Of a DNA stretch of 64,000 nucleotides, positions 1 through 64,000 are shown one piece after another (position 1 is the stretch's first letter; each line of letters opens with the position of its first letter). The stretch spans positions 62,001 to 126,000 of the forward strand of contig NZ_JANYGQ010000003.1 of the NCBI RefSeq assembly GCF_025359345.1. The letters run 5' to 3'. The position numbers and the translations under genes are program-made. The stretch is from Mucilaginibacter sp. GTDB lineage: Bacteria; Bacteroidota; Bacteroidia; Sphingobacteriales; Sphingobacteriaceae. A model generated the notes under the pieces. The model worked only from the letters and a program-made list of their open reading frames with translations, was not told the origin of the DNA and did no database searches.

Positions 1-789
1 GTTAGTGCCGTGGGGCGTTATTGCATTATCAGCGTTACTCTGCATGGTTTTACCTGCCACTTTAGTAACATAAGCTTTCGCAGTGTTAGGGTCCACCTTA
101 GTCAGGCGCATTGCCATGCGGAGCAACAGCGAGTTTCCAAATCTCTTCCACGAAGCTATCTGGTCATCTGCGTAGCGGTAATACAGGTCGCCTGTCGGTT
201 TGTCGGCATTCTCATCCAGGCTGTCGGTAGCCTGTTCTACTTCTTTTAACAAATCAGCATAAATATCCTTTTGCTTGTCATATTTAGGGAAATAAATTTT
301 CTTGTTAAAGCCTTGCCCTGCGTCAAAATAAGGTACGTCGCCATAAACGTCGGTAATTCTTTCAAACGCCATCGCCTTCATAATCCTGGCTATTTGGTGC
401 AGGTTTTTGTAGATGGGGTTGCCTTGCGTAATGGTATAAAGCACTACAGCATTTTTGATGGTAGAATCATAGGTGTGGTCGAAAAAAGAACCCCAGCCAC
501 CGCTTGTAGGCGCACCCACGTACTTATCGCCAAAAAAATAACCCGAAGTTGATGCCCAGTGCTGGATCATAGCACCTGCGCCCTGTATCTCGGTTTCCTC
601 CACTTCAATGGCGTTATCTGTGCTGCCGGTGTAATATAGCTGAGTTGCAGTTAAAAAATTATTTGCGTCGAATTTATCAACGGTTACCGCATTAGGGTTG
701 GTATTATTTTTAATAAGGTCTTTTTTGCACGCTGCAAACGCCGTTAGCATAACAGCGCCTGCAAGTATATATATCGTTTGTAATTTCAT
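1..789 (-). CDS. SusD/RagB-like outer-membrane lipoprotein (C-terminus beyond window)
   Basis: A glycan-binding surface lipoprotein that would partner the SusC-like porin encoded just upstream. Translating the minus strand from the ATG at 789 gives 263 codons without a stop, running off the window edge. The N-terminus is a lipoprotein signal with lipobox FAAC and the lipidated Cys at residue 21, followed by KKD. The stretch RMAMRLTKVDP and the Gly/Trp-rich early region are typical of the SusD-like_2 (SusD/RagB) branch. It starts 34 nt after the SusC stop, so the two are almost certainly co-transcribed. The substrate cannot be told from the sequence. Confidence 0.9.
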   Translation of the reverse strand, partial: MKLQTIYILAGAVMLTAFAACKKDLIKNNTNPNAVTVDKFDANNFLTATQLYYTGSTDNAIEVEETEIQGAGAMIQHWASTSGYFFGDKYVGAPTSGGWGSFFDHTYDSTIKNAVVLYTITQGNPIYKNLHQIARIMKAMAFERITDVYGDVPYFDAGQGFNKKIYFPKYDKQKDIYADLLKEVEQATDSLDENADKPTGDLYYRYADDQIASWKRFGNSLLLRMAMRLTKVDPNTAKAYVTKVAGKTMQSNADNAITPHGTN

Positions 790-823
790 ATTAAGCAGTT
801 TATTATATTTTTCAATAATCATC

Positions 824-3800
824 TTAAAATTTCAAGTTAAGGTTAAGCCCGAATGTCCTGGTGTACGGTACTTCCGCCTGTTCAATACCCTGCGGCCCGT
901 TCGAATAATTTGATTCAGGGTCGATGTTCGGTGTGTGCTTCATAATTGTCCATACATTGCGGGCAACGGCACTAATGGTTATACCCTGTATTTTATTGTT
1001 GAACATACTTGCCGGGAAGGTATAGCCTAACACAATCTGTCTTAATTTGATAAAGCTGTCGTTATATAAAAACATCGAGCCGTTATTGCTCATTGCTGAA
1101 TAATAGTCTTGCGGATTTAGCTGCTCGGTCCCGTATTTCAAATCTCTGCCCACCAGAGTTTCTTTGGTAAGACCATAGGTATAGGCATAGTAATTAGTGC
1201 CCGAGAATATCTTTCCGCCAAATTTGCCATCAATCAGGAAAGAAAAATTGAGGTGTTTGTACCTAAAGTCGGTAGTTATACCGGTTGTAAGCGGGCTGAT
1301 ACCGGAACCAAGGTCTTTATATGTCGCTAAGCTTGGGTCGGGTGCGCCGGTTGCAGGATCGATAATTAGTTTGCCGCTTGCATCGCGTGCAGGGTCCAGT
1401 GCAAATATCTGGTAAGCCGATTTGCCTACAACCTGCGACATGTAGGCTATACCGTTGCCCTCATCCTCGCCGGCACGCGAATAACCAAGCGGGAAATTGC
1501 TTGAGCCGCTCGAAATGGCTAGTACCTTGTTATTGTTGTAGGTTAAATTCAGTGTTTCTGTCCAGCTGAAATTTGCAGTTTTAACCGGGGTTCCCGATAC
1601 TAAAAACTCGATACCCTTATTCTGAATAGTTCCGGAGTTGAGCAAAACGAAGTCGTAGCCGGATGTTCTCGATGTTACGGCGGGGATAACTTCTTTGCTC
1701 ACCTTCTTGTCGTAATAGGAAATATCGAAATGCAGCCTGCTTTTAAAAAGGGATAGTTCGGTGCCTATTTCAAACTCTTTGGCCGACGATGGTTCTAAAC
1801 TTGAGGTGGGTATAGTATTGCCGTTGGCAACATTGCCAATTGGACTCCCGGCAAGGCTGCCTATATTATTATAGGCAATTAGCGTTTGGTATGGAGCGTC
1901 AGCTTCGCCGCCAACGTTGGCATATCCAAGTCTTAATTTTCCCATGTCCAGCCAATCAGCATGAAGCAGTTCGGAGAATACGAAAGAGCCGCTGATTGAA
2001 GGGTAAAAGTAATTGGTTTTACCCGGGGCAAGAGTGGAGTACCAATCGTTACGGCCGGTTACTGATAAATACAAATAATCTTTATATGAAAAATCTGCCG
2101 TTCCGTACACGGATTTATTTATAATAATCGGGTTGCTGGCGTATTCAGTCGGGCTGGCAAGGTTGCCTACAGTATACAGGTAAGGTGTCTGGAAACTGTT
2201 ACCGGTTGCATCAAGCTGATCGGTAGCCTGTCTGCGCGAGTTAGCTCCCACCAGTGCGGAAAGGCCAAAATCCTTACTAAATTTAAACGTTTTACCAATT
2301 ATCGCGTCAATGTTTAATTCTGTCGATTTAATGTTTTCGTCTGTCATTGCACCATCGCTTTGATAAGCAGTACCATTTGGCGTCACAATTGTGTTCCTGT
2401 CGGCATAATAATCCTCTCCCGCGCGTAACTGCAGGTATAAGCCGTTATCAAATGTGTATTTGGCGTCGGCCGAGCCAATGAAACGGCTGCGGCTGGTGTT
2501 GTTGATAAACTTATACGCTACAAAATAGGGGTTAGTAGTATAAGCATCATCTAAAAATTGATTTTCCGATCCGTCAGCTTTGTAACCCGGCGCCAGCGAC
2601 GTGATATTTACGTTTGGCGGAAGAAACATCGGGGCAAAATTCAGGCTGCCTGCTGCATCAGATACGCTGGGACGGTTGTGGGTAAAAGCATTAATATATT
2701 GCGCTTTTAACTGTAAATCGAGATGTTTGTCAAGCTTGTAATTTGTAGATAACGAAAAAGATTGCTGGTTGTAGCCGGCGTTTGGTATGATGCTGTTATT
2801 GTGCAGATCGCTGGCCGAAAAACGCAGGCTGCCGTCATCGCCAAGCGACTTGCTCAACGATACGGTATTGGTAGCAGCACCACCATTTTTGTAAAAACGT
2901 TTCATATTGCCTGAAACCGCCGAATAGGGGCGCTGCACTCCGTCAAATTGAAAAGCTTGCGAACCATCAAGTTTGGCTCCCCAGCTGGATAAACCCAGCT
3001 CGAAGGCATCGTTGCCGCTAACAGGTTTATTTCCGGCCGAACCCTGGCCATATACTTTTTGCCAGTCGGTATTATCTATAACGCTTTCTATTACATAGTT
3101 CGAGTTTATTTCAACACCCACACCTTTGGCATTCTTACCCGATTTTGTAGTGATTAAAATTACACCTTTGCTACCGCGGTATCCGTATAGTGCTGTGGCT
3201 GCAGCGCCCTTTAATACTGAAATAGTTTCAATATCATCAGGGTTAACGTTAATGGTACCATCGCCACCGTCGGCGCCACCATACCCCCCGCCAACGTCAG
3301 TTTGCCGATAGTTGTTGTTTTGCATGGGTATGCCGTCAATTACATATAAAGGCTGGTTTGAGCCGGAAATTTCAGAGACACCGCGGATAACTACGTTTGC
3401 CGAACCACCGGGACCGGTAGCTACATTGCTTACGTTAACACCGGCTACCCGGCCTTCAAGACTGTTTACAAAGTTAGTTTCGCGCGCTTCTGTGAGCGAT
3501 GAACCTTTAACCTCTGTAACTGAATAGCCTAAAGCGCGTCGTTCGCGCTTAATGCCCAGGGCTGTTGTTACCTGAACTTCCTTTAGCTGTTCAAGCGAGG
3601 GGATTAGCTTAATATTTATTTCTGTCTTGCCGCCGATAGCCACTTCAAACGTGGTGTAACCCACGTATTTAAAAACTAAAGTTGCCGATGCATCGGCTAT
3701 TATGGAATAGCTGCCGTTTACATTGGTAGATACGCCTTTGTCGCTCCCCTTAACGCCAACAGAAACGCCGGGAAGGGTTTCGTTAGTTTGCCCATCGGTA

Positions 3801-3928
3801 ACCTTACCGGTAACAGTTACGGAGGTTTGGGCCATGGCCACGCCGCCAAATAGCAAGGTATTTATTGTTAATAAAACAATAATCCTTAATAAAGAAGCTG
3901 TTTTTTGAAAGTAAATGTTTTTTCTCAT
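824..3928 (-). CDS. SusC/RagA family TonB-linked outer-membrane transporter
   Basis: A 1034-residue TonB-dependent outer-membrane channel for glycans or other large nutrients. Residues 1-33 are a signal peptide (cut after AMA). A carboxypeptidase-regulatory-like beta-sandwich follows (about 37-110, VTGKVTDGQTNETLPGVSV), then the plug domain (about 125-260, with LYVIDGIP and the GVILITTK end), then a large beta-barrel ending in a terminal Phe (LNLNLKF), as outer-membrane proteins require. This length and order are standard for SusC. It is the first gene of a SusC-SusD pair. No sigma/anti-sigma gene lies upstream, so regulation is not visible. A divergent c-type cytochrome gene starts 291 nt away. 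Confidence 0.96.
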   Translation of the reverse strand: MRKNIYFQKTASLLRIIVLLTINTLLFGGVAMAQTSVTVTGKVTDGQTNETLPGVSVGVKGSDKGVSTNVNGSYSIIADASATLVFKYVGYTTFEVAIGGKTEINIKLIPSLEQLKEVQVTTALGIKRERRALGYSVTEVKGSSLTEARETNFVNSLEGRVAGVNVSNVATGPGGSANVVIRGVSEISGSNQPLYVIDGIPMQNNNYRQTDVGGGYGGADGGDGTINVNPDDIETISVLKGAAATALYGYRGSKGVILITTKSGKNAKGVGVEINSNYVIESVIDNTDWQKVYGQGSAGNKPVSGNDAFELGLSSWGAKLDGSQAFQFDGVQRPYSAVSGNMKRFYKNGGAATNTVSLSKSLGDDGSLRFSASDLHNNSIIPNAGYNQQSFSLSTNYKLDKHLDLQLKAQYINAFTHNRPSVSDAAGSLNFAPMFLPPNVNITSLAPGYKADGSENQFLDDAYTTNPYFVAYKFINNTSRSRFIGSADAKYTFDNGLYLQLRAGEDYYADRNTIVTPNGTAYQSDGAMTDENIKSTELNIDAIIGKTFKFSKDFGLSALVGANSRRQATDQLDATGNSFQTPYLYTVGNLASPTEYASNPIIINKSVYGTADFSYKDYLYLSVTGRNDWYSTLAPGKTNYFYPSISGSFVFSELLHADWLDMGKLRLGYANVGGEADAPYQTLIAYNNIGSLAGSPIGNVANGNTIPTSSLEPSSAKEFEIGTELSLFKSRLHFDISYYDKKVSKEVIPAVTSRTSGYDFVLLNSGTIQNKGIEFLVSGTPVKTANFSWTETLNLTYNNNKVLAISSGSSNFPLGYSRAGEDEGNGIAYMSQVVGKSAYQIFALDPARDASGKLIIDPATGAPDPSLATYKDLGSGISPLTTGITTDFRYKHLNFSFLIDGKFGGKIFSGTNYYAYTYGLTKETLVGRDLKYGTEQLNPQDYYSAMSNNGSMFLYNDSFIKLRQIVLGYTFPASMFNNKIQGITISAVARNVWTIMKHTPNIDPESNYSNGPQGIEQAEVPYTRTFGLNLNLKF

Positions 3929-4219
3929 AGACTGAATTTTGAAGGTGAAAGGTAAATTTTGTGCACTTAAATAAGAACAATTTCCTGTAATTTAATGCGT
4001 AGCAACTGGGAGTATGCCGCATAATTGTTAGGGTTAGTAAAGATAATGTTAAAATGATATCAAAAAACGAGCGCACAGATATTTTTTGTACCATATTTGT
4101 TACCTGGTTTTTAGCTGTGCGCAAATAAAATAAGGATAAAAAATGCAAGGTGGTATGTGCTTTTATAGCTATCTTCATAACCGTTTATTTAATACCAGTA
4201 ACCCCGCCAGTTACCTGAT

Positions 4220-5266
4220 ATGTTATCCCGAAAAAAAAATAAGACAATAACAACATTGGTGCCCATGGGCAATTGTGCATCCCGCCGGATAATGTCTTTG
4301 TCTGCTTTACTTATTGTTATTTTTATTGCGGGCTGTACCGGGGATGTGAAAAATGAAAAGCAGCCACCATCAAAAAATACTGCTATTACAGTTCCTGCCG
4401 ATGCCTGGAAGGCCCCGGATACAGTTACTATTCCAGCGGGCAAAGCCGGTGAAATGATCAGGTACGGCCGGGAACTTATTGCACATACCGCAAATTACCT
4501 CGGCCCAAAAGGCAGCGTCGCGCAATTAACAAACGGCATGAATTGCCAAAACTGTCATTTAGATGGCGGCAGCCACTTGTTTGGGAATAATTTTGCCAGT
4601 TTTATAGCCACTTACCCTAAAATGAACCCACGATCGGGCAAAGTTGATATTGCCGACGACAGGTTTGTTGAATGTTTTAAACGCAGCCTTGGCGGTAAAA
4701 GCCCCGACACTACCAAGAAAGAAATACAGGCAATGATGACCTATATGAAATGGATTGGCAATAAAGTAAAACGGGGGGCAAAGCTATTTGGCAACGCTAC
4801 TGAAAAACTTCCATATTTACCTACTGCTGCCGATACAGCTAAAGGGCGCCTTGTTTTTATTGCTAAATGTAAAAGCTGCCACGGCAGTAATGGCGAGGGG
4901 CTGTTGGCCGTCGATAAGAAATCGTACACCTATCCGCCGCTGTGGGGAGCACATAGTTATAACGATGGCGCAGGAATGTACAGGATCGGCAACCTTGCCG
5001 GTTTTGTAAAAAATAACATGCCATTTGGGGCAACGTACAAAAAACCTCAATTAAGCAATGAAGATGCATGGAACGTTGCGGCCTTTATTAACTCGCAGCC
5101 ACGCCCGCATTTTGATAATAGCAAAGACTGGCCGGCCATTGATAAAAAACCTATCGATCTTCCCTTTGGCCCATTTGCCGATAGTTTTAGTGAAAAACAG
5201 CATAAGTTCGGGCCGTTTAAACCAATAGCCGCGTGGCAAAAAACACACCCATCAAAAAAATCATAA
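4220..5266 (+). CDS. TsdA-like dihaem cytochrome c (putative thiosulfate dehydrogenase)
   Basis: Probably a periplasmic dihaem c-type cytochrome of the TsdA/SoxA type, which in characterised members interconverts thiosulfate and tetrathionate. Two haem-binding motifs are visible: CQNCH at residues 109-113, inside the TsdA-like block NGMNCQNCHLDGG, and CKSCH at 217-221. Cys152 in VECFKRSL lies where TsdA has its unusual Cys haem ligand, and Met267 in NNMPFG fits the distal ligand of haem 2; both are inferred by motif, not by alignment. The N-terminus has a lipobox (IAGC), suggesting a membrane-anchored lipoprotein. The start is uncertain: 4220, 4265 and 4292 are in-frame ATGs, and the last gives the shortest clean signal peptide. 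It is followed after 2 nt by a DsrE-like gene. Confidence 0.82.
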   Translation: MLSRKKNKTITTLVPMGNCASRRIMSLSALLIVIFIAGCTGDVKNEKQPPSKNTAITVPADAWKAPDTVTIPAGKAGEMIRYGRELIAHTANYLGPKGSVAQLTNGMNCQNCHLDGGSHLFGNNFASFIATYPKMNPRSGKVDIADDRFVECFKRSLGGKSPDTTKKEIQAMMTYMKWIGNKVKRGAKLFGNATEKLPYLPTAADTAKGRLVFIAKCKSCHGSNGEGLLAVDKKSYTYPPLWGAHSYNDGAGMYRIGNLAGFVKNNMPFGATYKKPQLSNEDAWNVAAFINSQPRPHFDNSKDWPAIDKKPIDLPFGPFADSFSEKQHKFGPFKPIAAWQKTHPSKKS

Positions 5267-5268
5267 TT

Positions 5269-5724
5269 ATGAAGAACTACCTTTTACTTGCAATTGGATT
5301 TGTATTATTAATCTGCTCAAAACAAGCTACGGCACAAACCGACCCGGCCAGCTTTACCGGTGCGCAACCTAAATTAGATCACTATGACGCCTTGTATGTT
5401 TTAAACTCAGGCGACGACAAAAAGATCCATGGAATTATACGCAATATGAACAATGCGCTTGAAGACCCGCGCCTAAAGGGCAAGCTACACATTGAACTGA
5501 TTGTTTTTGGCGATGGCGTGGCCGTTTACATGAAATCGGGTAGTTATGAACAGGCTTTAAAAGACCTGCAGGCCAAGGGTGTAGTACTGGCCGAATGCAG
5601 CAATACCGTGCGCGAACGAAAGATTGATAAAAATGATTTGTTTGATTTTATATCATACGTACCCAGCGCCAATGGCGAGATTATTTTAAGGCACTATGAG
5701 GGTTGGGCAGAGGTGCATCCGTAA
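5269..5724 (+). CDS. Exported DsrE-family protein
   Basis: A 151-residue protein with a signal peptide ending ATAQ (about residue 22), then a DsrE/DsrF-like fold. The features are a first strand DALYVLNSGDD, a central strand IELIVFGDGV, and the conserved Cys in GVVLAECSNT that in sulfur-relay relatives carries persulfide. DsrE proteins move sulfane sulfur, and this one would act in the periplasm. I chose the ATG at 5269 over an upstream in-frame codon because it gives the signal peptide directly. It begins 2 nt after the TsdA-like stop, so the two are almost surely translationally coupled. This supports a joint role in thiosulfate or tetrathionate sulfur handling (inference). Confidence 0.83.
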   Translation: MKNYLLLAIGFVLLICSKQATAQTDPASFTGAQPKLDHYDALYVLNSGDDKKIHGIIRNMNNALEDPRLKGKLHIELIVFGDGVAVYMKSGSYEQALKDLQAKGVVLAECSNTVRERKIDKNDLFDFISYVPSANGEIILRHYEGWAEVHP

Positions 5725-5822
5725 AGCCTTTTTAGGTACTATGCTATTTTATCTGCTTCAAATTTTATTAGATTTGACTATACAACCAATTGTCCTATTT
5801 AGCACCTTATTGATTACCGCTT

Positions 5823-8444
5823 ATGAAAAGCAAATCCGATCGCAGGGTTTTTCTGAAAAATATTGGCGTAGGCAGCGCGGCAGCATTGTTGCCGGTTGGC
5901 TCGTTAAGTTTTGCTGAAGCTAAACCTGTTGATGCCGATAAAACGGTGTCGCCGGCACCATCGCCGGGCAAACGAAAATATAACAGCGAGTATACCGGGC
6001 AGCACCTTAACCGGGTAGCTTTCCCTATTGGCGGACTTGGCGCGGGTATGTTCTGCATGGAAGGTAGCGGTGCCATTTCGCACATGTCCGTAAAAAATAA
6101 GCCCGAGATATTTAATGAGCCGGGCATGTTTGCAGCAATTTGTGTCAGGGGTGTTAAAAATGGGGCTAAACTGCTTGAAGGCCCTGTGCCGGACTGGAAA
6201 AAATTCGGGTTACGTGACGCCGCCAATGGTCTCGGTGGCTCAACAACAGGCCTGCCACATTTTCATGATGCAAGTTTTAAAGCAAGGTTTCCGTTTGCTT
6301 ACCTCGATATTACCGACAACGACCTGCCATTAAAAGTTCAGGTAACCGGCTGGAGCCCATTTATTCCCACTGATGATGACAACTCAAGCCTGCCAGTTGG
6401 GGCTATGGAATATAAATTTACCAATACGGGTAAAACCGAGGCCGAAGCGGTTTTTTCGTTCAATACCAAAAACTTTTTAGGTTTCTATAAAGGCCAGGAC
6501 AAGATAACTGCCATAAAAAACGGCTTCGTGATGACCCAGCTTGGGACAAAGGAAAAACCAATGCGTTCGGACTTTGCCATATTTACCGACGAAGATGATG
6601 CTGTTATTGACCATTGTTGGTTCCGCGGTGGCTGGTGGGACCCGGTTACCATGGCCTGGAACGAAGTAAAAAGCGGTAATGTAAAAGCAAACCCGCCAGT
6701 TGAAAGCGACGCACCCGGCGCAACACTGTATGTCCCCTTTAAGTTGATGCCGGGGAAAGAGAAGGTTATAAAGGTTATGATGGCCTGGTACACCCCCGAC
6801 TCGGAGCTTACTTTCGGCGAAATGGGTACCCGCAAAGAAAACTGCGACCCGGCCAGCGGATGCTGCAATTCGCCGGGTGATATTGGTTTAGATAAATATG
6901 ACAAAGATTTTAACGGCAAATTTTATAAACCCTGGTACAGCAGCCGGTTTGCAACCGTTGAGGAAGTGGCAGATTATTGGCTTAAAAACTATATCGACTT
7001 AAAGAAAAAATCGACACTATTTAAAGATGCCTTCTTTTCGTCAACATTGCCGCCCGAAGTGATGGAAGCGGTTGCTGCCAACCTTTCGATCCTGAAGTCG
7101 CCCACCGTTATGCGCCAGTACGATGGAAGGCTCTGGAGTTATGAAGGTTGTGCCGATGATAATGGCTGTTGCCATGGCTCGTGTACGCCCGTATGGAATT
7201 ATGCGCAGGCTATTCCGCATTTGTTTCCTGCGCTTGAACGTAGTTTAAGGCATACCGAATTTTGCGAAAGCCAGGATGTTAGCGGGCACCAAACCTTCAG
7301 GGCTAATTTGCCGATACAGCCTACTAAGCACGATTTTCATGCTGCGGCTGACGGTCAATTGGGAGGTATTATGAAAGTCTACCGCGAGTGGCGCATTTAC
7401 GGTGATAACGTATGGCTGAAAAAGATGTACCCGATGGTAAAAACCAGCATGGACTATTGCATTACTACCTGGGATCCACGACACCGCGGGGCCATTGAAG
7501 AACCGCACCACAACACCTACGATATTGAGTTTTGGGGCGGCGACGGTATGCACACCAGCTTTTATTGTGGCGCGCTAAATGCAATAACCGCTATGGGTAA
7601 ACATCTAAACCAGGACGTTACCAAATATGAAGACCTCGCCAAAAAAGCAAAGAACCTGCTGGAAACAGAACTATATGACGGCGAGTACTTTATACAGGAA
7701 ATAAAATATAAAGATCTGAATGCCAAAAATCCGGCAACAGCAAAATCCTTTGGCGGCGAATATTCAAAGGAGGCACAGGCGTTGATGGAAAAGGAGGGAC
7801 CCAAATACCAATACGGCAAAGGTTGTTTATCCGACGGTATACTTGGCGCCTGGATAGGGCGCATGTGCGGTGTGCCCGAAACAATTGATCCTAAGAAAAT
7901 AAAGAGCCACCTGCTGGCGGTACACAAATACAATTTAAAGGAAAATTTGAGCGAACATGCCAATCCACAACGCCCTACATATGCCTTAGGCGACGAAGGC
8001 GGCCTGCTGCTTTGTACATGGCCCAAAGGCGGTAAGCTCTCGCTTCCATTTGTTTACAGCGACGAGGTATGGACCGGTATTGAGCACCAGGTAGCATCGC
8101 ACTTAATGTTGATGGGTAATGTAAAAGAAGGATTGGAAGTAGTACGCGCTGCGCGGGATCGCTACGATGGCAAAATCCGCAATCCATTTAACGAGTATGA
8201 ATGTGGCAGCTGGTATGCACGCGCCTTGTCGAGCTATGGATACTTGCAGGCATTAACAGGTGTGAGGTACGATGCAGTTGACAAAACGCTGCATATTGAT
8301 TCGAAGATTGGCGATTTTACAAGTTTCCTTTCAACCGAAACAGGTTTTGGAACGGTGAGCCTGCACCAGGGTAAACCAGTCGTAAAGGTTGTTTATGGCA
8401 AAATTGATATTGGGAAAACTTTGGTATTGGGTAAACAGGTTTAA
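5823..8444 (+). CDS. Glycoside hydrolase family 116 protein (beta-glucosidase/glucosylceramidase-like)
   Basis: An 873-residue secreted retaining glycosidase of the GBA2/GH116 type. The N-terminus is twin-arginine-like (RRVFLKNIG, then a hydrophobic stretch). Residues about 50-350 form the GBA2_N-like beta domain (RVAFPIGGLGAGMFCMEG), and the rest is the (alpha/alpha)6 DUF608 catalytic domain. Glu441 in GRLWSYEG matches the family nucleophile, and Asp567 in NTYDIEF matches the acid/base. Several Cys-rich loops (GCADDNGCCHGSC) are present. It stands alone between the DsrE-like gene and a small FKBP. Substrate could be beta-glucosides, xylosides or GlcNAc, all known in GH116; the sequence does not decide. 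Confidence 0.92.
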   Translation: MKSKSDRRVFLKNIGVGSAAALLPVGSLSFAEAKPVDADKTVSPAPSPGKRKYNSEYTGQHLNRVAFPIGGLGAGMFCMEGSGAISHMSVKNKPEIFNEPGMFAAICVRGVKNGAKLLEGPVPDWKKFGLRDAANGLGGSTTGLPHFHDASFKARFPFAYLDITDNDLPLKVQVTGWSPFIPTDDDNSSLPVGAMEYKFTNTGKTEAEAVFSFNTKNFLGFYKGQDKITAIKNGFVMTQLGTKEKPMRSDFAIFTDEDDAVIDHCWFRGGWWDPVTMAWNEVKSGNVKANPPVESDAPGATLYVPFKLMPGKEKVIKVMMAWYTPDSELTFGEMGTRKENCDPASGCCNSPGDIGLDKYDKDFNGKFYKPWYSSRFATVEEVADYWLKNYIDLKKKSTLFKDAFFSSTLPPEVMEAVAANLSILKSPTVMRQYDGRLWSYEGCADDNGCCHGSCTPVWNYAQAIPHLFPALERSLRHTEFCESQDVSGHQTFRANLPIQPTKHDFHAAADGQLGGIMKVYREWRIYGDNVWLKKMYPMVKTSMDYCITTWDPRHRGAIEEPHHNTYDIEFWGGDGMHTSFYCGALNAITAMGKHLNQDVTKYEDLAKKAKNLLETELYDGEYFIQEIKYKDLNAKNPATAKSFGGEYSKEAQALMEKEGPKYQYGKGCLSDGILGAWIGRMCGVPETIDPKKIKSHLLAVHKYNLKENLSEHANPQRPTYALGDEGGLLLCTWPKGGKLSLPFVYSDEVWTGIEHQVASHLMLMGNVKEGLEVVRAARDRYDGKIRNPFNEYECGSWYARALSSYGYLQALTGVRYDAVDKTLHIDSKIGDFTSFLSTETGFGTVSLHQGKPVVKVVYGKIDIGKTLVLGKQV

Positions 8445-8498
8445 TAAAAAGAAACAAGAATAATTAAAAGTCATTTGGCCATTTTTATAAATTAACCC

Positions 8499-8819
8499 AT
8501 GAAAGTAGAAACAGGTAAGATTGTATCGCTCCGTTTCATAATGAAAAACGCTGCCGGCGATATAATTGAAGATATTATGGACCAGGCACCGGTTGAATAC
8601 CTGCATGGTTCCGGAAGTATACAACCCTCGTTAGAAGCAGGAGTAGACGGGCTGCAGGCCGGGGATGCAAAGCACATTGTCTTTAAAAACGACGATTCGG
8701 GCGACGAGTTTCAAATTGATTTGGTTATTGATGCTATACGCCCGGCAACTGCCGAAGAAATAAAAGGGGGAGGACCCGGAAAAAAAGCAGAAATATGCGG
8801 ACCGGGTTGCTGCTGCTAA
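8499..8819 (+). CDS. Small FKBP-type peptidyl-prolyl isomerase with Cys-rich tail
   Basis: A 106-residue cytoplasmic protein related to SlyD-like FKBPs. The FKBP core is visible: VSLRFIMKNAAGDIIED, then YLHGSGSIQPSLEAGVDGLQAGD. In SlyD the core is interrupted by an insert-in-flap (IF) chaperone domain; here that insert is essentially absent, and the flap closes directly (HIVFKNDDSGDEFQIDLVI). The protein ends in a metal-binding-looking tail, CGPGCCC, reminiscent of the Cys/His tail of SlyD. It has no signal peptide. Isomerase or chaperone activity and metal (Ni/Cu/Zn) binding are inferred. Confidence 0.85.
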   Translation: MKVETGKIVSLRFIMKNAAGDIIEDIMDQAPVEYLHGSGSIQPSLEAGVDGLQAGDAKHIVFKNDDSGDEFQIDLVIDAIRPATAEEIKGGGPGKKAEICGPGCCC

Positions 8820-8975
8820 AATGAAAGGTAAGTAGCGCGATTGAACGATATTACAAGACTTGCTGATAGCTTAGTGCTAAATTCGATAGCTGAACCTGCC
8901 TATATGGTCTATCTTTACAGAAACCTGAGCGTCATTGGATAATTAAACGTACCTTGCGCACTTATCAAACAAATC

Positions 8976-9167
8976 ATGGCAACAGGAACAGTAAAATTTT
9001 TTAATGAATCAAAAGGATTCGGCTTTATTACACCAAGCAACGGTGGCAAAGACTTATTTGTACACGTAACAGCTTTAAGTGGCCAGATCCGTGAGGGTGA
9101 TGAGGTTACTTTTGAGATAGAAGAAGGCAAAAAAGGACCGGGTGCAGTTAATGTTAAAATAGCTTAA
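8976..9167 (+). CDS. Cold-shock protein (CspA family)
   Basis: A 63-residue single cold-shock domain that binds single-stranded RNA/DNA. RNP1 (KGFGFI) and RNP2 (LFVHV) are intact, and the start [15 protein letters not shown] is canonical. A 156-nt leader without genes precedes it, which fits the long structured 5'UTRs of csp genes. A TATCTTTA box at 8910-8917 is a possible -7 element but has no clear -33 partner. The next cold-shock-domain gene starts 5 nt after its stop, so they form a two-gene unit. Confidence 0.97.
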
Positions 9168-9172
9168 GCGTA

Positions 9173-9622
9173 TTGGGAAGATCGACAGAAACATTCAGTA
9201 AAAAGGAAAAAGAGAAAGCCCGTCTGAAGAAAGCCAAAGAAAAAAAGGAAAAAGCCGAAGAAAGGAAAGCGAATTCCGGAAAAGGCCAAACCCTTGAAGA
9301 TATGATGGCCTATATTGACGAGCACGGGAATATTACGTCAACTCCGCCCGACCCCTCGAGGAAAATAAAAATCAATTCGGAAGATATTCAAATCGGAACC
9401 GCTAAACGGGAGGATATTCCGCATGATACGGTGCGAAATGGTGTGGTCAGCTTTTTTAACGAAGCAAAAGGCTATGGCTTTATCCGCGACCTGCAAACAG
9501 AGGAAAGCATTTTTGTGCATATCAATGCTTTAACAGAGCCTTTAAAGGAAAATAACCTAGTTACTTTTGAGACCGAACAAGGACAAAAGGGGTTATCTGC
9601 TATCAACGTAAAAAAGAAATAA
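9173..9622 (+). CDS. Cold-shock-domain protein with charged N-terminal module (TTG start)
   Basis: A 149-residue RNA-binding protein. Residues 1-45 are Lys/Glu-rich and probably helical; 45-65 carry the motif MMAYIDEHGNITSTPPD; about 88-149 are a cold-shock domain with KGYGFI and IFVHI. No ATG is available before residue 44, so the start is TTG at 9173. That choice is supported by the paralogous N-terminal module at 54082-54282, which begins with ATG at the equivalent position, and by the 5-nt spacing from the csp stop, which suggests coupling. Its 3' end lies inside a terminator hairpin shared with the opposing kinase gene. Confidence 0.9.
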   Translation: MGRSTETFSKKEKEKARLKKAKEKKEKAEERKANSGKGQTLEDMMAYIDEHGNITSTPPDPSRKIKINSEDIQIGTAKREDIPHDTVRNGVVSFFNEAKGYGFIRDLQTEESIFVHINALTEPLKENNLVTFETEQGQKGLSAINVKKK

Positions 9623-9647
9623 GCAAGGTTAGCCTGCTTATTTCTTT
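9613..9647. terminator. Bidirectional terminator hairpin overlapping two stop codons
   Basis: A perfect 13-bp inverted repeat: AAAGAAATAAGCA at 9613-9625 and its complement at 9635-9647, with a 9-nt loop whose GG/CC can also pair. It contains the TAA of the cold-shock-domain gene and the TAA of the convergent histidine kinase gene. Its A/T-rich outer arms give a T-run in both directions. Confidence 0.75.
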
Positions 9648-10840
9648 ATCGCTATAAAAAAAGTAGCCCCTTCACCCGGAACGGATTTTACATAAATATT
9701 GCCGTTCAACACATTCAGCAAGTCCTTAACGGTTGAAAGGCCTATACCCGAGCCTTTTTTATTATACCTATCGGTTATCTTAAGGGTGAAATTATTGCTG
9801 AATATCTTTTCGTGGTATTGTTCAGCGATGCCTACACCGTTGTCCTCTACTTCAAGCCGGTAAAAATCATCGTCCTGCTCAAAGCGTATCTTTATATAAC
9901 TTTTCTCCTTGTTGGTGTAACGTATGGCGTTGCTCAGCAGATTTATTAATATCTGCTCCAGCGCAATTATCGAAAAATATAGCTTATGACTTTGGCTTGG
10001 TAAAATTATGCCCACGTTTTCGGGTACAGCCAGTAAGCTGATTACCTTATTTATTAAACTGTTGAGCTCGAAATTTTGCTTTTTGGCAAGCAATAACGAA
10101 GGGCTTTTTGAATAGGCAAGCATCTCTTCAACCAACTCAAGCAAATTTTTTGTTGATGTTATATTCAGATCAACCAAACGTTTGCAGCCTTCGTCGCCCA
10201 GTTTTTCCTGCCTTATTTTAAGCGCCTGCGATGTTAGTAAAATGCTGCTCAACGGGTTTTTAATGTCGTGTGCAGCCATTGATGCAAACTTTTGTATCAG
10301 CACGTTCGAGTTCAGCAGATCTTGATTGGCCTTTTCGAGGCTTGCCACCTTACGACGAAGCTCCAGTTTATCAACAACCTGCCGGCCAAGTGTTTTTAAA
10401 GCTTGCTCCTGGTCGTCGGTTAATGTTTGTACCTTCTGGTCTATAACACAGAGGGTACCCAGGGCAAAACCATCTTCGTTCACCAGTGGCACTCCCGCGT
10501 AAAAGGTAATCTGCGTTTCGCCGGTAACCATCGGGTTATCAACAAACCGTTCGTCAAGCCTCGCGTCAGGAATAATCAAAATATCATCGTCAGATGCTAT
10601 AACATGGGTGCAAAATGAAAGTTCGCGTAAGTTTTCAGTAAACTCGGTTCCTTTATGCGACTTAAACCATTGCCGTTTTTCGTCGATAAAAGTTATCAGT
10701 GCAATGGGTACACCGCAAATAGCCGATGCCAGCGAGGCAATAGCATCAAAATCGCTTTCTTCGGCGGTATCAAAAATATTGTACGATTGCAGGGCGATCA
10801 GTCTGTCAGCTTCGTTTTCAGGAAACGGGAGGGTGAGCAT
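9638..10840 (-). CDS. GAF-domain sensor histidine kinase
   Basis: A 400-residue soluble histidine kinase without transmembrane segments. An N-terminal GAF domain (about 25-160, with HVIASDDDILIIPDARLDERF and GTLCVIDQ) is followed by a short coiled coil, then the HisKA dimerisation domain with the phospho-acceptor motif MAAHDIKNPLSS. The HATPase domain has the N-box (NLLSNAIRYTNKE), G1 (DNGVGI) and G2 (GSGIGLSTVKDLL). All catalytic boxes are intact. No response regulator is adjacent, so the partner is unknown. The ligand of the GAF domain cannot be inferred. It is convergent with the cold-shock genes. Confidence 0.93.
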   Translation of the reverse strand: MLTLPFPENEADRLIALQSYNIFDTAEESDFDAIASLASAICGVPIALITFIDEKRQWFKSHKGTEFTENLRELSFCTHVIASDDDILIIPDARLDERFVDNPMVTGETQITFYAGVPLVNEDGFALGTLCVIDQKVQTLTDDQEQALKTLGRQVVDKLELRRKVASLEKANQDLLNSNVLIQKFASMAAHDIKNPLSSILLTSQALKIRQEKLGDEGCKRLVDLNITSTKNLLELVEEMLAYSKSPSLLLAKKQNFELNSLINKVISLLAVPENVGIILPSQSHKLYFSIIALEQILINLLSNAIRYTNKEKSYIKIRFEQDDDFYRLEVEDNGVGIAEQYHEKIFSNNFTLKITDRYNKKGSGIGLSTVKDLLNVLNGNIYVKSVPGEGATFFIAIKK

Positions 10841-11045
10841 AGTTTAAATTATGGAACGAAAAGTGAATATACGAAAATAAACCGTATTGGGCTTGTCGAA
10901 CTTCTGTAATCTTGTCGTTATAACTCAATTTTTGTTTATTTTTTAATTTTAAAGAAAATAACCTTTCGCATCGGGTAAAAAGAACAAGCGATTAAAACTT
11001 TCATCCGGCTAAGGGGTTTTTAATTTGTTAACTTTAATTTTACCT

Positions 11046-11804
11046 ATGCAGGCTGGTAACTATGATTTTTATGGTGGCACAAGCGGACTTTTAATCCCCA
11101 TCCCTAAACGCGATTTTTCACCAGAATTTGCCTCATGTTCACGCCTTCAATACTACGCTACGCTATTTAATAGTATCGAAATTAACAGTTCATTCTATAA
11201 ATTGCCCATGCCGTCGACTGTCGCCAAATGGGCGGCAGAGGTTCCCGAAAATTTCCGGTTTACTTTTAAACTATGGCGGCAAATAACCCATAACAAAGAA
11301 CTTATTTTTGACGATGCCGATGTTGCCCGCTTTTTGGATGTTGTCAATAACGCGGGCGCCCGAAAAGGTTCCGTCCTGGTTCAATTTCCCCCAAGCCTTA
11401 CAGTTTCTGCAAGGGCTCAGCTGGCACACCTTTTAAATACGATAACCGAAGCCGACAATCATCCGGAATGGGATATTGCGGTCGAATTCCGCCATCGCTC
11501 GTGGTACAACGATGAAATTTACGATTTGCTCGCCAGTTTCAACGCCGGTTTGGTTTTGCAGGATATCCCGAAATCGGCCACGCCACAAGTAATTACCGCT
11601 GATAATTTTGTTTATCTGCGTTTTCACGGGCCATCGGGCAACTATAAGGGTAGCTATAACGACGAAGTGCTATCGGAATATTCTTATTATATCCGCGAAT
11701 GGCAGCAGGAAGGCAAAAAAGTGTATGTTTATTTTAACAATACCGCCGGCGACGCATTGAATAATTTATTTACTTTGAAACGATATTTGAATGACTATGA
11801 GTAA
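11046..11804 (+). CDS. DUF72 domain protein (YecE family)
   Basis: A 252-residue TIM-barrel-like protein of the widespread DUF72 family, whose function is unknown. Family hallmarks are GGTSGLLIPIPKRDF, the FNSIEINSSFYKLP strand, and FRFTFKLWRQITH; the C-terminal part has FVYLRFHGPSGNYKG and VYVYFNNTAGDALNN. I prefer the ATG at 11046 to the TTG at 11025, which adds an untypical hydrophobic heptapeptide. It overlaps the next gene by 8 nt (ATGAGTAA), so the two are translationally coupled. Confidence 0.87.
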   Translation: MQAGNYDFYGGTSGLLIPIPKRDFSPEFASCSRLQYYATLFNSIEINSSFYKLPMPSTVAKWAAEVPENFRFTFKLWRQITHNKELIFDDADVARFLDVVNNAGARKGSVLVQFPPSLTVSARAQLAHLLNTITEADNHPEWDIAVEFRHRSWYNDEIYDLLASFNAGLVLQDIPKSATPQVITADNFVYLRFHGPSGNYKGSYNDEVLSEYSYYIREWQQEGKKVYVYFNNTAGDALNNLFTLKRYLNDYE

Positions 11805-12141
11805 CAAGAACCCAACAGCGTCCATTGTTGAAGGAAATGATGGCCTTACGCTTATTAATACATTCACCGTTACACCGGAAAGGCAAAATGAACTTGTCGA
11901 ATTATTGACACTGGCTACCGAAGGCAGCGTAAGCAAAGTCGCTGGGTTCGTGTCAGCTAGCCTTCACAAAAGCCTTGATGGGACAAAAGTAACCATGTAT
12001 GCACAATGGCGCAGCATGCACGATTACCAAAATATGCGCAGTAACCCGGCGGCGTCACCTTATTTATTGCAGGCGCTTGAATTTGCCACTTTTGAACCGG
12101 GCATGTACGATGTAGTGCGCGTGTTTTTGCCGGAGAAATAG
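11797..12141 (+). CDS. Antibiotic-biosynthesis-monooxygenase (ABM) family protein
   Basis: A 114-residue small dimeric alpha+beta barrel of the ABM superfamily. The pattern is LINTFTVTPERQNELVELL, then VAGFVSASLHKSLDG, then YAQWRSMHDYQNM. Relatives include quinol monooxygenases and haem-degrading enzymes, but many members have no known substrate. It overlaps the DUF72 stop; ATGs at 11791 and 11797 are both possible. It converges on the cardiolipin synthase gene 14 nt downstream. Confidence 0.83.
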   Translation: MSNKNPTASIVEGNDGLTLINTFTVTPERQNELVELLTLATEGSVSKVAGFVSASLHKSLDGTKVTMYAQWRSMHDYQNMRSNPAASPYLLQALEFATFEPGMYDVVRVFLPEK

Positions 12142-12155
12142 CTACAGTTTTTAGG

Positions 12156-13601
12156 TTATAACAATGGCGACAACAGTCTTATCAGCTTCTCAGGCAATTG
12201 CTTAAAAAGCGTTCGTTTTGCCCAGGTTTTTGGGTTAATCTTTACCGCGTCTTTTATATCGTTATAAAATGCGTCGCGCAATTGCAGGGCTACTTTATCG
12301 TCATAAATCATACTGTTTACTTCGAAGTTCAGCTCAAAACTGCGATGGTCCATATTGGCGCTGCCAACAATGGCAAGTTTACTGTCTGATACGATGGTTT
12401 TTGCATGTACAAAGCCCTTTTTATATAAGTATATTTCGGCGCCTGTATCCAGTATATCGCCGTAGTAGGATCGTGCCGCCGCATTAATAAATGCCGAATC
12501 TGATTTGTTTGGAACGAGGAGTTTTATTTTAACACCGCTAAGGGCTGCTACGCTTAAGGCATTTAAAATGCTTTCGCCGGGTATGAAATAAGGCGAGGTA
12601 ATTAAAAGTTCCTCCTGGGCCATGCCAATGGTTTGCAGCAATGAAAACATTATGGTAGGCGTATCCGAGTCGGGGCCGCTGGCTGCAATTTGTACGATGG
12701 CTTTGCCGTGTTTGCTTTTTGTGGAGCAGAAATATTCGCTTTGTATAGGCAATTTTTGGTCAGCCGCAAAGTTCCAGTCGCAAATAAACAGGTATTGCAG
12801 GTAGTAAACGCCCGGGCCGTTTATCCGCACATGGGTATCGCGCCAAAAAACTTGCTTTTTGCCCTGGTTGTTGATATATCTGTCGCTTACATTTATGCCG
12901 CCAATAAAGGCGGTGCAACCATCAATCACAATTATTTTACGGTGATTACGGTAGTTTGTACGATTTGATAAAGCAATAAAAAGAATTTTATAAAACGGGT
13001 AAGCTTGCACACCACCGGCAATCAGTTCTTTTACCAGGTTATGCCTTATGGAGCGACTGCCAAAATCATCATAAATAAAGCGTACCTGCACCCCTTGGGT
13101 GGCTTTTTGTATTAAAACGTCTTTTATGGTGTTGCCTATCGCATCATTTTCAAAAATATAATACTCTATGTGAATGTGATGTTTGGCATCTTTTAACGCC
13201 TGTATAACTTCACGGAACTTTTCCTCGCCATTTAAAAGTAGTTTTACCTCGTTATCGCCGGTAAGCGGGCTGTTATCATTTAACAGCATGCGGGCAAGCT
13301 TTTTATGGCGTTTTACCTCAGATTCTCCCGTATCCCAGGTTTTTTCTGATTCGTGAATTATCTTCTCCCTGATCTCTGCGAGCAGCTTATTGTCATTAAT
13401 TATTTTTTTGCTGTACAATTTGTTTTTGCGATAATTGGCGCCAACAGCAAAATATATGATAATGCCTACGCCCGGCACAAGGATGGCCACCAACAGGTAA
13501 GCCAATGTTTTACTGGAGGAGTGGGTATCATACAAAATTCTGAAACAGACAAACAGGACGAGTAAAATATAGGCCGCGCCGGCGAGTAAATGCCAATCCA
13601 T
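12156..13601 (-). CDS. cls: Cardiolipin synthase (phospholipase D superfamily)
   Basis: A 481-residue inner-membrane enzyme that condenses phosphatidylglycerol into cardiolipin. Two N-terminal transmembrane helices (about 3-25 and 33-55) precede two HKD motifs: HRKIIVID (H220, K222, D227) and HAKTIVSD (H399, K401, D406). Length and spacing match bacterial Cls. It starts 1 nt after the stop of the YdjM-like gene, so they form an operon. Confidence 0.95.
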   Translation of the reverse strand: MDWHLLAGAAYILLVLFVCFRILYDTHSSSKTLAYLLVAILVPGVGIIIYFAVGANYRKNKLYSKKIINDNKLLAEIREKIIHESEKTWDTGESEVKRHKKLARMLLNDNSPLTGDNEVKLLLNGEEKFREVIQALKDAKHHIHIEYYIFENDAIGNTIKDVLIQKATQGVQVRFIYDDFGSRSIRHNLVKELIAGGVQAYPFYKILFIALSNRTNYRNHRKIIVIDGCTAFIGGINVSDRYINNQGKKQVFWRDTHVRINGPGVYYLQYLFICDWNFAADQKLPIQSEYFCSTKSKHGKAIVQIAASGPDSDTPTIMFSLLQTIGMAQEELLITSPYFIPGESILNALSVAALSGVKIKLLVPNKSDSAFINAAARSYYGDILDTGAEIYLYKKGFVHAKTIVSDSKLAIVGSANMDHRSFELNFEVNSMIYDDKVALQLRDAFYNDIKDAVKINPKTWAKRTLFKQLPEKLIRLLSPLL

Positions 13602-13602
13602 A

Positions 13603-14643
13603 TTATTTTGTTGTTGATTTACTGTTTACAGGTTCGCCTGCAATCCGCTCAATATACAATTTAACCGTGTGTTTGTTCCATCCGGCCAGCCGTCCTTTTT
13701 GTAAAACCCCGGCATTGCTATCACCGGAAAGTAATGGATAGCTAAATGCAAAAGACGCGTTCTTCGTTTGCCAGCCTTGTACCTGTTCAAAACGGAGTAC
13801 ATTTAAATAGGGGTTGTTTTTTATCAGCGATAAAGTGTAATATTCATCCGCAAACTCCATCATATTTTTAACAGCCGGATAGTTTTTAATTGGTTGCAAA
13901 AGTCCGTGGTTTTTGTCATACGCTTCAAAATCAACAGGCTTGGTTCTGACATCCCATATCGAACGGTAGCCGGTATAGTAAACATCGCCGCAGTCAGCTA
14001 CAACATACCATAGCATATTATTAAATGGGGCAGGGGTGGTGAAATACCTTGACGGCTGCAAATGACTTGCCGCGAATGATTCTTCAACTTTTTTATCAAC
14101 GATAACCTTATTGACTAATGAAAAACACAGGTACAGTGCAGAAACTATGATGCCACTCCAGGCCCATTTGCTTCGTTGTTTATTGCCGGCTCCTTTAAAA
14201 ATCAGCAGTATTGCCGCGATAAGCAACGCGACTGTAAAAAACGGGTCGGCCACATACAGTAAATTAACTGAGAATCGATGGTTACTAAAGGGCTCTAACA
14301 GCCCGGTGCCATAGCTGTTGCAGACATCCAGTAAATCGTGTAGTAATAGCTGAAAGCAAAAGAAAAATACCAGGGCTGCAAAGGATAATCGCGTTTTATA
14401 GTGTACCCGAATGGCGAGCCAGCCTAGCAGCAAGCCGACAACTATTGCAAAAAACAAGGAGTGCGTAATACCGCGATGGATAAGAAAAGCCCTGTCGGCA
14501 GGCAAAAATAAAGCGGCCATGGAGTCGATATCGGGCAGGTTTTGAGCCAATATACCCCACAATAATGCTTTTTTACCCAGCTGTTTATGTAACAGCAGCT
14601 CGCCGACACAAGCGCCTAAACAAATATGAGTGAGTGAATCCAT
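13603..14643 (-). CDS. YdjM-like membrane-bound metal-dependent hydrolase
   Basis: A 346-residue inner-membrane protein of the DUF457/YdjM family. The N-terminus carries the family metal-site pattern: MDSLTHICLGACVGE, LPDIDS, and HRGITHSLFF, whose His/Asp residues are the presumed ligands. Several transmembrane helices follow (about 55-180), then a soluble C-terminal part (about 190-346). Real substrates of the family are not established. It is directly followed by cls, which could hint at a membrane-lipid or envelope role (inference). Confidence 0.88.
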   Translation of the reverse strand: MDSLTHICLGACVGELLLHKQLGKKALLWGILAQNLPDIDSMAALFLPADRAFLIHRGITHSLFFAIVVGLLLGWLAIRVHYKTRLSFAALVFFFCFQLLLHDLLDVCNSYGTGLLEPFSNHRFSVNLLYVADPFFTVALLIAAILLIFKGAGNKQRSKWAWSGIIVSALYLCFSLVNKVIVDKKVEESFAASHLQPSRYFTTPAPFNNMLWYVVADCGDVYYTGYRSIWDVRTKPVDFEAYDKNHGLLQPIKNYPAVKNMMEFADEYYTLSLIKNNPYLNVLRFEQVQGWQTKNASFAFSYPLLSGDSNAGVLQKGRLAGWNKHTVKLYIERIAGEPVNSKSTTK

Positions 14644-14708
14644 AGGGCAACAAAGCTTTACAGATGTTAAAGATATTTAACCCGGTAATGTTTGGGTATA
14701 TGCCTGAT

Positions 14709-15602
14709 TTACACAGGCTCAACAAACACGTGCTTATAATGCGGGTAAGCTTCCATCACAAGCTCACGCAGGTTATGTATTGTTGCCACAATATCGGCGC
14801 TTTTGTTGTCTTCATGAAACTTGATTTTCAACAATAGCAACACCTCCTCGGGCGACATGTACATGGATAGTTGGGCCGATACGCTGTTTACTACTGCATG
14901 CTCTTCCACCAGCTTTATTATTGCCTTTAACTCGTCGGGATGGGCGGTTTCGCCCATTAGCAGGCCATGGCTTTCGCGCACCAGCAAAATAGCCACCAGG
15001 GTAAGCAAAATACCAATAAGTATTGATGCCACGCCATCCAAATACGGATTGTGCAGCAGTTGTGCCAGTACAATCCCGGTGAAGGCTATTAAAATGCCAA
15101 TTACGTCTGCCGCATCCTCAAAAAGCACAACAAATGTTGCCGGGTCTTTACTTTGACGCACAGCCTTCCAAAACGATGTGCGGCCGCGCTGGTGGTTAAA
15201 TTCTTTTAAAGCCGTTATTAATGAATAACCATCAAGCACAAAAGCAATACCTAATATGATATAGTTCCAAAAAGGGTTTCTAACTTCTTCGGGATGCCGT
15301 ATATGTTCAATGCCTTCGTAAATGGAAAAGCCGCCACCCAGGGCGAAAAATAATAATGACACGATAAATGCCCAGAAGTAGAGTTCTTTACCATAACCAA
15401 ACGGCCGCTTTTCGTCGGCAGGTTTGGTGCTTTTGCTGATGCCCAGCAATAGCAGAATTTCGTTACTGGTATCAACCAGCGAGTGTATTCCTTCCGACGC
15501 CATAGCCGAACTACCGGTAGCATAAGCAGCGACAAGTTTTACAATAGCGATAATGGTATTTGCGGCGAAGGCTGTATAGATAGGCGTTTTATTGGTGGCC
15601 AT
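14709..15602 (-). CDS. Cation diffusion facilitator (CDF) family metal exporter
   Basis: A 297-residue inner-membrane divalent-metal/proton antiporter. Six transmembrane segments and a cytosolic C-terminal domain are apparent. Metal-site-like residues lie in SEGIHSLVD (TM2) and in FEDAADVIG (TM5), with the family motif RPFGYGKELYFW between TM2 and TM3. It has a close paralog, read divergently, starting 234 nt away. The metal (Zn, Fe, Mn or Co) cannot be assigned. Confidence 0.93.
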   Translation of the reverse strand: MATNKTPIYTAFAANTIIAIVKLVAAYATGSSAMASEGIHSLVDTSNEILLLLGISKSTKPADEKRPFGYGKELYFWAFIVSLLFFALGGGFSIYEGIEHIRHPEEVRNPFWNYIILGIAFVLDGYSLITALKEFNHQRGRTSFWKAVRQSKDPATFVVLFEDAADVIGILIAFTGIVLAQLLHNPYLDGVASILIGILLTLVAILLVRESHGLLMGETAHPDELKAIIKLVEEHAVVNSVSAQLSMYMSPEEVLLLLKIKFHEDNKSADIVATIHNLRELVMEAYPHYKHVFVEPV

Positions 15603-15836
15603 AGATGTATCAGTCAGAAATAAAAGCGGGGTATGGCGGTAAAGGTATTTATATTTTTTGTGACTGAACCGGGATTAAGCAGATTTAAAAGATTAATTAG
15701 ATAGCGAAATTGAGCGAATAATGAAAATGCCCCCTGATAGTGTTGAGGTAGGTGTGGACAATTGCAATTTTTTTTCGGAAACTATATATTCAAGCTGTTC
15801 CAACCAAATCCCCAAAACCTTGTTATATTCACCATA

Positions 15837-16733
15837 ATGAGATCAAAAACCTTCATTTACATATCATTGGCAGTCGATATAATAATCGCGACATCCAAGT
15901 TCGTGGCTGCCGGGTTTACCGGCAGTTCGTCAATGGTGTCTGAGGGTATCCACTCCATTATTGATGCTGTGAGCCAGCTGCTGCTGATATGGGGTATGAA
16001 AACCAGTGCCCGTAAGCCTGATTTAAGCCGACCATTTGGCTATGGCAAAGAACTTTATTTCTGGTCGTTCATCGTATCGCTCATGATTTTTGTTTTGGGC
16101 GGATGCCTGTCTGTTTACCAGGGCGTTATGCGACTGGAGCACCCGGTATTGGATGATAACCAGGCCTGGGATTATGCAGTTTTGGCAATCGCATTTGTAT
16201 TTACATCTATATCACTTCATGCGGCAACTAAAGAGTTTAACCGGCAACGTGGTAAAATATTTTTCTGGAGGGCCATTATACAAACCCGCGATCCATCTAC
16301 CATCATTGTGCTTTTAGGCGATGTGGGCGATATGTTGGGTTTATTGGTGGCTTTTTTTGGCGTGTTTTTAGGCCGGCTTTATCATAGCCCTTATTACGAT
16401 GCCGCCGCATCAGTATTAATAGGCGTCATATTAATTACTATTTCGGCAGTGCTAGTACGCGAAAGCAAAAGCCTGCTGCTCGGGGAATCAACCAGCCGCA
16501 AAACACTTCGAAAAGTGATAACGCTTGCCCAGGCTGATGAAGCGGTAGTAAAAGTGAAAAAGCATTTCAGCACCTACATGTCGCCCGAGGAGGTGTTGCT
16601 GCAATTGAATACTGTATTTAAAGATGACCTTACTACCCGGCAAATAACTGATGCTATTGAGCGCATAACCAGTGCTATCCAAAAAGACTTTCCCCGGTTT
16701 AAGCAAATATTTATTGAGCCGGTGAAGCAGTAG
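15837..16733 (+). CDS. Cation diffusion facilitator (CDF) family metal exporter, paralog
   Basis: A 298-residue CDF transporter collinear with the divergent gene at 14709-15602. Shared blocks include GSSxMxSEGIHS, RPFGYGKELYFW, SFIVSLxxFxLGG, KEFNxQRG, YMSPEEVLL and FIEPV. Site residues are kept (SEGIHSIID; LGDVGDMLG), but TM2 differs after them (AVSQ versus TSNE), so metal preference may differ. I start at the ATG at 15837 because it aligns with the paralog's start; an upstream TTG at 15762 would add 25 residues. Arrangement suggests an old inverted duplication. Confidence 0.92.
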   Translation: MRSKTFIYISLAVDIIIATSKFVAAGFTGSSSMVSEGIHSIIDAVSQLLLIWGMKTSARKPDLSRPFGYGKELYFWSFIVSLMIFVLGGCLSVYQGVMRLEHPVLDDNQAWDYAVLAIAFVFTSISLHAATKEFNRQRGKIFFWRAIIQTRDPSTIIVLLGDVGDMLGLLVAFFGVFLGRLYHSPYYDAAASVLIGVILITISAVLVRESKSLLLGESTSRKTLRKVITLAQADEAVVKVKKHFSTYMSPEEVLLQLNTVFKDDLTTRQITDAIERITSAIQKDFPRFKQIFIEPVKQ

Positions 16734-16922
16734 CAGTTGTGAGTTGGCAGCAACGTGAAGAGGCGCAGGCCCGCTAACTTAGACTGATATTCCTAAAAGT
16801 ATTACACCAAATGTCCCATTTTTAAAACAGCCGTATTTAACTGCTGTCTATTATTAGGTGGTATAAACTTTGGCACGGTTTTATTGCGATGGTTAATACA
16901 TTTAACTAAAAAAACATACACT

Positions 16923-17078
16923 ATGAGATCACTACTGTATATTATCGCTGTCATCATGATTATCGGGTGGGCGATAGGAGTATTTGCTTACTCTGCAGGC
17001 GGAATCATTCACGCCTTGTTAATAATTGCAATAATTTCATTCCTGATAGGTATTATCAGGAGCCCGTCAACTGTCTGA
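16923..17078 (+). CDS. lmo0937-family small membrane protein
   Basis: A 51-residue very hydrophobic protein: MRSLLYIIAVIMIIGWAIG, a short Gly loop (YSAGGIIH), and a second helix (ALLIIAIISFLIGIIR). This two-helix pattern with a central GG-x-IH is typical of the lmo0937 (DUF5670) family, of unknown function and often stress-induced. The start at 16923 gives the usual family length. A strong hairpin follows 28 nt after the stop. Confidence 0.8.
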   Translation: MRSLLYIIAVIMIIGWAIGVFAYSAGGIIHALLIIAIISFLIGIIRSPSTV

Positions 17079-17106
17079 AAATAAGTTTAATTATAATTTA
17101 GTTGAT

Positions 17107-17143
17107 AATAACAAAGGCGGCCAATTCGGTCGCCTTTGTTATT
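17107..17143. terminator. Strong hairpin terminator between convergent small genes
   Basis: A perfect 13-bp stem (AATAACAAAGGCG at 17107-17119, complement at 17131-17143) with an 11-nt loop. The outer arms are A/T-rich, so it can serve the small membrane-protein gene on the plus strand and the small gene on the minus strand. Confidence 0.8.
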
Positions 17144-17167
17144 GGATTATAGTAATTGGAATAGCTA

Positions 17168-17329
17168 TTAATAGCTCTCTTTTAATTTATTATCATCAAG
17201 CTGAATTCGTTTAAATTCGTCAATTAGCCTTTCGCGCTCCTTTTTCATATCGTCTATTTTTATCGATATAGCCTTTATGGCGTTAACGACGGTGTATAAC
17301 TGGTGCAGTTTGTTTATCTCCTTTTCCAT
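17168..17329 (-). CDS. Small charged coiled-coil-like protein, unknown
   Basis: A possible 53-residue protein starting MEKEINKLHQLY and continuing with a Lys/Glu-rich helical stretch (KIDDMKKERERLIDEF). The start at 17329 is preferred over 17383, which adds an unlikely hydrophobic 18-mer. No family is recognised. The hairpin terminator beyond its neighbour and the regular amphipathic pattern support coding, but it could be a chance frame. Confidence 0.42.
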   Translation of the reverse strand: MEKEINKLHQLYTVVNAIKAISIKIDDMKKERERLIDEFKRIQLDDNKLKESY

Positions 17330-17507
17330 CACGAGTGTCAGCCAAAAGCTAAATATAACTTTTTTGTTACGCCTAATCAACAAATGCTTTAAATAAATGT
17401 TTGAAATTCAGGTTTTTATAATTATGGTGTTAATTGTGAATCGGTGCCCGGTCATAAATCGCCCGATTAGCAACCCTCGTTATAGCTAACAATCACCAAC
17501 CACTAAA

Positions 17508-17520
17508 TGGTCAATGACCA
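17508..17520. promoter_or_regulatory. 13-bp palindrome upstream of the helicase-nuclease gene
   Basis: TGGTCA-A-TGACCA is a perfect inverted repeat 36 nt before the ATG of the large DUF4011 protein. A TATGTTTA box (-7-like, 7 of 8 positions) lies between them at 17530-17537. This geometry suits an operator for an unlinked repressor, but no bound protein is known. Confidence 0.4.
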
Positions 17521-17556
17521 AAATATCCGTATGTTTATAATTTCTTAAATACTACT

Positions 17557-20500
17557 ATGCAGGAAACTATTTTATCCCGCCTTGAGGCATCGCGTAAAGA
17601 ATTATTGGACCTTGGTTTACGCAATCCTCTTTTAAATTACAAAGCATCAAAAGCCCGCGGACTGCACATGGTGCAGGAAAAGTCTGTTTACGTTTACGAT
17701 ATACTGGTAAAACAAAATAAATCGATGACCTTTTTGGGGATGCCCGAAAAGGTGGCTGGTGAGCAGGACGGGTTGTTTCCTAACCTGTCACAACCCGAGC
17801 TATTGGAAACCTACCAGGATACCAAGCTGCAAACCAGCGAGGTTGACCTTAAGCTGCAGGTTAAACTATTAAATACCTATTATTTTGCCAAAACCAGCAT
17901 AGAGGAGCAAGGGATTAATACGCTTTATCTCTCGCTGGGTATGCTAAACTGGTACGAGGCCGGTAACCACGAGGATGTCCGCCAGGCGCCTTTGTTGTTA
18001 ATACCCGTTTCGCTGGAACGGTCGAGCGCTAACGAGCGTTTCCGTTTAAAATATACCGGGGTCGAAATTGATGCCAACCTTTCGTTACAGGCAAAAATGC
18101 TGGCTGATTTCAACATCGCCATCCCCGATTTACCCGAAACCGACGAGTTTAATATCGAAAATTATTTTGCCGAAATTAAAGAACAAATTAAGCGCCAGCC
18201 CACATGGAAAGTTGATGACGATGCTATGGAACTGGGTTTTTTCTCGTTCGGCAAGTTTATGATCTACCATGATCTGGACAGCGATAAATGGCCGAAGGAG
18301 GAACAGCCTGCCAATCATCCAAACATCAACGCGTTGTTTACCGACGGTTTTAAAGATGCCCAACCAACGGCCGATGAGGATGACTACCTGGATACCGATA
18401 CCGTAGCCAACCAACTGTTCCAGGTAGTGGATGCCGACAGCTCGCAGGTGCTGGCCATGCTGGCCGTGCACGAGGGCCGCAATATGGTGATACAGGGCCC
18501 GCCCGGAACAGGTAAATCGCAAACTATTACCAATATGATAGCCAATGCCGTAGGGCAAGGTAAAAAAGTGTTGTTTGTTGCTGAAAAAATGGCTGCGCTC
18601 GACGTGGTAAAACGGCGGCTGGATGCTATTAATTTAGGCGAGGCCTGCCTGGAACTGCATAGCCATAAAGCCAACAAGAAAGAGCTGCATGAGGAACTGA
18701 AGCGCGTGCTTGAACTGGGCAAGCCAACTTTTGAAGCCCTGCAGCAGGAATTGGCGTTACTGGAGGCTTACCGCAATGAGTTAAACGGATATTGTGCTGC
18801 TGTTAATAACGCCGTTATTGGCAGCGGTTTATCTGCCCAAAAAATCATAGGCTTTTTGCTGGCGATAGCAAAAACTGCATCGCAGGTGCACCTGCCCAAG
18901 TTACCACTCGAAGTTATTGAAGCCTGGGACGCGGACCGTATGGGGATGGCCGAAGCCATGGCTGATAGGGTACAGGCACGTTTAAACGATATCGGCATAC
19001 CGTCAAAATTATTGTTTTGGGGTAGCCGGCTTACCGTAATGCTACCACATGAAGAACAACCCATTCAGCAATTGCTATCTACAGCTTTACAGGCCCTGAA
19101 GAATTTGCAGTCGGAGGTAGATACCATTGCCAGCCAGTTTGGCGTAAAATCGCCCAAAAATGAGATTGAAACAGCGAAACTGCTTGAACTTTGCCGCCTT
19201 GCCTCGCAAAGCCCCGATTTAAAAGGCATCGCCATAAAAAATGATGCATGGCTGCATAACCAGCATGATATCACCGAACTACTGGATACGGGCAAACGGT
19301 TTGCCACTCTTCACCGGGAGTATGAAAGCATACTGATACCCGAAGCCTGGGACCAAAACGTTTTGGAAATTCGCCAGAACTTAATGGCTTATGGCGATAA
19401 ATGGTATAAGTTTTTAATAGGTGCCTATGGCAACGCTAAAAAACAACTAGCGGCCATGTGCCGGATTCCGCTGCCATCAGGCACTGCCGAAAAAATAAGG
19501 ATAGTTGACGCCATCTCCGAGTCGCGGAGGCTGGAAAAAACATTGACGGAACTTGAACCGCTGGCGGTCCGCTTATTTGGCAGCAGGTGGTTAAAACAAC
19601 GCTCGGATTGGGATGCGCTGGCAAATATTGCAGGTTATCTTGCGCAATTGCAGGCCAACATAGCTGATGGTTCTGTCCCTGCCGCGATAATTGAATACCT
19701 GGCTAAAACCGAAAACGGTGAGGCTGCGAAAACAAGTCATATGTTGCTTACCGCGAAACTGGCGGAACAGCGGCAAGCTCTACAGTCGGTGCGTGAAAAA
19801 TTGCACGTCGATATAGCTGTAAGATGGACTGGTACAGAGTTGGAGGAGGTTGCGTACCCAGAACTGCAACAGATGCTGGAGAGCTGGATAGCCCGTTTCC
19901 CGGAGCTGCAAAAAATGACTGCTTGGAATAATCTTGCAAAAACAGTTGATGACGAAGGGTTGTCTGTCCTGGTAAACGCCTCTCTTCAATGGGAAGGTGC
20001 CCGTGAGCATTTGAAAACAGCCTTGCAAAAAACATGGTACGAATATTTAATTGAACAGGCTTTTCAATTTAACCCGGCGCTTATAAAATTTGAGCGTGCC
20101 AGCCACGAGGAGGTGATTGAAAAATTTAAAAAGCTCGATTTACTAAACCTGCATTACAACCGTGCCCGCGTGGCCTTAAAACATTATGAAGGCGTGCCAA
20201 GGGCGCAAGCCGGTGGCCAGGTAAATATTTTGCGCAGCGAGTTCAATAAAAAATCGAGGTTGATGCCTATCCGTAAACTGATATCGGAAGCTGCGCTGGC
20301 TATACAGGCCATTAAGCCCGTTATCATGATGAGCCCGATGTCGATTGCCAATTTTTTTGCGCCCGGCAGTATAGAGTTTGACCTGGTGATTTTTGATGAG
20401 GCCAGCCAGGTACGGCCGGTGGAAGCTTTGGGTGCAATAGCCCGCGCAAAACAATTGGTTGTGGTTGGCGATTCGAAACAGCTGCCGCCTACCAGTTTCT

Positions 20501-22221
20501 TCGATAAAATGAATACTGATATCGAGGATGAGGATAACGTAACTGCAGATTTGCAAAGTATCCTTGGCATGTGCGATGCACAGGGAGCGCCGCAACGTAT
20601 GCTGCGGTGGCATTACCGAAGCAGGCACGAATCGTTAATCAGTTTATCTAACAAGGAGTTTTATGAAAATAAACTGGTGATATTCCCCAGCCCCGGTTCG
20701 CGTACCAAAATGGGGCTGGCATTTCATTATTTGGAAGATGCCGTTTACGACAGGGGTAAAACCCGCACCAATGTTATCGAGGCCGAGGCAGTTGCCGATG
20801 CGGTTATACACCATGCGCTAAACAACCCAAAGCAAAGCCTGGGCGTAGTGGCTTTTAGCACCGCACAAATGCAATGCATTCAAAACACGCTGGAAAGTCG
20901 CAGGCGGAAGTCGCCGGAGGTGGAGAATTTCTTCCGCAGCCATATACATGAGCCGTTTTTTGTGAAGAACCTTGAAAATGTGCAGGGCGATGAGCGCGAT
21001 GTAATATTTATCAGCATAGGCTACGGCAAAACCGAGGATGGTAAAATACCAATGAGTTTCGGTCCGTTGAATAATGAAGGCGGTGAGCGACGGCTGAATG
21101 TATTGATAACCCGCGCCAAACTACGTTGTGAGGTGTTTACCAATATTACTTCAGAGGATATTAAACCCACTGAATCAACCAAATTTGGTATCCGGGCCTT
21201 AAAAAGCTTCCTGTATTTTGCGCAGCACGGCAGGTTTGATGAGTTAGAGGAAACCCTTATCACTCAAAAACGCCCATTTGAAGACCAGGTTGCCGAGCAG
21301 CTTACCGCAAAGGGTTATGTGGTACGTAAAAAGGTTGGATCCGAAGGGTTTTATATCGATATGGCTATTGTTGACCCGCAAAATCCCGGTCGGTATATTT
21401 TGGGTATAGAATGCGATGGTGATGCCTATGCCTCAGCCAAATCGGCCCGCGACCGCGACAGGCTCCGCAAACAGGTGATGGAAACCATGGGCTGGAAAAT
21501 ATTCCGGATTTGGAGCACCGACTGGTTCCGGAACCCGAAACAGGAGTTGGACAGGGTAGTTGCCGCCATTGAAAAAGCAAAGAAGCAGGCGATAGAAGGC
21601 GACATAGACGAGGAAGCAGCCGAACATGAGGTAGTTACAGTAAATCGCGAGAAAGGCGAGGAGGTTAAAAGTTCGTTGCCGCCGTACGTGATAACCAAAC
21701 TGCCTTCTGAGGTTGGGAAACCCGAATTACACCTGCATTCGTTTGCCAAGCTGGCCGGCTGGATAGCCGAGATAGTGAAAACCGAAGGTCCCGTGCATCT
21801 TGATGAAATAATCCGCCGGATGGCCGATGCAGCAAAGGTAGGCAAAGTAAATTCACGCGTTAAATACACCATTACCCAGGCCACGCAATATGCCGTTGAG
21901 AACAAGCTGATAAAAGCAAAAAGCGATTTCCTTTGGCCGGTGGATATGGAGCAGCCTATCATTCGCGATCGCAGTGCATTGCCCATAGCTTCGAGGAAAC
22001 TGGAATATATTGCACCCGAAGAAATGGATCTGGCCGTTTGCAAGGTGGTTGAGGAGGCCATCGGTATTCAACCCGAAGCCGCGGTACCGTTCATTGCCAG
22101 GCTGTTCGGCTTCACGAGGGTGACCGAGGACTTGAAAAATGACTTACTGCACGCCATCGACTTAAGTATCGCAAAAGAAAGTGTTAAAATGGATGGGGAG
22201 TTTTTAAGGGTGAGTCAGTAA
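17557..22221 (+). CDS. DUF4011 - SF1 helicase - Vsr-like nuclease - DUF3320 protein (putative defence)
   Basis: A single 1554-residue protein. An N-terminal DUF4011 region (about 1-260, LDLGLRNPLLNYKASKARGL) leads into a split superfamily-1 helicase: Walker A GPPGTGKS at 314-321, a long helical insertion (about 370-900), Walker B DEAS at 947-950, then VVGDSKQLPPTSF, LRWHYRSRHESLI, VQGDERDVIFISIGY and RRLNVLITRAK. A PD-(D/E)xK endonuclease of the MTES_1575/Vsr-like type follows (about 1235-1340; D1268 in YIDMA, E1285 and D1287 in GIECDGD, with FRIWSTDWF), then a C-terminal DUF3320 (about 1440-1554). All catalytic motifs look intact. From memory, a DUF4011-helicase-Vsr architecture has been reported as the single-gene antiphage system Hhe, so defence is plausible, but such proteins are also widespread in Bacteroidota. 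It stands alone, with no methylase or accessory gene. Confidence 0.9.
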   Translation: MQETILSRLEASRKELLDLGLRNPLLNYKASKARGLHMVQEKSVYVYDILVKQNKSMTFLGMPEKVAGEQDGLFPNLSQPELLETYQDTKLQTSEVDLKLQVKLLNTYYFAKTSIEEQGINTLYLSLGMLNWYEAGNHEDVRQAPLLLIPVSLERSSANERFRLKYTGVEIDANLSLQAKMLADFNIAIPDLPETDEFNIENYFAEIKEQIKRQPTWKVDDDAMELGFFSFGKFMIYHDLDSDKWPKEEQPANHPNINALFTDGFKDAQPTADEDDYLDTDTVANQLFQVVDADSSQVLAMLAVHEGRNMVIQGPPGTGKSQTITNMIANAVGQGKKVLFVAEKMAALDVVKRRLDAINLGEACLELHSHKANKKELHEELKRVLELGKPTFEALQQELALLEAYRNELNGYCAAVNNAVIGSGLSAQKIIGFLLAIAKTASQVHLPKLPLEVIEAWDADRMGMAEAMADRVQARLNDIGIPSKLLFWGSRLTVMLPHEEQPIQQLLSTALQALKNLQSEVDTIASQFGVKSPKNEIETAKLLELCRLASQSPDLKGIAIKNDAWLHNQHDITELLDTGKRFATLHREYESILIPEAWDQNVLEIRQNLMAYGDKWYKFLIGAYGNAKKQLAAMCRIPLPSGTAEKIRIVDAISESRRLEKTLTELEPLAVRLFGSRWLKQRSDWDALANIAGYLAQLQANIADGSVPAAIIEYLAKTENGEAAKTSHMLLTAKLAEQRQALQSVREKLHVDIAVRWTGTELEEVAYPELQQMLESWIARFPELQKMTAWNNLAKTVDDEGLSVLVNASLQWEGAREHLKTALQKTWYEYLIEQAFQFNPALIKFERASHEEVIEKFKKLDLLNLHYNRARVALKHYEGVPRAQAGGQVNILRSEFNKKSRLMPIRKLISEAALAIQAIKPVIMMSPMSIANFFAPGSIEFDLVIFDEASQVRPVEALGAIARAKQLVVVGDSKQLPPTSFFDKMNTDIEDEDNVTADLQSILGMCDAQGAPQRMLRWHYRSRHESLISLSNKEFYENKLVIFPSPGSRTKMGLAFHYLEDAVYDRGKTRTNVIEAEAVADAVIHHALNNPKQSLGVVAFSTAQMQCIQNTLESRRRKSPEVENFFRSHIHEPFFVKNLENVQGDERDVIFISIGYGKTEDGKIPMSFGPLNNEGGERRLNVLITRAKLRCEVFTNITSEDIKPTESTKFGIRALKSFLYFAQHGRFDELEETLITQKRPFEDQVAEQLTAKGYVVRKKVGSEGFYIDMAIVDPQNPGRYILGIECDGDAYASAKSARDRDRLRKQVMETMGWKIFRIWSTDWFRNPKQELDRVVAAIEKAKKQAIEGDIDEEAAEHEVVTVNREKGEEVKSSLPPYVITKLPSEVGKPELHLHSFAKLAGWIAEIVKTEGPVHLDEIIRRMADAAKVGKVNSRVKYTITQATQYAVENKLIKAKSDFLWPVDMEQPIIRDRSALPIASRKLEYIAPEEMDLAVCKVVEEAIGIQPEAAVPFIARLFGFTRVTEDLKNDLLHAIDLSIAKESVKMDGEFLRVSQ

Positions 22222-22285
22222 AGTCAGCAACAATAGGAAAATAGACTAATTGACCGGGCCAAGTCAATTGCCGGTTAAGTTTAAA

Positions 22286-23290
22286 TTATTCCTCGTGATA
22301 TTTTGCTTTATCTTTATCCATATCGATGTCCTTAATTATTGATATTTGCTTGCCGTTTTTATAATGTATGTCGGACTCAATAAAGCTGGCTTTTGAGACA
22401 TCAAGACTAAAGGGGTGCCAAAATTCCTCATGAAATGTGTATTTTATTTCTCTTGTTTTATGCCCTTTTGCATCGTAAACTATTTTCGTAATATCAAAGT
22501 CGTCCCGAAATTCGGGGTCTGCTAACCAACTGTATTCTGCTTTTTTATCTCCTGTTTCGAAATAATCAACTCTGCTATTTCTGCCCTGTAATGCTTTTAG
22601 GTGCCCGCTGGGGTAATACTCATCAATATAGATAAAACCTTCGGCTGTGATCGTTTTATTGAGTTTAGCGCGGCCGGTTTCATAGTAAAGAGTTGTATCA
22701 CAGCCATAAAAATACATCGACCCTGGATTAATATATCCGGTTACCCGTAATTTATGTCCCACAGTGTCAAATTCTTCTACTTGTTCCTTGGTTGTATAAG
22801 CATTAATCCGTGTGTTTATTCCCCCGTTCTTGTAGTATCGTACTAATGTATCGTGGATTTGACCTTTCCGAAAGCTGCCCCGTTGCCTTACTTGGCCGGT
22901 AGGATAAAAATCTTCCAGGAAGCCGTCCGCAAGTTTGCCGCAACTGGTATAAACGGGAGAGGCATCGCCGGCGCAGCAACCTATTATAATATTGGGTTCT
23001 TTATATTTATAAATTGTCAAGCCGGTATCTGTAATATTTACTATCGGAGTATCCTGCATTGGGGGATTGAAGAAAATCCTGTATTTTCCAAAATGTGTTA
23101 ATTTGGTAACCGAAGAAAATAATTCTTCCGGCTCAAACTTGTGGGTAGCTCCCACCTCAATTAAGTGGTAGTATAATATAGTGTCTTCAACATTGTTACA
23201 CGATTGAATGGCGCGGAGCTGAAATTTTATATTTTGACCTAAGCAAACATTTGCCAAAACAATTGAAATAAATAGATAGAAGATTTTCAT
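22286..23290 (-). CDS. Secreted MORN-repeat (YwqK-like) protein
   Basis: A 334-residue exported protein with signal peptide MKIFYLFISIVLANVCLG. The body contains several MORN-variant repeats of the YxxGxxxxxGxxxxGxxxG type, such as FYPTGQVRQRGSFRKGQIHD, YYKNGGINTR and YYPSGHLKALQG. Proteins of this kind are often labelled YwqK-family antitoxin, but there is no toxin next to it and the exported location argues against that role. ATG at 23290 is preferred to the GTG at 23293. Function is unknown. Confidence 0.8.
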   Translation of the reverse strand: MKIFYLFISIVLANVCLGQNIKFQLRAIQSCNNVEDTILYYHLIEVGATHKFEPEELFSSVTKLTHFGKYRIFFNPPMQDTPIVNITDTGLTIYKYKEPNIIIGCCAGDASPVYTSCGKLADGFLEDFYPTGQVRQRGSFRKGQIHDTLVRYYKNGGINTRINAYTTKEQVEEFDTVGHKLRVTGYINPGSMYFYGCDTTLYYETGRAKLNKTITAEGFIYIDEYYPSGHLKALQGRNSRVDYFETGDKKAEYSWLADPEFRDDFDITKIVYDAKGHKTREIKYTFHEEFWHPFSLDVSKASFIESDIHYKNGKQISIIKDIDMDKDKAKYHEE

Positions 23291-23457
23291 CACAACGTGG
23301 CTTACCTATAGCAGGAATAAATATAACTATTTTGATGTTTTTATAGTTGTGAAAATGTTGTTTTATATCCGTACAGCATATTATATCAAAAACGACCGTG
23401 CTGAAAATTAAAATTATTGTATTTGTTTCAATATCAAATATTTACATACGTGGCATA

Positions 23458-23490
23458 TTTGTTGCGAATTAGGAATAAAGAATATCTTTA
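23458..23490 (+). promoter_or_regulatory. Candidate Bacteroidota promoter
   Basis: TTTG at 23458-23461 and TATCTTTA at 23483-23490 (7 of 8 match to TAnnTTTG) are separated by 21 nt, with the ATG of the next gene 14 nt downstream. Spacing fits the Bacteroidota sigma-ABfr consensus. Confidence 0.4.
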
Positions 23491-23504
23491 TCTTAACTCA
23501 CATC

Positions 23505-24125
23505 ATGAAAAATCTTTTTACTGCCATATTATTCTTAACTGCATTTAACGGTTTCGGTCAGCATAAAACGCTGGCAGATTTTAAAGTTCATAACCGCGAA
23601 TTAACGATTGCAAATGAGAACGGCGTTTCAGTAATGAACCTAAGCGAGGCTGACAACGACGGTGTTGCCTGGTTATCAAGTGCAAAATTTACCAATGGGA
23701 ATATTGAGCTGGATATAAAAGGCAAAGACTTATTGCAGCACAGTTTTGTGGGCATAGCCTTTCATGGTGTTAACGATTTTACTTTTGATTGCATTTATTT
23801 TCGCCCGTTTAATTTTAAAGCTGCCGACCCGGTGCGAAAGGTGCATGCAGTTCAATACATTTCGCTCCCCAAATATGACTGGGAACTGCTTCGTACCAAA
23901 TTTCCAGCAAAATATGAAAAGGGCATCGCCGCGCCTCCTGACCCCAATGGGTGGTTCCATGCGCGCATTAATGTAAACGGTAAAAAAATAACGGTATTTG
24001 TGAACGGCGAAAGCACCCCGTCGCTCGAAGTGGAAGAGATTGTGCCAGCGGACGGAAGCATGATTGGCTTTTGGGTGGGTAATACCTCTGGCGGTGATTT
24101 TAAGAACTTGAAGATTAGTAAGTAA
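23505..24125 (+). CDS. Secreted concanavalin-A-like (LamG-type) domain protein
   Basis: A 206-residue protein with signal peptide MKNLFTAILFLTAFNGFG, then a single jelly-roll domain. The pattern GNIELDIKGKDLLQHSFVGIAF, FDCIYFRPFNF and WFHARINVNGKKITVFVNGE resembles laminin-G/DUF1080-like folds that bind sugars or form lectin-like modules. There is no recognisable catalytic residue pattern. It is probably a periplasmic or surface carbohydrate-interacting protein. Its stop is immediately followed by a heptamer-periodic palindrome shared with the convergent GH105 gene. Confidence 0.8.
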   Translation: MKNLFTAILFLTAFNGFGQHKTLADFKVHNRELTIANENGVSVMNLSEADNDGVAWLSSAKFTNGNIELDIKGKDLLQHSFVGIAFHGVNDFTFDCIYFRPFNFKAADPVRKVHAVQYISLPKYDWELLRTKFPAKYEKGIAAPPDPNGWFHARINVNGKKITVFVNGESTPSLEVEEIVPADGSMIGFWVGNTSGGDFKNLKISK

Positions 24126-24219
24126 GTCTTAAGTCCGGAGTCGAAAGTCTTAAGTTGAAGGTCGGATTTGTTTTTTGACTTAAGACTCAAGACTCAAGAC
24201 TTTCGACTCTGGACTAATT
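24124..24219. repeat. Heptamer-periodic palindrome, copy 1
   Basis: Two complementary arms (24124-24155 and 24178-24219) fill the gap between convergent genes. The right arm is a run of six 7-mers that each begin with ACT (for example ACTTAAG, ACTCAAG twice, ACTTTCG, ACTCTGG). It ends on the stop codon of the GH105 gene. The arms are not exactly equal: the right one has extra heptamers. Confidence 0.85.
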
Positions 24220-25357
24220 AATGATTGCCAATGTATTTATAAAGTTCTGAACCAGTTAACAAAAAGGCCCCAACCCCATAAACTTCAGTGCTGTTTTCTG
24301 TCACCATATCCGGACTATCGCCGATGCGCTGCACATTTCCCAGCATACCATCGGGATGAACTGATGAAGTAAGCGCTGCCCATGCTTTTTTAACAATCGG
24401 CCAGTAAGTTTTTTTATCGAGCAGTTTGTGGTTAAGCCCCCAGGTTAAAGCGTAGCAATAAAAGCCGGTACCGCTTGTTTCTTTAACCGGGAAGCTCGTA
24501 GGGTCGAGCAACGATGCGTGCCAGCTTCCGTCGGGTTGTTGCAGCGAGGCTATTTTGGCCGCCATATCCTGGTACAATTCTTCGAATTTCTTTTTATCCG
24601 GGTTATTGGCAGGCAGGCTTTCCATCACCCTAACCAGCCCTGCCAGTACCCAGCCGTTCCCCCTCGACCAAAATACTTTCTGCCCGTTTTTTTCTTTTCT
24701 ATTGAGGTAGCTGCCATCCCTAAAGTAAAGATGTTCGGTTGGGTCATATAAATAAGTGGTTGTTTTCCACCAGAGTTTTGTTGCAATATTTATATAAGCG
24801 GGGTTATTTGTTGCTTTACTAAGGTAGCACAGCGCTGTTGGCCCCATAAACAATGCATCGCACCATGCCCATTCGCGGCTTGCTATATTGTTTTTCCAGT
24901 CCAGCGGTTCGTCGTGTCGCTTGTTTACGATGCTATCTGCCAATAGCCCAAATGGCCCGATCATTTTTTTATCCTGGTATTTTATTGATAATAGCGAATA
25001 AGTTTGCCCTATACAATAATCATCAGCCATAAAACGGTTCCGGCCGGTTTGCCAATGCAGGTCTGTGCCTATTTTAACCAGAGCATCCAGGTATTTATCG
25101 TTTCCTTTTATTGCGCCCAATGCATAGAAGCCAGTATAGCACGCAGCGTTTGTCCAATCAACCGGCGGATGGTTAAAACCTTTCGTGTTCCACTGATTTA
25201 ACTGCCAGTCTGCAACGCGATGCATTATGTTAAGGATGCTGTTTTGTTTTAAAAGAGAATCGCTTAATGAGGGGTTAATACCGGCAAAAGCATTGGAACC
25301 GACAAGGAGTAAAGCAATAAAAGAAATGCGAATATATTTTTTGATAGTTGCCTGCAT
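24218..25357 (-). CDS. Glycoside hydrolase family 88/105 (unsaturated rhamnogalacturonyl hydrolase-like)
   Basis: A 379-residue exported enzyme expected to remove the unsaturated uronic acid left by pectin or other polysaccharide lyases. The (alpha/alpha)6 barrel shows family blocks MADDYCIGQTYSLLS, REWAWCDALFMGPTALC, FWSRGNGWVLAGLVRVME and TSGTGFYCYALTWGLN. A signal peptide is present (ISFIALLLVGSNAFAG). The start is taken at 25357 (MQATIKKY) instead of 25387 for a normal signal peptide. It lies near a GH127 gene, consistent with plant cell-wall sugar use. Confidence 0.9.
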   Translation of the reverse strand: MQATIKKYIRISFIALLLVGSNAFAGINPSLSDSLLKQNSILNIMHRVADWQLNQWNTKGFNHPPVDWTNAACYTGFYALGAIKGNDKYLDALVKIGTDLHWQTGRNRFMADDYCIGQTYSLLSIKYQDKKMIGPFGLLADSIVNKRHDEPLDWKNNIASREWAWCDALFMGPTALCYLSKATNNPAYINIATKLWWKTTTYLYDPTEHLYFRDGSYLNRKEKNGQKVFWSRGNGWVLAGLVRVMESLPANNPDKKKFEELYQDMAAKIASLQQPDGSWHASLLDPTSFPVKETSGTGFYCYALTWGLNHKLLDKKTYWPIVKKAWAALTSSVHPDGMLGNVQRIGDSPDMVTENSTEVYGVGAFLLTGSELYKYIGNH

Positions 25358-25487
25358 AGATAAGACGTATAATGGTGACAAGTCCAAATATAAAATTTTT
25401 AATTAACAGCACTAAATGGAAGCTTTATATTGATGCAATTCGGCCATGAGCGGCTAATGCCGAAACGAAATGGTATATTTGCCTATA

Positions 25488-25503
25488 TTTGAATTTTGCA
25501 AAC
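25488..25503 (+). promoter_or_regulatory. AraC-cassette box upstream of first AraC gene
   Basis: The sequence TTTGAATTTTGCAAAC lies 24 nt upstream of the ATG. The same 16-mer recurs exactly upstream of the following SDR gene, and variants occur at the second AraC/SDR cassette. Its first four bases are also the TTTG of a TATATTTG -7 box (25484-25491), so binding here would occlude the promoter (autorepression, inference). Confidence 0.6.
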
Positions 25504-25511
25504 AACGTATC

Positions 25512-26417
25512 ATGGAGAGTGTATCCCTAGAAGATTTTTACAAGGAAACAGCAGCACTTGTGCCGGCTGATATCAATAAAGAAATCGGCCATTTCAACAT
25601 TTTTAAGATTGATGATTTTACCGCCAGTTTAAAAAAGGGCAGCACAATGCCCTATAACCGCCGGGCTTATTATAAAATAAGCATTATCAGCGGGCGTAAC
25701 AAGGCACAATATGCGGATAAGGAAATCGATATTGAAAAAAATGCGTTGCTTTTTGCAACGCCGAAAATACCCTATCACTATTTGCCCCAGGATGATAACC
25801 AGTTTGGCTATTTCTGCATTTTTACACACGATTTTTTAGTGCAGAATAAAAGTGGGGTGGTTTTGGACGATCTGCCGATATTTCAACCAGGGGGCTACCC
25901 GGTATTCCAGGTAACCGATGAAGCCGTGGAAGAAATTACCGCGATATTTAAAAAGATGTACAAAGAGATATCATCGGACTATGCTTACAAGTACGACCTG
26001 CTGCGTAATTACGTACTTGAGCTGATACATTACGGGCAGAAGCTGCAGCCGGCCACATCGTTATATCCATTGCATACTGCGGCGGCGAGGGTATCGTCGT
26101 TATTTATTGAGTTGCTGGAACGGCAGTTTCCTATTGAATCACCACATCAAAAACTACAATTGCGTACTGCAAAAGATTATGCCAGCCAGCTGGCAGTACA
26201 TGTGAATCACCTCAATAAAGTATTAAAGGAAAATACCGGCAAAACCACAACTGATATCATCAGTAGCCGCATTGTGCAGGAGGCTAAAATTTTACTAAAG
26301 CAGACAGATTGGAATATATCGCAAATTGCTTATAGCCTGGGTTTTGAAGAAGTAGCACATTTCTCAAACTTTTTCAGGAAACAAACGGCATTGGCGCCAT
26401 TGGCGTTTAGGTCGTAA
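25512..26417 (+). CDS. AraC-family transcriptional regulator (cassette 1)
   Basis: A 301-residue regulator. The N-terminal half is a cupin-like sensing domain (about 30-140, YYKISIISGRNKAQYADKEI). The C-terminal ~100 residues are the AraC double helix-turn-helix, with SQLAVHVNHLNKVLKENTGKTTTDIISSRI and the signature ISQIAYSLGFEEVAHFSNFFRKQT. The start is at 25512, aligned with the paralog at 29543. It is followed 157 nt downstream by an SDR gene whose promoter carries two boxes of the same sequence found before this gene, so that SDR is the likely target. Confidence 0.93.
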   Translation: MESVSLEDFYKETAALVPADINKEIGHFNIFKIDDFTASLKKGSTMPYNRRAYYKISIISGRNKAQYADKEIDIEKNALLFATPKIPYHYLPQDDNQFGYFCIFTHDFLVQNKSGVVLDDLPIFQPGGYPVFQVTDEAVEEITAIFKKMYKEISSDYAYKYDLLRNYVLELIHYGQKLQPATSLYPLHTAAARVSSLFIELLERQFPIESPHQKLQLRTAKDYASQLAVHVNHLNKVLKENTGKTTTDIISSRIVQEAKILLKQTDWNISQIAYSLGFEEVAHFSNFFRKQTALAPLAFRS

Positions 26418-26484
26418 AAGATGTTTTTTTTCTTTTTTTTGCCCTCTCTGCTTCGCAAAGAGGGGATATGCAATCTTCCCCTGA

Positions 26485-26521
26485 TTTGAATTTTGCAAAC
26501 AATGGATTGATGTTTGCAAAC
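26485..26521 (+). promoter_or_regulatory. Tandem 21-bp-spaced operator of the first SDR gene
   Basis: Box 1 TTTGAATTTTGCAAAC (26485-26500) and box 2 ATTGATGTTTGCAAAC (26506-26521; 13 of 16 identical) are direct repeats exactly 21 bp apart, i.e. two helical turns, as AraC-type dimers prefer. A TACCTTTA -7-like box starts 21 nt after box 2 (26542-26549), and the ATG is at 26575. Confidence 0.65.
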
Positions 26522-26574
26522 AGTCCGCTGCTTTTGCGCGTTACCTTTACATCATAATTAAAACGATAAAAAAA

Positions 26575-27336
26575 ATGAGTAATAGCAAAATAGCATTGGT
26601 AACCGGCGGCAGCCGCGGACTGGGCAAAAATATGGCTTTAAACCTTGCCAAAAAAGGAATCGACGTAATATTAACTTATAACAGCAAAAAGGACGAAGCA
26701 GAAGCAGTTGTAGCCGAGATTGAAAGCTTGGGTCAAAAGGCTTTAGCACTGCAATTAAATACAGGCGACACAAAAAGCTTCGATACATTTTTTGGCAATG
26801 TAAATACTGCCTTAAAAAACACCTTCAATACCGACCGTTTTGATTTTTTAATAAACAATGCCGGCATTGGTATTCACGCTTCATTTGCAGAAACTAAGGA
26901 AGAAGATTTCGACCTTTTGTTTAACATCCATTTCAAAGGTGTGTTCTTCCTCACTCAAAAAGCATTACCTTTAATTAATGATGGTGGCCGGATAATCAAC
27001 CTGTCATCGGGTTTGGCAAGGTTTAGTTTCCCGGGCTATGCGGCGTATGCGGCCATGAAGGGCGGGATAGAAGTACTTACCCGTTACTTAGCCAAAGAGC
27101 TGGGCGCCCGCGGCATTGCAGTTAACGTAGTTGCTCCCGGCGCTATCGAAACCGATTTTGGCGGCGGCGCCGTGCGCGATATGCCCGAATTGAACAAACA
27201 AATTGCAGGAGCCACAGCGCTGGGCCGTGTTGGTTTGCCCGATGATATTGGCAGCGTAGTAGCATTTTTGTGCACCGAAGATGCCAAATGGGTAAATGCG
27301 CAGCGTATAGAGGTATCGGGCGGAATGATGTTATAA
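26575..27336 (+). CDS. SDR-family NAD(P)-dependent oxidoreductase (cassette 1)
   Basis: A 253-residue classical short-chain dehydrogenase. The cofactor motif TGGSRGLG (about 11-18), NNAG, the catalytic Ser in NLSSG, YAAMK (YxxxK) and the PGAIETDF loop are all intact. The C-terminus (GRVGLPDDIGSVVAFLCTEDAKWVNAQ) matches FabG-like SDRs. Substrate unknown. It is presumably induced through the neighbouring AraC regulator via the 21-bp-spaced boxes upstream. A GC-rich terminator follows. Confidence 0.93.
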   Translation: MSNSKIALVTGGSRGLGKNMALNLAKKGIDVILTYNSKKDEAEAVVAEIESLGQKALALQLNTGDTKSFDTFFGNVNTALKNTFNTDRFDFLINNAGIGIHASFAETKEEDFDLLFNIHFKGVFFLTQKALPLINDGGRIINLSSGLARFSFPGYAAYAAMKGGIEVLTRYLAKELGARGIAVNVVAPGAIETDFGGGAVRDMPELNKQIAGATALGRVGLPDDIGSVVAFLCTEDAKWVNAQRIEVSGGMML

Positions 27337-27357
27337 TTTAAGCCTGATGATTTATTT

Positions 27358-27390
27358 GGCCCGGTATTTTTAATGATGCCGGGCCTTTTT
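27358..27390 (+). terminator. Rho-independent terminator after first SDR gene
   Basis: GC-rich 7-bp stem GGCCCGG (27358-27364) / CCGGGCC (27379-27385), 14-nt loop, then five Ts. It separates the SDR gene from the GH127 gene. Confidence 0.85.
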
Positions 27391-27458
27391 GTTAGGTGTG
27401 CTTTTAAGCATTGCGTCTACAATCAAAATTGCTACATTTATTTAAAATATTGCTGGAT

Positions 27459-29276
27459 ATGAAAAAGCTGTTCGCCTTACTGGCTGTTGTCATTGCTAAT
27501 TTGCAATTGTTTGCCCAACCGTGGCAGCCTATCATCTCCAATAAAATAGCCGATAAATATATCCCTGCGCATTACCAGGATATCGGCGGCCTTTTAGGTT
27601 ACCGCATGAATGTGAATTTAGAGAAAAGGTTGCTGCAAATCGACTCCGCGACGTTGCTATCCGGTTTCAGGAAAAGGCCCGGTTCTCAAACCTGGATTGG
27701 CGAACATGTGGGCAAATTCCTGTTCTCGGCGTCAAAAACTTATGCATACACTCATGATGCGCGGATAAAGCATTTAATGGACGATATGGTGCGCAAATAC
27801 ATTGTTTGCCAAATGCCTGACGGGTACCTGGGCACCTACCTGCTAAAAGACCGCTGGACCGAATGGGATGTTTGGGCGCATAAATATGCCATTATCGGCC
27901 TGCTTAATTATTATTCGGTAACCGGCTACAAACCAGCTTTGCAAACTGCGGAAAGAGCCGCCGATTTAATTTGCCGCACTTTTGGCGATGAACCCGGCAA
28001 ACGCGACCTAATGGTTGCCGGCGAGCACAATGGCCTTGCACCGGGCAGCATCCTTGAGTCTATGGTTGATTTGTACCGCTACACCGGCAACAAGCGTTAT
28101 CTCGATTTTTGTAATTACATTTTCAGGGCCTTTGAGCAACCTACCGGACCGAAAATTATCAGTCAGCTTGAGAAGTATGGCGATGTAACCAAGGTAGGAG
28201 ATGCTAAAGCCTATGAAATGTTATCCTGTTTTTTGGGGATATTGAAATATTATAAGCTAACCGGGCAGGAGAAATACCTTACCCTTTTACAGACTGCCTG
28301 GAAAGATATCACCAAAAACAGGCTGTACATCACCGGCACATCAAGCGACAACGAAATCTTCAGGGAGCCGGGCATTTTACGGGCGGAGAATAAGGACAAG
28401 ATGGGTGAGGGGTGTGTTACCGTTACCTGGATACAGTTTAACCTGCAACTGCTTCAAATAACCGGCGAGCCCAAATATGCGGAGGAAATGGAGCGGTCGG
28501 TATACAACCATTTATTGGCCGCAGAGAACCCGCAAACAGGCTGTGTAAGTTACTATACGGCATTGCAAGGCGCCAAGCCCTACCGTTGCGATCAGGGGTT
28601 CTCCTGCTGCCTGTCGAGCGTGCCGCGGGGGATTTCGCTTATTCCGGAAATGATGGGCGGAAAGATCAAAGGCGCGTTTACCGTTTTAATGTATGAAAAC
28701 GGCGAAGCTAAAGCCACTATTCGTACAAAAGATAATGCCAGCATCAATGTTACGTTAAAATCGGAAACTAAATTTCCGCTGGACGGGCGGGTTGATTTTA
28801 TTATAACCACATCAAGGGCGGCCATGTTTACCATAAATTTCCGCGTGCCGGAATGGGCCGAAAATTTTACGGCTAAAACAGGGAATGAGGTATTCCACGG
28901 CAAAAAAGGCCAGTTTTTGGCCATCAACAGAAAGTGGAGCCCGGGCGACCATCTTGCTATAACTTTTGATATGCCGTTGCAGGTTATTCCCGGCGGGATA
29001 TCATATCCGAATTCCGTAGCATTTAAGCGCGGCCCGCAAATATTGGCTGTTGACCAGGGGCTAAATCCCGGCTTAACAACGCTAAGTATTGTTGTATACA
29101 CAAAAACAAATAAACCGTTAATTGATGCGAAAGCAATGTTGCCTTCAGACTGGGACTGGAAAGAGGCGTACAGCATTGAAATGAAGGTCAATAATTCACT
29201 GCGCAAAGTTGTCATGGTGCCGTTTTCAGAGGCTGGGCAAAAATCTGCGGAGATTGCCGTTTGGGTGAATAAATAA
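27459..29276 (+). CDS. Glycoside hydrolase family 127 protein (beta-L-arabinofuranosidase-like)
   Basis: A 605-residue exported enzyme of the DUF1680/GH127 family, whose characterised members cleave beta-L-arabinofuranosides with a zinc-bound cysteine nucleophile. Signal peptide MKKLFALLAVVIANLQLFAQ; the (alpha/alpha)6 barrel runs to about residue 430, then beta-sandwich domains. The metal/catalytic cluster is recognisable: E317-x-C319 (GEGCVT) and the CysCys pair C383-C384 (GFSCCLSSVPRG), though the usual CCPPN-type context is altered to CCLSS. ATG at 27459 gives the signal peptide. It is placed between two AraC/SDR cassettes and near GH105, so plant-polysaccharide use fits. Confidence 0.9.
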   Translation: MKKLFALLAVVIANLQLFAQPWQPIISNKIADKYIPAHYQDIGGLLGYRMNVNLEKRLLQIDSATLLSGFRKRPGSQTWIGEHVGKFLFSASKTYAYTHDARIKHLMDDMVRKYIVCQMPDGYLGTYLLKDRWTEWDVWAHKYAIIGLLNYYSVTGYKPALQTAERAADLICRTFGDEPGKRDLMVAGEHNGLAPGSILESMVDLYRYTGNKRYLDFCNYIFRAFEQPTGPKIISQLEKYGDVTKVGDAKAYEMLSCFLGILKYYKLTGQEKYLTLLQTAWKDITKNRLYITGTSSDNEIFREPGILRAENKDKMGEGCVTVTWIQFNLQLLQITGEPKYAEEMERSVYNHLLAAENPQTGCVSYYTALQGAKPYRCDQGFSCCLSSVPRGISLIPEMMGGKIKGAFTVLMYENGEAKATIRTKDNASINVTLKSETKFPLDGRVDFIITTSRAAMFTINFRVPEWAENFTAKTGNEVFHGKKGQFLAINRKWSPGDHLAITFDMPLQVIPGGISYPNSVAFKRGPQILAVDQGLNPGLTTLSIVVYTKTNKPLIDAKAMLPSDWDWKEAYSIEMKVNNSLRKVVMVPFSEAGQKSAEIAVWVNK

Positions 29277-29519
29277 TGGGCGTTTAGGCAATCAAACGTT
29301 CCGTTTTTGCACGTGGAACACCCGGAACGCTATGAAACATGCTGATTATCAATTGATTCATATTTCGCCGTTATTTGTGCCGGCGCCAACAACCGGTGAT
29401 GTTGTGGTTTGCAGGATACCCTATGCCTGTCAGTCCTTGTCCCGTTTGTCACAAAACAAACGTGGGCAAAGCGATGGGCGCCACTCATCTCCATAAATGT
29501 TGATAGCATTGCTTGTTAG

Positions 29520-29535
29520 TTTGAATTATGTAACT
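29520..29535 (+). promoter_or_regulatory. AraC-cassette box upstream of second AraC gene
   Basis: TTTGAATTATGTAACT matches the cassette box TTTGAATTTTGCAAAC at 12 of 16 positions and sits 23 nt before the ATG at 29543, nearly the same position as the box before the first AraC gene (24 nt). Confidence 0.45.
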
Positions 29536-29542
29536 TTGCATT

Positions 29543-30445
29543 ATGGGACCGACAGAAACACTGGAAGATTTTTATAAGAATAAATTGAATTGGCTGCCTG
29601 AAAACCTTGGTCAGGATATCGGGCATTTTAATGTTTTCAGGAAAGAGGATTTTCAAAAGCACCACAAAGCACCCTTGAAATACAGCCGCCGCGATTTTTA
29701 CAAAATCAGTTTGTTCAGGGGCAAAGCAATTTATCATTATGCCGATAAAAGCATAGAAGTGGATGGTACTTCGCTGCTGTTTTTTAACCCGCAGGTGCCC
29801 TATACAATTGAAGCTCTGACAGACGAAGGCACCGGGTATTTCTGCATTTTTAAAGAATCGTTTTTTACAGAGATGCTACGGAGCAACATGCATGATTTGC
29901 CCATGTTTGCCGTATCAGGCAGGCCGTCGTATTCATTAAATAATGTACAGCAGGAGTATGTAAGCGCAGTGTTTGAGAAAATGCTGGATGAAATTAAATC
30001 AGACTATAAATTTAAATACGACCTGTTGCGTAACTATGTAACCGAACTGATCCATTATGCCCTAAAGGTGTCACCGATCGAAACGCTGTATCAGCATACC
30101 GATGCAAACTCGCGGTTAACTTCTGTTTTTACAGAGCTGCTTGAGCGGCAGTTTCCTATTGAATCACCCTCGCAAAGATTTACCCTGCGATCGGCAAAAG
30201 ATTATGCGGAACAGCTTGCCGTGCATGTTAACCACCTTAACAGGGCCATCAGGCAAACTACAGGTAAAACTACCACCGCCCATATTTTTGAGCGACTTAC
30301 CGGCGAGGCTATAGCCTTGCTAAAACATACCAACTGGAATATATCCGAAATAAGCTACTGCCTGGGCTTTGACGAGCCGGCGCATTTTAATAATTTTTTC
30401 AAAAAACAAACTTCAAATACACCATCTATTTACCGGGTTGTTTGA
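29543..30445 (+). CDS. AraC-family transcriptional regulator (cassette 2)
   Basis: A 300-residue paralog of the regulator at 25512-26417. Shared blocks include LEDFYK, DIGHFNVF, RRDFYKISL, the KYDLLRNYVxELIHY helix, LLERQFPIESP and the HTH stretch LAVHVNHLNRAIRQTTGKTTT. The second HTH has ISEISYCLGFDEPAHFNNFF. Its stop codon TGA lies inside the first box of the operator of the next SDR gene, so gene end and operator are fused. Likely it regulates that SDR. Confidence 0.93.
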   Translation: MGPTETLEDFYKNKLNWLPENLGQDIGHFNVFRKEDFQKHHKAPLKYSRRDFYKISLFRGKAIYHYADKSIEVDGTSLLFFNPQVPYTIEALTDEGTGYFCIFKESFFTEMLRSNMHDLPMFAVSGRPSYSLNNVQQEYVSAVFEKMLDEIKSDYKFKYDLLRNYVTELIHYALKVSPIETLYQHTDANSRLTSVFTELLERQFPIESPSQRFTLRSAKDYAEQLAVHVNHLNRAIRQTTGKTTTAHIFERLTGEAIALLKHTNWNISEISYCLGFDEPAHFNNFFKKQTSNTPSIYRVV

Positions 30446-30504
30446 ATTTTGTAAGTATTGGTTTGAATGATGCAAACGGTTGGCTTTTTGGCACTGTAAT
30501 TTTG
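30441..30504 (+). promoter_or_regulatory. Tandem 21-bp-spaced operator and promoter of the second SDR gene
   Basis: Box 1 TTTGAATTTTGTAAGT (30441-30456) and box 2 TTTGAATGATGCAAAC (30462-30477) are direct repeats exactly 21 bp apart. A perfect TAATTTTG -7 element at 30497-30504 starts 20 nt after box 2, the same geometry as cassette 1. The ATG is at 30510, so the leader would be very short. Confidence 0.65.
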
Positions 30505-30509
30505 TTTTC

Positions 30510-31367
30510 ATGAAAAACACCAATAATAATGAAAACAAAAAAGTATGGTTTATTACAGGCGCATCTAAGGGTTTTGGATTAAGCCTGGTTAAACAACTAC
30601 TGGCCGATGGCCAAAAAGTGGCGGCAACATCAAGGTATGTAGCCAGCCTGGTAAAAGCAACCGGCGAGACATCGGAGAATTTTTTGCCGCTGCATGTCAA
30701 CCTCGCCGACGAAAACAGCGTTGCCGAAGCTATCCAGGCAACTTATAACACATTTAACCGGATTGATGTAGTCATCAACAATGCCGGGTATGGTATCGGC
30801 GGCAGCATTGAAGAATTGACTGATGAGGAGGCCCGCGAGAGTTTTGACATTAATGTATTTGGAACGTTAAACGTAATCCGCGCGGTAATGCCTTTTATGC
30901 GGGCACAGCGTTGGGGGCATATCATCAACATTTCATCTATTGCAGGTATAGCACCAGGAACGGGCTGGGCGCTTTATGCGGCCACCAAATTTGCCGTGAT
31001 TGGCTTATCGGAAGTTTTAGCAGAGGATGTTAAGGAATTTGGGATAAAAGTTACTGTGGTAGCGCCCGGTGCCTTCCGCACTAATTTCCTCGCCGCCGAT
31101 TCACTGGTGCTAACCCAAAGTCCGATTGACGCCTATCAGGACGTTAGAAACACCCATGCAAGATATTTGCAGATGGACGGCCAGCAAATTGGCGACCCTG
31201 AGAAAGCAGCAGCTGCAATGATTAAGATAGCGGATGATGAAAATCCTCCGCTCCACCTACTTTTGGGAGAGGATGCCTACAACAGGGCAATGGCCAAGCT
31301 GCTTGTACTTGATAAGGAATTCAGATTAAACGAAGAATTGTCAAAATCAATGGCTTACCAGGGCTAG
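30510..31367 (+). CDS. SDR-family oxidoreductase (cassette 2)
   Basis: A 285-residue SDR with TGASKGFG (cofactor), NNAGYG, ISSIAG (catalytic Ser) and YAATK (YxxxK), ending in a longer C-terminal tail typical of the 'oxidoreductase' SDR subgroup (DAYQDVRNTHARYLQ). It is not a close copy of the cassette 1 SDR (different length and tail), so the two cassettes share regulators and operators more than enzymes. The start at 30510 is chosen over 30480 because the latter lies upstream of the predicted -7 box. Confidence 0.93.
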   Translation: MKNTNNNENKKVWFITGASKGFGLSLVKQLLADGQKVAATSRYVASLVKATGETSENFLPLHVNLADENSVAEAIQATYNTFNRIDVVINNAGYGIGGSIEELTDEEARESFDINVFGTLNVIRAVMPFMRAQRWGHIINISSIAGIAPGTGWALYAATKFAVIGLSEVLAEDVKEFGIKVTVVAPGAFRTNFLAADSLVLTQSPIDAYQDVRNTHARYLQMDGQQIGDPEKAAAAMIKIADDENPPLHLLLGEDAYNRAMAKLLVLDKEFRLNEELSKSMAYQG

Positions 31368-31391
31368 TGTTATGTCACTCAAAAATTGACG

Positions 31392-31481
31392 GTTAGTCTT
31401 GAGTCGAAAGTCTTAAGTTCTAAGTCTGAAAAAGCAAGAATTCGACTTAGGACTTCCGACCAAAGACTATTGACTTAACAC
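31392..31481. repeat. Heptamer-periodic palindrome, copy 2
   Basis: Left arm 31392-31430 and right arm 31441-31481 are imperfectly complementary and made of 7-mers (for example GTCTTGA, GTCGAAA, GTCTTAA; then AAAGACT, ATTGACT). It follows the second SDR gene and uses the same heptamer vocabulary as copy 1. Confidence 0.75.
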
Positions 31482-31524
31482 TAGTACTATTTTAAAGAAG
31501 GTATTTAATACTTTTGCCTTCACT

Positions 31525-32334
31525 ATGGTAATAAGTATTTTAGGCTGTGGCTGGTACGGTAAGGCGTTGGCAAAAATGTTGTTGGCAAACGGCTTTATTG
31601 TTAAAGGCTCGGCAACATCTGAAGAGAAAGCTGCGCTATTATCAGGCATTGGTATCTTATCTTTCTTAGTCGATTTTAAGGCGGAAAGGCAAACTTATAA
31701 TCCTGATTCTTTTAATTGCGATGTGTTAATTGTTTGCATCCCCCCAAAAACACGCCAGGGTGAGGGTGGTGATTATCTGCCCAAAATAGAGAGAATCATT
31801 AGTGCTGCTAAGAAGCAGGGGGTTAACAAGGTAATTTATATCAGCTCAACAGCCGTTTATGGCGATAACAATACGGAAGTGACCGAGCTAAATCCGCCCG
31901 AACCCGATACCGAAAGTGGAAGAATATTACTTGAAGCCGAAAAGTTGTTTAGCGCCGAGGCTGCTTTTAAAACAACCATTCTTCGTTTTGCTGGCCTTGT
32001 TGGTCCCGGCAGGCATCCCGGACGGTTTTTCGCAGGCAAAACAGACATTCCAAACGGCCTGGCGCCGGTAAATCTTATACACTTAAGCGATTGTGTTGGC
32101 ATTACGACAGCCATTATTAATCAAAATGAATTTGGCCGGGTGTTTAATGGCGTATCACCACATCACCCGGCCAAATCAGCTTTCTATCGCGAAGCATCAC
32201 TGCAGGCGGGGCTTGCCGCCCCTGAATTTATCAATCAACTGGACAGTTGGAAGCTTATCGACAGCCTGAATGTTCCCGGCATTTTGAATTACAACTTTGT
32301 TGTGCCCGATTGGAATAGCTGCACCTTCAATTAA
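31525..32334 (+). CDS. NAD-dependent epimerase/YeeZ-like SDR protein
   Basis: A 269-residue atypical (extended) SDR. The N-terminal Rossmann motif is GCGWYG, with YISSTAVYGD supplying the catalytic Ser/Tyr-like strand and LRFAGLVGPGRHPGRF following. It resembles the YeeZ/NAD-dependent epimerase group, often annotated as SDR-family oxidoreductase, without a known substrate. Its stop is directly adjacent (0 nt) to the stop of the convergent phosphatase gene. Confidence 0.85.
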   Translation: MVISILGCGWYGKALAKMLLANGFIVKGSATSEEKAALLSGIGILSFLVDFKAERQTYNPDSFNCDVLIVCIPPKTRQGEGGDYLPKIERIISAAKKQGVNKVIYISSTAVYGDNNTEVTELNPPEPDTESGRILLEAEKLFSAEAAFKTTILRFAGLVGPGRHPGRFFAGKTDIPNGLAPVNLIHLSDCVGITTAIINQNEFGRVFNGVSPHHPAKSAFYREASLQAGLAAPEFINQLDSWKLIDSLNVPGILNYNFVVPDWNSCTFN

Positions 32335-33129
32335 TTATTGAAAAGTTTTAACCTGCGCTTTTGTTACCGAATCTTTTTGAGCATTGGTATACTTATGGTT
32401 GAAAATAGCGTTTTCCCAATCGCCATAACCGGCATTTGGGATAACGATGTATTTGCTGCCAAACTTTTTCTTCAGTTGTTCGGTGACTTCGTTCCGGCTT
32501 TGCCCGGTAAAGGGCGCATCATACAGGGTGTCAAAATCGGGCAGGTTATCGCCGCAAAGCAACACAATTTCGTGTGTTTTTAGTACTTCAAGCCGGCGTG
32601 TTTGTTTGCTGGATGTGGTCGTTTTTAAAATAAGATGTGTATTGTCGTTATAAGGCAAATTGTATAGTTTAAGATTTTTTGCTGTGCCTGCACGTTCATC
32701 TTCATCTCGATTTGTAATGTAATAAACCGCCACGCCTTTCGACGCTGCGTATTTTAAAAATGACGGCGCGCCCGGCACTGTATCACAAATCCCTTTCGCG
32801 GTCCACTGTTTCCACGTGGTTGCATCAAAGTCCTGGTTGTTGATTGCCCTGCCTGCTGTATAGGGGCTGTTATCAAGCAAGGTTTCATCAATGTCGGTAA
32901 CTACGGCATAAGGTTTTGCATGATGCTTTTTTAACGCCGCATCGAGCCGCAACCGGGCAATATTATAAGCCTGGAAACACAGCGCCTTGTATTCGGCCGC
33001 GCGTTGCTGGTAAAGTGATGCCCATACTTTGCCATTATTTGCTATTGAGGTGGGTGCTGGTTGCCCGTTTTGAGCAAAAACGGAACAAAATGAAAGCATT
33101 AATAATGCGGGTAAGGTTAATTTTTTCAT
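32335..33129 (-). CDS. 5'-nucleotidase, lipoprotein e(P4)-type acid phosphatase (HAD superfamily)
   Basis: A 264-residue exported class C acid phosphatase. The DDDD-phosphatase motif is VTDIDET (D79, D81), with YITNRDEDER (motif II) and LCGDNLPDF (motif III). The signal peptide (MKKLTLPALLMLSFCSVFAQ) looks like a signal peptidase I type, not a lipobox, so unlike Haemophilus e(P4) it is likely soluble in the periplasm. It would dephosphorylate nucleotides or other phosphomonoesters. Confidence 0.92.
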   Translation of the reverse strand: MKKLTLPALLMLSFCSVFAQNGQPAPTSIANNGKVWASLYQQRAAEYKALCFQAYNIARLRLDAALKKHHAKPYAVVTDIDETLLDNSPYTAGRAINNQDFDATTWKQWTAKGICDTVPGAPSFLKYAASKGVAVYYITNRDEDERAGTAKNLKLYNLPYNDNTHLILKTTTSSKQTRRLEVLKTHEIVLLCGDNLPDFDTLYDAPFTGQSRNEVTEQLKKKFGSKYIVIPNAGYGDWENAIFNHKYTNAQKDSVTKAQVKTFQ

Positions 33130-33257
33130 ATGATTTGGTTAAGTATTTGTAAAGATATCATTTCCGGAACTGTTTAAGTCTTTTTATTGCTGTTTTTTAG
33201 GTTGGCATTGGTATAGATATTGTATTACATTGTACGGCAAATTACTTAGCAGGGAGC

Positions 33258-33698
33258 ATGAAAATATATCAGCAAACATTGCAGTTGAAAGAACGCAGAA
33301 GGGGCTTTCACCTTATCACTTCCGAAATTACCCTGGCGCTGCCGCAAATAAGTGATTTAGCTGTTGGTATCTGCCAGGTATTTATTCAACACACGTCGGC
33401 ATCACTAACCATTAATGAAAACGCTGATCCAACCGTACGCCAGGATTTTGAGATGTATTTTAACAAAACCGTACGCGAAAACGACCCTGATTATCGCCAT
33501 GACGACGAAGGACCGGATGATATGCCCGCACATCTGAAAGCTGCCTTGCTGGGGAGTTCGGTAACCATACCTATTCGTAATGGGCGTTTGGCTTTGGGAA
33601 TCTGGCAGGGCATTTATCTTTGCGAGCACCGCAACAATGCCGAGCCGCGTAACCTGGTGGTTACCGCCTGGGGTACCGAAGACCAATCTATTGGGTAA
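33258..33698 (+). CDS. YjbQ/UPF0047 family protein (secondary thiamine-phosphate synthase-like)
   Basis: A 146-residue protein with all YjbQ hallmarks: VFIQHTSASLTINENADP, DYRHDDEGPDDMPAHLKA, and LGIWQGIYLCEHRN. Database name is 'secondary thiamine-phosphate synthase enzyme'; the true cellular role is unclear. Full length, no signal peptide. The toxin-antitoxin pair follows. Confidence 0.95.
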   Translation: MKIYQQTLQLKERRRGFHLITSEITLALPQISDLAVGICQVFIQHTSASLTINENADPTVRQDFEMYFNKTVRENDPDYRHDDEGPDDMPAHLKAALLGSSVTIPIRNGRLALGIWQGIYLCEHRNNAEPRNLVVTAWGTEDQSIG

Positions 33699-33729
33699 AG
33701 TTTTTAATGAATTCCATTGGGAAATTTTA

Positions 33730-33737
33730 TATTTTTG
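33730..33737 (+). promoter_or_regulatory. -7 promoter element of the toxin-antitoxin pair
   Basis: TATTTTTG is a perfect TAnnTTTG match 13 nt before the antitoxin ATG at 33743. No convincing -33 TTTG is found at the expected spacing. Confidence 0.4.
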
Positions 33738-33742
33738 TTAAT

Positions 33743-33952
33743 ATGGAATCGATTCTGATACACCCCGAAAGCGTTGAACAACTAAAAACGGTAAAGGCTG
33801 TTTTGAAAGCGTTAAAAGTGCAGTTTGAGCCTCAATCTAATGTTTTGCCGCCACATGTACTAAAAGGCGTAGAGAAGAGTATTAAACAGTATGAGAATGG
33901 TCAGACTATCTCGTTGCAGGAGTTTACCGAGAAACACTTTTCTAAAAAATGA
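33743..33952 (+). CDS. Antitoxin of a RelE/ParE-type toxin-antitoxin pair
   Basis: A 69-residue acidic/basic mixed helical protein (VEQLKTVKAVLKALKVQFEP, then LQEFTEKHFSKK). Small size, C-terminal amphipathic region and a 4-nt ATGA overlap with the downstream RelE/ParE-like toxin identify it as the antitoxin. It would neutralise the toxin by wrapping it, and may bind its own promoter. I use the ATG at 33743, since a perfect -7 box lies just before it. It resembles the short Bacteroidota antitoxins lacking a clear HTH. Confidence 0.82.
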   Translation: MESILIHPESVEQLKTVKAVLKALKVQFEPQSNVLPPHVLKGVEKSIKQYENGQTISLQEFTEKHFSKK

Positions 33953-34236
33953 CCTTTGAATTAAGGTTTACTCCCGAAGCCGAAGAAACATTTGATTCGC
34001 TGGCGAGTCAACTACAGCAAAGATGGGGCGACACGTACGTCGCTAAATTTGAAGCTAAAGTTTTTAAAGCATTGAAAACGATAGCTGGTGCTCCTTTTCT
34101 ATACCCGGTGGTAGAAGAGACTACGGGAATTAGAAAATGCATCCTTCATAAAAATTGTTCGATGCTTTATATGGTAAACAATCACGATATCGTAATTGCC
34201 TATTTTTGGGATAACCGGCAAGATCCTCTATTTTAA
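33949..34236 (+). CDS. RelE/ParE family toxin
   Basis: A 95-residue toxin of the RelE/ParE fold: LRFTPEAEETFDSLASQL at the N-terminus and the C-terminal strand LYMVNNHDIVIAYFWDNRQDP. RelE members cleave mRNA in the ribosome, ParE members poison gyrase; the sequence alone does not separate these. It overlaps the antitoxin by 4 nt. Intact length suggests a functional module. Confidence 0.88.
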   Translation: MTFELRFTPEAEETFDSLASQLQQRWGDTYVAKFEAKVFKALKTIAGAPFLYPVVEETTGIRKCILHKNCSMLYMVNNHDIVIAYFWDNRQDPLF

Positions 34237-34277
34237 CAAAGTATTAGTCGGGAATTTTCTTTAAATAAAAACTCCAT

Positions 34278-34874
34278 ATGTACAAAATCGTCATTAGCTG
34301 TTTCTGCTTTTGTGCATTATTTACTTCATGCGCCTACGCCCAGGATTCCCTCAAAACCTTCAACTATTCACGAAATAACATCACCACCACAGGTATGACG
34401 GTTTTAGGCAGTTGGGCAATTGCCAATATCGGCGTTGGTGCTGCCGGCTGGGCAAACTCGAAGGGCGGCCAAAATAAATACTTTTACCAGATGACCACCA
34501 TTTGGGGTGCAGCCAACCTGGGTGCCGCAATATTAGGATATACCGGTGCGAAAAATAATGCAGGCAAACAACTCACCGCCGCTGAAAGCCTGAAAGCCCA
34601 ACAGAAAATTGAACGCATTTTTTTAATAAACGGCGGACTTGATTTGGCGTATATCGGCACAGGGATTATTCTTAAAAATCGCGGAGATAACCGCAATTCA
34701 GGCCAGTTAAAGGGTTATGGCTCGTCGCTAATAATCCAGGGTGCGTTTTTGTTGCTGTTTGACGGTACCATGTACAGCACTCACCGGAGCGATGGTAACA
34801 AACTACGCCGGTTTCTGGAAAAGAATCCCATCGGCTTTAACGGCAAAAGTATCGGCATCAATTTAAGCATGTAA
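34278..34874 (+). CDS. Putative membrane protein with signal-like N-terminus, unknown
   Basis: A 198-residue protein: N-terminal signal peptide (ISCFCFCALFTSCAYAQ), then three or four hydrophobic segments (MTVLGSWAIANIGVGAAGWA, TIWGAANLGAAILGYTGA, RIFLINGGLDLAYIGTGIIL, LIIQGAFLLLFDGTMY) with Gly-rich helices. It resembles Bacteroidota-specific small membrane proteins of unknown function (possibly DUF6992, not verified). It sits between the toxin gene and a polysaccharide deacetylase. Confidence 0.72.
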   Translation: MYKIVISCFCFCALFTSCAYAQDSLKTFNYSRNNITTTGMTVLGSWAIANIGVGAAGWANSKGGQNKYFYQMTTIWGAANLGAAILGYTGAKNNAGKQLTAAESLKAQQKIERIFLINGGLDLAYIGTGIILKNRGDNRNSGQLKGYGSSLIIQGAFLLLFDGTMYSTHRSDGNKLRRFLEKNPIGFNGKSIGINLSM

Positions 34875-34941
34875 CGATCTGCACAATTGTAATATTTGTG
34901 CTAATGTTTTCAACCTGTTGTAATTCGGTTAAATTTGAGTT

Positions 34942-36279
34942 ATGAATGCAGCAGTTAAAACCTTCGTCACGCTTGCCGTTATCTATTTGCAAGTCATTAC
35001 AGTAAATGCTCAGCAAGCTGCCATTGGTAAAACCGAAATAACCAAATGGCAATTCGGCAAAAACGGTGCAGTATCACTTACTTACGACGATGGCTCTATT
35101 AACCAGTTTAAGCATGCGTTGCCTATAATGGAACGGCTTAAATTGCCGGCAACATTTTTTGTGATAACCGGGGGCATTCCTGGTTCAAAATATCATGGAA
35201 AGTTTATCGGCAGGCCGGTAAAAACCATCATTAAAGAATCGGCGACTATCCCCACAAACGAAAAAAACTTTTTCGAACGCAGCTCGGCCGGGGGATACCT
35301 CGGATATAAAGGCACCATTACTTATGTTACCAGAGCTGCCAGTTTGTACGATAACGTAAAACGAAGAGAGCACGCATTTAAGGTGATGGATACACTTTAT
35401 CAAAAAGTCCGCAATGGTGATTTTCAGCCCGGTTACCAGCCTTGCGACGAGGTTTTGCAGGAAGATGGTCTTACCTGGGACGATTTAAGAAGCTACAGCG
35501 GTCGCGGGTACGAAATTGCAAGCCACTCTATCACCCATGCCAGCATGCCGGGCCTGGATTCGGTGAATATTGCATACGAACTGGAGAAAAGTAAGGAAGA
35601 GATCAGGGATAAAATGGGGGTGAGGTCTACTTTTTCTACGGAGGTGCCTTACGGTTACGAAGACGAACGGGTGATGAAAATTGCATATAAAATTTACCCG
35701 GTGCTGCGTAACCGAATGCCGGAACCATGGCTGAAAGAAATTGACCGGGCAAGCAAACAAACGCCCGGTACAACGGATAAGAGCTATATCCAATGGCAGC
35801 GCGGGGCCACTACCAAAACACCGCTACCGCTAATGGAATCGTGGGTTGATACTGCAGTTGCAAAAAATAACACCTGGCTCGTACTTGTATTTCACGGCGT
35901 GGATAATCTTGGTTACGAACCGTTGCCCCACGCCATGCTCGATGAATATTTTCAGTATATTAAAAACAATCAAAAAGATTTATGGATTGCCACTTTTGGC
36001 GATGTTGCCAGGTACATGCACCAAAAGGAATATACTAAATTGGAAGAAAGTAAGACGGGAGATAAGCTTACCATCAAACTTTCCTCTCCTCTTTACAGAG
36101 GCATGTACGATTTGCCGTTAACCCTTAAAACCTATGTGTCGCCCAACTGGAAGCACGTATGGGTTTGGCAAGGCAAGCGCATGCAGCGTGTTGATTCAGC
36201 AACTGATGAAAAAGGTAGCTACGTTTTATACCAGGCGTATCCCTGGACTCCATTAACGCTGTCGGGGAAAGAGAATTGA
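34942..36279 (+). CDS. Exported polysaccharide deacetylase (CE4/NodB-like)
   Basis: A 445-residue protein with a signal peptide (to about residue 24, VNAQ) and a NodB homology domain. Motif 1 is TYDDG (D49 and D50, catalytic base and metal ligand), and motif 2 is HSITH (H195, H199 metal ligands). A long insertion (about 85-180) separates them. The C-terminal ~80 residues form a beta domain. Substrate could be chitin, xylan or peptidoglycan-type acetyl groups. Convergent with the acyl-CoA reductase gene through a heptamer palindrome. Confidence 0.88.
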   Translation: MNAAVKTFVTLAVIYLQVITVNAQQAAIGKTEITKWQFGKNGAVSLTYDDGSINQFKHALPIMERLKLPATFFVITGGIPGSKYHGKFIGRPVKTIIKESATIPTNEKNFFERSSAGGYLGYKGTITYVTRAASLYDNVKRREHAFKVMDTLYQKVRNGDFQPGYQPCDEVLQEDGLTWDDLRSYSGRGYEIASHSITHASMPGLDSVNIAYELEKSKEEIRDKMGVRSTFSTEVPYGYEDERVMKIAYKIYPVLRNRMPEPWLKEIDRASKQTPGTTDKSYIQWQRGATTKTPLPLMESWVDTAVAKNNTWLVLVFHGVDNLGYEPLPHAMLDEYFQYIKNNQKDLWIATFGDVARYMHQKEYTKLEESKTGDKLTIKLSSPLYRGMYDLPLTLKTYVSPNWKHVWVWQGKRMQRVDSATDEKGSYVLYQAYPWTPLTLSGKEN

Positions 36280-36284
36280 CTCTT

Positions 36285-36357
36285 TAGTTCATAGTTAATG
36301 GTTCATAGTTTATGGCCGGAGAGTAGCTGCTATGAACTATGAACCATCAACTATATG
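36285..36357. repeat. Heptamer-periodic palindrome, copy 3
   Basis: Left arm 36285-36316 (7-mers TTCATAG, TTAATGG, TTCATAG, TTTATGG) and right arm 36329-36357 (CTATGAA twice, CCATCAA, CTATATG) are near-complementary. The last heptamer starts with the stop codon of the acyl-CoA reductase gene. It fills the whole gap between two convergent genes. Confidence 0.85.
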
Positions 36358-37376
36358 CTAATAAGAAACTCCATGGTATCCACATTATCGGCATAATCCC
36401 ATAACGCGGGTTGCTGGCTTTGGCCGAAGGGTACCAATTGATTGGGTACATTTAATTTGGCATTACTCACTACGCACTGAATAATGTCGGTTTGCACCTG
36501 TAAAAGCCTTTCAGCCGATTCCAAATCATCATAATACTCATAAAATATAACCGCAAGGGGCGAAGACAGTGACGGGTTTTCCTTCAGTAACAAAAAGTTA
36601 TTATCCAAATGCTGTTCGTTGCCCACCAGGTATATCGACCGGTTGTATCCATAATTGTTATTGTATTTATTATGATGGATAATTGGCTCGAATGTTTGTA
36701 TCGACTCAAAAAAGAAATTAAAATTATAGCCCTTCGGTACCATTAGTTTTGATACGTTACGACAACCAAGGCCGAAGTAGTCAAAAATATCGTGCCCTAA
36801 GTTGTTAAGCTGTTCCGTGGTTTCATCGCCGGTTAACACGGCCACGCTGTTCCTGTTTTTGCGGATGATATTAGGCACTTTGCCAAAGTAATAATCAAAA
36901 TAGCGCGACGTGTTGTTGCTGCCGGTGGCAATTACAGCATCAAAATTTTCGAGTCGTTCAACAAACTCGTATTGCTGGCTATATGCAGGTTCAATATCAG
37001 CCAGCAAGTGTAAAATGTGCTTTATTAATCGTGAATCTTGCGACGAGGCCTTTATCAATGCAAAGTTTCCGGTTGCCAGCACGCACAAAACATCGTGGAA
37101 GCCAACTAAAGGTATATTTCCGGCTAATATCAGTCCAATTTTTTTTGCGGACCGGTTTTCAGTTAACTTATAGCTGTTAAGCCATTCCGTTAAATCTGCC
37201 CGGTTTAGCATTTTGCTGATGGATGTTATCGCTTGCAAAACGTTTTCGGAGGTAAACCATGCGTTATATTGTCTTTCGGTTTCTATGATTGCTTTCAGTT
37301 CCGGGTCTGGGTTATATAGACTTTTGCCGAGCGTGCTAAATACTTCAATTAGCTTTGTTTTATCAAAATTTGACAT
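36351..37376 (-). CDS. LuxC-like acyl-CoA reductase
   Basis: A 341-residue protein of the aldehyde-dehydrogenase superfamily, acyl-CoA/acyl-protein reductase (LuxC) branch. It reduces activated acyl groups to aldehydes. Visible motifs: GLILAGNIPLVGFHDVL, VIATGSNNTSRYFDYYFG (cofactor loop) and the catalytic Cys205 in GLGCRNVSK. No other lux genes occur. It is divergent, with a 100-nt gap, from a 2[4Fe-4S] ferredoxin gene, a pairing that recurs in Bacteroidota as I recall, so ferredoxin may supply or accept electrons for a linked reaction. Confidence 0.9.
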   Translation of the reverse strand: MSNFDKTKLIEVFSTLGKSLYNPDPELKAIIETERQYNAWFTSENVLQAITSISKMLNRADLTEWLNSYKLTENRSAKKIGLILAGNIPLVGFHDVLCVLATGNFALIKASSQDSRLIKHILHLLADIEPAYSQQYEFVERLENFDAVIATGSNNTSRYFDYYFGKVPNIIRKNRNSVAVLTGDETTEQLNNLGHDIFDYFGLGCRNVSKLMVPKGYNFNFFFESIQTFEPIIHHNKYNNNYGYNRSIYLVGNEQHLDNNFLLLKENPSLSSPLAVIFYEYYDDLESAERLLQVQTDIIQCVVSNAKLNVPNQLVPFGQSQQPALWDYADNVDTMEFLISI

Positions 37377-37476
37377 ATAAATGGTAAGGATTTAAACCCT
37401 TAAAATCTTTTTTTGTTATATTTGCGAGCTTGTTAATAGCGGGCAAAGTTAATTGAGATTATAAGATTAAAGAAAT

Positions 37477-37830
37477 ATGGCGATTAAAATCACCGATGAA
37501 TGTATAAACTGCGGAGCTTGCGAGCCTGAATGCCCTAATAACGCCATTTACGATGCCGGCGCTGCCTGGCGTTTTTCGGATGGGACGGGATTGAAGGGGT
37601 TAATTGATTTTGGCGACGGCAATACACTTAACGCAGAGGAAACACAAGCTGCGTTATCTGATGATATCTATTATATAGTTCCTGATAAATGTACCGAATG
37701 TGTTGGCTTTCACGACGAACCCCAGTGTGCTGCTGTTTGCCCTGTTGACTGCTGCGTGGACGACGAAGATATACGTGAAACCAAAGAAGAGTTACTTGCA
37801 AAAAAGGAATGGCTCCATATGGGGGAGTAA
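37477..37830 (+). CDS. 4Fe-4S dicluster ferredoxin
   Basis: A 117-residue cytoplasmic electron carrier. The first cluster motif is CINCGACEPECP, and the second is CTECVGFHDEPQCAAVCPVD, with the longer C-x2-C-x8-C-x3-CP spacing seen in the Alvin-type ferredoxins. A ~40-residue insertion separates the motifs. It is head-to-head with the LuxC-like reductase and followed by a strong terminator. Confidence 0.94.
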   Translation: MAIKITDECINCGACEPECPNNAIYDAGAAWRFSDGTGLKGLIDFGDGNTLNAEETQAALSDDIYYIVPDKCTECVGFHDEPQCAAVCPVDCCVDDEDIRETKEELLAKKEWLHMGE

Positions 37831-37848
37831 CAAGTCTGTTACAAATAT

Positions 37849-37886
37849 AAAAAGGGGACAGTTTAATAAACTTTCCCCTTTTTTTT
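37849..37886 (+). terminator. Rho-independent terminator after ferredoxin gene
   Basis: A 16-bp stem with one mismatch (AAAAAGGGGACAGTTT at 37849-37864, partner at 37868-37883) and a very short loop, with an 8-T run from 37879. Confidence 0.85.
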
Positions 37887-37933
37887 GTATGTTGTAACAA
37901 TAACCAATTAAACCCGTACTAAGCCTTTCTAAT

Positions 37934-38695
37934 ATGGAATACGGTATCTGTAATCTTTCTGTTATCCCCATGCGGGCCGAAGCAAGCGATAAAAGCGAGC
38001 AGGTGTCGCAGGTTTTATTTGGGGAAACCTTTGAGATTACCGAGTGGAAAGATAACTGGGTAAAAATTATTACTTCAATTGATGATTACCCGGGTTGGAT
38101 AGGGCGGCTACAATTCAATATGCTGGGACATCTTGCTTATAAACGTATTAAACAAACGCCGCCACCAATAACACACAGGGCCGTAACCCAAGCCTGGAAA
38201 ATAAATAATAACAGCATTCTTTATCTCCCAATGGGTAGTTCCCTTTCTTTTATAGAGGGCACTACCTGTCGGATCGGTGATGAGAAATTTGAAATTATAG
38301 GCGAAATTGGTGAAACCGAAAATATGGCTGTAACCGCTACTTCGTTTTTGAATACGCCCTATTTATGGGGCGGGCGCACACATTTCGGTATAGATTGTTC
38401 GGGCTTTACGCAGGCGGTGTTCCGTTCGCAGGGATTTAACTTGCTGCGCGACGCCAGGATGCAGGAGGGGCAGGGTTATGCCTTGAATTCGCTGCATGAT
38501 TCTAAACTTGGCGATCTTGCCTTTTTTGAAAATGCCGACGGCGCAATCGTGCACGTAGGTATTATGCTGAATAACGAGAAGATCATCCATGCTTCGGGCA
38601 AGGTGAAAATTGACGCTATCGACGAAAAGGGAATCTTTTCTGACGAATTGAAACGCTATACTCACAAATTAACCACGGTTAAAAGAATGTTTTAA
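37934..38695 (+). CDS. NlpC/P60 (C40) peptidase with SH3-like N-terminal domains
   Basis: A 253-residue cell-wall endopeptidase-like protein. The N-terminal half holds one or two bacterial SH3-like domains (MRAEASDKSEQVSQVLFGETFEI; WVKIITSIDDYPGWIG). The C-terminal half is NlpC/P60, with catalytic Cys155 in GIDCSGFTQAVF, His in GAIVHVGIML and the third residue near IIHASG. There is no clear signal peptide, which is common in this Bacteroidota subgroup. Probable target: gamma-D-Glu-diamino acid bonds of peptidoglycan peptides. Stop codons overlap those of the convergent WD40 gene. Confidence 0.92.
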   Translation: MEYGICNLSVIPMRAEASDKSEQVSQVLFGETFEITEWKDNWVKIITSIDDYPGWIGRLQFNMLGHLAYKRIKQTPPPITHRAVTQAWKINNNSILYLPMGSSLSFIEGTTCRIGDEKFEIIGEIGETENMAVTATSFLNTPYLWGGRTHFGIDCSGFTQAVFRSQGFNLLRDARMQEGQGYALNSLHDSKLGDLAFFENADGAIVHVGIMLNNEKIIHASGKVKIDAIDEKGIFSDELKRYTHKLTTVKRMF

Positions 38696-39600
38696 CTGCC
38701 GAAGTTAACTTCCCAAACAATTACTTTTTTATCATCGCTAACGGATAATAGCTGGTTGCCATTCCAGGCGAGCTTGTTTATTGACAGCTGGTGACCTGCA
38801 TAGCCCTTTTCGCGGCTGATATTTTTATAAAGCTTAAAATCATCAGCCCCCCAAATTTTGATGCTTTTGTCCATGCTGCCGGTGGCAAAATAAGGTTGCT
38901 CCCGGTGGAAAGCGATGCTATTCACAGCAAATAAATGGGCTGGGATGTTGTGCAAAAGATTGTACGATACAGTATCCCATACTTTTACCTGTGCATCACG
39001 CCCACCGGATAACAGGTAGCTGCCATCAGGCGCATACTGGAGTGAAAAGACCGCCATGGTATGCCCGTTTAATGTTTTCAGCAGCGAATAATCTTCCAGA
39101 TCATAGATTTGAATTTGATTGTTCCTGCAGCCAAAGGCCACTTGTTTTTCGTCAGGAGATACAGCGATACACCTTATCGTATCTTTCGAAACCTTGATGG
39201 TGTGCAGTAATTCAAAGGTCTCCATGCTCCAGACAGATACTGTGCCATCTTCAGAAGCAACCAGCAATTCCATCTTTTTATTTACCGACTTTATATCAAA
39301 TATTGGTTTTTGATGATGTTTAAGCGCAGGCTGCAGCTGTTGTTTCATGAAATCAAACACCAATACGTCGCCGTTGCGTAATCCGGTAAATAACAGGGGA
39401 AGCTCAACCGGGCCATGTACCGCGTAAATAGAGGCAGCTACTTGGAACATCACCTTTATAAATGAATTATCCTTCAGGCTCCATTCAACAAGGCCTTTAT
39501 CGTTACCGCCGGTAAATAATATTCCCGGCTTTTGCGACAGCTCTAGCGTAAATATGGGGTTGCCGTGGCCGGTAAGTTCTGCTGTTTTTTCTACGGTCAT
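38692..39600 (-). CDS. WD40 repeat beta-propeller protein
   Basis: A 302-residue cytoplasmic protein consisting of about seven WD40 blades (for example LNGHTMAVFSLQYAPDGSYLLSGGRDAQVKVWD and the following IPAHLFAVNSIAF blade). Such propellers act as protein-interaction scaffolds. I start at the ATG at 39600 (MTVEKTAELTGHG); the longer frame to 39645 reads into the heptamer palindrome and is spurious. Located directly downstream of hisIE on the same strand, with the palindrome in between. Partner unknown. Confidence 0.9.
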   Translation of the reverse strand: MTVEKTAELTGHGNPIFTLELSQKPGILFTGGNDKGLVEWSLKDNSFIKVMFQVAASIYAVHGPVELPLLFTGLRNGDVLVFDFMKQQLQPALKHHQKPIFDIKSVNKKMELLVASEDGTVSVWSMETFELLHTIKVSKDTIRCIAVSPDEKQVAFGCRNNQIQIYDLEDYSLLKTLNGHTMAVFSLQYAPDGSYLLSGGRDAQVKVWDTVSYNLLHNIPAHLFAVNSIAFHREQPYFATGSMDKSIKIWGADDFKLYKNISREKGYAGHQLSINKLAWNGNQLLSVSDDKKVIVWEVNFGS

Positions 39601-39603
39601 GAT

Positions 39604-39682
39604 TTTAGTCGATAGACCATAGATCATAGTCCATAGGCTCCACATTTTACTATGGACTATGGACTATCGACTATGGACTTAT
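39604..39682. repeat. Heptamer-periodic palindrome, copy 4
   Basis: Left arm 39604-39643 and right arm 39645-39682, with 7-mers such as ACTATGG (repeated), ACTATCG and finally ACTTATT, which covers the stop codon of hisIE. It is the 3' boundary of the histidine operon. Confidence 0.85.
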
Positions 39683-40266
39683 TTATGTCTTCCTTCTAAA
39701 TTTTTTGCAATCTGCTCCAGGCTTAGGCCTTTTTCGCGCAGTAGTACCAGCAGGTGGAATACAAGGTCGGATGATTCGTTTATCAAATCGGTTTCCGTTT
39801 CGGCCAGGGCTGCTATAACGGTTTCAACGCCTTCTTCGCCAACTTTTTGGGCTATTTTGTTCAGTCCTTTATTCCGTAGCTTATTGATGTACGAACCTTC
39901 CTGCGGGTTTTCATACCTGTCGGCAACAATGGCTTCCAGTTGCAGTATAAAGTTCTGGTTGTATTCTGTTTTAAAACAGCTTCGCGACCCGGTATGGCAG
40001 GTGGGGCCATCTGCTTTCACTTTTATCAGCAGGGTATCGTTATCGCAATCAATGTCGATGCTCTTTACATGTAAAAAGTTATTGCTGGTTTCGCCTTTTG
40101 TCCACAAACGGTTTTTCGAACGCGAGTAAAACGTTACAATATTTTCCTGGACGGTTTTATCGTAGGCTTCCTGGTTCATGTAGCCAAGCATCAGCACTTC
40201 AAGGGTTTGCTCGTCCTGTATTATTACGGGTACTAACCCGTCTGACTTGTTGAAATCGATGTTCAT
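39679..40266 (-). CDS. hisIE: Bifunctional phosphoribosyl-AMP cyclohydrolase / phosphoribosyl-ATP pyrophosphatase
   Basis: A 195-residue fusion catalysing steps 2 and 3 of histidine synthesis. HisI occupies about residues 1-105 ([20 protein letters not shown], the metal-binding [10 protein letters not shown] and CHTGSRSCF), and HisE about 110-195 ([31 protein letters not shown]). All expected catalytic stretches are intact. It is the last gene of the his operon, separated from hisF by a palindromic repeat. Confidence 0.97.
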
Positions 40267-40287
40267 TTATCTTTTATGCTAATCCTC

Positions 40288-40381
40288 TTTGTCATTGCGA
40301 GGAACGAAGCAATCTCGTCGCTACATCATTCGTCATGCACGACGACGAGGTTGCTTCGTCGTTCCTCCTCGCAATGACAAA
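40288..40381. repeat. GTCATTGCGAG palindromic repeat, copy 1 (hisF-hisIE gap)
   Basis: Two long arms: 40288-40320 (begins TTTGTCATTGCGAGGAACGA) and 40343-40381 (ends GCAATGACAAA). The right arm carries two 3-nt duplications (CGTCGTT, CCTCCTC) not in the left. The same element recurs at 41170-41262 and, in diverged form, at 48763-48860. It resembles dispersed REP/MITE-like sequences seen in many genomes. Confidence 0.9.
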
Positions 40382-40401
40382 GTTGGTTGATTTTTAATTT
40401 A

Positions 40402-41160
40402 TTACACTTCCCTCACCTCAATATTATTCGCTCTTAAAACCTTCTTCAAATCCGGTATCAATATCTCTCCATAGTGAAAGACAGAAGCAGCCAAAGCCGC
40501 GTCGACATTACTTTGTTTAAATACGTCTATAAAATCCTGCACAGAGCCGGCGCCACCAGAAGCGATTACCGGGATATTTACTGCATTGTTTACTTCCTTT
40601 AAAAAGCGATTATCAAACCCTGCTTTAGTACCGTCGTGATCCATCGAGGTTAGTAATATTTCGCCTGCGCCGCGGCTTTCTGCTTCCATTATCCAATCCA
40701 ATGTTTCCTTTTCGGTTGGTACACGGCCTCCATTTAAGTGGACGATATTTTTACCTGCTATGACCCTTGTATCAACGGCTATCACCACAAACTGAACACC
40801 AAACGCTCTGGCCAATTCATCAATCAATGCCGGATTACGCACGGCCGCGGAATTGATAGAAATTTTATCTGCCCCTGCATTTAAAAGCGCATCAGCATCA
40901 GCAATTTCATTAATGCCACCGCCAATTGTGAATGGTATGTTTATTTGCCGTGCAACAGACTTCACCAGTTCCACCATCGTTTTGCGGCGCTCAACCGTTG
41001 CTGTAATATCTAAAAATACCAGTTCATCTGCTCCCTGCTGCGAGTAATTCCAGGCAAGCTCAACAGGGTCGCCTGCGTCACGCAGGTCGACGAAGTTTAC
41101 ACCTTTAACGGTTCTGCCATCTTTAACATCTAAACAGGGGATTATTCTTTTACTAAGCAT
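40402..41160 (-). CDS. hisF: Imidazole glycerol phosphate synthase, cyclase subunit
   Basis: A 252-residue TIM barrel that forms IGP and AICAR using ammonia from HisH. Start [15 protein letters not shown] and the catalytic Asp residues (CLDV; later AVDTRV), the phosphate-binding TIGGGI and ASGGAG loops are present. The open frame extends upstream to 41262 only because it reads through a palindromic repeat (translated as FVPRNDK); the true ATG is at 41160, which gives the family length. Confidence 0.97.
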
Positions 41161-41169
41161 TATTTCACT

Positions 41170-41262
41170 TTTGTCATTGCGAGGAACGAAGCAATCTCGT
41201 CGAAGATATAATAGATATGCATTGCGACGAGGTTGCTTCGTCGTTCCTCCTCGCAATGACAA
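41170..41262. repeat. GTCATTGCGAG palindromic repeat, copy 2 (hisA-hisF gap)
   Basis: Arms at 41170-41202 and 41225-41262 are nearly identical to copy 1, including the same two 3-nt duplications in the right arm; only the loop differs. It starts 4 nt downstream of the hisA stop codon. Confidence 0.9.
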
Positions 41263-41265
41263 TAA

Positions 41266-42015
41266 TTATATGGAAATTAGTGATTCGAGGTTCCAGTGCT
41301 TTACGTCCTCTATTGTAATATGTCCTTCATAAATAGCTTTACCCACTACGCACGATTCAACCTTGATATTGCTTAATTGCTCAATATCGTCCATCGAGCT
41401 TACGCCGCCTGATGCAATAAGTTTAATGAAAGGGGAGTGGTCAAGCAGTTTTTCGTAAAGCTTTATTCCGGCGCCGCCAAGTTTGCCGTCTTTATCAATA
41501 TCGGTACATAAGAAGCGGAAAAAGCCGAGCTGAAGGCATTTATCAACGTAATCCATTAATTTTATGGGCGAACTTTCCATCCAGCCGGAATATTTAATTA
41601 CCTCGTCCAGCACGTCAATAGCAATTACCACCTGGTCAGAACACTTGTCCTTACCACAAACTGCTTTGCTTAGTTCGGGCAAAAACGATGGGTTGGTTAA
41701 CGCTTGCGTACCAACGATAACGCGATGGACTCCCGAATCGATCAGCTCTTTAACTTTTTCAATACTGCGGATACCGCCACCGTACTGAACCTTCATATCG
41801 GTTTTGTGGATTACGTCAAACAGGTATTCCTGATTGCTGAAGTCGTTTTTAGCGCCGTTAAGGTCGATGATGTGGATGAAATTGGTGCCATTCGATTGAT
41901 ATCTTTCTATCATCTCTTCCAGGGAAACATCGTATTCAGTTACCTGGTTATAGTCGCCTTCACGCAGGCGCACAACCTTTTTGTTTAAAATATCAATTGC
42001 CGGGATAATGTACAT
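41266..42015 (-). CDS. hisA: ProFAR isomerase (1-(5-phosphoribosyl)-5-[(5-phosphoribosylamino)methylideneamino]imidazole-4-carboxamide isomerase)
   Basis: A 249-residue TIM barrel for step 4 of histidine synthesis. Catalytic Asp in PAIDIL and the second in CTDIDKDGKLGG, and the phosphate loops QYGGGIR and ASGGVSS are present. A slightly longer loop (CGKDKCSDQ) precedes the VVIAIDV strand compared with common HisA. It starts 6 nt after hisH. Confidence 0.96.
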   Translation of the reverse strand: MYIIPAIDILNKKVVRLREGDYNQVTEYDVSLEEMIERYQSNGTNFIHIIDLNGAKNDFSNQEYLFDVIHKTDMKVQYGGGIRSIEKVKELIDSGVHRVIVGTQALTNPSFLPELSKAVCGKDKCSDQVVIAIDVLDEVIKYSGWMESSPIKLMDYVDKCLQLGFFRFLCTDIDKDGKLGGAGIKLYEKLLDHSPFIKLIASGGVSSMDDIEQLSNIKVESCVVGKAIYEGHITIEDVKHWNLESLISI

Positions 42016-42021
42016 GTCTTT

Positions 42022-42672
42022 TTAAATTTTAGAAAAGTTTTTTAGTAAGGTTTCACCATACGCGCCTGATTTTTCGGGATGGAATTGCACTCCATAAAAA
42101 TTATCCCGCATAATTGATGCCGAAAATTTGTTTATGTAAGTTGTTGACGATAAAGTGTATGTAACATTATACTCAATAAAGTATGAATGTACAAAGTAAA
42201 AATGTGAACCGTTAGGAATATTTTCAAAAAGTGCATTTCCCATTTCCGGAAAAACCTGGTTCCAACCGGTATGCGGTACTTTAAAATTAGTATCGCCTGC
42301 AAATTTCAAAGTCTTTATCGGGAATAAATCGAGCAACTTCGAATCACCCTCTTCGGAATACGAGGTAAGTAACTGCATGCCCACACAAATGCCCAATACA
42401 GGCTTTTTAAGCGCTTTGATCGACGGTACCAGTCCTGTGTGCTCCAATTTAGCCATTGCAGCTCCTGCATGCCCTACACCGGGAATTATATAGCGGTCGT
42501 ATTGTTCGAAATCTTCTTCCTTATTTATCATTCCATACGGAATACCCAACCGCTCCAAAGCAGCAGTTAAAGAGAAGATGTTTCCGGCGCCGTATTGTAT
42601 TATTCCAATGCCCCCCGGCCCCCTAAAGGGGGAGGTGTCTCGCAAATTACTTTCCTGCTTTATTTCATTCAT
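42022..42672 (-). CDS. hisH: Imidazole glycerol phosphate synthase, glutamine amidotransferase subunit, with repeat-derived N-terminus
   Basis: A 216-residue class-I glutamine amidotransferase feeding ammonia to HisF. The catalytic Cys is in LGICVGMQLL and the His/Glu pair in VQFHPEKSG. The canonical protein begins at IGIIQYGAGN, but here no start codon lies directly before it. The nearest ATG is at 42672, and the added N-terminal residues (ending TSPFRGPGG) are encoded by one arm of a CCCCCTAAAGGGGG palindrome. A TTG inside this stretch is an alternative start. The core fold is intact, so the gene is probably functional with a ~21-residue extension. Confidence 0.93.
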   Translation of the reverse strand: MNEIKQESNLRDTSPFRGPGGIGIIQYGAGNIFSLTAALERLGIPYGMINKEEDFEQYDRYIIPGVGHAGAAMAKLEHTGLVPSIKALKKPVLGICVGMQLLTSYSEEGDSKLLDLFPIKTLKFAGDTNFKVPHTGWNQVFPEMGNALFENIPNGSHFYFVHSYFIEYNVTYTLSSTTYINKFSASIMRDNFYGVQFHPEKSGAYGETLLKNFSKI

Positions 42673-42708
42673 GCTAATCAAAATTCCCCCTTTAGGGGGT
42701 TAGGGGGC
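42611..42708. repeat. CCCCCTAAAGGGGG-type palindrome spanning hisH start and hisB-hisH gap
   Basis: Arm 1 (42611-42642, core CCCCCTAAAGGGGG) lies inside the hisH reading frame; arm 2 (42684-42708, core CCCCCTTTAGGGGG then TTAGGGGGCC) lies between the hisB stop and hisH start. The arms are inverted relative to each other, and each core is itself palindromic. Confidence 0.8.
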
Positions 42709-42710
42709 CT

Positions 42711-43859
42711 CTACAGTAATCCTTTAGTGCTTGGTAAAACCATATTATTTACATCACGTTTTACAGCCATTTTTATTGCTTTAGCAAAGGCCTTAAATAT
42801 AGCCTCAATTTTATGGTGCTCGTTTTCGCCTTCGGCTTTTATGTTCAGGTTGGCCTTTGCCGCATCGCTGAACGATTTAAAAAAGTGGAAGAACATTTCC
42901 GTCGGCATTTCGCCGATTTTTTCTCGTTTAAATTCTGCATCCCAAACAATCCAGTTGCGGCCGCCAAAATCAATAGCCACCTGTGCCAGGCAATCGTCCA
43001 TCGGTAGGCAAAATCCATAGCGTTCAATGCCTTTTTTATTGCCTAAGGCTAATGCAAATACTTCACCAAGGGCAATGCCTGTATCCTCGATGGTGTGGTG
43101 TTCATCAATATGCAAATCGCCATTGGCAACAATTTCCAAATCAATACTTCCGTGGCGGGCAATCTGGTCAAGCATATGGTCGAAAAAGTGGACGCCGGTT
43201 GATACCTTCGCGTCGCCTTTGCCGTCCAGGTTTATTTTTATGTAGATATCAGTTTCCTTAGTGCTGCGGCGGTGTTCAAAAACGCGCTGACCAAGCTTTA
43301 GAAATTCGTAAACCTTTTGCCAGTCGGTGGTTTGGAGTACAGCGGTTTGGTGTACAATTTCTTCTTCCCCAGCCTTAAACTCTGCGCCACCCATGTTTGA
43401 GCCGTTATTCAACCAAATAGCCTTTGCGCCCAAATTATGCCCAAGCAGCACATCGTTTTTGCGGTCTCCAATGGTAAACGAGTTTTTTAAATCGTATTTT
43501 TCAGCATCAAAATACTGGGTAAGCATGCCGGTGCCGGGCTTGCGGGTAGGCGCATTTTCAGCAGGAAAAGTCCGGTCGACGCAAATATTGGAGAATACAA
43601 CACCTTCGTTCGCAAACGTCTTTAACACCATGTTTTGTACCGGCCAAAATGTATCCTCGGGATATGATGCAGTTCCCAAACCATCCTGGTTGGTAACCAT
43701 TACCAGTTCAAAATCCAGCTCTTTGGCTATCTTGGGCAGGTATTGCAAAGCACCAGGGTAAAAAGTAAGCTTCGCAAACGAGTCGATTTGTTCGTCGGGT
43801 GTTTCGTTAATCATTGTACCGTCGCGGTCAATAAATAGTATTTTTTGCAGGTTACTCAT
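42711..43859 (-). CDS. hisB: Bifunctional histidinol-phosphatase / imidazoleglycerol-phosphate dehydratase
   Basis: A 382-residue fusion. Residues 1-165 are a HAD-IIIA phosphatase ([21 protein letters not shown], Zn-loop region and [11 protein letters not shown]). Residues about 190-382 are IGP dehydratase, with metal-binding [27 protein letters not shown] and [11 protein letters not shown]. It thus provides steps 6 and 8, so no separate histidinol phosphatase is needed. It overlaps the hisC stop by 4 nt. Confidence 0.97.
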
Positions 43860-44902
43860 TTAAAGTTTTGTAAGGTTTCGAGTAATATGTTGTTTTCGGC
43901 AGCGGTACCAACGGTTATGCGCAGGCAGCCTTCGCAAAGTTCCACTTTCGAACGATTGCGAACTATAATCCCCTTATCAACCAAATAATTGTAAATGCCG
44001 TTTGCATCTGTTGTTTTTACCAGGATGAAGTTGGCATCCGACGGGTAGATATCGACTACAAAGTCAAAGTGCTTCAAACCAAGCACCAAGTTGTCTCTTT
44101 GTATCAAAGCCTCTTTAATCCAGCTGTTTATTTGCTCAATATTTCCCAGCGCCTGTAGTGCCAGTTGTTGCGATGCCTCGTTAATGTTATATGGTGGTTT
44201 CACCTTATTCATTACCTCTATGATCTCTTCGCTTGCGAAGGCCATTCCCACACGCAAGCCAGCCAGGCCCCATGCTTTGGACAGCGTTTGCAAAACAACA
44301 AGGTTAGCGTATTCTGTAAGCTCCTGTATAAATGTTTTTTGGCGACTGAAATTGATATAAGCTTCATCAACCACCACAATACCACTAAAGTTGGCCAGCA
44401 AAGTTTCAACATCTGTACGATCTATCGAATTACCGGTAGGATTATTTGGCGAACAGATAAATATCAACTTGGTATGTTCATCAATTGCCTCGGCAATGCC
44501 TTCTAAATTCAATTGAAATTCTTCAGTAAGCGGCACATTCTTTACAGCGATGTCATTAATATTAGCTGATACCTGGTACATGCCATAAGTAGGCGGAACC
44601 AGGATAACGTTGTCTACTCCTGGATTACAAAAGCTGCGGAAAAGGATATCTATCGCCTCATCGCTGCCGTTGCCCAAAAATATATTGCGCGGTGGCACGC
44701 CTTTAATCTGGCTTAAGCGCTTTTTAACTTCAAATTGTAACGGATCGGGGTAACGGTTGTACTGCTGCTCCAACGGCGAGCCAAATGCATTTTCATTGGC
44801 ATCAAGGAACACGCTGGCCTCGCCCTGGTACTCATCGCGTGCCGAGGAGTAGGGGGTGAGGTTTTTTATATTTTCTCTGAGTAATTTATCTATGCTAAAC
44901 AT
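43856..44902 (-). CDS. hisC: Histidinol-phosphate aminotransferase
   Basis: A 348-residue PLP-dependent fold-type I transaminase, step 7. Visible: [37 protein letters not shown] and the PLP-lysine motif [14 protein letters not shown]. Full length. Lies 6 nt after hisD and overlaps hisB by ATGA. Confidence 0.97.
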
Positions 44903-44908
44903 TATTCT

Positions 44909-46198
44909 TTATTCTTCTTTTAAACGGACACTTACGGCATTTTTATGTGCATGTAACCCTTCCAACTCCGCCAATATTTCAACTGATGGCCCGATATTTT
45001 GCAACCCTTCTTTGGTTAGGTGTTGAAAGGTTATTTTCTTTACAAATGAATCAACCGACACACCTGAATAGGCCCTTGCATACGAACTGGTTGGCAATGT
45101 GTGATTGGTGCCGGATGCGTAATCCCCGGCACTCTCAGGCGTTAAATTGCCCAGGAATACCGAACCAGCATTGATGATTTTTGCAGTTATCTGTTGCCAA
45201 TTTGCTGTGGCTAATATCAAATGCTCCGGTGCGTATTGGTTGCTGAAATCCATAGCCTCATCCAAATTGCCAGTTACCACGATGTACGAGTTTTCAATGG
45301 CAACTTTTGCAATTTCGGCGCGTGGCAAAACAGCGAGTTGTTTATCAAGTTCATTTAAAACATCTTCTGCAATTTGTTTCGACGTGCAAACCAAAATCGA
45401 CTGGCTATCCATGCCGTGTTCTGCTTGTGCCAGCAAATCGGCAGCGGCAAAAATCGGATTGGCGGTTTCGTCGGCTATAACCAGCACCTCTGAAGGCCCG
45501 GCCGGCATATCGATAGCAGTTGTTGTGGTCGACTGGATGATGGTTTTAGCCTTGGTTACAAACTGGTTGCCGGGGCCGAATATCTTATCCACTTTGGCTA
45601 TGCTTTCCGTACCGTAAGCCATGGCGGCGATAGCCTGTGAGCCTCCCGCAAGAAATATCTTATCAATTCCCAGCAACAGCGCCACGTAAGCTATAAACGC
45701 ATTTACCTTGCCATTTTTTTGTGGTGGCGAACAAACCATAATTTCGTGGCAGCCTGCTATCTGAGCCGGTATGCCCAGCATTAAAAACGTGCTTGGTAAC
45801 ACCGCCGAACCACCGGGTATATACAACCCTACCTTTTCGATCGGCCGCAATTCGCGCCAGCAGGTAACACCGGGCATGGTTTCAACTTTGTCTTCGGATT
45901 TTATTTGCGCCTGGTGAAATTTGTAGATGTTGTTGTAAGCCACCTTTAACGCTGCTTTCTGTTCATCAGAAACTGACGATGCAATTTCAGTTAGCTCAGC
46001 TTTATCCAAATAAAGTTTTTCCAGTTCAACCTTGTCAAACTTATGGGCATAATCAAACAAAGCACTATCACCGTTTTGCTGAACATGGGCAATCACATCT
46101 TCAACAATAGCGCGTATTTCGTTAGCCGGGTCAACGTTGCGTTGAACGAGTTGTTGAATGTCGCTTTTATTTAAGTCTAAATAGTTAAATACCTTCAT
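44909..46198 (-). CDS. hisD: Histidinol dehydrogenase
   Basis: A 429-residue zinc enzyme for the last two oxidations of histidine synthesis. Motifs: GLYIPGGSAVLPSTFLMLGIPA, GPGNQFVTKAK, DMPAGPSEVLVIAD, AEHGMDSQ (Zn ligands) and YAPEHL, GTNHTLPT. Full length. Preceded by a 149-nt gap full of palindromes that separates it from hisG. Confidence 0.97.
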   Translation of the reverse strand: MKVFNYLDLNKSDIQQLVQRNVDPANEIRAIVEDVIAHVQQNGDSALFDYAHKFDKVELEKLYLDKAELTEIASSVSDEQKAALKVAYNNIYKFHQAQIKSEDKVETMPGVTCWRELRPIEKVGLYIPGGSAVLPSTFLMLGIPAQIAGCHEIMVCSPPQKNGKVNAFIAYVALLLGIDKIFLAGGSQAIAAMAYGTESIAKVDKIFGPGNQFVTKAKTIIQSTTTTAIDMPAGPSEVLVIADETANPIFAAADLLAQAEHGMDSQSILVCTSKQIAEDVLNELDKQLAVLPRAEIAKVAIENSYIVVTGNLDEAMDFSNQYAPEHLILATANWQQITAKIINAGSVFLGNLTPESAGDYASGTNHTLPTSSYARAYSGVSVDSFVKKITFQHLTKEGLQNIGPSVEILAELEGLHAHKNAVSVRLKEE

Positions 46199-46200
46199 AG

Positions 46201-46333
46201 CTCAGGCCCCCAATCCCGCTAAAGGGGAGTTACGTCCGCTTTGCCCCCAAACCCCCTAAAGGGGGCTTAAAAGCGCTTTTTGTTAGTTAATTATCTCACC
46301 CTTCCTTTTTGCTCCTCCGCTATTTAGCGGAGG
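46201..46333. repeat. Palindromic repeats in the hisG-hisD gap
   Basis: Two direct copies related to the hisH-associated palindrome (46205-46228 and 46243-46266, cores CTAAAGGGG and CCCCCTAAAGGGGG), the 12-bp palindrome AAAAGCGCTTTT at 46269-46280, and a perfect 8-bp hairpin CCTCCGCT-ATTT-AGCGGAGG at 46314-46333, 14 nt after the hisG stop. No T-run follows, so termination is not obvious; mRNA processing or partial polarity are alternatives. Confidence 0.75.
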
Positions 46334-46347
46334 CCGGAGGGCTTTGC

Positions 46348-47199
46348 CTACAATATTATCTTCTCAATCGGCATTACCACAATGCCTTGTGCACCTGCTT
46401 GTTTTAGCTGGCTTATCCTGTCCCAAAAATCGCGTTCAGGGATTACGGTGTGTACCGCAACCCAGTTTTCTTCGGCTAACGGAACTACCGAAGGGCTTTT
46501 TACGCCAGGCAGCAGTGCCGTTATAGCAGCTAAATTATCCCTGTGCACATTTAATACCACGTATTTGGTTTCCTTAGCCCGCAATACCGACTGGATTCGT
46601 TGTATCAATTCCAATACCAGATCTTCGGTTTCGCTGCCTTTGCGGCCAATAAGCACCGCTTCAGACGACATTACATCGGCAAATGGTTTTAAACCGTTGC
46701 TTTTTAACGTGCCGCCGGTTGAAACCAAATCGCAAATAGCATCGGCCAAACCCAGGCCGGGCGAGATTTCAACTGAGCCTGAAATGGTGCGGATGTCCGA
46801 AGTAATCCCATTTTCCTTCAGGAACTTGCCCAAAATAACAGGGTAGGTGGTAGCTATCGATTTACCGTTTAGTCCGGCAAGATTTTGAATGTCGTCGTTA
46901 TTAGGTACGGCAATTTTGAGCGAGCATTTGCCAAAGCCAAGGCGCTGCAGGTAACTTACTTTAACTTCGGTCTCCTGTATCACGTTTTCGCCAACAATAC
47001 CCAGGTCGGCAATGCCGTCCTGAACATATTCTGGGATATCGTCGTCGCGCAGAAAAAGAATTTCGAGCGGGAAATTTGAAACAGGAGAGATAAGCGAGCT
47101 TTTGTAGTTTTCGAAACTTAAGCCACAATTTTTTAATAATTCAACGGATTTTTCGTTGAGCCGGCCAGATTTCTGGATAGCTATTTTGAGTGTTTTCAC
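46348..47199 (-). CDS. hisG: ATP phosphoribosyltransferase (long form)
   Basis: A 283-residue enzyme of the long HisG type: catalytic domains (KIAIQKSGRLNEKS, DGIADLGIVGENV, SGSVEISPGLGLADAICDLVSTGGTL with the PRPP loop) plus a C-terminal ACT-like regulatory domain (about 215-283) for histidine feedback inhibition. The start codon is GTG at 47199; the sequence MKTLKIAIQKSGRL matches the family start. It is the first structural gene, 68 nt downstream of a His-rich leader peptide. Confidence 0.96.
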   Translation of the reverse strand: MKTLKIAIQKSGRLNEKSVELLKNCGLSFENYKSSLISPVSNFPLEILFLRDDDIPEYVQDGIADLGIVGENVIQETEVKVSYLQRLGFGKCSLKIAVPNNDDIQNLAGLNGKSIATTYPVILGKFLKENGITSDIRTISGSVEISPGLGLADAICDLVSTGGTLKSNGLKPFADVMSSEAVLIGRKGSETEDLVLELIQRIQSVLRAKETKYVVLNVHRDNLAAITALLPGVKSPSVVPLAEENWVAVHTVIPERDFWDRISQLKQAGAQGIVVMPIEKIIL

Positions 47200-47267
47200 T
47201 GATTGGTTTTAAAGGAACTATAATAAAAATATAAACGGAAGGTTGTTATTTCACGTAGAAACATACA

Positions 47268-47330
47268 TTATCTAATCACCACATAGTGGTGATGGTGCAG
47301 GTGCAGATGATATAATGTATAACCGTTCAT
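47268..47330 (-). CDS. His-rich leader peptide (putative histidine attenuator)
   Basis: A 20-codon open frame, ATG at 47330 and TAA at 47270-47268. Residues 8-15 read HLHLHHHH: six histidines in eight codons, immediately upstream of hisG and downstream of a strong promoter. The RNA can form an 8-bp hairpin from the last His codons (47275-47282 with 47286-47293), enclosed by a 9-bp pairing between leader codons 4-7 (47312-47320) and the leader stop region (47263-47271). A ribosome stalled at His codons would break both. This is the layout of classical amino-acid attenuators. A canonical T-rich terminator is not obvious before hisG, so the downstream switch is unclear. Confidence 0.85.
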   Translation of the reverse strand: MNGYTLYHLHLHHHHYVVIR

Positions 47331-47364
47331 TTTTTTTGTATAGTAAAACGATAGATAATGCGTG

Positions 47365-47394
47365 CAAATATAGGGAATGGATTATTAAATCAAA
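47365..47394 (-). promoter_or_regulatory. Promoter of the histidine operon
   Basis: On the minus strand, TTTG (47394-47391) and TATATTTG (47372-47365) are exact Bacteroidota -33 and -7 elements separated by 18 nt. Transcription would begin near 47358, about 28 nt before the leader-peptide ATG. Confidence 0.75.
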
Positions 47395-47494
47395 ATTTTA
47401 TTTCGATTTGCTTGTTTCGGTATCGTTAAGGCAAAATTAAATTTTGGCTGTTCCTCAGTGATTTGACAACTTTTTAAAAGTTGTCGAATCTAAC

Positions 47495-48739
47495 TTACAA
47501 AGCGTGATCAGCGTGTAAATCGCCGCCTTTCCAAGCTTTTTTAGCGCTCCAATCTTCATTTGAGCTGCTCCAAAACAAGTCCGATTCCGACAGCCCCAAT
47601 GGTAGCAAAATTGCCGAACACAGGTATAAACTACCCGTAGAAATATACGTTTCCGCTAACGACGGCTGATGCCCGTAAACCCCGATCCGCAGCCAGCCAT
47701 TCTCATCAAACATCTCTTTGGAATCGGTCACTTTTTTAATAACAGTAGTTAGTGCGCAGCGTACCTGCGCCGGGTTTAACTCTTTTGGCAATTGCTGTCT
47801 GTAAGCCATATTCGCCAGGTGATGAAACGCCCCGGTGCGGTAAGTGATCGATCGGCCTATGATTGGGTAAGTGCCATCAAATCCAATTAAACGTTCCTGT
47901 ATCTGGCTATAACGAAGATTGCGGGTTAGAACCTGTTTTCTAATTGGTTCAAAGGCTTCATCTTTGGTTGCCACAATCTTTAAGACATCGTACAAATAAG
48001 GATGAATTACAAAACTGTTGTAATAATCCCAGTGAAATTCCGCACCATCGCCGTACAGGCCATCACCTTTATACCAAAGCTGGTGCTGTTTAATTGCGTA
48101 ATCAATCCTTGCCATTTCAAAAGGCTGGTTTATGGTGATGAAGAAAGCCTCGATCATAGCCGCAAACAGTAGCCAGTTATTTTCAGGAGGTTTTATCTTG
48201 CGGGTTTTAAGCAGGGCGGCAATTACATTTTTTCGTGTGCCGGCATCCAAAGCTTCCCACAATTTAGGACAGCGGATAAGACCATAAGCAAAAAAGGAGG
48301 CATCTACCAGGGGCTGTCCACCTTCGTCGCCCCAATTCATATAATCCTTAGCAGCGGGATTGGTGGCGTTTTCAATTCCTTTTATTACGAGTTTAAAATA
48401 CCTGGTCTGCAGATGTTTTTCAGCTTCATTAATATGTTCGGCCTGTAACCATGGAGTAATACCGCATAACAGGCGGCCAAAAGCTTCAAGATGAGTGTAT
48501 TTTGCCCGGTCGTTTATTAACGATGGCTCTTTAGCTTCAACGGGCATTTTTTGTTTGAGTTGGTCGACGGCAAGTGCGGTTAATACAGGTTCTGCTAATT
48601 TTTGGAGATAGTTTAGCCAAAAATTGCGGGTGTTCGTAGGGGAAGAGGCAGCTTCTAATGATTTGGTGGTAAATGGTGCCGATATTAACGGAACTATCCC
48701 CAGTACACCGGTATTTTGTAAAAAACTTCTCCTCTTCAT
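47495..48739 (-). CDS. DUF2264 domain protein, exported
   Basis: A 414-residue protein with an N-terminal KRRSFLQNTGVLG twin-arginine-like signal. The mature part has the DUF2264 pattern: RNFWLNYLQKLAEPVLTALA, LEAFGRLLCGITPWL, YMNWGDEGGQPLVDASF, KIKPPENNWLLFAAMIEAF and GDGAEFHWDYYNSFVIHPYL. The family adopts an (alpha/alpha)-type fold and is suspected to act on plant polysaccharides (uronate-containing), but the activity is not settled. It shares no operon with neighbours; a palindromic repeat precedes it. Confidence 0.9.
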   Translation of the reverse strand: MKRRSFLQNTGVLGIVPLISAPFTTKSLEAASSPTNTRNFWLNYLQKLAEPVLTALAVDQLKQKMPVEAKEPSLINDRAKYTHLEAFGRLLCGITPWLQAEHINEAEKHLQTRYFKLVIKGIENATNPAAKDYMNWGDEGGQPLVDASFFAYGLIRCPKLWEALDAGTRKNVIAALLKTRKIKPPENNWLLFAAMIEAFFITINQPFEMARIDYAIKQHQLWYKGDGLYGDGAEFHWDYYNSFVIHPYLYDVLKIVATKDEAFEPIRKQVLTRNLRYSQIQERLIGFDGTYPIIGRSITYRTGAFHHLANMAYRQQLPKELNPAQVRCALTTVIKKVTDSKEMFDENGWLRIGVYGHQPSLAETYISTGSLYLCSAILLPLGLSESDLFWSSSNEDWSAKKAWKGGDLHADHAL

Positions 48740-48762
48740 CCTTTGGAATTATTAAAAAAGAA

Positions 48763-48860
48763 TTTGTCATTGAGAGTAATGAACGAATGCGGCAATCTCG
48801 TCGCTGTTCATGTTCGCGAGACATGGCGACGGGATTGCTTCGTTCCTCGCAATGACAAAG
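48763..48860. repeat. GTCATTGCGAG palindromic repeat, copy 3 (diverged)
   Basis: Arms at 48763-48804 (TTTGTCATTGAGAGTAATGA...) and 48825-48860 (...TTCCTCGCAATGACAAAG). The left arm is expanded and mutated relative to copies 1 and 2, and the right arm lacks their 3-nt duplications. It lies between the DUF2264 and GT-C-like genes. Confidence 0.85.
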
Positions 48861-48901
48861 CTTTATTGTTTTGATTATCAATAAGATAATAGATATTTAA
48901 T

Positions 48902-50404
48902 CTATTTCTCCTCGCACAAATAAATGTCGCCCTCTTTGGCGCTGCCAATCTTCACCAGCTTTTTGTTCTTCATAATATCCGGGAGGCTTATCAGCTCAGT
49001 ATTATACAGGTTAGTGAACCAGATCAGGTAAAAGCGCTTTTGCGCATAAAATCGCTGCACATCGCCTTTATTATCTTTATGGGGGATAACCGTAGACGAC
49101 ATCCGGGTAAAGAAATAAACAGCCTCATCGGCATCGGTATAAATAGGGATGCCTGGTTTAAACATGTTTTGATGATGACGCAGGTATACTATAAATTCCG
49201 ATTTGTTCCAATCATCATCACTGTAGCCAGGTACGCCATAATCGCACTCATCATCATAACGCTGGTAGTCGGTCTTTACGGTGAAGAATTCAAAGGACAG
49301 CATTAAAAGTACGGCGACAGTTGCCAGCGCATATTTAGCTTTTGATTTTACCAGCCGAAGCACATCAGGTACCCAGCTTGTACAGGCAATCAGCAGCGGA
49401 ATAAACATCGGAGATAGCAGGCGACTGTTAATCCGTTCATACCGGGATATACTGGCCGATATCACTATAAAAAGACCATAAACAACAGCAAAGGCGATTA
49501 CAATGTTTTCGTAACTGTTTATGCGGCCTTTGAATGCTTTCCATAATAAGATTCCAATCAGCGCCAGCAAAACTACCGAAGTGATTACGGCTGCGTATGG
49601 ATAGGCTGCTTTGCTTAAGCTGCCCCAATCGCAAATTACGGTTCCGAAATAATATAGATTATCAACAAATGGGGTTATTGAAGGATACCGCGTGCCGGTA
49701 CTTAAGCCGGAGTTAATCCTGTTCATCAATAGGTTGCCGGCCAATAACGAAACACCTATTATCCCAAATAAAAGGATATGTCCGACTTTCTTTTTAATGG
49801 CGAGTTGGTTATCCAGCAACAGCATCAATCCGCCAGCGCCAATAACGGTTACACCGGCATAACGTGTAATGCAGCTGATAGCGGCAATAACAGCCACCCA
49901 TACCAGCGCTTTGGTGCTGTGCGTTTGCAGGTAGCGCCAATAAGCAATGATAAACAACAGCATTTCGAAAATAAACAATGTTTCAGACCACAGGTAGGTG
50001 TAAATCTCCAACAAACCGGGGCTTAGAATAATGGCAATCAGTATCAGCCACTTGTAAATCCGCGAATGCGAAATAAATTTTTCCATTATCCAGCCGCTGG
50101 TGAATATTACGGCTGCAAAAAGCGTAGCGTTAATCATCGCCCCGGCCTCAATGGGGTCTACCCGGGTAATAAACTGGATGACTGCTAAAAAGAAGGGATA
50201 AAACACCGGGAAAAAAACCAGCGGACCTTTATTGAAAGTAATAATGGTGCCATGCGCCTGCAGGTTAGTAGCGGTGCTGGCATACATGATTGAATCGGGC
50301 GATATACCTACGCCGCTATATTTTGTAAACAGGTAAATAACTACGAAACCAATAATGGCTGCTATTAATGAATCGATATTGGTTAAATAGCGTTTTAGGG
50401 TCAT
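48902..50404 (-). CDS. GT-C-fold glycosyltransferase-like integral membrane protein
   Basis: A 500-residue protein with about ten transmembrane helices through residue ~370 and a soluble C-terminal domain. The N-terminal loop GVGISPDSIMYASTATNL contains an Asp as in GT39/ArnT-type transferases that use lipid-linked sugar donors. The family-level match is moderate (DUF/GT39-like). Just downstream lies gmhB, an LPS heptose gene, so a role in envelope glycan modification is plausible but inferred. Confidence 0.78.
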   Translation of the reverse strand: MTLKRYLTNIDSLIAAIIGFVVIYLFTKYSGVGISPDSIMYASTATNLQAHGTIITFNKGPLVFFPVFYPFFLAVIQFITRVDPIEAGAMINATLFAAVIFTSGWIMEKFISHSRIYKWLILIAIILSPGLLEIYTYLWSETLFIFEMLLFIIAYWRYLQTHSTKALVWVAVIAAISCITRYAGVTVIGAGGLMLLLDNQLAIKKKVGHILLFGIIGVSLLAGNLLMNRINSGLSTGTRYPSITPFVDNLYYFGTVICDWGSLSKAAYPYAAVITSVVLLALIGILLWKAFKGRINSYENIVIAFAVVYGLFIVISASISRYERINSRLLSPMFIPLLIACTSWVPDVLRLVKSKAKYALATVAVLLMLSFEFFTVKTDYQRYDDECDYGVPGYSDDDWNKSEFIVYLRHHQNMFKPGIPIYTDADEAVYFFTRMSSTVIPHKDNKGDVQRFYAQKRFYLIWFTNLYNTELISLPDIMKNKKLVKIGSAKEGDIYLCEEK

Positions 50405-50470
50405 TTTAGTCGTTGTAATATTGGAAAGTTTTAAAGTTGTAATGTTGTTTTTAAATCTACAAGAAAAAAA

Positions 50471-50512
50471 CTAATCTCTAATCTCCAGTCTCTGGTCGCT
50501 GTCTTTAGTCGA
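50471..50512. repeat. Heptamer array, copy 5 (single arm)
   Basis: Six consecutive 7-mers: CTAATCT twice, CCAGTCT, CTGGTCG, CTGTCTT, TAGTCGA. The last ones cover the gmhB stop codon. Unlike copies 1-4, no convincing complementary arm is seen upstream. Confidence 0.7.
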
Positions 50513-50996
50513 TCAAATCCAAAATCTCACTAATCGGCTGGTCGCTGTTTATTAAAATGCCTTTTACACCGGCTGCCGTTCCTGCTTCTACATCGCGCTC
50601 GCGGTCGCCAATAAAGTATGATTTTGCCGGGTCGAGGTTGTATTTTTCAATGCCCTGTAACAGCAGCCCTGGTTTTGGTTTGCGGCAATCACAGTCGCCG
50701 GTAAAATTGGGATGGTGCGGACAGTAAAAAAAGTCGGTTATCTCAACGCCGTGCGCGTGGTACGTTTCTTTCAGACTAAGGTGCATTTTGGCAAGCTCAT
50801 CTTCGGTGTACCAACCTTTGGCCAAGCCGCCCTGGTTAGTGGCCACCAATAACAAATAGCCCTTGTTCTGTAAAATTTTTAGGGCCTCAAAATTATCTAA
50901 TATGTGGAAATCTTCAAGTCGGCGCACGTAGTCGCCCATTTCGCGGTTCAATACGCCATCACGGTCTAAAAAAACAGCTTTATTCTTTTGCAGCAT
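50505..50996 (-). CDS. gmhB: D-glycero-D-manno-heptose 1,7-bisphosphate 7-phosphatase
   Basis: A 163-residue HAD-IIIA phosphatase in the ADP-heptose pathway for LPS inner core. Motif I FLDRDGVLNRE, motif II VATNQGGLAKG, the zinc loop CPHHP...CDCRKP, and motif III FIGDRERDVEAG are all present. It has standard length. Transcribed just upstream of the GT-C-like gene's... same strand order is lipoprotein, gmhB, GT-C-like gene; the gap to the latter holds a heptamer array. Confidence 0.95.
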   Translation of the reverse strand: MLQKNKAVFLDRDGVLNREMGDYVRRLEDFHILDNFEALKILQNKGYLLLVATNQGGLAKGWYTEDELAKMHLSLKETYHAHGVEITDFFYCPHHPNFTGDCDCRKPKPGLLLQGIEKYNLDPAKSYFIGDRERDVEAGTAAGVKGILINSDQPISEILDLID

Positions 50997-51065
50997 CTAA
51001 ATCAAATTTTTGCAAAGGTAACAAATCCTTAAATATGGTTTTTGGATGGCATGCCCGCGAAAAAT

Positions 51066-51100
51066 AAAAGGCACAATAACCGGAGTTATCATGCCTTTTT
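51066..51100. terminator. Hairpin terminator downstream of the lipoprotein gene
   Basis: A 15-bp stem with two mismatches (51066-51080 and 51085-51099) with a 4-nt loop, flanked by A-run and T-run, so usable in both directions. It lies between the lipoprotein stop and gmhB start. Confidence 0.75.
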
Positions 51101-51134
51101 ATGCCGAACGCGCACTGGTTGCGCGCGTTAAATT

Positions 51135-51698
51135 TTAATTACTGGTGAAATTATAAGGTACTTTATTGAATCCACCACCCGAAATTACGGCTATCGACAC
51201 CGAAATTATGTTACCGTGGGTATCATAGTTGTTTACCAGTGTAGTAAAGCTAAAGGTGCCTGTCATCTCTCTCTTTACTGAATCGATCGCGGTTACCACC
51301 ACTGTACCAGAGCCGGGGGCAACGGCGCCATTTGGAACGTAAACAATAGCTCCGGCATCGTTTCTTTTCGGTGTTGAAAATGCTAACGCTACATTTGGTG
51401 TGCTATCAACAATATAGGTACCTAACGGAAATCCGCTGGTATTGCTGCCACTGGCCTTTGTGAGTGACAGGGTTACCCTTCTTTTAAATGCAGTACCCTC
51501 GCAGGTAAAAGTTTTTGTTTTGGCAATTGAATTGTATACTAATGATGAGGTTACAGTATCGGTAAACCATGTACTGTCTTTTATGTTGGCTATCATTAAG
51601 TTGGTAGCGGTGGCGGTTGCTACAACTGTGTCTTTTTTACAATTTTCAAGAAATAAAATACCCGATAACAAAATAGCAATAAGTGAAATTTTCTTCAT
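51135..51698 (-). CDS. Lipoprotein, possibly DUF6252-like
   Basis: A 187-residue lipoprotein with signal MKKISLIAILLSGILFLENC and lipid Cys at residue 20 followed by KKD. The mature part is Thr/Ser-rich beta structure (STWFTDTVTSS, GFPLGTYIVDS, REMTGTFSFTTL), the pattern of Bacteroidota DUF6252-type proteins with a beta-sandwich (family not verified). Surface or periplasmic; function unknown. Followed by a clear terminator. Confidence 0.75.
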   Translation of the reverse strand: MKKISLIAILLSGILFLENCKKDTVVATATATNLMIANIKDSTWFTDTVTSSLVYNSIAKTKTFTCEGTAFKRRVTLSLTKASGSNTSGFPLGTYIVDSTPNVALAFSTPKRNDAGAIVYVPNGAVAPGSGTVVVTAIDSVKREMTGTFSFTTLVNNYDTHGNIISVSIAVISGGGFNKVPYNFTSN

Positions 51699-51844
51699 AT
51701 ATATTTATTTAGCAAAGGAACGACTTTTACCTAAATTTAATATAAAGTATTTCGTTTTTTACATTTTTTAACACTTCGGGCGTTTTAGGTCGTATTTATT
51801 AACATTTTGGGCGCCTCGCTGAATGGGGCGCCCAATGAGGTTTT

Positions 51845-52042
51845 CTACTTAAAGTATGATAGTGGAATCTCTTTCCACATGCCATGAGAGAGCCCACCGG
51901 TAAGCAATTCGTAAATTAAATACAGAGGCCAAAATATGTAGCTGAGTAACAGGTATATAATGTTATGGTTATAGTGCCAGTTTATCATTAGTGTGTAAAT
52001 CCCCAACACTAAGTAAAGGATGCTTGAGTCTCTTCTTTTCAT
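51845..52042 (-). CDS. Small membrane protein, unknown
   Basis: A 65-residue protein with two predicted membrane segments (SILYLVLGIYTLMI; IIYLLLSYIFWPLYLIYELL) and basic N-terminus MKRRD. No family recognised. It is isolated between longer non-coding stretches; the hydrophobic pattern and good start support it being real. Confidence 0.5.
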   Translation of the reverse strand: MKRRDSSILYLVLGIYTLMINWHYNHNIIYLLLSYIFWPLYLIYELLTGGLSHGMWKEIPLSYFK

Positions 52043-52309
52043 AATTTTAACCGAGTTTAAGTATAAATTCTTTTCAATATTAACAAATTAAGGTAACTAT
52101 ATGGCAAATTTGTTTGCATAAATAAAAGGAGGTTTAATTATAGGTTTACACATTGTTAATAACTATTACTGAACTCAGGTTAAGTTAAATTTGTTTGTTA
52201 AGCATAATTATATAACTTGGCTTCCGGTATTCAAAAATATCATACTATAAAACCTATTTAAAAACAAAATGCCCTTACAAGGGTTTACTTAAAAAAAACA
52301 AAACTTATC

Positions 52310-52519
52310 ATGGCAACAACAAGTGGTATTACTGCGTATTCAGTAAAAACAAAAACTAAAAATGTACCAATGATCGATCCTGTAATTGATATTAAATCAG
52401 GAAGGTACATCGCAACAGGAAAAGACGCCGAAGGCAACAAAATGGCTGCAATTATGGGTAAGGCAACTGCCGAAGAGCACATAAAAGCAGGCAATGCTAA
52501 AAAAGGTTCTGGCTGGTAG
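52310..52519 (+). CDS. Small soluble protein, unknown
   Basis: A 69-residue protein, MATTSGITAYSVKTKTKNVP to KKGSGW, rich in Lys, Ala and Thr, with no Cys. Preceded by a 267-nt region holding a TAAATTTG box (52186-52193, exact TAnnTTTG) and followed by a strong terminator, so it appears to be an independent transcription unit. No family recognised. Confidence 0.62.
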   Translation: MATTSGITAYSVKTKTKNVPMIDPVIDIKSGRYIATGKDAEGNKMAAIMGKATAEEHIKAGNAKKGSGW

Positions 52520-52574
52520 TCGGTACTGTTGTACGTATTAAATCATTGGTTTTATATAAATCTAATGATACAAA

Positions 52575-52629
52575 AATGCCTGGCATAAGTTTTATGTTTT
52601 AAAAAACGTAATTGCTTATGCCAGGCGTT
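52575..52629. terminator. Long hairpin terminator after the 69-residue gene
   Basis: A perfect 12-bp stem (GCCTGGCATAAG at 52578-52589, partner 52615-52626), extended by AAAT/GTTT pairs, with a 25-nt loop that also has pairing runs, followed by GCTTTTT. Confidence 0.8.
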
Positions 52630-52685
52630 TGCTTTTTAGGCGTAATAAAGACAGGGGCAGGTCTAAGTGATTTAATTAGCAGGAT

Positions 52686-53456
52686 TTAAAGTACACCATC
52701 ATTATCCATGGCTTTTATTTGTTCCTTATAAGCATTGGGCAATAGGGCATTTTTGAAAGGCTTCTCTAATCCAGCCCACTTCAGCATTTTATACAGAATC
52801 AGTAGTGGAGTTATCCATTTAGTGCTTCCAATTGGCAACAATGCCCTAACTTTAGCAGGGACAAGTATTACCTGCACTTGTTTTAGTATCGCATATCTTA
52901 CCATGCCCAAATATTTTTTATACTGGCTATATAAGTCTATAGTAAATTTGCTGCTGATAAGGTTTTGCGTGAGGTGTTCAGCCCGCATTATACAATACTC
53001 GTTGTAGTTTCCGGGCAGTCCGGCTAAATTCATCCTGCTGCCCACACGATAAAACACTTGGAAAACTTCCTTTTTTTCTGCGATAGCAAGCTTGCGCTCC
53101 AGTAACTCAAACGACCGGATAGAGTAGTCGATCAGCAAAAATAAAACATCGCGATAGGCCCAATCTGGAATTTGAGCGCCACGATTTTTTTCAACGCCTT
53201 TGTGTATGGCAGCAATCTGGTCTATGGATTTTAACGCCGCTTCCTCGCCCGAAAAAATGATCTGCCGTGAATAGGTGACGGTCGAAAATAGGCGGCCAAG
53301 CGGATCAGCAGGTAACCGGCCCGTAAAATACAGCCAGTCCACCGCTTTGTTCAGTGCGAACTCCGCGGCCGCTCCGGCAAAAATAAATAATACGGTGTCG
53401 GCCTTTCCCCATATCTGCCGTACTATCGAATCTTTATCAACAAAAGAACGTTCCAT
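52686..53456 (-). CDS. MpaB-family oxygenase (DUF2236)
   Basis: A 256-residue protein of the MpaB/rubber-oxygenase-like DUF2236 family. Family blocks are FAGAAAEFALNKAVDWLYFTGRLPADPLGRLFSTVTYSRQIIFSGEEAALKSIDQIAAIHKGV and, later, YRVGSRMNLAGLPGNYNEY. Members bind haem b and oxidise hydrophobic substrates, though many are uncharacterised. It begins 6 nt after the last codons of an interrupted DUF2809 gene on the same strand, indicating a two-gene unit. Confidence 0.84.
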   Translation of the reverse strand: MERSFVDKDSIVRQIWGKADTVLFIFAGAAAEFALNKAVDWLYFTGRLPADPLGRLFSTVTYSRQIIFSGEEAALKSIDQIAAIHKGVEKNRGAQIPDWAYRDVLFLLIDYSIRSFELLERKLAIAEKKEVFQVFYRVGSRMNLAGLPGNYNEYCIMRAEHLTQNLISSKFTIDLYSQYKKYLGMVRYAILKQVQVILVPAKVRALLPIGSTKWITPLLILYKMLKWAGLEKPFKNALLPNAYKEQIKAMDNDGVL

Positions 53457-53462
53457 TTTAAT

Positions 53463-53852
53463 TTAAAAGTTTTTCATGCTTAGCCTTAAATTCTCAATCA
53501 CAATTACCAGGCCTATGCCAAGCGTATAGGCCAGCAGATCAGTAAACGAAAAAGAGGTACCCAGCATTATTTTAGCAAATTTTGAATGCTACATCCCCAG
53601 TAAGTTTACCAAATGAAAATATTGCGAAACCTCCACCATGTACGAAAACAATAGAACGCCCAAAGCTGTGCCGACAACGGGTGTATTAATAAAACTTTTT
53701 ACAAAACAGTAAATAAGGATTACTACCAAAAAATCACCGCCATAGGGGCGTATAATGGTGTCGTGGAAATCGGCCCCGATTATAAATTCAATGGCAAATA
53801 ACAATAACATCAGGACGAAATACCAGTGGTTAAACCTAAACTTATCTAACAT
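53463..53852 (-). pseudogene. DUF2809 family membrane protein interrupted by an in-frame TAG
   Basis: From the ATG at 53852 the frame encodes a four-helix membrane protein of the DUF2809 type: MLDKFRFNHWYFVLMLLLFA, LVVILIYCFVKSFI and TALGVLLFSYMVEVSQYFHL. A TAG at 53591-53589 stops it after LVNLLGM. Without any frame change the next 41 codons continue the family's C-terminus (HSKFAKIMLGTSFSFTDLLAYTLGIG) to a TAA at 53465-53463. A CAG-to-TAG change, which would restore Gln, or a sequencing error explains this. The truncated form may be non-functional. Confidence 0.78.
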
Positions 53853-53859
53853 ATAAAAG

Positions 53860-53878
53860 TACTTTGAAATACAAAGTA
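53860..53878. promoter_or_regulatory. Perfect 7-bp inverted repeat upstream of DUF2809/MpaB unit
   Basis: TACTTTG-AAATA-CAAAGTA, arms at 53860-53866 and 53872-53878, ending 8 nt before the ATG at 53852 on the minus strand. A repressor bound here would block transcription or initiation; no regulator gene is adjacent. Confidence 0.5.
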
Positions 53879-54081
53879 ATCGAAAATAGTTTACATTTAC
53901 AACAGCAGGCAGCAAGATTCCCGATTTAGTTACATGCACACCGAACACCATATTCTTGACAAAACACCCATTTTTTACTACCTTTGTGTCATTCCAGCCC
54001 GTTTTGATATATAACTTTTCGGCTTACAACCACACTTGGTGGTTAGGCAACGGGTGTTTCTATTCTAAAATTTTAATATAT

Positions 54082-54282
54082 ATGGCAAAGTCACAGGCGA
54101 CCTTCATGAAGAAGCAACTCGAAAAAAACAGGCAGAAGAAAAAAGAAGATAAAGAGCAACGTAAGCTTGACCGCCAGCAGAACGCAGGCAGTAGCGATTT
54201 AGACAGTATGATGGCTTACGTAAACGAATTTGGCGAGATTGTTTCGACCCCGCCTGACAATTTTAAAAAACCACAGGAATAA
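54082..54282 (+). CDS. Small charged protein, stand-alone version of the cold-shock N-terminal module
   Basis: A 66-residue protein, MAKSQATFMKKQLEKNRQKK at the start, then MMAYVNEFGEIVSTPPD. It aligns end to end with the first ~65 residues of the cold-shock-domain protein at 9173-9622 (TFxKKxxEKxRxKK; MMAYxxExGxIxSTPPD) but lacks the cold-shock domain. ATG at 54082 is chosen over upstream frames because of this alignment. Probably RNA- or ribosome-associated (inference from the domain partner). Function unknown. Confidence 0.82.
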   Translation: MAKSQATFMKKQLEKNRQKKKEDKEQRKLDRQQNAGSSDLDSMMAYVNEFGEIVSTPPDNFKKPQE

Positions 54283-54326
54283 AATTCCTGCTTTATATGT
54301 AGATTAGTAATTCATTACTAATCTGC

Positions 54327-55574
54327 ATGAAAAAAGCCCTGCTTCTCTTATTTTTGATTGTCTTCCAATCAGCTTATTCCCAGGATATTGTTGGTAATTC
54401 CATTGTTTTGGGGCACACAGATAGCATCCAATCAAAAATACTGAACGAGAAACGCACCATCTGGGTGCATTTGCCTGCCGGGGCGGCCAGCAAAAACAAC
54501 ACTTCGCGTTATCCCGTAGTTTATGTGCTTGACGGTTCTGAGCATTTTGCTTCTGTATCGGGTATTATTCAATACCTGAGCGAAGCAAATGGTAATATGT
54601 TTTGCCCGGATATGATAGTGGTGGGTATAAACAATACAGACCGCACGCGTGACCTTACGCCAACCTATGGCGCGTTCGACTACGAAAACAAGCCAACAAA
54701 TTCCTTCAAAACATCTGGCGGGGGAGAGAAGTTCACAGCATTTATCGAAAAAGAGCTGATGCCATATATCGAAGCGAAATATCCCACCGCGCCGTTCAGG
54801 ATGCTGATTGGACACTCATTCGGCGGGCTTACTGCTGTAAATATCCTTCTAAATCATACCGAACTTTTTAACGCTTATACTATTGTTGATCCGAGCATGT
54901 GGTGGGACAGGTATAAGCTGTTAAAACATGCGCACGATGTTTTAAAGCAAAAAAACTTCACAGGTAAATATGTTTTTATGGGGATAGCCAACACCATGCC
55001 CCGCGGCGATGACACGTTACATGCCCATCACGATACTTCGGCAAAAACAAATCATATCCGTTCGATATTAAACCTGGCCGATGAATTCAAAGCCAATCCG
55101 GGCAATGGCCTAACTTTCAACTATAAATTTTATAATGATGACAACCATAACTCATCGCCGCTGATAACGGAATATGATGCCTTCCGGTTTCTATTCAGTT
55201 ATTATAAACTGCCAAAGGAAACTGATGAGGCACTATTTGATGCAAACGCCAAAATTGATGTGGCGGCAGTAATTGAAAATCATTACGCTGATGTTTCCAG
55301 GCGTATGGGCTACAGGGTGATGCCGCCGGAGACCATATTGGATGCCATGGGCCACGATTATATTGAAGTGAATTTGCCCGACAGGGCACTGGCGGTATTC
55401 TCACTGAATGCTAAATATTACCCCAATAGTGCAGGGGCGTATGCTGCGATCGGCGATTATTACAGCGCGGAAAAGAACAAAACCAAGGCGACGGAGTTTT
55501 ACAATAAGTCGTTAGCGATCAGCGAAAATAAGACCACGAGAGATAAGCTAACCAGGCTTAAGGATTTAAAATAA
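54327..55574 (+). CDS. Exported alpha/beta-hydrolase esterase (IroE/Fes-like) with C-terminal TPR
   Basis: A 415-residue protein with signal peptide (MKKALLLLFLIVFQSAYSQ) and an esterase-D-type alpha/beta hydrolase domain (about 30-290). The nucleophile elbow is GHSFGG, preceded by YPVVYVLDGSEHF and MIVVGINNTDRTRDLTP. The C-terminal ~80 residues resemble tetratricopeptide repeats (LAVFSLNAKYYPNSAGAYAAIGDYY). Relatives include siderophore esterases and feruloyl-type esterases; substrate is uncertain. Confidence 0.88.
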   Translation: MKKALLLLFLIVFQSAYSQDIVGNSIVLGHTDSIQSKILNEKRTIWVHLPAGAASKNNTSRYPVVYVLDGSEHFASVSGIIQYLSEANGNMFCPDMIVVGINNTDRTRDLTPTYGAFDYENKPTNSFKTSGGGEKFTAFIEKELMPYIEAKYPTAPFRMLIGHSFGGLTAVNILLNHTELFNAYTIVDPSMWWDRYKLLKHAHDVLKQKNFTGKYVFMGIANTMPRGDDTLHAHHDTSAKTNHIRSILNLADEFKANPGNGLTFNYKFYNDDNHNSSPLITEYDAFRFLFSYYKLPKETDEALFDANAKIDVAAVIENHYADVSRRMGYRVMPPETILDAMGHDYIEVNLPDRALAVFSLNAKYYPNSAGAYAAIGDYYSAEKNKTKATEFYNKSLAISENKTTRDKLTRLKDLK

Positions 55575-55585
55575 TTGTCAAATTA

Positions 55586-56050
55586 ATGGCTGCCAAACAT
55601 ATCAAAATTCTAAAAAATGCGAAAACCATACTCCTTATTGACTGGCCGGATAAAAATGTGCCGATGGCATTATTGAAAGCTGGTTTTATGGTGATAGGAT
55701 ATTCGCCGGATAAGTACACATTGATATCTTACAAAACAGAGTATGCTGAAGACAAACTCGTTTTCAACGACCTTGAAGGCACACCAGGCGAAGTTGAAAT
55801 TGTAAACATTTTCCGGCCTGAAGCTGAGCATGCGGATATCATTGAGAGGCATGTGTTACCTTTAAAAGCTAAAGCGGTTTGGCTGCAACCACCCGTAACT
55901 TCATCAAAAATAGCTAAGCTGGCAAAAAAACACGACTTAATATTTGTGAAGGGTTATGATATCGCTTCGGCAGCCGCTGAATTGTCCATTAATAATGGAG
56001 CTCTTTCAACAAAAAAGGATGCAGCCATTGGCCGCACCCCTCCTAATTAA
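55586..56050 (+). CDS. CoA-binding domain protein (YccU-like)
   Basis: A 154-residue protein with the CoA-binding Rossmann-like fold: KTILLIDWPDKNVPMALLKAGF, VEIVNIFRPEAEHADIIE and AKAVWLQPPVTSSKIA match YccU-type proteins, though the usual G-x-S/T-x-x nucleotide loop at the N-terminus is altered (LIDWPDKN). It lies 11 nt after the esterase gene and is likely co-transcribed. Regulatory or metabolic role unknown. Confidence 0.78.
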   Translation: MAAKHIKILKNAKTILLIDWPDKNVPMALLKAGFMVIGYSPDKYTLISYKTEYAEDKLVFNDLEGTPGEVEIVNIFRPEAEHADIIERHVLPLKAKAVWLQPPVTSSKIAKLAKKHDLIFVKGYDIASAAAELSINNGALSTKKDAAIGRTPPN

Positions 56051-56105
56051 CTATAAACTGACTGCTTTATTCATCTTTTATATTGAAGTGAGGCTTTCCG
56101 CATTT

Positions 56106-56402
56106 TTAAACGCTCATGTCTACGTGCTTTGTTCGTTCAACCGCTAACAATGTTGACAAAGCCGCGCTATTTGAATTATCGGCTGTAAACCGGGCGCTTA
56201 TGAATTGTCCCAGTCGCGGCCGGTATGGCATGATGTTTATTTTTCCGCCGGCACTGCTCGAATGTGAAAAGATGCCGGCCGGGCCAATTACATGCTGGGC
56301 GCCAGTAGTGCCTTGTAGCTTAACTCCGCCATCTTCTCCGCATGATGAGGCGAGCAACACGATGGCTGCCAGCAGTAAAAATAAATTATCGATCCTTTTC
56401 AT
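56106..56402 (-). CDS. Putative small lipoprotein
   Basis: A possible 98-residue lipoprotein starting MKRIDNLFLLLAAIVLLASSC, with lipobox and Cys followed by GEDGG. The remainder is Gly/Ala-rich with no recognised family. The frame to 56447 adds an implausible N-terminus. Coding is supported mainly by the clean signal; the C-terminal half may not be under selection. Confidence 0.4.
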   Translation of the reverse strand: MKRIDNLFLLLAAIVLLASSCGEDGGVKLQGTTGAQHVIGPAGIFSHSSSAGGKINIMPYRPRLGQFISARFTADNSNSAALSTLLAVERTKHVDMSV

Positions 56403-56750
56403 GAGCGCAAATGTTAAATAATGGTTTTCTGATGCTTCGTTGTTCAAAAACGGAAACCTTTCAACATCCCAAAATTCAACAAACAGCGATCAATAGCATT
56501 CAGGACAAATACCTGAATCAGCAAGTAAATACACCTGATTTTGTATGCGTATTATTTACTATTATGATGCGTATTTCTACGCTGTTTGAATGTATTACCT
56601 CAATAACTTCTTGTTTTAAGCTACAGGTGATTTAAACGCATGTATAAGGGGAGACTAAATTTGTTATTTGTAAAATATTGAATTCGCCCAAGTCACGGTA
56701 CCTGAAAATTGTCCGAATAAGTTTATATTGCAGCCTTAATCTAAAGCCGA
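56403..56750. other. 348-nt stretch with no recognised gene
   Basis: Nothing coding is convincing here. It contains a perfect 7-bp inverted repeat (ATTCAGG at 56498-56504, CCTGAAT at 56512-56518, 7-nt loop). It serves as the divergent upstream region of the lipoprotein and the membrane protein at 56751. Confidence 0.5.
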
Positions 56751-57227
56751 ATGATCACTAATCACAACCCCGAAATTAATCCGAAAGCTTTTTTAAGAAT
56801 GATTACCATAATTTATGGCGCGTTATTGGTCGGCCAAACCTTATTTGCCATTGTGGTCTATTCAATAGCCATAAACCCTGTTCTGAATTTGAAACCCGTT
56901 AATGACATATTTTTTTATTTAGTGCCGGTATTCGTTATAGCCATGGGGTTTACCGGGAGTTTATTATACAAGAAAAGGATTGAGAATGCGAGGGGTGCGG
57001 CGACTGTTAAAGAAAAGATTGCGGGCTACCAGACTGCGGTAATAACAAGACTTGCGCCGTCTGAAGGAGCCACATTGTTTGCCATTGTTATTTTTATGCA
57101 AGGGTGGAATTTGTATTACCTGGCAATTGCAGCCCTTAATATTATCTATTTTTTAGTTCTTAGGCCGACCCGGGCAAAAATAGAAGAAGATTTAAACTTG
57201 AGCTACGACGAAAAGATGGAGATATAA
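56751..57227 (+). CDS. Small integral membrane protein, unknown
   Basis: A 158-residue protein with four predicted membrane helices: FLRMITIIYGALLVGQTLFAIVV, IFFYLVPVFVIAMGFTGSLL, LFAIVIFMQGWNLYYLAIAALNIIYFLVL. It ends in a charged tail (RAKIEEDLNLSYDEKMEI). Similar four-helix proteins are common in Bacteroidota without known function. It is convergent with the BlaR1-like gene through a small hairpin. Confidence 0.7.
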   Translation: MITNHNPEINPKAFLRMITIIYGALLVGQTLFAIVVYSIAINPVLNLKPVNDIFFYLVPVFVIAMGFTGSLLYKKRIENARGAATVKEKIAGYQTAVITRLAPSEGATLFAIVIFMQGWNLYYLAIAALNIIYFLVLRPTRAKIEEDLNLSYDEKMEI

Positions 57228-57229
57228 AA

Positions 57230-57256
57230 GCTTACCAGGCTATTAACCCGGTAAGC
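57230..57256. terminator. Hairpin between convergent genes
   Basis: A 7-bp stem GCTTACC (57230-57236) / GGTAAGC (57250-57256) immediately after the membrane-protein stop and before the BlaR1 stop on the other strand. There is no long T-run, so termination strength is uncertain. Confidence 0.45.
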
Positions 57257-57272
57257 AGTCCATCGTGCAGTT

Positions 57273-58781
57273 TTAGAAATTTGCCGGGCCGTATTGCATC
57301 ACGGTATAGGGGGCACTGGCAATCTGTTCTTTCCTGTATTTTTCATAATAATCTGTCGTCATTAAATTTACCTGGTACTTGTACTTTTTGTTAACGCGAG
57401 CAGCTCCCAGCAGCCGGCTTACAAAAAAATTGCTTATATCGTGGGCTGTATATTTTTCGAGTTCTGAGTTGTCCACGTGCTTATCATTTAACCACGTACC
57501 GTACATATTGGAATCTTTCCACTCTTCATATTGTGTTGATGTAGGCGTTGCTTTTTGCAGCGGCGCCGCTTTATAATTAGCAAACCTTATAAGCTGCTGT
57601 TTTTGTTGCCCGCGGCTCATTTGTTTAAATATCTCTTCGAGCCTGTCATTGTCGGCTTTGGTTATTGCCCTGCGCGTATTAACAACTTTAGGGTTTGTGT
57701 ATTTATCGGTAATTGCTTTGTATTCTTTCAAGAGGTCGTCAGATATGCCTTCTTTAGTTGAGGGGTAGTCGGGCACAGCAATTTTAGGTGCATGCCGAAT
57801 CGGTTGCGCCTGGCTGACTGCGGCTATTTTTTTTGCAGGTATATTTTTAACTTCCTGTTTATCGGGCGTCTGTGCCTGCAGTACTTCGGTTTTAGTGCAA
57901 AACAAAATAAAAGCGATTGCCAATACCGGGATAATGGCAAGCCTGGCAAGCATTGCTGCTGCAGCTGAAGTGGTTTTAGTCATCATAATTAAGCGTTTTT
58001 TGGTTACAGAATAATTGAATTGGCTGGTGATGGTTAAGCTTTTACCATAGCCCAGTTTGCTAAACAGCAATTGCTGGTAATCGGTAATGTTGTTATTTCC
58101 TGCGAGTACTGCGGCATCGGCTATAAACTCGTGGTTTAGTTGTACGGCCTTGCGGTATAGCGGTATAAAAGGGTTAAACCAGCCGAAAATTTGCAATAGC
58201 TCTATAAAAATCACGTCTGCCGAGTGGCGCTGGCTGGCGTGAGCCAATTCGTGCTTTAAAACGGCAGCTTCTATTTGCTTGCCGGTATACTCATCTTTAT
58301 TTAAAAAAATATAGTTTAAAAATGTGTGCGGGGTAAGTCTTTCGTTAACTAAAACCAGCCGTGTACCCGAATAATCGACCTGTTTATTACGCCGCACCGA
58401 CAAACTGATTGCAATTAAATTCCGGGCAAAACGATAAAGTAGCAGTAAACATATAATACCATATACTGCAGCTAAGCCATAAAGCGGGTAGTTAACGTAA
58501 TGGGGGACCGCATTTACAACAGGCACATTGGTATAAAGCGGGATTTGCGTTTGTACGCTGTTAGCTGGCAGAAATTGCAGTTTTTCTGCAACCGGTTGTA
58601 TTGCCGGGATTACTTGCGGCATCCATTTAACCGCAATAAATGGAGTTGCCAGCGAAAATACCAAACTTGCTAAAAGGTAAAACCTGTTAAATGTATAGGT
58701 GGTTTTATTCTTAAGCAGCAGGTGATATGCCAGCAGCAGCATGGCCGAGCACATTGTGAAGTTTATAAGGTAGGTTATCAT
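57273..58781 (-). CDS. BlaR1/M56-family sensor metallopeptidase
   Basis: A 502-residue membrane protein with N-terminal helices (about 1-55 and 95-125), an M56 zinc metallopeptidase domain with HELAH (H177, E178, H181) and [11 protein letters not shown], another helix (about 285-305), and a periplasmic region without a clear penicillin-binding domain. In other systems BlaR1-type proteins respond to an extracellular signal and cleave the BlaI repressor. Here the periplasmic part (about 305-502) is unlike beta-lactam sensors, so the signal is unknown. It overlaps blaI by 4 nt. Confidence 0.9.
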
Positions 58782-59149
58782 GATTTTTTCTTTTTAAGCT
58801 GGTTATCGATAATTTTTTTCAGGTCCTCCAGTTCTGTATCAGTTAGGTTGGTTTCTGTAGTAAAAAACGAGGCAAACTGCATGGCAGAACTGCCGAAAAA
58901 GTCTTTTATCAAACTGTTGACGTGTTTTGAAAAGTAGTCGGATTTTTTTACCAGCGGATAGTATTGCCTGGAGTTGCCCATTAATTTATAGCCTACAAAA
59001 CCCTTGTTCTGCATCCGCTTTAGTAAAGTGGCCAGTGTTGTAGTTGCAGGTTTAGGGTCGGGAAAGCTTTCGATAATGTCTTTCATATACAGCTCCTGCT
59101 TATCCCAAATAAGTTCCATTAATTGCTCTTCGGCTGCGGTGAGTTTCAT
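58778..59149 (-). CDS. BlaI/MecI/CopY family transcriptional repressor
   Basis: A 123-residue winged-helix repressor. The DNA-binding half is [37 protein letters not shown], and the C-terminal half a dimerisation helix pair. It starts 22 nt from a perfect operator palindrome and is followed by the BlaR1 sensor gene, so autoregulation is likely. In BlaI relatives the sensor cleaves between the two halves to release the operator. Confidence 0.94.
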
Positions 59150-59170
59150 TTATGTTCTATAAGTTTAGAG

Positions 59171-59194
59171 TTTACTCTACAAATGTAGAGTAAA
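59171..59194. promoter_or_regulatory. BlaI operator palindrome
   Basis: TTTACTCTACA (59171-59181), AA, TGTAGAGTAAA (59184-59194): a perfect 11-bp-arm inverted repeat with the TACA/TGTA core typical of BlaI/MecI operators, located just upstream of blaI on the minus strand. A second half-site (TAGAGT) lies at 59165-59170. Confidence 0.85.
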
Positions 59195-59347
59195 AAATCA
59201 ATTTTGCAAGTAAAATCATAAAAAATATTTTAGTGCCTGCCGATGGCGGGTATTTTAGGCTGGGTATTATTTCAACAGATATAAGTATTATATTTACGCA
59301 AGTGAATTTTTTGAACGCTTGTCACACTAAACCCGTCCCGCTTTTTC

Positions 59348-61221
59348 ATGAAAAAAAAATCATCCTACCCCTAGTCGCAATCATTTGTGCTTTGATGGTT
59401 ACCTGCAAAAAGCCGGATCTATCCGATAATCACACTTTTAATACTTCGTCAATATCAACGTCCTTGTCTGCGACTGATTCTTTGGTAACAACAACGCCGC
59501 ACACAAAGGCCGGAGTTGAGAGTTTGCTGCTTAAAGCTTATACTTTTTTAGATGGAACTTACCCCACCCAGCCCGGCGCCACCTGGCAATCGGGTACGGA
59601 TAACTGGATATTTGGTAGCGTGGCAGGAGGCGAGGCTCATAAAGGCTCAACACCTGATGACCAGTATGAGGCAAGTACTATCGAAGCTTATAATACCAAC
59701 AGTGCAAACAGCTATTTCAGCATAAAATGGCAGGTTAACATGACTGCTTTACGGTATACAAATGCAGTAATCAGCACGTTACTTTTGGTGACAGACGGTT
59801 CAATTTCAACTGCGCAGTACACACAAATACTAGCTGAAGCTGAATTTTTGAGAGGGTTTTATGAATTTGAGCTTGCTAAACTCTGGCGAAATGTGCCTTA
59901 CATTGCACAGGGCGTTACTTACAAAAATGGATACAACACAGTTAAAAACCCCGGCCCCATTTGGGCCAATATCGAAAGTAACTTTGCGTACGCTTTTTAT
60001 AATTTACCTGCAACACAACCGGTAATCGGCCGGCCAAACAAATTTGCAGCCGAAGCATTTTTAGCAAAAGTATTTATGTTTGATCATAATTACACCAGGG
60101 CCCGTACATATTTAGCTAATCTAATTACCAGTGGAGTAACATCGGCGGGCCTTAAATACAAACTGGTAAACTACGCCGACAACTTTAACCCTTCAAAAAA
60201 GGCCAATGCCGAAAGCGTATTTTTAATTCGTGCGGTTGTTAATGACGGTTCACAGGGGTACGATGGTAATTCAGGCGACATTCTTAATTTTCCATCGGCC
60301 GGGCCGGCAACCTGCTGCGGGTTTTTTACACCGTCATTTAGCTTTGTGAACGCGTTTAGAACCAGCGCTGCAACCGGATTGCCTGCACTTGACGGATACA
60401 ACAACGTTGATTTAAAAAATGACCAGGGCGTTGCTGCCAATTCCGCTTTTGTACCTGCAACTGATCCGCTTGATTCCCGTTTGGACTGGAGTGTGGGGCG
60501 AAGAGGTATACCGTACCTTGATTGGGGAGTAATGCCGGGAGCATCCTGGGCACGCGACCAACCCGATGCCGGGCCATATGTAAATATCAAAAGCGTTTAC
60601 TACAAGGCTGCACAGGCATCGACAAGCGAAGCGTTTGGTGGCTGGGCTTCAAATCAGTCAACCAGCAACGGCTACAATGCGATAAGATTTGCAGACATAT
60701 TGCTGATGGCCGCCGAAGCTGAGATTGAAGTCGGCAGCCTGGAGACGGCCGAGAAATATGTAAATATCGTTAGGGCCCGCGCCGCTGACAAAGCCGGTTG
60801 GGTGTATAAATATAAAAACGATAGCAATCCGGCCCTGGGGTATTCAACCACGCCGGCCGCTAATTATAAGGTTGGCTTGTATGGTGTCGCAGGTGGCTAC
60901 GCGTCGACAGGGTTTGCTGTCGAGGGACAGGCATATGCACGCAAGGCAGTTTATTTCGAACGTATGCTTGAACTCGGTATGGAAGGCCACCGCTTTTTTG
61001 ATTTACAACGGTGGGACGGCCGTTTCGGCGGTCCGGCCGGCAGCGGGTTTATGGCACAAACACTAAATAGCTATTTAAAGCACGAATCACACATCGCAAA
61101 TTTCCCCGATATACTGCAACATAGCGCCGTTTTTACTGCAGGCAAAAATGAAATATATCCAATACCGGCGGATATGATTAAAAACAGTAAGGGCTATTTA
61201 ACGCAAAATCCGGGATATTGA
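59348..61221 (+). CDS. SusD/RagB-like outer-membrane lipoprotein, start frameshifted, no SusC partner
   Basis: A long SusD protein (about 620 residues): lipoprotein signal KKIILPLVAIICALMVTC followed by KKPD, TPR-like helices (AEAEFLRGFYEFELAKLWRNVPYI; RFADILLMAAEAEIEVGSLETAEKYVNIVRARA) and the C-terminal RKAVYFERMLELGMEGHRFFDLQRW block. The expected ATG at 59348 is in the wrong frame: it is followed by nine As and the ATG frame stops after eight codons, whereas one extra A would join it to the body. In-frame GTG (59302 or 59233) could serve instead but gives an odd N-terminus. No SusC gene is adjacent. Its coding body is otherwise intact. Confidence 0.85.
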
Positions 61222-61308
61222 TTATTATTGCCCCAATTTTAGAAATTTTTAGATTGGCGCTGTAAAACATTAATTATTGTCACTGGTTAAACTAAAAACT
61301 TAAAAATC

Positions 61309-61539
61309 ATGTGGCAGCAAACCGACAACAAACTTTACAAATCTTTTCAATTCAAAGATTTCATTTCAGCATTTTCATTTATGACAAGGGTAGCCCTGCT
61401 TGCCGAAAAAAGCAACCACCACCCAACCTGGATAAATACTTATAACAAAGTAGAAATTTGGTTGTCGACCCATGATGCCGGCGATATCGTTACCGACAAA
61501 GACAAACTACTTGCGGAAGAGATAGACGCAGTGGTGTAA
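61309..61539 (+). CDS. phhB: 4a-hydroxytetrahydrobiopterin dehydratase (pterin-4a-carbinolamine dehydratase)
   Basis: A 76-residue enzyme that regenerates pterin cofactor after aromatic-amino-acid hydroxylation. The active-site block [30 protein letters not shown] is intact, including the HHP motif. The N-terminus is shorter than in the ~95-residue Gamma-proteobacterial enzymes but matches Bacteroidota forms. It lies 88 nt after the SusD-like gene and 147 nt before mutS; no phenylalanine hydroxylase gene is adjacent. Confidence 0.92.
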
Positions 61540-61672
61540 GTGAATTTGAAATCTTTAATTATCACTAACTCAATCAACTTAATCTAGCCTAATCAACCTA
61601 TCAACATATCGTCAACTTTTCCACAATCCTGCTAAACACCGGGCAATGCATTAACTTTACCCACCTATTAAA

Positions 61673-61678
61673 AAGGAG
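61673..61678 (+). promoter_or_regulatory. Shine-Dalgarno site that decides the mutS TTG start
   Basis: AAGGAG, 8 nt before the TTG at 61687. It is a rare clear ribosome site in this window, and it supports TTG as the mutS initiation codon. Confidence 0.75.
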
Positions 61679-61686
61679 CAAACCGT

Positions 61687-64000
61687 TTGGCAAAAGACAA
61701 TAGTAAAGAGACGCCCTTAATGCAGCAGTACAACCAGATAAAGGTGAAGTACCCCGGTGCATTATTGTTGTTTCGTGTGGGAGATTTTTATGAGACTTTT
61801 GGCGAGGACGCCATCAAGGCAGCCGGTATTTTGGGTATTGTGCTTACGCGTAGGGCAAATGGGGCTGCAACGCATATAGAACTGGCGGGCTTTCCGCACC
61901 ATTCATTGGATACTTACCTGCCCAAACTGGTGCGGGCCGGGCAGCGGGTAGCTATCTGCGACCAGCTCGAGGATCCCAAAACCACCAAAACTATTGTTAA
62001 GCGTGGCGTTACCGAGTTGGTTACTCCAGGCGTGGCTATCAGCGACAATATCCTTAATCAAAAAAGCAACAATTACCTCGCTTCATTATATTTCGAGAAA
62101 AACAGCCTGGGTATTGCCTTAATTGATATTTCGACAGGCGAGTTTTTAACCGCCCAGGGAAATAGTGATTATATCGATAAACTGTTGCAAAGTTTCGCGC
62201 CATCCGAGGTCATCTATCCAAAAAGCCGGCAGCGCGATTTTAAAGACACCTATGGCGACCGCTTTTATACCTACACACTTGACGAGTGGCCATACAGCGG
62301 GGATTATGCGCAGGAGGTATTGCTAAAGCATTTCGGCGTAAAATCATTAAAGGGTTTCGGTATTGACAAGCTGAACCTCGGTATTATAGCCGCAGGTGTT
62401 GCGCTGCATTATTTAAATGAAACCGAACATCGCAACCTGCAGCATATCTCGGCCATCGGCAGGATAGAAGAAGACCGCTACCTTTGGCTCGACAGATACA
62501 GCGTACGCAACCTTGAACTGGTTGGCTCAGCAAACGAAAATGCATTAACGCTGGTTGACGTGCTCGACCATACCTGTTCGCCAATGGGAGCACGCCTGCT
62601 ACGCCGCTGGATTGTAATGCCGTTAAAAGAATTGAAACCAATAAACGACCGACTTGGCGTTGTTGAATATTTGATCGAGCAGGAAGACTTGCGCGAATCA
62701 CTCAAACAAAATATAAGGCTGATTGGTGATTTAGAGCGACTAATATCAAAAATTGGCCTGCATAAAGCTAATCCGCGCGAGGTTTGCCAGCTTAAAAAAG
62801 CCTTGCTGGCCATTGATGTAATTAAAAAAATTGGCGAAACATCGGTAAGCCTGCCCCTGCAGGCAATTGCAGCACAATTAAATCCATGCACGCTCATCAG
62901 TGATAAAATTGAGAAGGAGCTTAACCCTGAACCACCTGTAATGCTGGTGAAAGGCAGCGTGATGAGCGACGGGATAAATGAAGAGCTTGACAGGTTGCGC
63001 AAAATTGCTTTTGGCGGAAAGGGTTATTTGCTGGAGATACAAAAGCGTGAGGCCGAACAAACCGGCATACCGTCGCTTAAAGTATCATTTAATAACGTAT
63101 TTGGCTATTACCTTGAAGTTACCCACAGTCACCGCGATAAAGTGCCCACTGAGTGGATACGGAAGCAAACACTGGTAAATGCCGAACGGTACATTACGCC
63201 CGAGCTAAAAGAATACGAAGAACAAATATTAGGTGCTGAGGAGAAAATACTGGCACTGGAAACCCGGCTGTATAACGACCTGCTTTACTCGCTTGCAGAG
63301 TACATCAAGCCCATACAATTGAATGCACAATTGGTGGCGCGGTTGGATGTGTTACTCAACTTTGCAACAATATCCATCAAAAACTATTACGTTAAGCCGG
63401 AAATGAACGATAGCCGGGTTATCGATATAAAAGGTGGCCGCCACCCGGTTATTGAAAAGAATTTACCGCTTGGCGAGGAATACATCACCAATGATGTGTT
63501 CCTTGACTCGGAAACGCAGCAGATAATTATTATTACCGGGCCAAACATGGCCGGTAAATCGGCATTGCTAAGGCAAACCGGGCTGATAGTGCTGATGGCA
63601 CAGATGGGCTGTTTCGTACCCGCGAAAGCCGCTTCGATAGGTTTGGTTGATAAGATATTTACACGCGTTGGCGCATCTGATAACCTGTCGTCCGGCGAAT
63701 CGACCTTTATGGTGGAGATGAATGAAACGGCGAGTATCCTGAATAACCTGTCGGACCGCAGCCTGATTTTGTTGGATGAAATTGGCCGCGGAACATCTAC
63801 TTATGATGGTATATCCATCGCCTGGTCAATTGCTGAATTTTTGCATAACCAACCAACGGCAAGGGCCAAAACCTTGTTTGCCACCCACTACCACGAATTG
63901 AACGAGTTGAGCAACTCATTTAACCGCATCAAAAACTTTAACGTATCAGTAAAAGAAGTTGGCCACCAGATTATATTTTTACGTAAGCTGGTACCAGGTG
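61687..64000 (+). CDS. mutS: DNA mismatch repair protein MutS (C-terminus beyond window)
   Basis: The first 771 codons of MutS, which recognises mismatches and starts repair with MutL. Start TTG at 61687 gives [16 protein letters not shown], matching the family start, with a Shine-Dalgarno AAGGAG 8 nt upstream. The mismatch-wedge motif F34-x-E36 is in [12 protein letters not shown]. Clamp and lever domains follow, then the ATPase: Walker A GPNMAGKS (618-625), Walker [14 protein letters not shown], and [11 protein letters not shown]. The remaining ~90-100 residues (C-terminal tetramer/MutL-contact part) lie outside the window. No disruption is seen. Confidence 0.97.

Follow-up and report, generated by a model that had tools for sequence, protein, structure and literature searches.

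Leader-peptide attenuation upstream of amino-acid operons is a known mode of control. The described systems closest to the locus analyzed here include the enteric his attenuator (hisL) and the erm-type translational attenuators (PMC8274638). In the latter, a ribosome that stalls while translating the leader reshapes the mRNA ahead of the target gene. In Actinobacteria, terminator-less amino-acid leaders, namely LEU of leuA and those of cys, have been predicted; in LEU, the leader Leu codons pair with the ribosome-binding site of the target, and the element includes a Shine-Dalgarno box and a pseudoknot (PMC1262725, accessible sections). Within Bacteroidota, Flavobacterium psychrophilum has been noted to have leader-peptide attenuation in front of amino-acid operons as well as a structured element that precedes hisG (PMC9723704, accessible sections), and the 5' UTRs of Bacteroides thetaiotaomicron contain short ORFs resembling leader peptides (PMC7366714, accessible sections). 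In the accessible portion of a study of his genes across the Bacteroidota superphylum, attenuation is mentioned once, for enterics, and the word "leader" is absent from the main text (PMC8305728). The literature searched, in which subscription literature is covered in part, contains no account of the his leader of Sphingobacteriaceae.

The his operon of Mucilaginibacter sp. is located on the minus strand of the window, i.e., the whole stretch of 64,000 nucleotides that was analyzed and to which all coordinates refer. Its promoter consists of a -33-like TTTG (47391-47394) and, 18 nt past it, a -7-like TATATTTG (47365-47372); the combination TTTG-N18-TATATTTG (47394-47365), which we take to be of the Bacteroidota type, is exactly as given in the original prediction, and comparison of upstream sequences shows TATATTTG or near variants of it ahead of the leader in numerous relatives. 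The leader ORF, identified by its sequence and its conservation in relatives, encodes MNGYTLYHLHLHHHHYVVIR and extends from an ATG at 47330 to a TAA at 47268. As had been claimed, this frame of 20 codons, with six His among eight (codons 8-15, HLHLHHHH), lies between the promoter and hisG. The latter gene (46348-47199, TIGR00070 and TIGR03455) begins with GTG at 47199, and an in-frame TAA is present four codons upstream of this start. The operon downstream of the leader, hisGDCBHAF-IE, is complete: hisD (44909-46198, TIGR00069), hisC (43856-44902, TIGR01141), bifunctional hisB (42711-43859, NF003937), hisH (42022-42681, TIGR01855, with the family match starting at residue 25), hisA (41266-42015, TIGR00007, E-value 6.9e-66, with 222.2 bits slightly below the curated cut-off of 228.95), hisF (40402-41262, TIGR00735, with the family match starting at residue 35) and hisIE (39679-40266, NF002747). 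The gap between hisG and hisD (149 nt, 46199-46347) is long for an otherwise compact operon. Upstream of the his promoter, an inverted repeat GACAACTTTTAAAAAGTTGTC (47465-47485) is located directly past a DUF2264 gene (47495-48739) and is possibly the terminator of that gene; the frame at 48537-48881 presumably resembles a dispersed repeat that is often mistaken for a gene.

The leader is nearly universal in the relatives that were sampled. Among the best 80 named loci by HisG (more matched), most of which are from Mucilaginibacter and the rest from Pedobacter, Daejeonella and others, all 79 testable loci carry a His-rich leader; the untestable one (L047) has only 20 nt upstream of hisG. The leader frames of these 79 loci comprise 11-20 residues with 4-6 His per eight, and the His frame is located 103-148 nt upstream of the start of the hisG match. 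Outside the genus, 61 genomes were taken of the 72 matches from the family, which, from the named loci, we take to be Sphingobacteriaceae; 60 of these genomes, from 18 other genera, encode a His-rich leader, and the His runs are kept in each of the 18 genera. The two sets share some genomes, and across both of them a short frame with a His run upstream of hisG is conserved with a single exception, in line with the test that the original prediction had set; the complete conservation in the 79 testable loci also bears out the original view that a chance origin of the run is unlikely. In the single exception, L157, hisG has a TTG start and no His leader is found within 400 nt upstream.

No compact hairpin followed by a T-run was detected by a terminator scan between the leader and hisG in any of 130 members of Sphingobacteriaceae, the window included (resampled-sequence controls, 0/105 and 1/59). 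The counts of 130, 127 and 125 members used here omit rows L098-L110 except L099, L105 and L109: L098, L102, L103, L104, L106, L107, L108 and L110 are genomes repeated in L111-L170, and L100 and L101 were dropped along with them, though without a duplicate match themselves. A different picture is seen in all 59 genomes outside the family among 64 matches from the class (31 families). A His-rich leader is found in 52 of them, and such leaders are thereby documented across the class, in many of its families; 46 of these 52 leaders (23 families) are followed by a hairpin and a T-run before hisG, and six lack a terminator according to the scan. The hisG start is ATG in 45 of the 46 terminator-bearing cases and in five of the six others. 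The original prediction that the usual terminator is missing and that the output might differ from the enteric one thus agrees with the comparison between families. With a terminator in place, the leaders of relatives in these other families presumably act on transcription. Outside Sphingobacteriaceae, L193 (family f2) combines a His-rich leader with no detected terminator and a TTG start of hisG; it possibly underwent the same change independently. Intermediates were sought by an order-level search, from which only Sphingobacteriaceae came back.

A trpE-like gene of the same genome (L260, contig C10, reverse complement of about 1301-1435; best match TIGR00564, yet below its cut-off) is preceded by a Trp leader, MFKINHINSWWHQLNLAAGKVFDLND, in which, by eye, two Trp codons are followed by a terminator of classical appearance, AACCCGGCGAACCTCATTCGCTGGGTTTTTTG, and by the ATG start of the gene. 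Because this leader keeps its terminator, the loss at his is not general in this genome. Upstream of ilvD in the same genome, no clear leader was seen. With a terminator in most sampled sister families and at the trp leader of the same genome, and none at the his leaders of Sphingobacteriaceae, the locus offers a traceable case of a control device that probably changed its output step and kept its sensor.

The start codon of hisG follows the same division. In the 114 close-spaced members of the family (leader stop to hisG of at most 90 nt), the start is GTG in 58 and TTG in 54, i.e., in 112 of the 114; of the remaining two, L123 has ATG and L166 reads AAA where the match begins one codon late and a GTG precedes. 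No in-frame ATG is found upstream of the hisG start before the next in-frame stop in the close-spaced members. In 15 distant members (spacing 100-319 nt, three genera), which together with the close-spaced ones make up 129 of the 130 (L133 was left out), ATG is used in 14, and the other, L145, has an ATG one codon upstream. In the other families of the class, hisG starts with ATG in 55 of 59. Within the best 80 loci by HisG, the start is non-ATG in 77 of 78 hisG genes, compared with ATG in 74 of 75 hisD and 63 of 63 hisC genes, where ATG was scored if present at the start or up to 30 in-frame codons upstream and loci unaligned at the protein start (one for hisG, eight for hisC) were set aside. 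A HisG tree of 79 sequences implies at least nine changes of the start codon with a single ATG tip, though ATG is one base away; non-AUG initiation may nevertheless be partly inherited. The distance from the leader stop to hisG is 66 ± 7 nt in the close class (n = 124, still with the rows that the counts of 130, 127 and 125 omit), with post-stop intervals of 52-85 nt. Genus g4 holds both classes, with TTG in three close members and ATG in six distant ones. In g4 (L134, L146, L148, L151, L155, L159), extra sequence seems, by eye, to be inserted between P1, the long-range helix described below, and the ATG-started hisG, and several members keep an (A)TTGAA that looks like a relic of a former TTG start. 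P1 is kept in at least some distant members (g4 and g13), and genus g11 combines P1 with an ATG start. In Flavobacterium, initiation independent of Shine-Dalgarno pairing depends on structure within about -20 to +20 and also on adenines near -3, -6, -12 and -13 (PMC6847099, accessible sections).

The leader region of the window folds with -33.4 kcal/mol, compared to -22.3 ± 3.1 for 200 shuffles, and shuffles of a shorter stretch give -19.8 ± 3.3 against the same native value; in each case none of the 200 is as good. The MFE fold contains both pairings of the original prediction, namely an 8-bp hairpin of the His codons, P3 (AUCACCAC/GUGGUGAU, 47293-47286 with 47282-47275), and an enclosing 9-bp pairing across the stop codon, P2, which joins leader codons 4-7 (47320-47312) to a strand that holds the leader stop codon (47271-47263). 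In addition, the fold includes a hairpin directly past the leader, P4 (GUUUC-UACGU-GAAAU, 47248-47262), and P1, whose 5' strand (47323-47349) runs from the pre-leader region across the leader AUG into codons 2-3, most of which it includes, and whose T-rich 3' strand (47206-47238) is located at about -39 to -7 of hisG. Neither of these, nor the non-AUG start of hisG, was part of the original prediction, which described the contents of 47268-47394 correctly but drew the element too short, as it reaches the hisG start at 47199. P4 and P2 coexist in the ribosome-free fold of the window. At zero mismatches, the his locus is the sole site of the P4 motif in its own genome, and at one mismatch there is one other; the possibility that P4 is a module common to several operons was rejected, with a reversed-pattern control giving 4 and 2 matches. 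Upstream of the leader AUG, many Mucilaginibacter leaders show, by eye, a small hairpin CUAUAGU-UUU-ACUAUA (47337-47356 in the window, where it is degenerate; L031-L097). It shares its 3' strand with P1 and would exclude part of it, so that the two possibly form a second switch.

Pairing was further assessed by a swap test, in which each 5' strand was paired with the 3' strands of other genera and native and swapped combinations were compared. P1, which joins the region of the leader start, AUG included, to an often T-rich strand just before hisG, varies widely in sequence between genera, e.g., UAAUCAG-ACCAA with UUGGU-CUGAUUA as opposed to ACUAUA-AUGAACGG with CCGUUUAU-UAUAGU. The native combination is nonetheless better than the swapped ones in 17 of 18 genera (125 of 127 sequences, L133 and L159 being left out), and for the upstream part of P1 in 15 of 15. 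The extension at the leader start overshoots for some sequences (e.g., L161 and L124), which may explain the sole failure, genus g15. In 42 of the 67 leaders of the Mucilaginibacter set, leader codon 2 begins with an A that faces U, and in 22 with a G that faces C, as counted on the best duplex of each sequence, i.e., with pairing maximised. For P4, the native strands win in 16 of 17 genera, a score biased upward by a locator that picks the best hairpin; the variants are mostly GUUUC-UACGU-GAAAC or close to it, with GUUUUG/CAAAAC in two genera and GCUUC/GGAGC in one sequence. An alternative pairing of leader codons 2-8 with the loop and 3' strand of P4, denoted P2ext, is favored in 15 of 17 genera and, sharing one strand with P4, is mutually exclusive with it. 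P2 (12/17) and P3 (11/17) do not clearly exceed control region pairs (5/17, 8/15 and 9/17), and the compensatory changes anticipated for these two stems are weakly supported. RNAalifold, run on a MAFFT alignment of 64 Mucilaginibacter leaders, recovers P4 alone and no double changes; strand-swap tests were used because MAFFT shifts the 3' strand of P1. Judged by such comparisons, compensatory evidence is best for P1, P4 and the pairing that competes with P4 and weak for P2 and P3. Genus g5 lacks P4 and P2ext in the swap-test set. In its members L152, L154, L162 and L163, inspection by eye suggests that the leader can pair with a GCAGCG element past the stop codon and that an A/T-rich hairpin precedes the ATG-started hisG.

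Constrained folding was used to place ribosomes on the leader. Two quantities were averaged over 44 leaders from other genera, namely the local pairs formed past the stop codon and the pairs that leader codons 2-9 make with the post-stop region. The ribosome-free RNA has 0.5 of the former and 14.2 of the latter. A ribosome placed at the first His codon changes the two averages to 6.6 and 0.5, one at the last His codon gives 3.9 and 7.6, with about half of P2ext left, and one at the stop codon gives 1.1 and 9.8. Among 67 Mucilaginibacter leaders, a ribosome at the first His codon raises the number of local post-stop pairs from 3.8 to 7.4, and most of P2ext persists with one at the last His codon (9.7 of 12.0 pairs). 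Constrained folding thus supports the expectation that a stalled ribosome changes the fold for a stall at the first His codon, and much less so for one at the middle or last. The same is seen for P1 in 111 close-spaced leaders: of 15.6 expected pairs in the ribosome-free state, a stall at the first His codon spares 6.3 and a stall at the middle His codon 12.6 (21.5 of 21.6 in the window, where P1 stays intact), and 14.6 remain with a ribosome at the stop codon. P1 falls to 0.1 pairs when a mid-run stall is combined with a ribosome on the leader AUG, and to 0.4 with a ribosome initiating at the AUG alone. Since initiation by itself abolishes P1, stalling is not the only event that opens this helix, and the model has to rely on how long the leader is occupied and on a queue that is assumed. 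The folding results predict that an early stall in the His run remodels the RNA and that a later one does so mainly when a second ribosome queues.

Folding predicts little change at the hisG start. In the 111 close-spaced leaders, the unpaired fraction at -20 to +15 is 0.62-0.64 in all six states, and at -10 to +6 it drops slightly with the queue, from 0.64 to 0.60. Direct sequestration of the start, in its textbook form, is not seen in these folds. In the window, P1 lies over about -39 to -7 of hisG, and the stretch at -40 to -11 is predicted to open from 0.44-0.45 to 0.60-0.63 with a queued ribosome, with -20 to +15 unchanged.

What emerges from comparing sequences is a conserved His-run leader, the absence of a terminator, a predicted helix P1, a predicted competition between P4 and the pairing of codons 2-8, and a non-AUG hisG. 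These features are best compatible with a leader-peptide attenuator that responds to His and follows a terminator-less design specific to Sphingobacteriaceae. Its output would most likely be translational and exerted at hisG, and we hold this interpretation with evenly balanced confidence. A translational output is favored, about as readily as doubted, by the start codon, the best clue, together with the tight spacing and the Flavobacterium initiation data. Under this interpretation, with enough histidyl-tRNA, ribosomes would clear the leader, which would then pair with the post-stop region as P1 closes, so that the initiation regions of the leader and of hisG would keep each other shut. When histidyl-tRNA is scarce, a ribosome delayed on the first His codons would occupy about leader codons 2-11, P4 would form in place of the leader:post-stop pairing, and P1 would weaken; a further ribosome waiting behind it at the leader AUG would abolish P1 and expose the U-rich stretch upstream of hisG, and this exposure before a weak GTG or TTG start would raise expression of hisGDCBHAF-IE. 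A more specific proposal, which we offer tentatively and with some more doubt than trust, is that the family inherited an attenuator of transcription and turned it into one of translation by losing the terminator, weakening AUG to GUG or UUG, and acquiring a helix that locks two initiation regions without Shine-Dalgarno sequences and is opened by stalled and queued ribosomes. The amino-acid sequence of the leader (e.g., V-F-T before the His run) would then be set by RNA pairing. The strongest points against a translational output are the distant-hisG members and the unchanged accessibility of the start.

Both points fit the chief rival, in which the leader peptide still controls transcription without an intrinsic terminator, through Rho-dependent termination or pausing at the T-rich tract after release of the leader ribosome, with a stalled ribosome preventing this. 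The terminators of the other families (46/52), with their presumably transcriptional output, the position of hisG 100-319 nt away in 15 members of the family, and the often T-rich tract before hisG all suit such a mechanism, which is possible although rather unlikely. The 52-85 nt that separate the leader stop from hisG in close-spaced members are a short stretch for the loading of Rho, and neither the non-AUG start nor the tight spacing of these members is explained. It is quite improbable that the output is an unusual intrinsic terminator, with the leader start as the 5' arm and CCGUUUAU as the 3' arm followed by a T-rich tract, whose formation a leader ribosome would prevent. The window does contain AUGAACGG/CCGUUUAU followed by AUUUUUAUU, but the loop would be about 84 nt, the duplexes are often G-C-poor, L123, L127, L134 and L136 keep P1 or P4 without a T-run there (by eye), and the scan for a compact hairpin with a T-run is negative in all 130 members. 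A decayed attenuator, with the leader kept by inertia and hisG expressed constitutively, would account for the missing terminators, for g5 without P4 and P2ext, and for the lack of a predicted change at the hisG start; the preservation of His runs in all 18 other genera sampled and the strands of P1, P2ext and P4, which match within and not between most genera, make decay highly improbable.

If the output is translational, as in the preferred interpretation, the locus would represent amino-acid sensing in a phylum whose ribosomes make no use of Shine-Dalgarno pairing and to which classical sequestration is not open. It would also connect the choice of start codon to attenuation in a way that can be tested. 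A scan of the window against Rfam at the gathering threshold, with the T-box covariance model included, yields no match, and in five Sphingobacteriaceae loci RF00514 (His_leader) and Thr_leader give none at E ≤ 0.1. Of 12 His-leader loci from other families, none attains the gathering score of a leader family, with sub-threshold matches to RF00514 in three (L214, L222 and L212) and to Thr_leader in two.

The his leader of Sphingobacteriaceae resembles enteric hisL in its frame of His codons, its competing RNA structures and its place before hisG, and the hisL-type property of exclusive structures set by ribosome position is predicted to be strong at the first His codon and partial at the last; the differences are the intrinsic terminator of hisL, found in none of the 130 members of the family, and the non-AUG start of hisG. 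With erm-type attenuators it would share a sensing ORF upstream of the target and a leader-stalled ribosome that remodels the mRNA upstream of that target, whereas histidyl-tRNA would serve as the signal and the hisG start is not predicted to open. The LEU element and the terminator-less cys leaders likewise combine an amino-acid leader peptide with the absence of a terminator, but LEU, as described in the accessible sections of PMC1262725, relies on a Shine-Dalgarno box and a pseudoknot, whereas in Sphingobacteriaceae P1 connects the start region of the leader with the sequence preceding hisG. The His leaders in other families of the class come from the same phylum and occupy the same position, 46 of 52 with a hairpin and T-run and 45 of these 46 with an ATG-started hisG; compared with them, the Sphingobacteriaceae form is distinguished by a missing terminator and, when hisG is close-spaced, by a GTG or TTG start.
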